Shown: positions 1-30,832 of the stretch, piece after piece
How the letters are laid out: every line of letters begins with the position of its first letter
Position numbering within the stretch: the stretch's first letter is position 1
IMG/VR virus record: IMGVR_UViG_3300032278_000076
Coordinates: 1 to 30,832 of that record
Direction: 5' to 3' (one strand)
Source: a virus
Length of the DNA stretch: 30,832 bases
Position numbers and translations under genes: made by a program
Notes under the pieces: model-generated
Database searches by the model: none
Seen by the model: only the letters and a program-made list of their open reading frames with translations
Told to the model about the DNA's origin: nothing

Positions 1-3000
1 TGGCGTTATTACGGCTTTGCTTATTAGCTATCCAAAACTTGGTGACCCCGGAAGGACGACCTGATGGTCCTTTCGTGGCTGTCCGGTCCTTTAGCGCACG
101 GCGACCAGGCTCATCAAGGAAGATCTCAGGGGGTGGGGGTGAGTCAGGGGGTGGGGCAAACCCAATTATGGGTAGCTCCTCGCTGCGACCTGCTTCTGAA
201 GGTGGCGATGAGAGATCGGGTTGCCTCGAAGAAGTCTCAAGAGGCTCCAGATCGTAGAGATCCATCGGGCCAGCTTTGGGATCCCCATCAAGCCATTTGA
301 TGATTGGGGAGAACAGCTCCCGATCCTTCTCCATTGCATTTCTGAATGCCTGGAGAGAGTCATACCCTTCTTTCCGTGCAAACTCCTCCCCAAGACCTTT
401 GGCCTTTATCTTGGAGAACTTGACTCCCTGCTCCTTTAGTGTGATCTTGGCACGCCTACCCTTTGCTAACGTATAGACTCCAGGTCCCTTATAGAACCTA
501 TTTGAGTATTTGCGCGTCCTTATCGTCTGTGTCTTCTCTCCCTTCAGAACCTTATCGGCATGAACCGCGTTCATTGCAATCTTGCCTTTGGTCTCCCTGA
601 GGTCGAGGTCCTGGAGGCGTTGATGTCCAACTGGCTCGGTCGAGACGGTGCCGATATCAGGGGGAGTATGCTCAGACGTAGACAGGGGATCAGCAGCTGG
701 AGGCCCCTCCTTCTTTCTTAGTATTTGTGCATGCTCTCCAGGGGAAAGGCTCTGACCAGGTACATATGGCACTCCTGCGTCGACAGCATCCCATGCAGCC
801 TTAATCCTCTCTGGCTCCCTTTCAGCCTGTATCCACTCTACCTCCTCCCGCAGTTCTCTGATGGCCTTCCACCTCGCCTCGTCTGGTTTTTTCTTGTTCC
901 CCGCTACCTTTAAGTTCCTATTCAGGGTTTTTTTCCGACCCTCTCCACCAGGAGTCGTCTCATATAGGCGCGTCTTAAAAAGATCAGGTATCGCATTGAG
1001 TCTGGTTGAAATATCCTCAAAGCCTCCTTCAATAGCCGTCCCTCGCCCCTCTGCTGTCGTTTGTTCGGCACGCGGTCTCACCCCCGTAGGGATATATTTG
1101 TCCCCTGATGACGTGTCTGGAGGAGTGCCCCCGAGTTTTATGATCGGCTCATCTGCCGGAGGTGTCTGAGGTGGCTTACCGGGTTCTTCCCCCAGCCCCA
1201 GGTCGATGCGTGGTAGATCAGGTGTCTGAGGTGTCTGAGCTGCCTGAGCTGCCTGTCTTTGGCCCGCCTGCCACTCCAAAACCTGGTTCAGGACCGACTC
1301 TTCGTAGGCCTTGCGATGAAGCCCTTCCTTAACTCGGGCACTGTCTATAGCAAATCGTCCTTCCTTTGTAAGGAATTGGTAGTATCGTACCCCAGAAGTT
1401 TTTTGCTTCCTTTGCGCTGTCTCAAGTAAACGCTTGTTAGCCGCCCTGGCCGCTGGGTCCGGGTTATTCGTGATCACCTGCTCTGTGACATCTGACATCT
1501 CCCACTCAGCGTCGGGGTCATTAGCCTGGAGCGTGCGTAGTTTTTGTCCAGCATTATGTTCTTTGTGGAATCCCCACTTGGCCTCCTCTTTCCCCGTTCC
1601 TGGTGGCCGCCCCTTCTGTCTTCCCGGTTCCCGCGCTGCTCTTTCCCCTGTCGGCCTGAGCCCGCTAACAGCCGCAGCATCCTTGAACTTCTGGATCTGC
1701 TCCATCAAGGGGGAGAGCCCGAGGTCTTGACTCGGATCTACTAACGGATCAAGCTTGGCGGCAGTCCGTGTGATGTAGGCATCCCAGGTTTCAAACGCAG
1801 ACTTAGGGTCCAGGATGTGATCAAAGAGTTTGTTAGAGCCTTCCTTCCCCATGAAACGGTTGGGGTTAAAGCCCATAGTCTTTATGTAAGCAAGGAGAGA
1901 TCCTTCGACTTGTATCTCTAATGACCCAATCTTTTCTTTTTTATCATCTGACCACCGTTTATCCGGTCTCTTGCCAGCCCACCTAGGACGAGGGAACATG
2001 CTTGTGCTCGTCTTCCCAATAAACCGTTCCAGCCTTGCTTTTGCGTCAGGACTGGTATCCTCCTCCAACCGCCGCAGGATAACGGTTTTTAACTGACGTA
2101 CCCTCTCTTTGAATTCGTCCTCAAAGAACTTCTTTTGAGTATCGATCTCGCTGTTCTTATACGGTCCCCGTGAAGCATTAGCCGGCCTGCGCTGCTGAAA
2201 CTTTGCCGGCGCTTCCAGCGCAAGTTTCGCATTCTTTATCGCATTGAGATGAGCATGTATCTTCTTGTACACCTCAACAGATGTGGGCAACCTTCCTGCA
2301 CGAAGGGCGTCATTAAAAACTTCCCTCTGATTGACACGCCATCGGTAGGGTTCACCTGCGGCGTCGGCGGCATAGAGACCTAGAGGCTTATACTGAAGAC
2401 TCTTCTCGTCAATGTCCGAGGTATGAGCAGCAACAAAGGCCCTTACGGTCGGAAAGAAGTCCTGTAGGTCAGACAGCTCTTCATGTGGAGGAGGCACCTC
2501 AATGTTCTCGATTGCCTTCTCTACCTGTCGCTGCATTCCTGTCAGCTGTATTCCGACCGCACTCTCTTCAGGAAGAGGCTGATCAGGAGAAGTGTCCGGA
2601 GCAGCTTTCCGATCAAGAGGATCGGGAGGAGGGGAAAGAGAAGCATACTTCTTCTGTTCAGCTTCCCGGCGAAGAGCCAGCTTCTGAAGATAGCGATCCC
2701 GGCCAGCCCAACGAGGTTCCCGCGTGGCTCCAGGTTGAGGCACCATCTCCCCTGTCACGGGGTCAACTTCAAAGGAGCCTGGCTTCCATGGGCTTCCTCT
2801 ATGTTGACGCCGCGCACGCATCCGTATGAGTTCTTCCTCTCCCCAGGTGCGTTGTGTCGGCCCCGTCCGTCCCCCAGTCTGAGGATCAATAGAGCCTCGT
2901 GGTCGGGTTTCCTGCTGCCTGAGCTTCTGCTTATAACGAGGACCCCTCCTCTTCCACAGCGCCATCGGGACCGCCCCACCCAAAAGCGCGCCAACTCCCA

Positions 3001-3613
3001 TAGCAGGAACTACCGTTTGCCAGGGGGGTAATATCTCGCTCCCTCGCTTGCCCTCCTCAAAACGGCGGCCTCCCTCCTCCATCGTTATCCCGAGGCCTCC
3101 CTGCCCTGCACCCTTTACGGCCAGCTGTCCTGCAACACCCTTCAGGCCCTTGACCCCTCGTGCGATGGGTGGAGGCAACGCACTCCAAGCTCCTGCGCCA
3201 AGAGCTTGCCACTTGCTGGGGTCTTCCACCCCCCGCATCTTCTGTGCCTTCAAACTTGAAAGGTATCCGGCCACACCGCCCGCGATTGGTCCGGTGATAG
3301 GCGCAAAGGGACCACCCAGGGCTGCACCACCCCAGTAGGCAGCTGCCGGAAGAACTGTCTCTAGCGCTGCCGAGCCAAGAACGTTCCTTCCTTCTGGGTC
3401 AGGAGGAGGTGCTCCTCCTTCAACAGAGGGAGAGGGAGCCTCCCTATTCTGTGATGCGATCAGGAGGTTCAGACCATCCTGCGGAGGAGGCTGTAATTCA
3501 GGCCTTACAGACTCCTGCTGTGATTCAGGCTGCTCAGGCCTACGACCATTTCTAGCACGAAGTCGCCTTAAGAAATCCTCCTGCTCTTGGGCGTATCTGT
3601 CTTCTTGTGCCAT
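1..3613 (-). CDS. Giant internal virion / DNA-ejection protein with ASCH-like domain (3' end outside window)
   Basis: I translated this frame codon by codon from ATG 3613 to base 1. It stays open for 1204 residues and leaves the window, so its C-terminus is missing. An AGGA six bases before the ATG and a 12-base gap after the preceding stop support the start. Residues 85-120 and 200-220 are Gly/Ala-rich hydrophobic segments that could insert in membranes. Much of the rest is charged, with Pro-rich linkers (330-350, 785-835, 1150-1165). Residues about 1010-1095 resemble an ASCH domain (YqfB/activating-signal-cointegrator superfamily): a VLKGEKTQTIR motif at 1022-1032, then strands, then FARKEGYDSLQAF near 1078-1090. 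ASCH domains bind RNA or modified nucleosides, and some are amidohydrolases. Its place last in the tail block, after a transglycosylase protein, matches T7 gp16, so ejection into the host is inferred. The 600-residue middle is unrecognised. Confidence 0.85.
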   Translation of the reverse strand, partial: MAQEDRYAQEQEDFLRRLRARNGRRPEQPESQQESVRPELQPPPQDGLNLLIASQNREAPSPSVEGGAPPPDPEGRNVLGSAALETVLPAAAYWGGAALGGPFAPITGPIAGGVAGYLSSLKAQKMRGVEDPSKWQALGAGAWSALPPPIARGVKGLKGVAGQLAVKGAGQGGLGITMEEGGRRFEEGKRGSEILPPWQTVVPAMGVGALLGGAVPMALWKRRGPRYKQKLRQQETRPRGSIDPQTGGRTGPTQRTWGEEELIRMRARRQHRGSPWKPGSFEVDPVTGEMVPQPGATREPRWAGRDRYLQKLALRREAEQKKYASLSPPPDPLDRKAAPDTSPDQPLPEESAVGIQLTGMQRQVEKAIENIEVPPPHEELSDLQDFFPTVRAFVAAHTSDIDEKSLQYKPLGLYAADAAGEPYRWRVNQREVFNDALRAGRLPTSVEVYKKIHAHLNAIKNAKLALEAPAKFQQRRPANASRGPYKNSEIDTQKKFFEDEFKERVRQLKTVILRRLEEDTSPDAKARLERFIGKTSTSMFPRPRWAGKRPDKRWSDDKKEKIGSLEIQVEGSLLAYIKTMGFNPNRFMGKEGSNKLFDHILDPKSAFETWDAYITRTAAKLDPLVDPSQDLGLSPLMEQIQKFKDAAAVSGLRPTGERAAREPGRQKGRPPGTGKEEAKWGFHKEHNAGQKLRTLQANDPDAEWEMSDVTEQVITNNPDPAARAANKRLLETAQRKQKTSGVRYYQFLTKEGRFAIDSARVKEGLHRKAYEESVLNQVLEWQAGQRQAAQAAQTPQTPDLPRIDLGLGEEPGKPPQTPPADEPIIKLGGTPPDTSSGDKYIPTGVRPRAEQTTAEGRGTAIEGGFEDISTRLNAIPDLFKTRLYETTPGGEGRKKTLNRNLKVAGNKKKPDEARWKAIRELREEVEWIQAEREPERIKAAWDAVDAGVPYVPGQSLSPGEHAQILRKKEGPPAADPLSTSEHTPPDIGTVSTEPVGHQRLQDLDLRETKGKIAMNAVHADKVLKGEKTQTIRTRKYSNRFYKGPGVYTLAKGRRAKITLKEQGVKFSKIKAKGLGEEFARKEGYDSLQAFRNAMEKDRELFSPIIKWLDGDPKAGPMDLYDLEPLETSSRQPDLSSPPSEAGRSEELPIIGFAPPPDSPPPPEIFLDEPGRRALKDRTATKGPSGRPSGVTKFWIANKQSRNNA
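1220..1255. repeat. Short 9-bp tandem repeats in the giant protein gene
   Basis: Four 9-base units lie head to tail: aggtgtctg twice, then agctgcctg twice. In the minus-strand frame they encode two Gln-Ala-Ala units followed by two Gln-Thr-Pro units (residues about 787-798), inside a low-complexity linker. A related PQTPP stretch follows about 20 residues later. It looks like a slippage-prone linker, not a separate element. Confidence 0.7.
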
Positions 3614-3625
3614 GCTCTATCCTAT

Positions 3626-6253
3626 CTACGTATTCATCAGCATCGAATCTAGATTAAGAGGAGTGCTAACCCCAGGTGTACCAAGATTGAAGCTGAGGTT
3701 ACGGCGTGAGGGAGCAGCAAGTGATTCCAGTTTCTCTATATCAAGCATTTCAGTCTGCACCAATTGAAGGACCCCCTCCGGGCTCAGCCATTCTTCAAAT
3801 GTCCCATCAAGGAGACCCTCGTCTATTCCTCTTTTAATCAATGAGTTGAGATACTCCGCCACTTCTGAGTTCTCCATGAGGCTCCTAACCTGCTCCTCTG
3901 AAGGAGGAGGGGAACCTCCTGAAGGAGAACCCCCCCGGTTGACATTTGCTTCAGAGCGACTTCCTACCATGGGAAGAGGCGTGTCACTGAATCCCTGCAT
4001 GCTTCTGACATAATTGGCTAGTGTAGTAACCCTTTTACGTATATTTTCATCGCGCATCCAGCCGAAACCCTCCTCCGACATAGGGTTGGTGTTCCAATTC
4101 GGGCGAGGAGCCTGACCAAGGAAGAGATTCCTTATCCCATCCTTCTCATTCGGGTATCTCTGCTCCAGCCAAGGATCAAAGACACCCAAGCTCGCGTTTT
4201 GCCGAAGGGTATCCCACTGCGTAATTGCTTCGTCTGCAATCCGTGCGCTTGTATAGAGGTTCCGAGGAGTGTAGGTCACCCCATCGGTATCCTGCAGAGG
4301 CTCCCTCTCCATGTCAGCGAACTGCATGCCGAGCATCGTTTCGTTCATCTGCTCATCGGCACCTTCAAGCCTCTCCCCGGCACTTCCTATTATAGAGTCA
4401 GCCACCGCTTTCATCTGGGCTTGTTGAGGCTGTTGATTTTCCGTTGTTACCGGTGACTCCACGCCAGGTATGCTGGCCCCCGGCGGGAGTGGCGAATAAG
4501 ATTGAGTATCTGAATGCCACATAACGAGGCTGCCGTCACCCAGTCGCATTGGCCTTCCAGCCCTTCGCGCCCGGTTGCGCGACATCACGGTATCTAGTAG
4601 CTGCCACCCAGGAGGAATGGTAGTTGGATCAAAGTTATGGTCCAGACGGCGGCCATTTATATCCGTGTAGAAGACCCCCGACTTCGTCTCATCCCCAGGA
4701 TCACCCCAAATCTCACCTTTCTCAGTGTCAATATGTGACCCTTGACCCCCTACAGGGATCCCTGCCATAGCAGATAGGATGGAGTATGGGACGGATGGAA
4801 ACTGATCAGCCAGCGTCTTGAGTGAACTAGCCGTCAATCTTAGCCGCTCTGTCTGCAGCTCTGCCTGCAGCCCTGCCTGTTCCTCAAAGGGGACGATGAT
4901 AGAGGAACCAGAAGGCCTCCCCATGAAACGCTTCACCTTACTCACATAGTTTTGTGTCTCTGGAAATGGAACATCCGCGCCATATCTGTCTACTCTTCCA
5001 GGACCAGCATTATAGGCAGCAAGGACCTTATTCCAGTCACCATACTTATCAAACAGCCGACTTAAATACTTAACGCCCCCTAGAATGTTCTCCCGTATGT
5101 CAAAAGGATCGTCGACTCCCATATCCCGCGCCGTGTCCGGCATCAACTGCATCAAGCCTTGGGCACCTGCTGGGGATACCGCATTTGGATCACCTGAGGA
5201 CTCAGCCTGAATAACAGCCCGGATCATGTCAATGGGTACATCTGGATACTGAGCTGCTGCTTGTGACGCAGCAACCTGAATCTCTGGGGAGAGTGGTGGG
5301 CCCAGTGGCACGCTAGGTCGACTGGAAGGGACGAGGCTTTCGGGAGGCTCCTCACCTTGAGGCAAGCCAGGAACCGCATGCAGACGGTGCTCCCGTACAG
5401 GGCCTGTCTCTGCAAGTCCATCCTGTTGATAGCGCAAGGAATCTGGACCAACCCAGCCTGTGGGCTCTGAAGTAGTGATATGAGGAGAGAGTAGCCCGGA
5501 CCCAGGAACGATATTTGCTAAGCTAGTTCCCCTAAACTGATGGGGCTGAAAGTCATAGGGAGATTGGAGGGCACCCGGATCAGGCTGCCGTCTTGGATAA
5601 GGCTGCCGTGACCGAGCAGACTGTTCCAAGGATAAAGGGGGACTGCCAGAGCCAGATTGTGTTACTGTCCGCGCGTTCTGAAGATGTACATTTGGACCTG
5701 GGTGGGGCGGCTCCGTAAGCTGCATGCCGGGTTGCGGCCCGGTGATCTGTGGAGGTGGATTGATACCTCGCATAACTTGTGCAGCATTTCCCGCCGCATC
5801 CGCTATCCTCTGTTCAGCTTTGGTTCTTTGAGTAGGAGTCTCTGGTGCCACACCATTCGGTTCTGGAGGTGTTACTGGAAGACCAAGACTGTTGGCTTCG
5901 TTTACTACTCTGTCCATACCCCCCGGCTGAGAATTCATCTCAATCTCTCCTGAGATAAGCTTCCTCAGGAAGTTGAGTTTGGGCTCTTCAAAATTTAGAC
6001 TCCTGACCTTCTTCTTTGGTGACTCTGCCAGAGAGTAATAATCTCCTATCGCCTCTGTAAGGTATTGTGGATCATAAGGGCCATAAGGGTTGTCCTGCAT
6101 CGACTGAATGATGTGGCCCAGGTTCTCCCTCTTTATCGCGAAGTCCTTCTCTGCCCTCTCACGATTCTCCTTTATGGTCTGTTGAACATGCGTATCCACA
6201 CCTTCAAGCAGCCCCCCAAGGAGCCCCTTCATCGAACTACCTGACATAGCCAT
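3626..6253 (-). CDS. Internal virion protein with SLT lytic transglycosylase domain
   Basis: An 875-residue protein. Residues about 325-446 form a Slt70-type lytic transglycosylase domain. The catalytic Glu is E351 in QAESSGDPNAVS, followed by the GAQGLMQLMP motif, a GGVKYLSRL helix, AAYNAGPGRV at 412-421, and TQNYVSKV. Such domains cleave the MurNAc-GlcNAc bond of peptidoglycan with formation of 1,6-anhydroMurNAc. In podoviruses they open the cell wall locally while DNA is ejected. Residues 1-110 are charged and helical, 125-320 are Pro/Gln-rich and probably disordered, and the C-terminal 400 residues are unrecognised. AAGGA six bases before the ATG supports the start. It lies between the gp14-like gene and the giant gene. 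In T7 the transglycosylase is at the N-terminus of gp16, so here the domain sits one gene earlier and mid-protein. A separate endolysin is unlikely given the length and context. Confidence 0.92.
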   Translation of the reverse strand: MAMSGSSMKGLLGGLLEGVDTHVQQTIKENRERAEKDFAIKRENLGHIIQSMQDNPYGPYDPQYLTEAIGDYYSLAESPKKKVRSLNFEEPKLNFLRKLISGEIEMNSQPGGMDRVVNEANSLGLPVTPPEPNGVAPETPTQRTKAEQRIADAAGNAAQVMRGINPPPQITGPQPGMQLTEPPHPGPNVHLQNARTVTQSGSGSPPLSLEQSARSRQPYPRRQPDPGALQSPYDFQPHQFRGTSLANIVPGSGLLSPHITTSEPTGWVGPDSLRYQQDGLAETGPVREHRLHAVPGLPQGEEPPESLVPSSRPSVPLGPPLSPEIQVAASQAAAQYPDVPIDMIRAVIQAESSGDPNAVSPAGAQGLMQLMPDTARDMGVDDPFDIRENILGGVKYLSRLFDKYGDWNKVLAAYNAGPGRVDRYGADVPFPETQNYVSKVKRFMGRPSGSSIIVPFEEQAGLQAELQTERLRLTASSLKTLADQFPSVPYSILSAMAGIPVGGQGSHIDTEKGEIWGDPGDETKSGVFYTDINGRRLDHNFDPTTIPPGWQLLDTVMSRNRARRAGRPMRLGDGSLVMWHSDTQSYSPLPPGASIPGVESPVTTENQQPQQAQMKAVADSIIGSAGERLEGADEQMNETMLGMQFADMEREPLQDTDGVTYTPRNLYTSARIADEAITQWDTLRQNASLGVFDPWLEQRYPNEKDGIRNLFLGQAPRPNWNTNPMSEEGFGWMRDENIRKRVTTLANYVRSMQGFSDTPLPMVGSRSEANVNRGGSPSGGSPPPSEEQVRSLMENSEVAEYLNSLIKRGIDEGLLDGTFEEWLSPEGVLQLVQTEMLDIEKLESLAAPSRRNLSFNLGTPGVSTPLNLDSMLMNT

Positions 6254-6284
6254 GCTGCGTCCTTATCCCCTATAATCAGTCTCG

Positions 6285-7151
6285 TTACCAGCCCTGCCGT
6301 CCGTCCCACCCATCAGTGCGACGATCACGGCGGGTGAGCGAGGGATATCCACGGACGTTGGGATTGAGACCAAACATCTGATAGCTAGGTATCGGCCTTT
6401 GCTGAAGTGTTTGTCGAGGTTCGCGTGACCCTGGATCACCTCCGGTCAGCCCGATGATCTGCCGGCCTACCTCAGACCCACCCCCTGTGAAGTAGGCTGC
6501 TGCAATGCGTGCCCCCCATCTCCCGATATTCTGAAAGAATGATTGGTTCGTATCTTCAGCCGCTCGCTCATCCCTGACCGCTTGATTGGTCAAGTAGCCT
6601 AGTTGGTTCCACTGATTCCCGGCGATGTTCGCAAAGTTAGCCGCAGACTGTTGCCCTTCTAATCCCAGTGACGCTAGTGCAGAAGCAGCAGCCCCAGGAG
6701 CCCCCGCGAACATGGTATTGATGTCGCTCATCATTCGACGCTTATTCTCTTCCTTCGCAATCAGGGCCGCAGGGTTCCGTCCATAGTTGCCACCCCCCGT
6801 CATACTAGAGCCAACCTCCCTAATCTTTGTGACGGCTGGACTGAGGGCTTGCTGCATTGATGCCCCACCCTTCAGTAAGTCATTGTAGAAGCCTAGTGCT
6901 TTCCCATACGCAGGGTTTGCCATGTTGAAGATGTTACGCCCAGCATCCCCTGCAGCCTGAGCAAGATTGCTAGACCCGCCTACTACACCACGCCGTGCCT
7001 CCCGATATCCTTCGGATCCTCTGAGCTTATTGGGATTGAACGGATCTCTCCTCCCAGTTACGCTCGATCCATAACCTGCACGGTTTTGGGCTGAGGGTTT
7101 ATTCCGACTTCCATGAGCCTTATTCGAGTGTGGATCACTCTGACTTAGCAT
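6285..7151 (-). CDS. Internal core protein, T7 gp14-like by position and composition
   Basis: A 288-residue protein if started at ATG 7151, overlapping the GNAT gene by 17 bases. A longer reading from GTG 7181 has no visible ribosome binding site, and even the chosen start has only a weak AGGA 12 bases upstream. The sequence is Gly/Ala/Asn/Gln-rich, with an Arg/Asn-rich N-terminus, an Ala-rich helical middle containing FAGAPGAAASALASLGL and IAGNQWNQLG, and an Arg-rich C-terminus. There are no Cys residues and no clear enzyme motif. Small Ala/Gly/Gln-rich proteins in this position (after the nozzle block, before the transglycosylase protein) are usually internal core or ejection proteins like T7 gp14, which forms the outer-membrane part of the ejection channel. 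Function is assigned from context and composition only. Confidence 0.72.
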   Translation of the reverse strand: MLSQSDPHSNKAHGSRNKPSAQNRAGYGSSVTGRRDPFNPNKLRGSEGYREARRGVVGGSSNLAQAAGDAGRNIFNMANPAYGKALGFYNDLLKGGASMQQALSPAVTKIREVGSSMTGGGNYGRNPAALIAKEENKRRMMSDINTMFAGAPGAAASALASLGLEGQQSAANFANIAGNQWNQLGYLTNQAVRDERAAEDTNQSFFQNIGRWGARIAAAYFTGGGSEVGRQIIGLTGGDPGSREPRQTLQQRPIPSYQMFGLNPNVRGYPSLTRRDRRTDGWDGRQGW

Positions 7152-7506
7152 GATATACGTAGGTCCTATCCGGTAATTCACGGAACCCGAGGCGGGAGAG
7201 ATAGCCCGCTACAGGAGCCTGCTCCGTGAGACAGAATGCCTTTACAATGCTGCAACTGTCAAGAAACTGACGTATCCGCCGCCACAACCTCCGTGGCACC
7301 AGACCCCCTCGATGATCTTCCCGAATCCAGACTGGATCTATATGGTAGGCTTGCAACACCATCCAGAACGCGATGATGTCACCCTTGTGGTCTTCTGCTA
7401 CGAAGATGACCCCCTCCCCTGAGTATGGCAGACTCTTGAGCCACTTATCTGGGAGGTCCAACAGACGGGGCCACTCCTCCTCCGGTAGTTGTCGGACAGT
7501 ACTCAT
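7135..7506 (-). CDS. GNAT-like protein, possible T7 gp13 counterpart
   Basis: A 123-residue protein. Its ATG overlaps the stop of the glycosidase-like gene in an ATGA junction, and AGGGA lies seven bases upstream. The pattern fits a compact GNAT acetyltransferase fold: the GVIFVAEDHKGDIIAFWMV strand pair, then VWIREDHRGG followed by a basic helix (LVPRRLWRRIRQFL) where the acetyl-CoA pyrophosphate loop normally lies, then AGYLSRLGFREL near the end, which resembles the terminal 'YxxxGF' GNAT motif. Related small GNAT-like proteins occur in the T7 gp13 position, just before the gp14-type protein, where they are virion components of unclear catalytic status. That position matches here. Whether it acetylates anything cannot be seen. 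Confidence 0.72.
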   Translation of the reverse strand: MSTVRQLPEEEWPRLLDLPDKWLKSLPYSGEGVIFVAEDHKGDIIAFWMVLQAYHIDPVWIREDHRGGLVPRRLWRRIRQFLDSCSIVKAFCLTEQAPVAGYLSRLGFRELPDRTYVYHAKSE

Positions 7507-9032
7507 ATAGCATTCCCTAGAAGAAGATACCCTCGTGTCCCACTAGGAAAATTCAGGGATGTGTGATCACCCTTGCTCAGATCAAACGTATCGAACTTCA
7601 CCACATACGGGGGCTCATTCGTGAATCGATAGGCAATACCCTTCCATCGCCGCTTCATCGATCTGATCCCTGTATCGAAGACGCCGACCTTACGATAGGC
7701 AATTGCAGCAATTCTGCCACTTCCCTGCTGGAAACTGGTCCGCTGCTCAATGAGAGGGCCTTGCGCTAAGTCATGCGCGATCAACTCTGCTTTTGGGTGG
7801 ACTCCTGGAATCGGCCAGTTAGGTTCTGACCTGATGGCTGGAAGCCATGTCATCAGATCATTCGGGAGCTTTGCCACTGCTGCCGGAACAGCGTAGAAGC
7901 CAGCATCCTTAGAGAACGTACTATTCCAGCGAACCGCATTCTTGAGGGTCACTGAATAGGCCTGATCATGGAGGAGTGCCTGTAGCGCCATCAGGGTCAT
8001 GCCCTGCTCATCCATCTCCTCAGGACTATCTGTACCACTCGTCCCTGCACCTGGGGGTTCATCCTGCCAGACTGCCTTTCCAGGCCAGAGTTCGCCCGCA
8101 GCACGGATAACTCTGATAGCGAACAGTTTGTTGTAGAGATCATTTCCCCGATGCCCATGGGCCATTGCAATGGGGACACCCGCTGACGTCCTTGCTAGCT
8201 CGCCTTCGTCTTCCGCCACTAGCGGGCTGGATAGGGCGGAGAGCATAGTCGTCCCTGCCTTTGAGAAGAAGGTGTTCAGGAGAGGCAGGAGCCCCTCGAA
8301 GTCATCTGTAAAGCCATTCAGGTCAGATTCATTGACGACCTCGAAGACGGCGATAGTCTCAACACCAACGGCACAGGCGATCTCGCCAATCCTGGTGAAG
8401 TGCTCTGTGCGCTGGTCCGAGCTATAGGCTTCCAGGTCACCACGAGACCAATTAACGAGGAGCCCGATCTCCTTACAGTATGCGAGGAAGTCCTCAAGCT
8501 TCTCATAATACCGTTCTGTCTTGGCAACATCCGGCACGTCGATAGGGTTGACCTCTCGGCCCTCCCAGAACGGCTGCACGTTCAAGATATCCAGGAACCG
8601 GATCCCAGTGTAGCCTGCTGCCTTGATCGCTTTTAGCTCCTCCTCAACCTGACTTCTATCCCGAGTGTAGCGGGAGAAGGCCTCCATATAGTGACACATG
8701 ATCGGGAGGATTGGCTGCCCATCCCGCAGAAACGCGGCCCAGTCAGCCCCGGTCCTGGTGAACTTCTCCGTGATGAGCTGTGACTCATGTATCCTCGTAG
8801 TGGGACGACACCTCCCCGGTTTTACGTCATCTACTCGACTACGGCGAGTCGGATCTTGTCGGAGGAGGGCCGGGATGTCCTCTATGGCCCGAGCCCCGGC
8901 TATCAAGGCGGCTTGCTCCTCTCCAATCCCGTCATGGAGAGTCGCCGCACGATCCCACAATAGCCGCGCTGATGCCTGCACCGCTGGGTCGTCCACCAGG
9001 GGAAGATGGGGAAAGGGACGATGCTTAGCCAC
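7503..9032 (-). CDS. Virion-associated glycoside hydrolase-like protein (clan GH-A TIM barrel)
   Basis: A 509-residue protein starting at GTG 9032, eight bases inside the preceding gene. Residues 1-40 form a short module (PFPHLPLVDDP, then ARLLWDR) that is also present in the neighbouring 67-residue protein and probably attaches to the tail. Residues about 90-340 read as a (beta/alpha)8 barrel: GYTGIRFLDIL at 140-150 is an early strand, FEVVNESD at 230-237 gives the Asn-Glu pair (N234, E235) typical of the acid/base on strand 4 of clan GH-A, and VWQDEPPG at 321-328 gives a candidate nucleophile E325 on strand 7. The C-terminal 100 residues are beta-rich. The likely role is degradation or recognition of a surface polysaccharide during adsorption. 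The substrate is unknown, and a carbohydrate-binding protein that lost activity is possible. Confidence 0.72.
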   Translation of the reverse strand: MAKHRPFPHLPLVDDPAVQASARLLWDRAATLHDGIGEEQAALIAGARAIEDIPALLRQDPTRRSRVDDVKPGRCRPTTRIHESQLITEKFTRTGADWAAFLRDGQPILPIMCHYMEAFSRYTRDRSQVEEELKAIKAAGYTGIRFLDILNVQPFWEGREVNPIDVPDVAKTERYYEKLEDFLAYCKEIGLLVNWSRGDLEAYSSDQRTEHFTRIGEIACAVGVETIAVFEVVNESDLNGFTDDFEGLLPLLNTFFSKAGTTMLSALSSPLVAEDEGELARTSAGVPIAMAHGHRGNDLYNKLFAIRVIRAAGELWPGKAVWQDEPPGAGTSGTDSPEEMDEQGMTLMALQALLHDQAYSVTLKNAVRWNSTFSKDAGFYAVPAAVAKLPNDLMTWLPAIRSEPNWPIPGVHPKAELIAHDLAQGPLIEQRTSFQQGSGRIAAIAYRKVGVFDTGIRSMKRRWKGIAYRFTNEPPYVVKFDTFDLSKGDHTSLNFPSGTRGYLLLGNAI

Positions 9033-9228
9033 GGGCCCTACTCGCCGCGAGGGCTAGCCGTTCCGCAAACCCAGGGATCTGACTCAGCCGCTCCTCCATC
9101 TTTGCACGGTCTGCTCTGGCCTGTGCCAGGGCTGCCTCGCACGCATGAATTCGATCCCACAGCAGACGGAGTGTTGTGCCCGCCTGTGGATCCTTGACCT
9201 GACTCAGGTGTGGAAAGGCTCCCGCCAT
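9025..9228 (-). CDS. Small tail-associated protein sharing the N-terminal module of the glycosidase-like protein
   Basis: A 67-residue protein from ATG 9228, which overlaps the upstream stop (TGATG) and has GGGAGGAAAG shortly before it. A longer reading from 9282 would enter the previous gene without need. Residues 5-27 contain AFPHLSQVKDP and, ten residues on, LRLLWDR, matching residues 7-28 of the next protein in spacing and identity. The rest is an Ala/Arg/Glu helix ending in ASRARG. The motif 'FPxLxxVxDPxxxxxxRxLxDxV' recurs near the ends of phage tail proteins, so a linker or adaptor role in the tail is inferred. The gene overlaps the glycosidase-like gene by eight bases, which fits a local duplication or a gene split. 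Confidence 0.72.
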   Translation of the reverse strand: MAGAFPHLSQVKDPQAGTTLRLLWDRIHACEAALAQARADRAKMEERLSQIPGFAERLALAASRARG

Positions 9229-9716
9229 CAGTCTTTCCTCCCTGTCAGCATTTGATGAAGCAGTCGTCGTCGTCGCCGCCACATATCATTGAGATAGCGC
9301 CGCGACCCTCGACGGAAAGGCGCACTCGCGCTCCATGCCCCCCGACCCAGTCCTCGCACCGCCCGAGCTATGGGACGACCTGCAACACCCAGTATTGGAC
9401 CAAGGGACGCCTTGATGGCAACATCACGCAGGTTACGGGGGACGGTCCAGTCAGCAGCTGTCTGTGCCCCACGCAGGACTCCATACATCACCCCCGGAGG
9501 CTGGCCTGGTGGACCAAAGTGTGTTGGGTTGAAATCGTGTTCAACAGATGTCTGTATCCCAAGGGGATCACCTGACAACCAGGACTCTGACTTGGGGCGT
9601 CGACTGGGTGGGGAGCTAAGGCGTTCTTTTGAACGGCGGGCTCCTGAGGCTCGTCGCCGAGCCGCATGGGCATCACGAGAGAGTTCCCCATAGGGCACAA
9701 TTTCTTGGTTCGCCAT
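9228..9716 (-). CDS. Arg-rich hypothetical virion protein
   Basis: A 162-residue protein whose ATG overlaps the nozzle gene stop (TAATG). AGGAAGG lies about 12 bases upstream. The N-terminal 50 residues are rich in Arg, Ser and Pro, a Gly/Pro-rich middle follows (FGPPGQPPGVMYG), and the C-terminus has Ala-rich segments and a YLNDMWRRRRRLL stretch. No enzyme motif or membrane segment is evident. Position between the nozzle and the glycosidase-like protein suggests a minor tail or core component. It is one of several unusually basic proteins in this region. No family is recognised. Confidence 0.7.
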   Translation of the reverse strand: MANQEIVPYGELSRDAHAARRRASGARRSKERLSSPPSRRPKSESWLSGDPLGIQTSVEHDFNPTHFGPPGQPPGVMYGVLRGAQTAADWTVPRNLRDVAIKASLGPILGVAGRPIARAVRGLGRGAWSASAPFRRGSRRYLNDMWRRRRRLLHQMLTGRKD

Positions 9717-12700
9717 TACTGCGACAGCCTTCCTTGCGTCGAAGATTTGTAGGGAAGTGATGCCCCCGTCGTCGCATCATGTAAGCTTCGGGTCAGATCC
9801 AGGTTGTCATCCCCGAAGGGTTGCACCCCACGAATCTCGCCCCCCCAGTCCATTATCTTCAGCATTGATTCTGGTCGGTAGAGCCAGAAGTCTGCCGTGC
9901 TCAGGAAGAGGAACTTGAACTGCACTCCCTTGGCCGCCTCAAAGGTGAGGTGGTACTGTCGTTTCACCCCGTCCGTATCCGGGAGGTAATAGGTCTTCTC
10001 CCGTGACGTGCCATCCTCACTCATAATCGTGACCGACATCGTCATGGTCTCTGTGCTACGGTAGGTGATCCAACCTTCGACCAAGGCCTTCCAGCCAGGG
10101 GTACCCAGGGTCAGTTCTTGTGTCTCCCACCGGTCGAGTCCGAGGGGCTCCTCATCAAAGATTAGTGAGGCACTATAGAGCCGACCAGGGTTGTTATCCG
10201 TGGCCCGAATCCGCACGACTCGTCCACGCACCTGAGCGAATGCTTTATGCACGACGCGCCGGTCTGGTGTGTTGACCGTCAGCGTAGCAGCCGTCACCCC
10301 ATCTATCTCCACGATCACTGTCTTGGCAAACCCGAATGTGTCACACTCCAGCTTGACGCCCTTCACATATTTATCGGTGTGCGTCCCTCCGATAGTCCAG
10401 TTCTGATTCCAATTCGTTGTGGCGGTTGGCTCTTGCTCCACCAACCATTTGTGTGAGTACAGAAGGCATGGATTGGCGTCTACGGCAACGAAGCGGTAGA
10501 CATGCCCCCGTCCCGGCCCAAAGGAGAGGTGCACCACGTTTCGCCCACTTGCGTACACACTGAACTTCTCATCACCTGTGGCAGGGTTGGTCAGCCTCGT
10601 TTCATCCACGAAGATGTTGAAGATCTTTGCCACGCCGAGGGTATTGATGACCAGATCCAGTCCGGTATAGTAACTGTCGGCCTGTATCTCAAAATGACTG
10701 TCAACCTGGGCTATCCGTGGAGGTTCCTGTTGTGCAATCCAACTGCACTCATACAGGGTCCAGGGTACGTCATCTGTTGACCGAAGCCGGATGCGGTCTA
10801 CCTGGACAGCAGGCCATGAGAAGAACCGCCGCTGACGAGTGTTTGTCCCATCAGTATCTATCGTGACCGTTTGTGCTATTTGTGTGTCGTCATCGTGCCC
10901 GATCCCACCTATATACTCAACGATAATGTCCTTGGAGGCTCCCCCTGTGTCACACTCAATCATGACACCGGTCACATACTTCTCTTCCGCAGCCCCCAGA
11001 TCATCCCAGCGGGTGGCGCGATTCTTGGTCTCCTCAGGTTCAGGGCTGACGCTCACACCTAGCTGCTGAACACGAGGCTGACTCCCGGCTGAGGTCCAGC
11101 TGAGGTCCAGTGCGATGTTCTGCCCTCGTCCAGGAACATTGTCGAAGGGATCTATCGTATATTGTGTGCGGTCACTTCCCGTGTTGATCTGGTTAACAGG
11201 CTTCTCGATTGTCCAATTGTCGAGGAATGCTTGTACTGTGATCTCCGCGCCATCTCGGTTCATGTCAACGAAGACATCACCAAAGAGCTTCTTCTCTCGG
11301 CCCCGTCCCACATCCCAGGCTCCCGTTCGGAGCTGCGCTGAGATGGGCCAGTTATCATCTCCCCTGATGGGGTTGCCTCCTACGTCAAGCTTCTCATGTG
11401 TGTAGACAAACCCACTGCCCTTCGATCCCAGGAGCATGGTGCTCTTGTCGCGATGCTGCGTGGTATCCGCATACATCGTCGCAAGATACCCAGAGGATTG
11501 TGCAGCCGAGAACTGATACCACTTCCATCGATTGCTCAGGGAATCCCAGATCAGGTGGTTGGTCTCCCCACCCTTGTCCCGATATTGGAACCAGAGTTCC
11601 GTTCCCCATACTTCCAGGCGGATATCTTGGGGGTCATTCCAATCAATCCGCCGATACACTGTGTTTACAGAGTCGCGCTCGCTGAAGATGCCCCCATCAT
11701 CCTCGTCACCAATAGGAGCACTGAGCAACTGGGCCTCTCCGCCAGTGGTTCGCCAGACCCCATCCCGGTTGACAAAGAAGATTCCTGAGGAGCCCACCGC
11801 CACCCCCATATGCGTGAAGAGCCCCTTCATGCAGGCTGAGGGCGTGGCCGTAACTGTGCCATCCCCTGAGAGGTTGGGGTAGACCCAGTACATGCGCTCC
11901 CGAGAGAAGACGAAGACCTGCCCCCCGAAGAACCCTCCATTTATCAGTTCTTCTGAGGGGGAACAGATTTCCAGCGAATTGTAGGGACTCCAGTGGTCAG
12001 GTGCCCCTGGATTGCTCCAGTAGAGATGCCCCGGTCGATACCGGTCTCCACAGCCGAAGAGGGTATCCTGCACTGGTCCCCACAGGGCCTTCAAAGGGAC
12101 CGCGAACTTGATATCCCCTTTATGATCGACTGTCGTGATGGGTTGCGCGTTTGTCGCAGGGATCGTATCTGCGAGGGTAATCTGTGCATCCGTCTTAAAG
12201 TCCTCAAGGGACTCCCCATCCGCCCCGTTCTTCCCGATGAAATACCAGTGGTTCCCCAGGCTCCCACCCCGCCGGTAGAACTTCTGCCGGATCGCGGCGT
12301 TTGCACTCCCACCTCCAAGACCATTATCCCCGTGTTGGCTGGGGTTGATCACCACGCTTCGACGGTTAGGGAAGACGCCATAGGGATCAGCTTCGGCCAG
12401 CACACCAGATCCGTTGGACTCTGCGCCCGTATCTTTATCGAAGTGTGTATACCGATAGTCGTATCCGGCAGATCCCGGTGCAGTGGTGTCGGGTCCTGCC
12501 CCACCTGTGAGATACAACTGCTGAAAGTAGACTTTTGGGCGGTCGGGCAACTGTATGCCCGCTTTCACGCCCAAGTAGAGGGCCACCCCAGTGATGTGAC
12601 TCCATGATGGCTCGTAATCCTCCGTGCCAGAGCCCAGCCGCCGGAAGTCGCCGCGACGGAGTGGATTCTCAGGTGTGCCAAACTCCACCCATTCATGCTG

Positions 12701-14173
12701 TCCCGCTCCACCCTCTACTGGAAGTGCCTTCTTATTCGTCTTTGCCTTGTGGTCCCTCGCTGACCGTGTGGGGATATATGGGATGGTATCCCCCGTCTCC
12801 TCATCAATGTGGAATCCAGTGTCATTCTGAGTTACTGGCTGTGGGTCTTGGTCTCGGTCTCTCTCCGCAAGATCGTCCTCATCCTCCTGGCTGTCTGCAG
12901 TATCCTCCGCTGTATCTTTGGCGGTCTTGTCGCCTGTATAGAAGTCTGTAAGATCACCAGGGCTGATTGCCTTGACGTAGGCATCTCTTGATCCCCTCTT
13001 GCCCGACTGCGCGTTACCTGGGAGCAATGTCCCATTCTTGACGGATCTTCCAACTTCATCACCCACTGGGTCGTTATCCCAATCTAGTGGATGGTCTATG
13101 AGGAGATAGACTCTGATCTCTGTAATATGAGAAGGATCCTCCATCTTCATCCAGAAGTGGACCTGATCATCGTCCGTTGCATCCCTCACATGTGGGTCAG
13201 TGGTCCCTGTTCCACCTGTCTGTGTCACCTTTGTAAAGTCAACATGAGGAGTTATCCGACGAATAGCCCAGACGTAGTACGCCTTTCCTGTCTGATTGTC
13301 TCCCTGGAGCGATGCTCTAAGACTGACATGCTGTCCTTTGTTCGTTGAATCATTAAGGTGAGTCTTGACTATCCCGTCTGCGACTCCCTCGCTGCTCTTC
13401 CCATACCACTGTTCGTGGCCCGTAGGGTCTCCGCGAGGGGGCCCATCAAGAGGCTGATCATGATCAGGGTGGCCGGGCTCATCGAGATGAGCTGTCTTTT
13501 CTATCTCTGCATTGATAGGGGGGACAAATAGAAGATCTGCCCGACCTTCCCGCCCGAAGCGCACCGTGTTATCTGAGGGCACATCCTCATAGATGCTCTC
13601 GTGCCCCAAGATGAGTCGCTCCCCCGCAGCATCCCTGGGGAAGGGGAGCCCAATCTCTCGCACATCCCCACTCGTAGATGCCTTCACCATCTTGGTCGAT
13701 TCATTCGCATTAGAATCGGCAATGAATGCCCAGGCCTGCCCACTCAGGGTTGGACGGTAGGGCACCATGACGAGCGGAGACCCTGAGAAATACCCCGCCT
13801 TGATCTCAGTGGTATCCTCCGTGGAACCTGCGGTCTGTGCGAAGGTTGCCTTATACAGGCTGTTATCTATGCCAAAGAGCCGATTGATATAGCCTGTCGC
13901 GAATGGATCGCGTAGTGACAGAATCGTATGCACTCTGCCAGGGGAAGATCCTGAGGCTTGAGCAATCTTCATGGTCCCTGAACGGGTGGATAATCCCCCC
14001 TCCTGCGTCCAGGTCAGGTTCTTCATGATGGCGAGTTCAGACGTCTCTAGGGCATCAATGGTCTTCCTCAGATTGAGCCCTGTCGCCCCCGGACGGAGTG
14101 TAGGTGTCGAGAAGGGTTGTGTGCTGTCTGAGGCCGATACCGGACGTGCCCCTATAGCTTTCGGGATAGGCAT
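9716..14173 (-). CDS. Tail nozzle protein (T7 gp12 / P22 gp10 type) with extra C-terminal repeats
   Basis: A 1485-residue protein. ATG 14173 is preferred over the TTG at 14191 because GGAGG lies ten bases upstream of the ATG. Near the N-terminus is the nozzle signature of an Asn-containing strand followed by EGGLSTRSGT (about residues 57-66). In the middle are propeller-like strands such as LFGCGDRYRPGHLYWSNPG, VFVFSRERMYWVYP, GIFFVNRDGVWR and HLIWDSLSNRWKWYQF, as in podovirus nozzle proteins that form the distal tail tube. Acidic insertions (430-480) and a C-terminal array of four related beta-domains (about 1056-1440) make it much longer than T7 gp12 (about 800 residues) or P22 gp10 (about 470). 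It lies directly after an adaptor gene, as expected. The role is inferred from these patterns and gene order. Confidence 0.83.
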   Translation of the reverse strand: MPIPKAIGARPVSASDSTQPFSTPTLRPGATGLNLRKTIDALETSELAIMKNLTWTQEGGLSTRSGTMKIAQASGSSPGRVHTILSLRDPFATGYINRLFGIDNSLYKATFAQTAGSTEDTTEIKAGYFSGSPLVMVPYRPTLSGQAWAFIADSNANESTKMVKASTSGDVREIGLPFPRDAAGERLILGHESIYEDVPSDNTVRFGREGRADLLFVPPINAEIEKTAHLDEPGHPDHDQPLDGPPRGDPTGHEQWYGKSSEGVADGIVKTHLNDSTNKGQHVSLRASLQGDNQTGKAYYVWAIRRITPHVDFTKVTQTGGTGTTDPHVRDATDDDQVHFWMKMEDPSHITEIRVYLLIDHPLDWDNDPVGDEVGRSVKNGTLLPGNAQSGKRGSRDAYVKAISPGDLTDFYTGDKTAKDTAEDTADSQEDEDDLAERDRDQDPQPVTQNDTGFHIDEETGDTIPYIPTRSARDHKAKTNKKALPVEGGAGQHEWVEFGTPENPLRRGDFRRLGSGTEDYEPSWSHITGVALYLGVKAGIQLPDRPKVYFQQLYLTGGAGPDTTAPGSAGYDYRYTHFDKDTGAESNGSGVLAEADPYGVFPNRRSVVINPSQHGDNGLGGGSANAAIRQKFYRRGGSLGNHWYFIGKNGADGESLEDFKTDAQITLADTIPATNAQPITTVDHKGDIKFAVPLKALWGPVQDTLFGCGDRYRPGHLYWSNPGAPDHWSPYNSLEICSPSEELINGGFFGGQVFVFSRERMYWVYPNLSGDGTVTATPSACMKGLFTHMGVAVGSSGIFFVNRDGVWRTTGGEAQLLSAPIGDEDDGGIFSERDSVNTVYRRIDWNDPQDIRLEVWGTELWFQYRDKGGETNHLIWDSLSNRWKWYQFSAAQSSGYLATMYADTTQHRDKSTMLLGSKGSGFVYTHEKLDVGGNPIRGDDNWPISAQLRTGAWDVGRGREKKLFGDVFVDMNRDGAEITVQAFLDNWTIEKPVNQINTGSDRTQYTIDPFDNVPGRGQNIALDLSWTSAGSQPRVQQLGVSVSPEPEETKNRATRWDDLGAAEEKYVTGVMIECDTGGASKDIIVEYIGGIGHDDDTQIAQTVTIDTDGTNTRQRRFFSWPAVQVDRIRLRSTDDVPWTLYECSWIAQQEPPRIAQVDSHFEIQADSYYTGLDLVINTLGVAKIFNIFVDETRLTNPATGDEKFSVYASGRNVVHLSFGPGRGHVYRFVAVDANPCLLYSHKWLVEQEPTATTNWNQNWTIGGTHTDKYVKGVKLECDTFGFAKTVIVEIDGVTAATLTVNTPDRRVVHKAFAQVRGRVVRIRATDNNPGRLYSASLIFDEEPLGLDRWETQELTLGTPGWKALVEGWITYRSTETMTMSVTIMSEDGTSREKTYYLPDTDGVKRQYHLTFEAAKGVQFKFLFLSTADFWLYRPESMLKIMDWGGEIRGVQPFGDDNLDLTRSLHDATTGASLPYKSSTQGRLSQ
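9845..11008 (-). repeat. Four degenerate ~95-residue beta-domain repeats in the nozzle protein
   Basis: Protein-level repeats at residues about 1056-1151, 1152-1248, 1249-1343 and 1344-1440. Each has the order: a strand ending in a small-residue turn (GVMIECDTGG, GLDLVINTLG, GVKLECDTFG), a short 'I.V..DG' strand, a 'dgt..r' turn, an Arg- or Val-rich strand (RIRLRSTD, VYRFVAVD, VVRIRATD), then 'LY' followed by a strand. Copies 1-3 end in QQEP, EQEP and DEEP; copy 4 ends FWLYRPES. The DNA copies have diverged. Confidence 0.7.
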
Positions 14174-14174
14174 A

Positions 14175-14819
14175 TCAGATGAAGCCTCCAATCATTGACC
14201 GAGCGGCTCGGATACCCTCTTGAAAGCGAGCCTCACAGTAGGCCGCTCGCTGTGGGTCATGGATCCGCCCAACCTTTCCGAGCATATCCGCCATAATCCC
14301 ATACTTGACAGCGGGGATGAATTCCTCAGGTACCAGGAATACCGATCCCCCACCTGAGCCGTCCATGGTGGGAGCAATCGGCACATAGGTGATCTGGAAA
14401 TGCCCTGTGTTCGTAGGGATTGGCGCGACATGAATCGTGAGTGTCGGGGTGTCAGCGTCCGTGTATACCTGTGGTTTGGTTGCGGTGCCTGTAGGCCACG
14501 TAGATAGGGCCAAGTCCAGTTCCCGGTGATCAACACGGGGGAGTTCTGTCCAGGTACCGTCATTATCCACCCAGACAAGGCGGGTGGTTACCGCCCAATC
14601 TGAGGGCAGCGTCTGGGAGATTGTCCCGCTCTTGGTAATGAGCGCCCGCCCGAACAGCACCGGGGCCTCTTTCAGGAACTGCTGCTGCCGTTGGTTGGCA
14701 TACCCCACCACTTCTGCCACGGTCCAGAGCCCAGTTGTCCATTCAGCCCCCAAGTTAGGGGGCTCCAGCAGGTGGTACTGGATCTCTTCCAGGATCGCGT
14801 TGTCAGCAATAAGGGCCAT
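14175..14819 (-). CDS. Head-to-tail adaptor-like protein (third of three)
   Basis: A 214-residue protein with AAAGGA four bases before the ATG. The layout is an N-terminal helix bundle (ILEEIQYHLLEPP, VAEVVGYANQRQQQFL), a 'LPSDW' strand region leading to VWVDNDGTWTELPRVD, a beta-rich middle (LTIHVAPIP, FQITYVPI), and a C-terminal helix pair with EEFIPAVKYGIMADMLGKVGRIHDPQRAAYCEARF. This resembles the P22 gp4 / T7 gp11 adaptor class, which joins the portal ring to the nozzle. It sits directly upstream of the nozzle gene, the same neighbourhood as T7 gp11. Two other proteins in the window share the same layout. Assignment is by pattern and position. Confidence 0.68.
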   Translation of the reverse strand: MALIADNAILEEIQYHLLEPPNLGAEWTTGLWTVAEVVGYANQRQQQFLKEAPVLFGRALITKSGTISQTLPSDWAVTTRLVWVDNDGTWTELPRVDHRELDLALSTWPTGTATKPQVYTDADTPTLTIHVAPIPTNTGHFQITYVPIAPTMDGSGGGSVFLVPEEFIPAVKYGIMADMLGKVGRIHDPQRAAYCEARFQEGIRAARSMIGGFI

Positions 14820-14827
14820 CAGGTCCT

Positions 14828-14893
14828 TTAATACGTAGGTCTACTTACTGTAGGTTTACTTGCTGGTCTCCGACGTGGTTTTCGTCTTGGCAT
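14828..14893 (-). CDS. 21-residue protamine-like minigene
   Basis: A 22-codon reading frame starts at ATG 14893, sharing a base with the stop of the preceding basic gene (TAATG), with AAAGGAG six bases before the ATG. It ends with TAA eight bases before the ATG of the adaptor gene, whose own ribosome site overlaps that stop. It fills an otherwise unexplained gap. The peptide begins MPRRKPRRRP and has six Arg, two Lys, five Pro and no acidic residue. Its second half repeats Ser-(Lys/Arg)-Pro-Thr. The composition is protamine-like, and together with its two basic neighbours it suggests DNA or RNA binding inside the virion. Function is inference; the chance of translation is high given the start context. 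Confidence 0.62.
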   Translation of the reverse strand: MPRRKPRRRPASKPTVSRPTY

Positions 14894-15162
14894 TACCGTC
14901 TCCTTTCAGTACTACGCGAGCCGCTAGCATTGGCTCGTGCCCGCTTCCATTGTGCTCGCGTGCCTCTACTCCTCCGTTGTTCCGGGGTAGGGAAATGCCT
15001 CCCCCGAGTGGCGTCCTGCGTGAGGCGCTCTCTTCGCCTCTCCTCTCCGACTGCCTCCCGCTTCTCTTTTTCCGTTTTAGATCTTTTAGTTATGTAGGCC
15101 CTTTGGGCCCGTATGTTCTTCATGAACCATGGACCGGACTTCTTCTCATCTTCTTGTGCCAT
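14893..15162 (-). CDS. Small highly basic protein
   Basis: An 89-residue protein with AGGAGC five bases before the ATG. About 28 residues are Lys or Arg (20 Arg, 8 Lys) against about 12 acidic. It contains runs such as EERRRERL, QRRSRGTRAQWKRAR and a C-terminal TERRR, with one short aromatic patch (GPWFM) near residue 12. No fold is recognised; charged helices are likely. It is the middle member of three consecutive basic genes, 26 bases after the 175-residue one and overlapping the 21-residue one by a base. Nucleic-acid contact in the capsid is the simplest guess. The antisense frame over the same bases is a shadow. Confidence 0.72.
   Translation of the reverse strand: MAQEDEKKSGPWFMKNIRAQRAYITKRSKTEKEKREAVGEERRRERLTQDATRGRHFPTPEQRRSRGTRAQWKRARANASGSRSTERRR
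14900..14906 (-). promoter_or_regulatory. Ribosome binding site of the 21-residue minigene
   Basis: Minus-strand AAAGGAG ends six bases before ATG 14893. It lies inside the last codons of the upstream basic gene, so the minigene is probably translationally coupled to it. This site is the main evidence that so short a frame is real. Confidence 0.7.
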
Positions 15163-15188
15163 GGGTAGCTCCTGGTTATCGACCCCTG

Positions 15189-15716
15189 CTACTTCTTCTT
15201 GTCAGCGGTCTTCCTCCTGGGAGATCTTTCCACCTTCCCTTTCGGTGAGCTAGCCCCAGGAACCACAGGTGTCCGTCCAGTCCGTGCCTCAGCTGCTTCA
15301 GCCGCTCTTTGCTGGATAGCTCTTTCCGCCCTGGCTTCCTTTAGATAAGCCTCCCCGCGAGCAGCTCTGCTCGCCGCATCCTTACGTTTGACTATTCTTG
15401 CGGCAGTCCTACTGCTCCGAATCTCCTTTGCCTTATCCCGTCGCATGGTCTCTTCGCCAGACTTCTGTACGGTTTTGTCACGAGGGCTCCTTGGCCCTTT
15501 TTCCTTGGTCAACCCCCAACCTTTCTGGGTTGGCCTCGCTGCCTGGCCTGGAACGCGCTTACGCATCATGGGTTCGCTTCTCACTGACGTCTGGGATGGC
15601 GTCAGTCTGTCGACGCTCGCATCTTTCATTGTCTTTCTTCTAACGGACCTTGCTATTGCTCTTCTGCTTGTAGGTAAGCGTTTTCCTACCCATCTTACTG
15701 CTGCTCTAAGTGACAT
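15189..15716 (-). CDS. Highly basic Lys/Arg-rich protein
   Basis: A 175-residue protein whose ATG overlaps the stop of the upstream adaptor-like gene (TAATG). I count about 51 Lys/Arg (31 Arg, 20 Lys) against about 17 Asp/Glu. The basic residues are spread along the whole length, with a Lys-rich tail (RRKTADKKK). The middle (residues 90-140) is Ala/Arg/Glu-rich and probably helical; the ends are Ser/Pro/Thr-rich and probably disordered. There are no Cys residues and no enzyme motif. It resembles histone- or protamine-like DNA-condensing proteins in composition only. As the first of three basic genes set between two adaptor-like genes, it is likely a minor virion protein touching packaged DNA. 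Confidence 0.72.
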   Translation of the reverse strand: MSLRAAVRWVGKRLPTSRRAIARSVRRKTMKDASVDRLTPSQTSVRSEPMMRKRVPGQAARPTQKGWGLTKEKGPRSPRDKTVQKSGEETMRRDKAKEIRSSRTAARIVKRKDAASRAARGEAYLKEARAERAIQQRAAEAAEARTGRTPVVPGASSPKGKVERSPRRKTADKKK

Positions 15717-16414
15717 TATTGTCCTCGTCCTTGCTGGGGGACGACCTTGGGCGGGATCTCTGGTTTCTCATCCCTGGCCATCGCCCACCGAAAGAAGCTG
15801 CTCTCCTGGAACAGCGCGTTCTCATCAGCTGCTGCGACAAGCATCGCTTGTATGGCAGGAGCACTCTGCTGCATCTCAGATCCCCCACGTTTTATGGTGA
15901 GGTAATGCTTGGCATAGTCCAGCAGTACACCATGCCGAGACTCGTTCAGGTCCACCGTATCCGAACCACTAACGAGGACTGGTGTTGCGGAGACCCCATC
16001 TACCGTAAGGGTAAAGGTGGCGTTCACGACACGAGGCCAGTAGGCCATCAGGGTCAGGCTCACGGGAGCCCAGACCTGTGGGGATGAGGGGATACCTGCT
16101 TGCCCGATTGCTTGCCCCTCCCATCCAGGCTGCCCATGGTCAAGGTCGTGCAGCGAACTCTTGGCCATCGGGGTACCGTTGACCTCTATCCGCATTGGGA
16201 AGACCAGGGTCTGGGGAAGGGCGAAGTAGTTATCCGAGGTTGGTTGGAGAACGTGCGTCAGCCGCCTCCGCCATGTGCCCGTGTAGAGGTTCCATAGACG
16301 AAGGGCCTCATTCAAGGCGAGAGTTGTCTCAACGGCTGTATGAAACGCTTGTGCTCCCAGGCGATCATTAAGCCGGGCTTGCAACGTGGTCAGGGTGACC
16401 GCAGTGTAGGCCAT
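15716..16414 (-). CDS. Adaptor-like virion protein (second of three)
   Basis: A 232-residue protein whose ATG overlaps the fibre gene stop (TAATG). An N-terminal helix region (LQARLNDRLG, TLALNEALRLWNLYTGTWRR) leads to a beta region with YFALPQTLVFPMRIEVNG, a SLHDLDHGQPGWEGQ segment, and a beta insert (ATFTLTVDGVSATPVLV). It ends in helices with VLLDYAKHYLTIKRGG and a Glu/Lys/Pro tail. The order helix, 'LP' strand, 'DLD..qPgW' and C-terminal helices resembles phage adaptor or connector proteins and parallels the 214-residue protein downstream. The exact position in the tail is not known; a fibre-attachment adaptor is possible given the adjacent fibre gene. Confidence 0.62.
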   Translation of the reverse strand: MAYTAVTLTTLQARLNDRLGAQAFHTAVETTLALNEALRLWNLYTGTWRRRLTHVLQPTSDNYFALPQTLVFPMRIEVNGTPMAKSSLHDLDHGQPGWEGQAIGQAGIPSSPQVWAPVSLTLMAYWPRVVNATFTLTVDGVSATPVLVSGSDTVDLNESRHGVLLDYAKHYLTIKRGGSEMQQSAPAIQAMLVAAADENALFQESSFFRWAMARDEKPEIPPKVVPQQGRGQ

Positions 16415-19400
16415 TACTGCTCATATGCGCGTTCCAGCGCTTCGATTCGTTCTGTCAGTTCCTGGACAGCGCTCACCAGGAGGGCTGTCATCTCCGCGTA
16501 TTTCACTCCGTGAATTTCGTTATCCCGGTAGGTCACGAGGAGTTCGCTGACCTGCTGCACCTCTTCTGCGACGAACCCCAGCTGTCGTTCCTGGTCTGCC
16601 CGATACTCTTCCCGCCAGTCGAAGGTGACGGGACGGAGCGCTTGCACGGTATCAAGGCCTAACTGGAGGTCCTGGACCCCTTCCTTGAAGCGGAGCGAAG
16701 ACCCTGAGCAGGTGGTCTCCTCATGCAGTGTGCCATCTGCATCGGCGCAGACATAGTAGTTCGCGCCGGTTCCTAACGAAGCAACCTTCATCACTCCTGT
16801 AGAGGAGATCCGCAGTCTTTCTGTATTGCTTCCTGATGCACCACGAGTGAGGAACTGTAGATAGCCCGCATGATTGCCGGACGTCGCATTCTCACGCAAG
16901 CCCTTGATTCCCGCAAGGGTCGTGATGTTATTCGATCCGTCATACACTGCTTGGAAGCCCACTCCTCCGCCACTATCTGAGGCAAGGGCTCCTGAATCCG
17001 TCAGTGTCAACTGATACCCGTTGTCTACGTGGGAGGGTGTTGTGGCACTGTTGATATTGACTGTGATTGCGCCTGCAGACGGGACGTCTCCTCCAGTGAA
17101 GGTGAAGGACCCAACCTGCAAATCTGTCGTGGGAGCTGCCCCGATTCCCACCTGATTACTCTCATTGATGGTCATCACGGTACTGCTGGCGTCAGTCTTG
17201 AAGATCATCAACTCTGAGGTGTCATTGGTCGAGTTGTTGTCCATCATGATGGTCAGGGAATCCTCAGACGAGAAGATCATGTCCCCTGAGCTGTTGGAGA
17301 GGGTCGGGTTGGAGTTGGTGATGGTGACATTCGCGCCAATGACGACGGGATCCGCATTCCCTGCGATAGCAACATTGTTGCTGCTATCCATCCCGATCAC
17401 CTGTCGGGCCGCACCTCCGGTGTTCTCTCCGTAGTAGAACTTGTTGTTTGTCTCCAGGTAGAAGTCGGCAGCTGCCTTGACATCAGCCGTGACGACAAGG
17501 CTCGTGCCTGTCGCTGCGCCCAGAACTGGGGCGGACAGGGTGGGGCCTGTGGCAAAGACCAGCCCTCCACCACTTCCAGTTTCGTTACTGATGACCCCTC
17601 GTAGCTGGTCTGAGGTTGTCGCCGCGAAGTGGGCCAGGGTATCCCCGGCATCGGCGACTGCACTCCCGGCAACCTGCATTGCCCCAGCGGAGAGGTTCAG
17701 GACTCCACCACTGGCTGTCAGCACAGGGTCTGTTGCGTGGCTGGTAGTGAAGGTCATCGTATGAGATGCCCCTCCTGTCGTGCCAACCACCAGATTGCCC
17801 AGGGCTGAGAAGATGGAACCGTCCCAGGTGATGTCTGACTCCCCTTCCAGGGCTGTGGACGAAGTCCATACGGCCAGCTGGTTGTTTGCCGGGGTGCCTG
17901 AGATCGTCACAGCTGAGGACCCAATGGTGACATTCCCGTCAGGGAAGGTAATCGTGCGGTCTGCTGTAGGGTCTGTGAAGGCAAAGGTCGTCTCGAAGGC
18001 GTTGGCTGTTGCCCCCTCGAAGGCCAGTGGGACGTTGTTCATCACCACTCGGTTTCCAGAACCTGCCCCGCCGATGACCGTCTCTCCATCGCTTGCTACG
18101 GTGAAGGTCAAGTTATTACTGCCGTCATAGGCCAGTTCCAACTGTGCTGACGTGGAGACAATATCCACCTTGGCACTGGTTGAGGTGGTGCCAACCCCCA
18201 GGGTATCGCTCGCTGTTGTCAGCCGGACTACCGCACCGTCATCTGTGAAACCGCCCCCAGAGGTAGACTGTACGTCCAGGGTGACGGAACCGGAGGCGTT
18301 ATAGCCCTTGAAGTTTGACCCGTCATACCAGATATCTCCCTCAACCAGGGAGCCTGTCTTGTTCGCCCCTTCCGTCAGGCGTAGATGTGACTTACTTGCG
18401 GTAGAGGCCTCAATCGCCAGGAAGGTTGTGCTGCTTACAGCCTCACCCCCTACACCCACCCCAGCGGCGGTTGTCAGGAGGGTGCTGCTATACGCGGGCA
18501 CCACACCTGCCCCTGCACTGGCCAGCACTTGGCCTGCTACCGGTGCTGTTATAGCCGTCAGCGATGTTGCGGTATTTGCCGTCAGGAGATCCCCTATGGC
18601 AAAGGCGGTCAGTCCTGTGCCCCCCGTATTCACGGGGAGGGTTGGCAGGCGTGCCGTAGACAGGGTGCCGCTGGCGATATTAGCCGCATTCAACTGGGTC
18701 AGGGCTGATCCATTAATGCCCCAACTCGCGTCTAACCCATCAGACCTGAGGAAAGAGCCTCCTGTGCTTCCAATAGGCAGTTCTATCCATTTTGGGGTCT
18801 CACCTCCCGACCCTATGATGATGGAGCCTCGACTGACTGCTGCCTCCGTTGTATCTGTGTGGGTAGGTGACAGGAGTGGATGGGTAGTCCCACCAGCTGC
18901 ACAGGTATCCCATGCTGGCGGGTCTGTCCCTCTGGACTCAAGGCACTCTCCAGATGAGCCGACTGCCGTGAAGGCTAGCGCTGTCGAGGTGCCATAGATG
19001 ACAGATCCCTGTGAGGCTGACAGGCTTGCTCCTATCCCTCCGTACTCCAGTGAGAGCGTGCCCCCGTCCACATTCGACACATTGATCTTCAGACCGGTCC
19101 CATCATTGTCCCAGGCTACATCTGTTCCATCAGACCTGAGGACCTCACCAGTTGCCCCTATGGCCAATTCATCCCAGGCATTCGCTGTATTCCCAAAGAT
19201 CAGGGAGCCTCGTGTTGCTGAGTCCGATGCTGTATCGGAGTGGCGTGAGGCATCCAACAGCGCCACAGAGGAGACCGTGGCCTCACTTGCGACAGTGACC
19301 CGCCCCGTTGCATCCACGGTCAGGATGGGGATAGTACCTGATGCCCCATACGTGCCTAGTGTGACCCCAGAGTTGACCAGGGTTGTGGCCAGGGCTCCTC

Positions 19401-20073
19401 CTGCCGTGGTGATATGCCCAGTCAGGGCCGGAAAGCTCGCGGCCACCAACTGCCCCGTGACAATCGAACTAGACGTTAGGTCCAGGGCTTCATACACGGG
19501 GTCTCCCCCGCTGCCGCCACTGACCAGGGGAAGATTCGCGGTGCCACTGTCTGTCAAGCGAGCCAGGGCCAGTGCGCCTGAAGAGAGCGATGCTGCACTC
19601 CGCGTGGCCAAATCAGCGAGGTCTGACGCTGACTTGTCAAGTGCTGCCCAAGATACGATATTTGTCCCTGAGATTGTGATCCCATTCGGGATGTCAGCAT
19701 CTACCAGGGGGCGGAATGTCGGGACGGCAGCACTTCCCGTCGAAGGCCCAATCAGGACATTGTTGGGGGTCTGTGTGTCCATTGAGAGCGAGAAGGTACC
19801 TGAGCCTGTGATGGGAGACCCAGAAAGGCTAAAGAGGGTACTTATCGCATCGCTTATCGTCATCGCCACACTGGTGACCGTGCCTGCCCCTGAGCCGACA
19901 CACCCGGTGCAAGTGCCTGTGACGGTAACATCAGTAAAAGTCTGTCTTGCCGTCCATGAGTTCGCTCTGGCCAGGAGGAGTAAGACCTGATCCGAGAGGG
20001 TCTGACCCCGCACAGGCACCATGAACGCGAGCGCTATTGCTGCTACGCTGATTGCCGCAACCCACTTACGCAT
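16414..20073 (-). CDS. Tail fibre with N-terminal signal peptide and C-terminal S74 chaperone domain
   Basis: A 1219-residue protein with GAGGAG nine bases before the ATG. Residues 1-23 look like a Sec signal peptide: MRKW, then a hydrophobic core, ending VRG-Q. Residues 40-1100 are Ser/Thr/Gly/Ala-rich fibre sequence with 'GTL.TARLP' and 'NTGGTGLTA' motifs and three copies of an RGS...W...G..G..LRSDG module (275-451). Cys pairs occur at 54/57 and 1112/1122. Residues about 1125-1219 are a peptidase S74 intramolecular chaperone: the likely self-cleavage Ser is S1125 or S1126 before LRFKE (K1130), followed by LRPVTFDW, LGFVAEEV and a terminal coiled coil. S74 domains drive fibre trimerisation and then cut themselves off. 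The role is receptor binding. The signal peptide is unexpected for an intracellularly assembled fibre. Confidence 0.87.
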   Translation of the reverse strand: MRKWVAAISVAAIALAFMVPVRGQTLSDQVLLLLARANSWTARQTFTDVTVTGTCTGCVGSGAGTVTSVAMTISDAISTLFSLSGSPITGSGTFSLSMDTQTPNNVLIGPSTGSAAVPTFRPLVDADIPNGITISGTNIVSWAALDKSASDLADLATRSAASLSSGALALARLTDSGTANLPLVSGGSGGDPVYEALDLTSSSIVTGQLVAASFPALTGHITTAGGALATTLVNSGVTLGTYGASGTIPILTVDATGRVTVASEATVSSVALLDASRHSDTASDSATRGSLIFGNTANAWDELAIGATGEVLRSDGTDVAWDNDGTGLKINVSNVDGGTLSLEYGGIGASLSASQGSVIYGTSTALAFTAVGSSGECLESRGTDPPAWDTCAAGGTTHPLLSPTHTDTTEAAVSRGSIIIGSGGETPKWIELPIGSTGGSFLRSDGLDASWGINGSALTQLNAANIASGTLSTARLPTLPVNTGGTGLTAFAIGDLLTANTATSLTAITAPVAGQVLASAGAGVVPAYSSTLLTTAAGVGVGGEAVSSTTFLAIEASTASKSHLRLTEGANKTGSLVEGDIWYDGSNFKGYNASGSVTLDVQSTSGGGFTDDGAVVRLTTASDTLGVGTTSTSAKVDIVSTSAQLELAYDGSNNLTFTVASDGETVIGGAGSGNRVVMNNVPLAFEGATANAFETTFAFTDPTADRTITFPDGNVTIGSSAVTISGTPANNQLAVWTSSTALEGESDITWDGSIFSALGNLVVGTTGGASHTMTFTTSHATDPVLTASGGVLNLSAGAMQVAGSAVADAGDTLAHFAATTSDQLRGVISNETGSGGGLVFATGPTLSAPVLGAATGTSLVVTADVKAAADFYLETNNKFYYGENTGGAARQVIGMDSSNNVAIAGNADPVVIGANVTITNSNPTLSNSSGDMIFSSEDSLTIMMDNNSTNDTSELMIFKTDASSTVMTINESNQVGIGAAPTTDLQVGSFTFTGGDVPSAGAITVNINSATTPSHVDNGYQLTLTDSGALASDSGGGVGFQAVYDGSNNITTLAGIKGLRENATSGNHAGYLQFLTRGASGSNTERLRISSTGVMKVASLGTGANYYVCADADGTLHEETTCSGSSLRFKEGVQDLQLGLDTVQALRPVTFDWREEYRADQERQLGFVAEEVQQVSELLVTYRDNEIHGVKYAEMTALLVSAVQELTERIEALERAYEQ
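18721..19251 (-). repeat. Three degenerate fibre repeats of about 40-50 residues
   Basis: At residues about 275-321, 353-388 and 400-451 the fibre repeats a module with a 'HsDT' or 'HTDT' lead (copies 1 and 3), then 'RGS.I.G' (QGSVIYG in copy 2), a 'W.EL.IG.TG' strand and 'LRSDG.D..W'. Copy 2 is shortened and diverged (LESRGTDPPAW). The pattern is common in environmental phage fibres and probably forms a repeated shaft or knob unit. Confidence 0.65.
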
Positions 20074-20087
20074 GGTCTGATGCTCCT

Positions 20088-20558
20088 CTATTGCGTGCCG
20101 CCTTCTGGTCCGATTGGTTGCATGGTGACAGCAATGATGGCTTCACCTGATGATCCGGCGCTCTTCGCCCCCGCGCTTCGGTTTACCAGACTGATGTGGA
20201 GTTCGCCTGAGTTATCTTCGTCCTGATAGGGGATGTTTAGGCCATCGATGTAGTAGTAATACTGGCCAGTCCCCCCATACCGCACTCCATCTGCGACAAC
20301 AAATGACCAACGAGACCGGAAGGAGTCCAGATCCAGGTCACTGGTATCCTCGAAAGAGTCTTTCGACCAGAACGTCACCTCCCAGGCAAGGTTCTCGTCA
20401 GACTGCAGCATGATGCTGCGGACCATATTCCTGGCGTTGCCATTCATCCCAGCCATGGCCCCAGGGAGGACAACATTCTCATCTTCCTTCGCGTTCTGGG
20501 CGATAGCTCCGGTGAAGTGCGTATCCTTATCCGTTCGCACGGTGAACTGAAATGCCAT
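20088..20558 (-). CDS. Hypothetical beta-rich virion protein between two fibre genes
   Basis: A 156-residue protein started at ATG 20558, 11 bases after the upstream stop, with AAAGG six bases before it. The longer reading to 20630 would overlap the upstream gene by 61 bases and is not needed. It begins MAFQFTVRTDKD and has alternating strands such as AWEVTFWSKDSF, RWSFVVADGVRYG and QYYYYIDGLNIPY, then ELHISLVNRS and IIAVTMQPIG. There are no Cys or membrane segments and no signal peptide, unlike both neighbours. It looks like a compact beta-sandwich, possibly a fibre-associated or baseplate-like head domain. The family is not recognised. Confidence 0.74.
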   Translation of the reverse strand: MAFQFTVRTDKDTHFTGAIAQNAKEDENVVLPGAMAGMNGNARNMVRSIMLQSDENLAWEVTFWSKDSFEDTSDLDLDSFRSRWSFVVADGVRYGGTGQYYYYIDGLNIPYQDEDNSGELHISLVNRSAGAKSAGSSGEAIIAVTMQPIGPEGGTQ

Positions 20559-20569
20559 GGCAGACCTTT

Positions 20570-21511
20570 CTACGGGCAAGAGACCGAAGCGAGCACCAAC
20601 GCCCCATTCAGCGCCGTGATGGAGGTGCACCCAGCTTCGTCGTTATCTTCCAAGATGATCGTGGCGTCTGTCGAGCCAGTTGCTTCGATAAAGAATGTTG
20701 GCGTGGCGTGATGGAGGTGCAATGCGGTATCAGCACTGGCTCCGACCCCGACATCCCCGGAGAAAGTGACATTACCATCCCCCCGCACCATGCGGAACGA
20801 CTCTGTCGCGGTATCGTTCACCAACCGTTGCCAGACGGTATCTCCATTACTATCCAATCCAACCTGCAACCCATATGCCGCTGCACCTGATGCCCGCTGC
20901 GTGATGCGGAAAATGTTTAATACGTTGTCGCCGCCGGACACGTCGAGGTTCACATCGGGATCAGTGACGCCGATGCCAACATAGTCCGAATCTCCACTGA
21001 CCACGATCTTGTCTGTATCGACCGTGAAATCGTCACCAGCCGCTGATGCCAGGACGACGTCTAGGACGCCCCCGGTATCGACCGTGATAGCGCGGGAACC
21101 ATAGACCGTCGTGGTGCCCATATCAACACTTGTAATGCCGGTCATTACAGCAGGGAGCCTGGCGGTGGCAAGGGTACCTGCCGAGATGTTCCCGGCATCC
21201 AAGCTCGTAAGTGCCGCCCCGCTGAGGTCGTTGAGGTATGTCGAGGTCAGGGCAGTAAGCTTTCCTGCCGCGTTGATGATTGCTACGTCTCCAGAGCCAG
21301 CCTGGATACCCCCGGCTACGTCGAGGGCATCGGCAGCTGTGCTGGTGATGTCAAGGGTACCAGTAAACACTCCAGGCGTCGTCAGTCCCCATGCATCCAG
21401 GGCACGACGGATTTGTGCCGAGAACGGACCCTGTGCTCGTAGCTCAGGGACACCAATCCCCAGCGCTGCAGTTGCAACGAGAAGGAACAAAACGATGCCG
21501 TATCGGCGCAT
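20570..21511 (-). CDS. Fibre-like protein with N-terminal signal peptide
   Basis: A 313-residue protein; ATG 21511 overlaps the upstream stop (TAATG), with GGGGGA four bases before it. Residues 1-26 form a signal peptide: MRRYG, the core IVLFLLVATAALGIGV, then ELRA-Q as a good signal-peptidase site. The rest is Gly/Ala/Thr/Asp-rich beta sequence: ITSTAADALDVAGGI, LDAGNISAGTLATARLP (nearly repeated in the large fibre), VGIGVTDPDVNLDVSGG, and a C-terminal region with two Cys (about 294 and 312) that could form a disulfide. There is no S74 domain. The pattern matches fibre or secreted-adhesin sequence. It is probably an accessory fibre or adhesin, and the exported location is inference. Confidence 0.77.
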   Translation of the reverse strand: MRRYGIVLFLLVATAALGIGVPELRAQGPFSAQIRRALDAWGLTTPGVFTGTLDITSTAADALDVAGGIQAGSGDVAIINAAGKLTALTSTYLNDLSGAALTSLDAGNISAGTLATARLPAVMTGITSVDMGTTTVYGSRAITVDTGGVLDVVLASAAGDDFTVDTDKIVVSGDSDYVGIGVTDPDVNLDVSGGDNVLNIFRITQRASGAAAYGLQVGLDSNGDTVWQRLVNDTATESFRMVRGDGNVTFSGDVGVGASADTALHLHHATPTFFIEATGSTDATIILEDNDEAGCTSITALNGALVLASVSCP

Positions 21512-21717
21512 TACTTCCCCCAGATCATGTCTGTTTTGCTTGGCGAGATGAACCCTGGTGTCTTTGGCGTGATGTCGTCCCGGAGCTTCTCTGGGAGCAT
21601 GCCACCTGTTCTGGCCCGCCCAGGGAAGTGCGGTTCTTTATCATACGTGCCTGACGATCCACGCTTTGGAACCTCAGAGCGGCCAACGATGTTCTTGAAA
21701 GGTGTATTGAACCCCAT
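21511..21717 (-). CDS. Small hypothetical protein
   Basis: A 68-residue protein from ATG 21717, with GAGGAG three bases before it and ten bases after the adaptor gene stop. The upstream-extended reading would overlap the adaptor gene. The sequence is polar and Gly/Pro/Lys-rich: MGFNTPFKNIVGRSEV, a GSSGTYDKEPHFPGRAR stretch and a C-terminal MIWGK. No motif, Cys or membrane segment is present. A disordered minor virion protein is possible; the function is unknown. Confidence 0.65.
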   Translation of the reverse strand: MGFNTPFKNIVGRSEVPKRGSSGTYDKEPHFPGRARTGGMLPEKLRDDITPKTPGFISPSKTDMIWGK

Positions 21718-21727
21718 AATCTCCTCA

Positions 21728-22663
21728 CTAATACCCGTGTTTCTGAAGGAAGGCCGCATCCATCGGTGCATACGGCCACGCACTCCAGTCGCTTGTCCCC
21801 CACCATGTCAGGTAGGTGTTCTCATCTTGACGCTCTAGCTCCGCTACCCCCTGCTCAAACTCCGCTTCCCATGTCCGAGAGACAGCGCCTCTTGGGTCAT
21901 ACATGGGATTTGGCCGTTCGATAGACCCTGGCCAGCGACATACATCCGCGAGGGCTCCGCGCACCAGGAGGTCTCCCCGAATGGGGATTTCTGGTGTGTC
22001 CGAATCATCGGTCAGATCCGCTATCGACTTCTCATAGTAGAAGGGGTAGTTCCGGGCTGACGTGGAATACGGCCACATCTCGTAGGTAGCTCTCCCCAGC
22101 GTGCCAGCCAGTGTTGAGTAACGCCGATCAATCAGCGCCCAGGGTGTACCCGCTGAGGTACGTGCGGGGTCAAGCTGGGCAATGTCATCCTGGGTGACGA
22201 AATGCCGAAGCCGCCAATTCTGCTTCGGGTCATAGACCACCAGGAAGTGTTTGAAGTCTGCTGGGCAGGTGACATAGGCATCCAGGATGCGATACGCCAG
22301 CCCTGCACCCACAGTCGTATCTCCATAGACACGATCCAAGATTAATGACGTCGTACTGTCCACTGCGGAGACGGTATAGACCGGTGCCCGATTCCCAACC
22401 TGGAATTGGCGACCGATATCAGACGACGCGAACGCCGTGCCTGATCCTGTAATTGTTGCTGAGTTCCTTGTCGCGGTGACCGTTCCAGCGGTTTTGGCGT
22501 CGTTCAGAATGAACTCGTCCTCCGCCCGAAGGGCTGACCACACCCGGCGTTCAGCAACGCGGCGATACCGGTCCCGGACCAACTGCTTCGCAAGGAAGAT
22601 CGGAAGATCCGGGACCCAGAGTCGCAACGACCGGTACATACTGGAGAAGGTGTCAACAGCCAC
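21728..22663 (-). CDS. Head-to-tail adaptor protein with inserted beta-domain (first of three)
   Basis: A 311-residue protein starting at GTG 22663, with AGGAGG five bases upstream. The N-terminal helices (MYRSLRLWVPDLPIFLAKQLVRDRYRRVAERRVWSAL region) are typical of phage adaptors. Residues about 60-120 are an inserted beta-domain with GTVTATRNSATITGSGTAF, IGRQFQVG and TTSLILDRVYG, a module often seen in podovirus adaptors. Then come strands and helices ending in a Trp/Tyr-rich C-terminus. The 'LPaDFKHFLVVYDP' region corresponds to the adaptor core. It lies directly after the capsid and decoration genes, the usual place for the first connector. Joining the portal to the tail is inferred from fold pattern and position. 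Confidence 0.75.
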   Translation of the reverse strand: MAVDTFSSMYRSLRLWVPDLPIFLAKQLVRDRYRRVAERRVWSALRAEDEFILNDAKTAGTVTATRNSATITGSGTAFASSDIGRQFQVGNRAPVYTVSAVDSTTSLILDRVYGDTTVGAGLAYRILDAYVTCPADFKHFLVVYDPKQNWRLRHFVTQDDIAQLDPARTSAGTPWALIDRRYSTLAGTLGRATYEMWPYSTSARNYPFYYEKSIADLTDDSDTPEIPIRGDLLVRGALADVCRWPGSIERPNPMYDPRGAVSRTWEAEFEQGVAELERQDENTYLTWWGTSDWSAWPYAPMDAAFLQKHGY

Positions 22664-22672
22664 CTACCCCTC

Positions 22673-22996
22673 CTAACGTCCAGTCGCAACAAATTCGACA
22701 ACGACTGCAGAGAGGTTGACAGCGCTCGCTACCTGCGCCAGGACCCCGTCAGCACCAGCATCGTTATCGCCATAGAAGGCCATCACTTTGCCGTTCGCCT
22801 TATCCCAGTGGAAGACATACCCGTCTTCACCCTGGTTTAGCTGCAAGGAATCAAGCGTACCTAGCCCAACATCTGCTGCCGCGAGGGTCTCACCCCCCGT
22901 GGCATACGACGAGTCCATGGTGATGGTTCCATGCGATTGCTGACGGTTACCGACACTGGTCAGCCAATCTCCAGTAAGGGAGACAGAAAGTGCCAT
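22673..22996 (-). CDS. Probable capsid decoration protein
   Basis: A 107-residue protein with AAAGGAG eight bases before the ATG. It begins MALSVSLTGDW and has the pattern GTITMDSSYATGGETLAAADVGLGTLDSL, followed by GYVFHWDKANGKVMAFYGDN and a C-terminal strand LSAVVVEFVATG. This 'SYxTGGExLxxxDxGLxxxD...GYxFxxDxxNxKxxAf' arrangement is common in small phage structural proteins encoded next to the capsid gene and probably forms a beta-sandwich. It lies two genes after the capsid gene. The decoration or cement role is inferred from family resemblance and position. Confidence 0.7.
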   Translation of the reverse strand: MALSVSLTGDWLTSVGNRQQSHGTITMDSSYATGGETLAAADVGLGTLDSLQLNQGEDGYVFHWDKANGKVMAFYGDNDAGADGVLAQVASAVNLSAVVVEFVATGR

Positions 22997-23009
22997 AGTC
23001 AGATCTCCT

Positions 23010-23576
23010 TTACATCAACATGCCAAGATGCCACCGCACCTTAGCACTGTTGGCGAGAGAGACACCGTTGTCAGTCGTCGTTGTCCCACGGGCACTGAGT
23101 GCAACGGCGACGAGTGGGTTGATCACTGCTGTTCCTGCCGCTGTGCGGGTAAGGATGTTGTCAGTCGATGCATGGCCACTCATCTGGTCGGAGATTGCTG
23201 TGCTCGCCGCGACTTGAACCGCTGCTTGATCTCCGCCCACCTGGACGAAGATATACCGGTCAGTCCCAACCGAGACATCAACGACGACATGAGTGCCACC
23301 AGCTACACCGTTTGCCAGTCCTTCACCAGCTGATGCGTCTGTGTTGACAGTCCAATTGGACCTGTCTTCCCAATACGCAACGCCACCGTCAAGACTGTCT
23401 ACTGCAGTCTCGCTGACGTCCACCTTTACAAGACGAAAGACACGGTTGCTCCATTCCATGAGCATCCCGAGCTTACCCCCATTTGGGAGTGTCGCTTCGT
23501 TGTACGTTAGCGGAGACCCAGTCGGGCCCAGATCTACTGTCTGGACTGGGAAATGCGAACCTCGTCCACCTGCCAT
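23010..23576 (-). CDS. Capsid-proximal structural protein, possible decoration protein
   Basis: A 188-residue protein with AAGGAG before the ATG and a 12-base gap from the capsid gene. It starts with a Gly-rich segment ending QTVDLGPTGSPLTYN, then beta strands (RVFRLVKVDVSETAVD, THVVVDVSVGTDRYIFVQVGG) and an Ala/Thr-rich half with TAAGTAVINPLVAVALS. The C-terminus has AKVRWHLGMLM. No Cys, catalytic motif or membrane segment is visible. Phages of this type often encode one or two small beta-proteins directly after the capsid gene that coat the head. That role fits but is not demonstrated here. Confidence 0.68.
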   Translation of the reverse strand: MAGGRGSHFPVQTVDLGPTGSPLTYNEATLPNGGKLGMLMEWSNRVFRLVKVDVSETAVDSLDGGVAYWEDRSNWTVNTDASAGEGLANGVAGGTHVVVDVSVGTDRYIFVQVGGDQAAVQVAASTAISDQMSGHASTDNILTRTAAGTAVINPLVAVALSARGTTTTDNGVSLANSAKVRWHLGMLM

Positions 23577-23588
23577 ATCAATCGCTCC

Positions 23589-24617
23589 TTATCCGGTGAT
23601 GGCATACAGGTGCCGCATCAGTCGCGGAGCCTGATTTGTCATATTGCATGTCGCCAGATACTGTCCAGCTACCTGCGTGTTGTCCTGCGCTGGCTTGAAT
23701 CCAGTGAATCCAAAGCCAAACTCAGCGTCATCCGTAACCCAGAACCGAAGGTACTTCGTGTTCAGGTAGAACAACGTCTCACCGGCAGATGCGAGATAGT
23801 TCCCCAGGTTGGAGTCGTTGACTCCCTGCGCCCCAGGGGCATACTGCGACTGGAAGATACGGGACCCATTGAAGGTTAGGCTGTTGAAACCAATCTTCGG
23901 GTCCTGAGATTCCACTCGCCACTGTGGCTGGAACTTCTCCTTGATGTAGGAGTAGCCCAGGTTCGTTGTGACCATCACGTCAGGATGCTCAGCACCAATG
24001 ACGATGCTGTTATACGCTTCCTCTAGAATCTTATACGTGATTGGACCACCAACTGACGCCGCAGGCGACGTCATGGGAGAGTTCAGCGCCGTCCCAATGG
24101 TGCCCCCACGAGAGAGGCTGCCATATGTGGTGTAGGCTGCTCCATCCCAGCTATTGACCGAGCCATCATTGAGCATCTCTGAGAACCCGTTCATCTCATT
24201 CGAACGGGACGCAGACTGCCCTTCGCGGTATTGCGCGATGGCGAGGATAGCCGACATGGTTAGGGCCGCATTCTGGAGATCGGCATCGATCAACCGGAAT
24301 ACTGAATTCTCACCCTTGTTGAAAATCTGGATATCTTCCTTAAACTCCGTGACATTCACTTGGTAGTGCTTCGGATCGAAGCTTGCTCCAGTGGCTGTCT
24401 GTCGGCGGCTGATGTCAAAGGTATCACCCCTGGCATACGAACCACCGGCCATCGGCGCATACAGGAAGTTCTCCTGAATCAGCGTCCCGCCCGTAAACTT
24501 CACGGAGTGGTTCGCCTTGATCATCGCTAGGACAGGGTCGTTCTTGAACACATTGTCCACAACCCCACCTACGATGTGCTTCCGTGTGTAGGTGTTCAGT
24601 TCATCAAGGAACGCCAT
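23589..24617 (-). CDS. Major capsid protein (HK97 fold)
   Basis: A 342-residue protein with GGAAGG before the ATG, directly after the scaffold gene. The N-terminal arm is ELNTYTRKHIVGGVVDNVF. Residues about 35-130 contain the E-loop-like region with GGTLIQENFLYAPM and TFDISRRQTATGASF. In the second half, YNSIVIGAEHPDVMVTTN followed by GYSYIKEKFQPQWR is a typical peripheral/axial-domain segment of phage capsid proteins. FGFTGFKPAQDNTQVAGQYLATCNM and the ending MRHLYAITG close the protein. Length and location (portal, scaffold, capsid) fit. There is no internal protease-cleaved delta domain, consistent with a separate scaffold. Confidence 0.9.
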   Translation of the reverse strand: MAFLDELNTYTRKHIVGGVVDNVFKNDPVLAMIKANHSVKFTGGTLIQENFLYAPMAGGSYARGDTFDISRRQTATGASFDPKHYQVNVTEFKEDIQIFNKGENSVFRLIDADLQNAALTMSAILAIAQYREGQSASRSNEMNGFSEMLNDGSVNSWDGAAYTTYGSLSRGGTIGTALNSPMTSPAASVGGPITYKILEEAYNSIVIGAEHPDVMVTTNLGYSYIKEKFQPQWRVESQDPKIGFNSLTFNGSRIFQSQYAPGAQGVNDSNLGNYLASAGETLFYLNTKYLRFWVTDDAEFGFGFTGFKPAQDNTQVAGQYLATCNMTNQAPRLMRHLYAITG

Positions 24618-24642
24618 GCTTACCTTCCTCTAGGAAGAGAGG

Positions 24643-25434
24643 CTATCGTGATAGCTGTGCCTGCCTCCATGCAGATGCAGCCGCATTTACACGATCCTCC
24701 GAAGTTGACTCCTTGTCCAGCCCATCAAGTGGGCGAGGACCGGAAGAATCAGGTCGTACTGGAAGCTGCGATTGACTCCGCCCCTCCATTACACCTTCTT
24801 CTCTCGCTTGCTTAATCTGCTCCTGGACCTTCTCTTCCTGGGCTTTCTGCACCCGCTCCGAGATCAAGTCCTGGTAGGCTGCCTGAATGGGCAACCCACT
24901 CTTACTCACATGGTCGAACAGTCTTGCTGTGTCCAGCTTCTCACTGAAGCGTTGGTTATGCTCCAGCTTTAGATCGGTCAGGATATCAGCGAATTGAATC
25001 GCTTGGCGGTCATGCCGATCAAACTGTTCAGCGAGGATACGCTCATGCTCATCACGAGTGAGGGCGTTCGACGGGACTGAAGCCACAGTCGGTTCCTTTC
25101 CTTCTCCAGCCTCAAGATCGCCGTACTCCTCCTTGTAGGCATTTAGCTGATCCACCGCAGTAGTGTAGTCTTTGTTCGCCCCTTCGTACCACTCGGTATA
25201 TCGGGCTCGCTCCGCGTCCACTACCCCTTGTTGTTGGACAATCTCCTGCTGCGCCTGATCCCGCGCTGTTCGCAACTCGTCCATCTTTCGAGAATAATCT
25301 GACTGCCGGGAATACCCTTCCCCCAATTCCTTGGAGACGGCTTCCATTCCCAGAGCTTCCTCGACAACCTGCTTCTTGTCTTCAGGGACATTCTTCAGGA
25401 CATCGGCCAGAAACTGTTCTGTGTCAAACGCCAT
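24643..25434 (-). CDS. Capsid scaffold protein
   Basis: A 263-residue, highly charged and helical protein with AAAGGAG before the ATG. Long coiled-coil-like stretches run from about residue 45 to 110 (SDYSRKMDELRTARDQAQQEI and onward) and 125-220, with a Pro/Ser-rich break near 115-125 and a loose C-terminal tail ending in AASAWRQAQLSR. There are no Cys residues and no enzyme motif. Position immediately before the capsid gene and after the portal block is the usual one for a podovirus scaffold, which shapes the procapsid and leaves before DNA packaging. The basic C-terminal end would be the expected capsid-binding part (family knowledge). Confidence 0.83.
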   Translation of the reverse strand: MAFDTEQFLADVLKNVPEDKKQVVEEALGMEAVSKELGEGYSRQSDYSRKMDELRTARDQAQQEIVQQQGVVDAERARYTEWYEGANKDYTTAVDQLNAYKEEYGDLEAGEGKEPTVASVPSNALTRDEHERILAEQFDRHDRQAIQFADILTDLKLEHNQRFSEKLDTARLFDHVSKSGLPIQAAYQDLISERVQKAQEEKVQEQIKQAREEGVMEGRSQSQLPVRPDSSGPRPLDGLDKESTSEDRVNAAASAWRQAQLSR

Positions 25435-25509
25435 ACATGCTCCTTTGGGTCCAGGATATTATGGGTTCACCTTCCCTGCTGGGATCCAGCGAACCACCTA
25501 TCCCTTCCG

Positions 25510-25857
25510 TTAGAGTCGGCCCTGCCCACCAGGGAACGCTGCGTTCTCTGATGGTTCAGCGCCTGTCGGGACGTCGCCCCCCATGAGGGCTTGCCCCAAC
25601 TGTGCTCGCAGTTGAGAGGTTGCTTGCTCCGCCCAAGGGCCCAACTGTGGGACCATCTGGGCGAGCAGTTTCATGGAGGCATCTAGCTCCATGGCCAAAC
25701 GCATAGCCGCATTCCCCATCTGGTTCTGCCCCGTCCCAGCCCCTGTCATATCAGGTTGTTGCTGTTCCGCTGGCAGCATGTTGCTATACGTAGGTGAACC
25801 CTCACCTCCGCCCATAGGCGGTAGAGGGGGGGCACCCATTCCGGGCATGGCAGGCAT
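25510..25857 (-). CDS. Met/Pro-rich hypothetical protein upstream of the scaffold
   Basis: A 115-residue protein with AGGGAG seven bases before the ATG. The first 25 residues are Met/Pro/Gly-rich (MPAMPGMGAPPLPPMGGG). A Gln/Asn/Gly segment follows, then one amphipathic helical region at about 50-90 (RLAMELDASMKLLAQMVPQLGPWAEQATSQLRAQLGQ region) and a polar tail. Small proteins of this kind often sit between portal and scaffold genes in podoviruses; none has a firm function known to me. A scaffold accessory or minor head protein is the best guess. The 17-codon micro-ORF ends three bases before this start. Confidence 0.7.
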   Translation of the reverse strand: MPAMPGMGAPPLPPMGGGEGSPTYSNMLPAEQQQPDMTGAGTGQNQMGNAAMRLAMELDASMKLLAQMVPQLGPWAEQATSQLRAQLGQALMGGDVPTGAEPSENAAFPGGQGRL

Positions 25858-25860
25858 CTA

Positions 25861-25914
25861 CTAGCTCCCTTTACCTGGCTTGCAGATCGCGTCTGAGAAA
25901 GGCGTCTTGATCAT
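25861..25914 (-). CDS. 17-residue micro-ORF with very strong ribosome binding site
   Basis: On the minus strand AAGGAGG lies five bases before ATG 25914, preceded by a second GGAGG. The frame encodes MIKTPFSDAICKPGKGS and stops at TAG, immediately followed by another TAG and the ATG of the next gene. It occupies most of the 115-base gap after the TM-protein gene. It may be a leader peptide that sets translation of the capsid block by coupling, or a very small gene. The peptide itself has no recognisable motif. Confidence 0.45.
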   Translation of the reverse strand: MIKTPFSDAICKPGKGS

Positions 25915-25948
25915 ACTTTCCTCCTTCTATTCCTCCTCCGAGTCGGTA

Positions 25949-25974
25949 GAGGCCCAGGGTTTTCCCCAGGCCTC
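25949..25974 (-). other. Strong RNA hairpin between the membrane-protein genes and the head block
   Basis: The minus-strand RNA can form an 11-bp stem (GAGGCCUGGGG with CCCUGGGCCUC, two G-U pairs in the middle) closed by an AAAA loop. It begins at the stop codon of the membrane-protein gene. No U-run follows, so it is not a standard intrinsic terminator. RNA processing, mRNA stabilisation or a partial transcription pause before the scaffold-capsid genes is more likely. Confidence 0.6.
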
Positions 25975-26242
25975 ACCAGGGTTCTTGGCGGAAGGAGGAG
26001 TCGCCATTGGCGATATCGTCATCTGATAAGACTGCAGCCGTCAAGCCTTTATCACATCCATACAACGACAACAGGTAGAAAATGGACCAGAAGCAGAATC
26101 CCCACCAATACCAACGAGCTACTCGTCTGGTGAAAAGTCTCTTGGCACTCGCCGTGGCGAGACTCCCGGCGTCTTGTGGAAGAGCCCCTTGCTCTTGGCC
26201 AGTGTCAGAATCGTCAGGATCATATTTAGCAGACGTTTCCAC
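25973..26242 (-). CDS. Small single-span membrane protein
   Basis: An 89-residue frame from GTG 26242, five bases after the holin-like gene stop, with GGAG eight bases upstream. The N-terminal 45 residues are acidic then basic (DPDDSDTGQEQG, later KRLFTRRVARW). One very aromatic transmembrane segment WYWWGFCFWSIFYLLSLYG lies at about 44-62, followed by a polar acidic tail. The positive-inside rule puts the N-terminus in the cytoplasm. The position next to a holin-like gene suggests a lysis accessory (antiholin or spanin-like) role, but no lipobox or signal-anchor spanin pattern is seen. A different frame starting two bases upstream competes for the same ribosome site. Confidence 0.6.
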   Translation of the reverse strand: METSAKYDPDDSDTGQEQGALPQDAGSLATASAKRLFTRRVARWYWWGFCFWSIFYLLSLYGCDKGLTAAVLSDDDIANGDSSFRQEPW

Positions 26243-26244
26243 AT
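26119..26244 (-). CDS. Possible overlapping 41-residue ORF in another frame
   Basis: ATG 26244 lies two bases upstream of the GTG of the 89-residue frame and is better spaced from the GGAG (six bases). It opens a 41-residue frame beginning MWKRLLNMILTILTLAKSKG, with a short hydrophobic N-terminus and a basic Pro/Arg-rich end, closing at TAG. It overlaps the first half of the 89-residue frame. It could be the true product, a second overlapping product or chance. The evidence does not decide. Confidence 0.25.
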   Translation of the reverse strand: MWKRLLNMILTILTLAKSKGLFHKTPGVSPRRVPRDFSPDE

Positions 26245-26247
26245 AAG

Positions 26248-26436
26248 TTACTCCATTGGGGTTACGCGGCTTCGGACGATGGTGGTCACAAATGTGACCA
26301 CGGTGCCGACAGCTGTCATTAACCCTATCTCACCCCCCACCGCTTCCAGGGCCGACCGCACAGGATCCCAGAAGAGTCCTGCTACCCCAATCACCGCGAC
26401 GATCTGTCCAACCAATACCGGCTCTCGTGCTAGCAT
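26248..26436 (-). CDS. Holin-like small membrane protein
   Basis: A 62-residue protein from ATG 26436, with AAGGAG eight bases upstream. The TTG six bases earlier is too close to that site. Two hydrophobic spans are visible: about residues 7-24 (VLVGQIVAVIGVAGLFW) and 37-54 (GLMTAVGTVVTFVTTIV), joined by a short loop with an acidic residue, and the C-terminus is VRSRVTPME. Two-span proteins of 60-80 residues with an 'RS.VTP' tail are common in phages and often annotated as holins, which permeabilise the inner membrane at lysis. Function is inferred from topology. Its place between portal and scaffold genes is unusual for a lysis gene. Confidence 0.66.
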   Translation of the reverse strand: MLAREPVLVGQIVAVIGVAGLFWDPVRSALEAVGGEIGLMTAVGTVVTFVTTIVRSRVTPME

Positions 26437-26452
26437 GCTCAACGCTCCTTAC

Positions 26453-28399
26453 CTAATTTGACTCCGAGATGACGGGGCGGGGAATTCCGTCTGCATCAGG
26501 CTTCTGCTCCATCTTTGGTGGAGACTGCCCTGTCGGCTTGGGCCCCGGTGTTGGGATCTCCTGTCCGATCCCCATCGCCATGGCCTCCTGCAACCGCTTC
26601 GGGATCTCCTTCGTGCCAGACGGAGGCGAGCCCCCATTCGGGATTTCCAGCACTTCGTACAGAGTCCACGGATCCATCAAGCCTTCCCGGTGCAACCGAA
26701 GATACATCATCTTCCGCGAAATCTGCGAGATAGCCAGCAGGCTATTTGGCGTGATCTGGAAGGTGAACTGCTTGTGGTGGATCTTGGCACGCTTCGCTCG
26801 TGGGAGATACATATCGTATGTCGGGTTATACGCATCCCCATCCGCTTCCTTACTATACGCAGGCACGAGGGACCCCGGATCGAACTGGAAGTCCTCCATG
26901 TCAATCCCCTGCTCACCCAGCATGGAGACCCGTCGTTGCATCGTGTAGAACTGGAAGAAGTTGGCCTTGACCATCTCCCCAACATCACGCAGGAACACCT
27001 CCAGCAACCGGCCTTTCATCCGCAGCGTGGGGCTCAGGGCTTCCATCATCTGCTCGATGCTGTCTGCACCAGGAGCCTGTTTTAGCTGCGTCAGGGCCTG
27101 TAGGTTCCCGACACCCCCGTGGTAATCCATCTCCGACACCATCATCTTCAGGAACTCAAAGACGTAGGACGGGATGTTGGGTGGAGGCTCGAACTCAATG
27201 CTTCCCATCACGGGGTTATGCCGCACCTTGGTGCCAGGGATTCGGGTGTCCAACCGGTTCCACAGCGACTCTGGCATGGCCCGCGCATCCCCCTTCAATC
27301 CAGGACGGAGCGCTTTCCTGACCATGTCCAAGATGCCATTTGATGTCTCGTTCACAGCATCCTGCAGGGGCATCAGGTCCCGTGTAATCCCCACACCCAG
27401 CAGGCCCCAGGGCCAGGGATCCAGCCGCAACCGGGCAATCGGGAACATGCCGTGCCAGAACGGATTCGGCCCATCGAACAGAATGCAGTCATCCGTTGCG
27501 ATGAGCAGCCGCCCACGCGGATAGAGTTTGTATTCATCATCGTCATATCGCTGTCCATTCGGCTTCCTGGCATCAGCCGGTTGCACCGTGTAGGACCACG
27601 ACGTATTCGGATCGCCAATCGTGATAGGAGACACCCCGGTGTGGAGCCGCCGGTCCTTGATGTAGACGTAATACAGGTTTGACGTCGCCACAGACGCCGA
27701 GACATTCTTCGGTGTGGACGACAGGAACCCTGCTGCTGGGGACATCAGCTTGTGCGCCCCCTTGGAGTTCCCCCACGTTCGATCCGGGATAGCCCCCGAC
27801 CGTGACGCTGTGATCCGGTGCGCCTTGGCAGGGAACCGGGACTGGAGTTCATTGACCGTCTTCGCTGTACGGATGATGACCCCTTCCCAGTCCTGCACGT
27901 CCCCATCCAGAGTCGGTCGGATCGGGATGACATCCCGTGGGTCTCTGGGGATCAGCACAATCTCCCCAGCACCCTGTGCTGCCGACGCATCCCAGTGCAC
28001 CTCGCAGTAGCCCGTGCCCGGTCCTGTGGCATACCGCAACACATTCGAGAGTTGCAGGTCTGCCTGGGTGTTGGTCCACCATGCTGTGGCCAGCTTGTTC
28101 AGCACCTCTGCCTGTGGCTGGAACTGGTCATTCTGTGTCTTGAACCCGAACAAGGGATGGATGTCAGTGAGGGCCGCTACCTGCTGCAGCACGATATGCT
28201 TAGTGCGGTTATTGTAGACGTTCGATAGGGTCGAGGGACGCTGAGATTCAATCTGATCCCCCATGATGTAGGAGATAGCCTTCTCAATCTCCCCATACAT
28301 CGGCTCCGCCTGGAGGACTCGTTCGCCCTCTGTGCGGGCCATCGAGATCCATTCCAGCATCGACTTCTCGTACTTCTCATTTGGTAGCGGAAAGTCCAT
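26453..28399 (-). CDS. Portal protein
   Basis: A 648-residue protein; its ATG directly follows the previous stop (TAGATG), with GGAGGGA just before. Features typical of podovirus portals: an N-terminal helix region (residues 1-60), TLSNVYNNRTKHIVLQQVAAL, a tryptophan-rich LATAWWTNTQADLQLSNVLRYA helix, a GPGTGYCEVHWD strand, a PRDVIPIRPTLDGDVQDW wing segment, FPIARLRLDPWPWGLLGVG leading into RDLMPLQDAVNETSNGILDMV, and a long C-terminal helical and Pro/Lys-rich tail. The portal forms the dodecameric DNA gate at one capsid vertex and docks terminase. Its place after terminase and before scaffold and capsid supports the call. Confidence 0.9.
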   Translation of the reverse strand: MDFPLPNEKYEKSMLEWISMARTEGERVLQAEPMYGEIEKAISYIMGDQIESQRPSTLSNVYNNRTKHIVLQQVAALTDIHPLFGFKTQNDQFQPQAEVLNKLATAWWTNTQADLQLSNVLRYATGPGTGYCEVHWDASAAQGAGEIVLIPRDPRDVIPIRPTLDGDVQDWEGVIIRTAKTVNELQSRFPAKAHRITASRSGAIPDRTWGNSKGAHKLMSPAAGFLSSTPKNVSASVATSNLYYVYIKDRRLHTGVSPITIGDPNTSWSYTVQPADARKPNGQRYDDDEYKLYPRGRLLIATDDCILFDGPNPFWHGMFPIARLRLDPWPWGLLGVGITRDLMPLQDAVNETSNGILDMVRKALRPGLKGDARAMPESLWNRLDTRIPGTKVRHNPVMGSIEFEPPPNIPSYVFEFLKMMVSEMDYHGGVGNLQALTQLKQAPGADSIEQMMEALSPTLRMKGRLLEVFLRDVGEMVKANFFQFYTMQRRVSMLGEQGIDMEDFQFDPGSLVPAYSKEADGDAYNPTYDMYLPRAKRAKIHHKQFTFQITPNSLLAISQISRKMMYLRLHREGLMDPWTLYEVLEIPNGGSPPSGTKEIPKRLQEAMAMGIGQEIPTPGPKPTGQSPPKMEQKPDADGIPRPVISESN

Positions 28400-28777
28400 C
28401 TATCCCTCCATCCAGGGGGCTCGTGGTCCATGATAGGCTCGCCCACCGGGACGATTGACCGGTAGGTCACGGGGGGAGTCCGGGTTTCCCGGATCCTGTG
28501 AGAACCCCGACACACATACTCCGTACTGATGCTCTAATCGGCGGAGATGGCCCAGGCTTTCGACCGTTACGGGCCGCCCATCACCGCTTACATGCGTGGT
28601 TGTGTAAGGGAATACGGCGGTTTTCCCGTAAATACGGCCCGATGAGAGGGGTAACATGGCTAAATCCGCCCCACACGTCTGACACGATGGAAGGGTGATT
28701 TCACCCTGTTTTACGGTATACAGCCGCTCTTCAGGCACGGATTGGCACGTTTGGCACTCAAAATCACGTAATGGCAT
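28400..28777 (-). CDS. FmdB-type zinc ribbon protein
   Basis: A 125-residue protein. The first 40 residues form a zinc ribbon with C8-x2-C11 (FECQTC) and C32-x2-C35 (PSCQTC), starting MPLRDFEC as in FmdB-family regulators. The rest is polar: SSGRIYGKTAVFPYTTTHVSG, an RLEHQYGV helix, and a Pro/Gly-rich tail. The family is named after a formamidase-linked regulator; the ribbon occurs in many phage genes next to terminase or portal, where the function is unknown. The stop abuts the portal start, so translation is probably coupled. The ribosome site is weak (AGGG eight bases before the ATG). Confidence 0.75.
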   Translation of the reverse strand: MPLRDFECQTCQSVPEERLYTVKQGEITLPSCQTCGADLAMLPLSSGRIYGKTAVFPYTTTHVSGDGRPVTVESLGHLRRLEHQYGVCVSGFSQDPGNPDSPRDLPVNRPGGRAYHGPRAPWMEG

Positions 28778-28780
28778 GGT

Positions 28781-29179
28781 CTATACCCTGTTTAGCACCT
28801 CATCCATGACCCGATTCACTGTGTTCTCGATGTATTCCTTCGGGGTTTGCCCCCAGAACTGCGCCTGTTCCGTCAGTTGAATCGATTCACCAGGGCCCAA
28901 TGCCCGTACTGCATCCCCAATACCCACTTGCGAGAGAATCTCTACCCGTTTGGCGAGTTCTTCTGCTGAGGAGATCGTCGTCTGGAAGACTCTTTCCAGC
29001 TGCTGCCGCTCTTTTCCTGCTACCAGGAAATAGCGCTGTCCATCAGCGCCTACCGCGTTGAATTCCTTCAGCACCTCACGGATTCGATCATTTACCTCAG
29101 CCTTACTGGGCCTTGGCTCCTTACAGCGCTTCTTCAGGTCTGCATACAGCCCATCAGGGATGTCAATCGTTACGCGCAC
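28781..29179 (-). CDS. Ribbon-helix-helix-like small protein
   Basis: A 132-residue protein. I chose GTG 29179 because AAGGAGG stands four bases before it; an upstream reading to 29227 would run into the protease gene. Residues 1-42 follow the ribbon-helix-helix pattern: VRVTIDIPDGLYADLKKRC as strand plus helix, then a Ser-started second helix (SKAEVNDRIREVL). The C-terminal 90 residues are helical and charged, with an amphipathic segment at 60-90 and EYIENTVNRVMDEVL at the end. Such proteins bind DNA as dimers and could act as a repressor. A packaging accessory role (small-terminase-like DNA recognition) is a second possibility given the location beside the terminase and portal genes. Confidence 0.66.
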   Translation of the reverse strand: MRVTIDIPDGLYADLKKRCKEPRPSKAEVNDRIREVLKEFNAVGADGQRYFLVAGKERQQLERVFQTTISSAEELAKRVEILSQVGIGDAVRALGPGESIQLTEQAQFWGQTPKEYIENTVNRVMDEVLNRV

Positions 29180-29183
29180 GCTA

Positions 29184-29190
29184 CCTCCTT
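29184..29190 (-). promoter_or_regulatory. Ribosome binding site deciding a GTG start
   Basis: Minus-strand AAGGAGG lies four bases before GTG 29179 and next to the stop codon of the protease gene. It places the start of the ribbon-helix-helix-like gene at the GTG and not at upstream in-frame codons. Confidence 0.75.
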
Positions 29191-29933
29191 CACGGGAACC
29201 ACTTATACTGTCTTCGCCGCACTGCATCCCGGAACGACAGGAAGCGAGAGACCGGGATGGACACCACGCTTGGGTTTCCCTTCACACTCCCAACAATGAA
29301 ACAGATGATCGCTTCCTGCTCCAGTGAGATAACAGAGGAACCACTCGATCCTGGTCCCCCATCCACCTGCAGGAGCATCGCGTTCTTCCAGTTAATCTCG
29401 CGGCTGGTCACCGGGCGGTCCATGTTCACTAGACTGACTCGTCCGAAGAACAACTGACGACCTAAGCCGACAGGGGCGGCGACATTCAGGACTTCCTCGC
29501 CCATCTTCACCTGCCCTGCCTGTCCCAGTGGCATTGTCGGCCACTCTTCCTTTGTATCCACACTGAGAACCGCGAAGTCATCACCACGCCCCTGGTAGCC
29601 TGCCATCACGACTTCGGCCCTGTGGAACGTCTTGTCATTCACCTGATCGAACGAAATGTAAAACGGTGATGAGGAGACCACCGCCTTCTGATGCGTCTTA
29701 TCATCTTCGGCTACGCAGTGAGACGCACTTACGAAGAGGTATCCCTTCGAGCCCTTCTCAAACGCTGTTGCCGTACAGGCCATGTCCATCCCGCCTGAGG
29801 CGGTCTGCTTGTATAGAATTGCTGTTGCCGCATACGCACGTTCTGCAATGGTCGAATCCGGTAGCCCCTCTGCTCTAACAGGAGAGAACAGAATAGTCGT
29901 CAACAATAAGGACGTGAGAATGATTCGGCGCAC
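29190..29933 (-). CDS. Exported trypsin-like serine protease
   Basis: A 247-residue protein from GTG 29933, chosen because AAAGGAG stands five bases before it. This removes a charged 10-residue extension and leaves a clean signal peptide: MRRIILTSLLLTTILFSPVRA, with cleavage expected after residue 21. The chymotrypsin-fold triad is visible: H72 in VSASHCV, D119 in GRGDDFAVL, and S197 in GGPGSSGSS, which matches the 'GxSG' nucleophile. Cys53 and Cys73 could form the usual disulfide beside the His. A short C-terminal helix follows IPVSRFLSF. It lies between the terminase nuclease and the portal region. Because it should be exported, a head-maturation role is doubtful; processing of envelope, host surface or phage fibre proteins is possible. 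The target is unknown. Confidence 0.85.
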   Translation of the reverse strand: MRRIILTSLLLTTILFSPVRAEGLPDSTIAERAYAATAILYKQTASGGMDMACTATAFEKGSKGYLFVSASHCVAEDDKTHQKAVVSSSPFYISFDQVNDKTFHRAEVVMAGYQGRGDDFAVLSVDTKEEWPTMPLGQAGQVKMGEEVLNVAAPVGLGRQLFFGRVSLVNMDRPVTSREINWKNAMLLQVDGGPGSSGSSVISLEQEAIICFIVGSVKGNPSVVSIPVSRFLSFRDAVRRRQYKWFP

Positions 29934-29938
29934 CGTGG

Positions 29939-29945
29939 CTCCTTT
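29939..29945 (-). promoter_or_regulatory. Ribosome binding site deciding the protease start
   Basis: Minus-strand AAAGGAG overlaps the terminase stop codon and ends five bases before GTG 29933. It selects the GTG that opens a classic signal peptide. Confidence 0.75.
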
Positions 29946-30807
29946 AGTTAATCGCCTCCTCATCCCACTGGTCCATCATCTCCTGATACGACACAGCCGT
30001 GTTCTGCCATGTGGGCTTTTGGGAGGCTGTTGCCTCTTCAGCCTCCTCTAGTTTGCCTGCAGCTTGCAAGCGCTTTCGCTCCGCAGATGTATCAATCCCT
30101 GCTAGCCATTCATTGTCATGTGCTGCCCAATACGCCATCAGCATGGCCATCACGCGGTCGTCATGCCGTCCCGAAATTGCCTGCGCCTTCGACATATAGA
30201 GATCCCCCTGGAAGTCTTCTAACTCATCCAGCAGGAACTCGGAATGGATCATCAGGTCATCATTCACCAGGGCATGATGTCCCCTGGCAATGAGCTTCGG
30301 GCGTGTCGAGGGCGTCGTCCACCAACCCAGGCGAGAGGTCTGGAGGTTCTTGGTCTTATCATAGATCTTCCAGATGAAGTGATTCCCATATGCCATCCGG
30401 CTCCGCAGGTCAAACAAACAGGAGTCCCCGAACTCCCCGTTGCACTCCACGATAACCATGGCCTCACCCCCCGCGCCATCCCCGTAGAGCCGCCCCACCA
30501 AGGCCACGACCGGAGCCAGATCGTGCGGGCCATGGAAGTCACTGGCAAACTCCGCCACCTGCGCGTCAGGCCGTCTCTTGTCCCCCACACGCAGCACCTG
30601 AATCACCGACCGATCTGCACCCTTTCCCCCAGCCGGGTCCACTCCCAGGACATATTCCGACTCCGGTTCCGGGTCTTCAAAGACCAGTAGCCGCCCGTTC
30701 CAGTAGTTCAGGTCGAACTCCTTTGGCTCAGGCAGTCCCTTGAACCCCCACCCCGATGGCACTCGGTCAAGAAAGGCGTTACGCATTGATCTTCGGGAGA
30801 TCATCAC
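29944..30807 (-). CDS. Terminase large subunit, nuclease domain as a separate ORF
   Basis: A 287-residue frame bounded upstream by an in-frame TAA directly before GTG 30807; ATG 30804 and ATG 30786 are alternative starts, and AAGGTGG lies nine bases before the GTG. The sequence is the RNase H-like nuclease domain of a large terminase: D57 in YVLGVDPAGG, E121 in VIVECNGEFG, and D216/D217 in SGRHDDRVMAMLMAYW, which coordinate the two metal ions that cut concatemeric DNA. The lead-in PEPKEFDLNYWNGRLLVFEDP is usual just before this domain. The ATPase half, with Walker motifs, is absent and would have to lie upstream. A natural two-gene terminase, recoding, or a sequence frameshift are all possible. 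Confidence 0.85.
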   Translation of the reverse strand: MMISRRSMRNAFLDRVPSGWGFKGLPEPKEFDLNYWNGRLLVFEDPEPESEYVLGVDPAGGKGADRSVIQVLRVGDKRRPDAQVAEFASDFHGPHDLAPVVALVGRLYGDGAGGEAMVIVECNGEFGDSCLFDLRSRMAYGNHFIWKIYDKTKNLQTSRLGWWTTPSTRPKLIARGHHALVNDDLMIHSEFLLDELEDFQGDLYMSKAQAISGRHDDRVMAMLMAYWAAHDNEWLAGIDTSAERKRLQAAGKLEEAEEATASQKPTWQNTAVSYQEMMDQWDEEAIN

Positions 30808-30832
30808 TTACCAGGGCCACCTTCTCCCCAGT
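30779..30832 (-). CDS. C-terminal end of upstream gene, probably the terminase ATPase part (partial)
   Basis: From the right edge, one minus-strand frame reads TGEKVALVSDDLPKINA and stops at TAA. It overlaps ATG 30786 of the nuclease frame by eight bases (ATGCGTAA) and the GTG start by 29 bases. The sequence is protein-like. It would read on into RNAFLDRVPSGWG of the nuclease frame if one base were gained or lost. Only 17 residues are in view, so the ATPase identity is inferred from position. Confidence 0.5.
   Translation of the reverse strand, partial: TGEKVALVSDDLPKINA

Follow-up and report, generated by a model that had tools for sequence, protein, structure and literature searches.

A giant late protein of a Tunturi_1-like soil podovirus contains an ASCH domain and is likely an ejected effector

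The window analysed here comprises a complete IMG/VR virus record (30,832 bases). At its beginning lies a giant open frame, P0001 (2–3613, minus strand), which starts with ATG and continues for 1204 codons, uninterrupted by a stop, to the edge of the record and beyond. The encoded protein has at least 1204 residues, and its true C-terminus lies outside the record, since the gene is truncated by the contig end; with this correction, the unbroken minus-strand frame of at least 1204 residues described in an earlier sequence-only reading is confirmed. The ATG of P0001 lies 12 nt past the stop of the neighbouring lytic transglycosylase (SLT) gene, and the codon-position G+C of the two genes is similar. 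A single membrane-like hydrophobic stretch (residues 200–221; 2951–3016, minus strand) is located in a Gly/Ala-rich N-terminal region. Searches of viral contigs, of phages and of the related records found no close relative of P0001, and no PHROG resembles the protein. The ASCH family PF04266 is the sole Pfam family recognised in a Pfam search of the at least 1204 residues (C-terminus missing), as the best match in the rest of the protein, DUF1266 (E 0.02), is under its cut-off.

The recognised late genes, all on the strand of P0001, encode a terminase part, a portal, a major capsid protein, SU10-type adaptors, a 1491-residue tail-type protein, a GNAT protein and the SLT protein. The 1491-residue virion/tail protein (9716–14191, minus strand) was used as the anchor for finding relatives and comparing gene order, and a search with it gave nine loci in related viral records, the closest isolate being the Acidobacteriota podovirus Tunturi_1, a Tunturiibacter phage; when genomes were scanned with the same protein for a host or prophage, there was no match. 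The window virus is a soil podovirus of the Tunturi_1-like lineage, with P0001 at the end of its late operon. The GNAT acetyltransferase-like protein (7135–7506, minus strand) is encoded at the same place in two related records, G004 and G006, and in Tunturi_1 (gp34), and this conserved gene stands within the virion operon. It is followed by a 298-residue late protein (6285–7181, minus strand), the positional equivalent of a 223-residue protein of G006 with which it shares weak similarity (E 0.001), and by an 875-residue late protein (3626–6253, minus strand), which lies directly upstream of P0001 and carries the SLT domain in its middle, at residues 330–436 (window about 4946–5266). P0001 is thus encoded with late virion genes beside a peptidoglycan hydrolase gene, as are phage polyvalent proteins. 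The N-terminal 145 residues of the 875-residue protein weakly match a separate gene of the relatives (hhalign 14%, E 0.002), which suggests that the SLT domain may move between neighbouring late genes. At the other end of the window, the large terminase is divided between two neighbouring genes. The upstream one, with about 452 codons, is read in the contig L002, which exactly matches the end of the window, and the other encodes the 287-residue nuclease-like part (29944–30807). The same split occurs in G004 and G006 (422–430 plus 284–289 residues), while Tunturi_1 has one gene of 2172 nt.

The ASCH domain of P0001 covers residues about 1010–1112 (278–586, minus strand), as located by PF04266, a viral ASCH profile and an AF2 model searched with Foldseek. 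In the whole protein, PF04266 matches residues 1015–1096 with 19.2 bits (E 0.0021), just below the cut-off of 21.2, and exceeds this cut-off both in the isolated 131-residue segment (24.1 bits, E 6e-5) and in a six-frame search of the record (23.9 bits, E 1.4e-6). A second profile was built, with the window excluded, from 30 small viral ASCH proteins encoded at viral loci that had been fetched by a DNA pattern for G-KTQTIR. It matched a single place in the window, the ASCH segment (E 1.2e-7), and also matched the YqfB positive control. As these loci were picked by the octapeptide, the rest of the segment was tested by shuffles. Among 1000 shuffles that preserved the octapeptide, none reached the 34.0 bits of the real segment (maximum 24.9), and with the octapeptide masked none of 1000 reached its 13.7 bits (maximum 10.4). 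The masked test was needed because G-KTQTIR is also present in unrelated phage proteins, including a near-identical family of 305- to 314-residue ORFs, and the octapeptide alone was thus rejected as proof of an ASCH domain. When five more viral ASCH proteins were added (35 in total), hhalign aligned residues 1015–1113, including the C-terminal Trp, with a probability of 96.7% (E 4e-10), as compared to 96.6% for the YqfB positive control. The tblastn search of phages and plasmids with the segment gave no match, and the ASCH alignment, scanned against viral contigs and genome contigs, yielded none that tblastn confirmed. Judged by its sequence, P0001 contains a genuine ASCH domain, significant by four routes and controlled by shuffles, and the profile searches, both with PF04266 and with the viral proteins, bear out the ASCH-like domain which the sequence-only reading had placed at residues about 1010–1095.

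Both motifs named in that reading are located as it described. The first, GEKTQTIR (residues 1025–1032; 518–541, minus strand), contains K1027, T1030 and R1032, equivalent to K21, T24 and R26 of E. coli YqfB, and its DNA motif is found a single time in the window and not at all in shuffles. The second, FARKEGYDSLQAF (residues 1078–1090; 344–382, minus strand), contains E1082, equivalent to E74 of YqfB, together with A1079 and G1083, which are invariant across 31 aligned sequences. The GxKTxTIR motif and the second A--[DE]G motif stand at the correct spacing in P0001, and every invariant alignment column is retained. YqfB is inactivated by mutation of Lys21, Thr24 or Arg26, which are essential, and Glu74 raises its turnover 100- to 1000-fold, while Asp27, His70 and Tyr89 are also invariant in the YqfB clade (PMC6972931). 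In the alignment, Asp27 corresponds to T1033 and His70 to F1078 of P0001, and no counterpart of Tyr89 was found. By these residues, the ASCH domain of P0001 keeps the chemical core of YqfB and is placed outside the YqfB clade, as Asp27 and His70 are replaced and a Tyr89 equivalent was not identified. The C-terminal strand Trp (W1107) is also kept. Identity to the sampled ASCH proteins is just 18–31%, and the retention of the invariant residues and W1107 despite this divergence suggests that the domain may be under purifying selection.

Single-sequence AF2 prediction of the segment gave a pLDDT of 40, and its Foldseek matches were noise. With the 31-sequence alignment, which itself includes ASCH proteins, the model reached a pLDDT of 57 (moderate confidence) with an ASCH-like order of elements. 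The top five PDB matches of this model in Foldseek, all with E of at least 0.18, were two each for YqfB (one of them with bound ac4C) and PH0355 and one for TTHA0113, all of them ASCH-type proteins, and 5y6c (Zymomonas mobilis ZmASCH) was weakly present among the matches. As the alignment contains ASCH proteins, the AF2/Foldseek result is not independent of it and is support, not proof, for a PUA-like beta-barrel (ASCH) fold.

The other viral ASCH proteins sampled (about 35) are small single-domain ORFs, none of them fused to a large protein as the domain of P0001 is. Two loci with open frames of more than 500 residues, L058 and L078, were considered as second fusions and set aside, as in both an in-frame Met coincides with the start of the ASCH domain. 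The domain in P0001 ends close to where the stand-alone phage proteins end, and its sequence match is to a short phage ASCH class which resembles YqfB.

The gene order after the tail protein in G004, G006 and Tunturi_1 (small proteins, GNAT, a small protein and two larger proteins ending the late module) matches the window, and the last slot, that of P0001, contains proteins of 469 (Tunturi_1), 634 (G006), 642 (G004), 663 (G014), 1290 (G017) and 2513 (G015) residues, as well as a protein of more than 2200 residues in G013, read from two overlapping contig ends (L040 2–5062 and L039 15119–16801). The SLT domain of G017 is in the protein preceding the slot, while in G016 no gene follows that of the SLT protein. 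The 1290-residue slot protein of G017 (L038 4420–8289) matches PHROG 873 (E 2.5e-7) and is ART-PolyVal-like at 22.7 bits (E 2e-4), which is below the cut-off of 31.2; it contains the motif HGSPHDFDRFDLSKLGTGEGAQAFGHGLYFAE, which is typical of ART-PolyVal. In the slot protein of G013, a Prok-JAB domain scores 33.7 bits against a cut-off of 25 and is possibly inactive, as its HxH motif reads HSQ rather than HSH, and that of G014 contains a DUF7178 domain. Similarity among the slot proteins was detected only for the G004/G006 pair and the C-termini of G013 and G015 (E 6e-33), and phmmer, blastp and hhalign detected no homology between P0001 and the slot proteins of the relatives. Effector-type domains are exchanged in this terminal slot among the relatives, and the polyvalent-protein literature (PMC5512222) describes just such a terminal late gene, which is exchanged rapidly and carries domains of effector type.

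On the basis of gene position and analogy, P0001 is likely an ejected effector. The sequence-only reading had called it ejection-type, and its position directly after the SLT gene, as the last late gene and in a slot with polyvalent-effector-type domains in relatives, supports this. The full reading, which we hold to be moderately probable, is that P0001 is an ejected early effector of polyvalent type, whose C-terminal ASCH domain would act in the host on RNA or modified cytidine. The protein would be made late, packaged together with the SLT protein, and threaded into the host ahead of or along with the DNA; packaging, ejection and catalysis are all inferred. In the host cytoplasm, the ASCH domain would bind, and probably chemically act on, RNA or an N4-acylated cytidine nucleoside or nucleotide, in the service of counter-defence or host takeover. 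An activity on tRNA, acetylcytidine or host RNA is speculative, and is suggested by the conserved residues. Weighing against the full reading are that a single domain is recognised in P0001, that no homology to the slot proteins of relatives was detected, that 11 related records yielded no ASCH domain, and that Asp27 and His70 are replaced.

Alternatively, P0001 may be an internal virion or core protein, the ASCH domain of which passively binds packaged (perhaps modified) DNA or RNA inside the particle. PUA, ASCH and EVE domains mainly bind modified bases or RNA (PMC7641849), and the gene sits in the structural module adjoining the SLT gene. This is nevertheless rather unlikely, as none of the four catalytic residues (Lys, Thr, Arg and Glu) is lost, and only the window, of 12 records (the window and 11 related ones, several of which are fragments), has an ASCH domain, which is thus unlike a general assembly part. 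It is distinctly doubtful that the domain is an RNase specific for single strands that cleaves host RNA upon entry: such activity has been shown for ZmASCH (PMC5615036), which was weakly matched by the model, but the predicted fold matches YqfB better, and the short phage class to which the sequence matches is itself YqfB-like. A more specific form of the effector reading, in which the domain would be a virion-delivered nucleoside or RNA deacylase, removing the N4-acyl groups of cytidine from host tRNA or from a defence signal of nucleotide type in the first moments of infection, is regarded as highly improbable. Least probable is that a stand-alone phage ASCH gene was inserted by accident into a late gene that evolves fast, and that the domain has no selected role. 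The occurrence of the fusion in one virus only among those sampled and the similar domain ends speak for this, but the frame is unbroken, and W1107 and every invariant motif residue are kept at 18–31% identity to the sampled ASCH proteins.

If P0001 is an ejected effector, as is preferred here, it would represent a new weapon type within the known class of injected phage proteins, for ASCH, a small domain that handles RNA or modified bases, is normally a stand-alone protein and here forms part of a giant one, which probably enters the bacterium by injection with the viral DNA. Phage ASCH domains are widespread, and the sampled viral ones are small, free and without a known target; P0001 gives a testable context for their role. 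The location of an ASCH domain in a giant late protein, next to a peptidoglycan hydrolase and in a slot filled by ADP-ribosyltransferase-like and peptidase-like domains in relatives, would link ASCH to the arsenal of injected effectors. The slot is also a handle for discovery, as the same position across the podovirus lineage may be mined for new effectors. If the deacylase reading is true, P0001 would be, to our knowledge, the first injected epitranscriptome eraser known.

Among known systems, the stand-alone phage ASCH proteins (PF04266), especially the short class (L050, L061, L101, L105 and L118), share GxKTQTIR, A--[DE]G[FY] and domain length with P0001, but they are single-domain proteins of about 98–175 residues, whereas the domain of P0001 sits at residue 1010 of at least 1204. 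E. coli YqfB, an N4-acetylcytidine amidohydrolase (1te7, 9kyf and 9kyh), is the top Foldseek match and has the four equivalent residues (Lys21, Thr24, Arg26 and Glu74), but it is 23% identical, differs from P0001 at Asp27 and His70, has in Tyr89 a residue for which no equivalent was identified in P0001, and is a small free enzyme, which P0001 is not. The hypothetical protein gp37 of Tunturi_1 occupies the position of P0001, following the tail protein, GNAT, gp35 and gp36 (annotated as a lytic tail protein), but is 2.5 times shorter, without ASCH and without detectable similarity to P0001. T7 gp16 and other podovirus core or ejection proteins resemble P0001 in size, in being encoded by the last core-type gene and in adjoining a transglycosylase function. 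The 'T7 gp16 position' assigned by the sequence-only reading is therefore apt in that P0001 is large, last and next to a transglycosylase, but is only approximate, as the SLT domain that defines gp16 and stands within that protein in T7 is found here in the upstream 875-residue protein; P0001 also lacks PHROG similarity. The same reading had mentioned ASCH domains among phage polyvalent proteins, but the founding review (Iyer et al. 2017, PMC5512222) does not bear this out, as ASCH is absent from its text; the proteins described there have two or more disparate domains, in contrast to the one recognised in P0001. P0001 is nonetheless like them in being a giant late-module protein beside a lysozyme-type gene, and ART-PolyVal-like and JAB-like domains occupy its slot in relatives.
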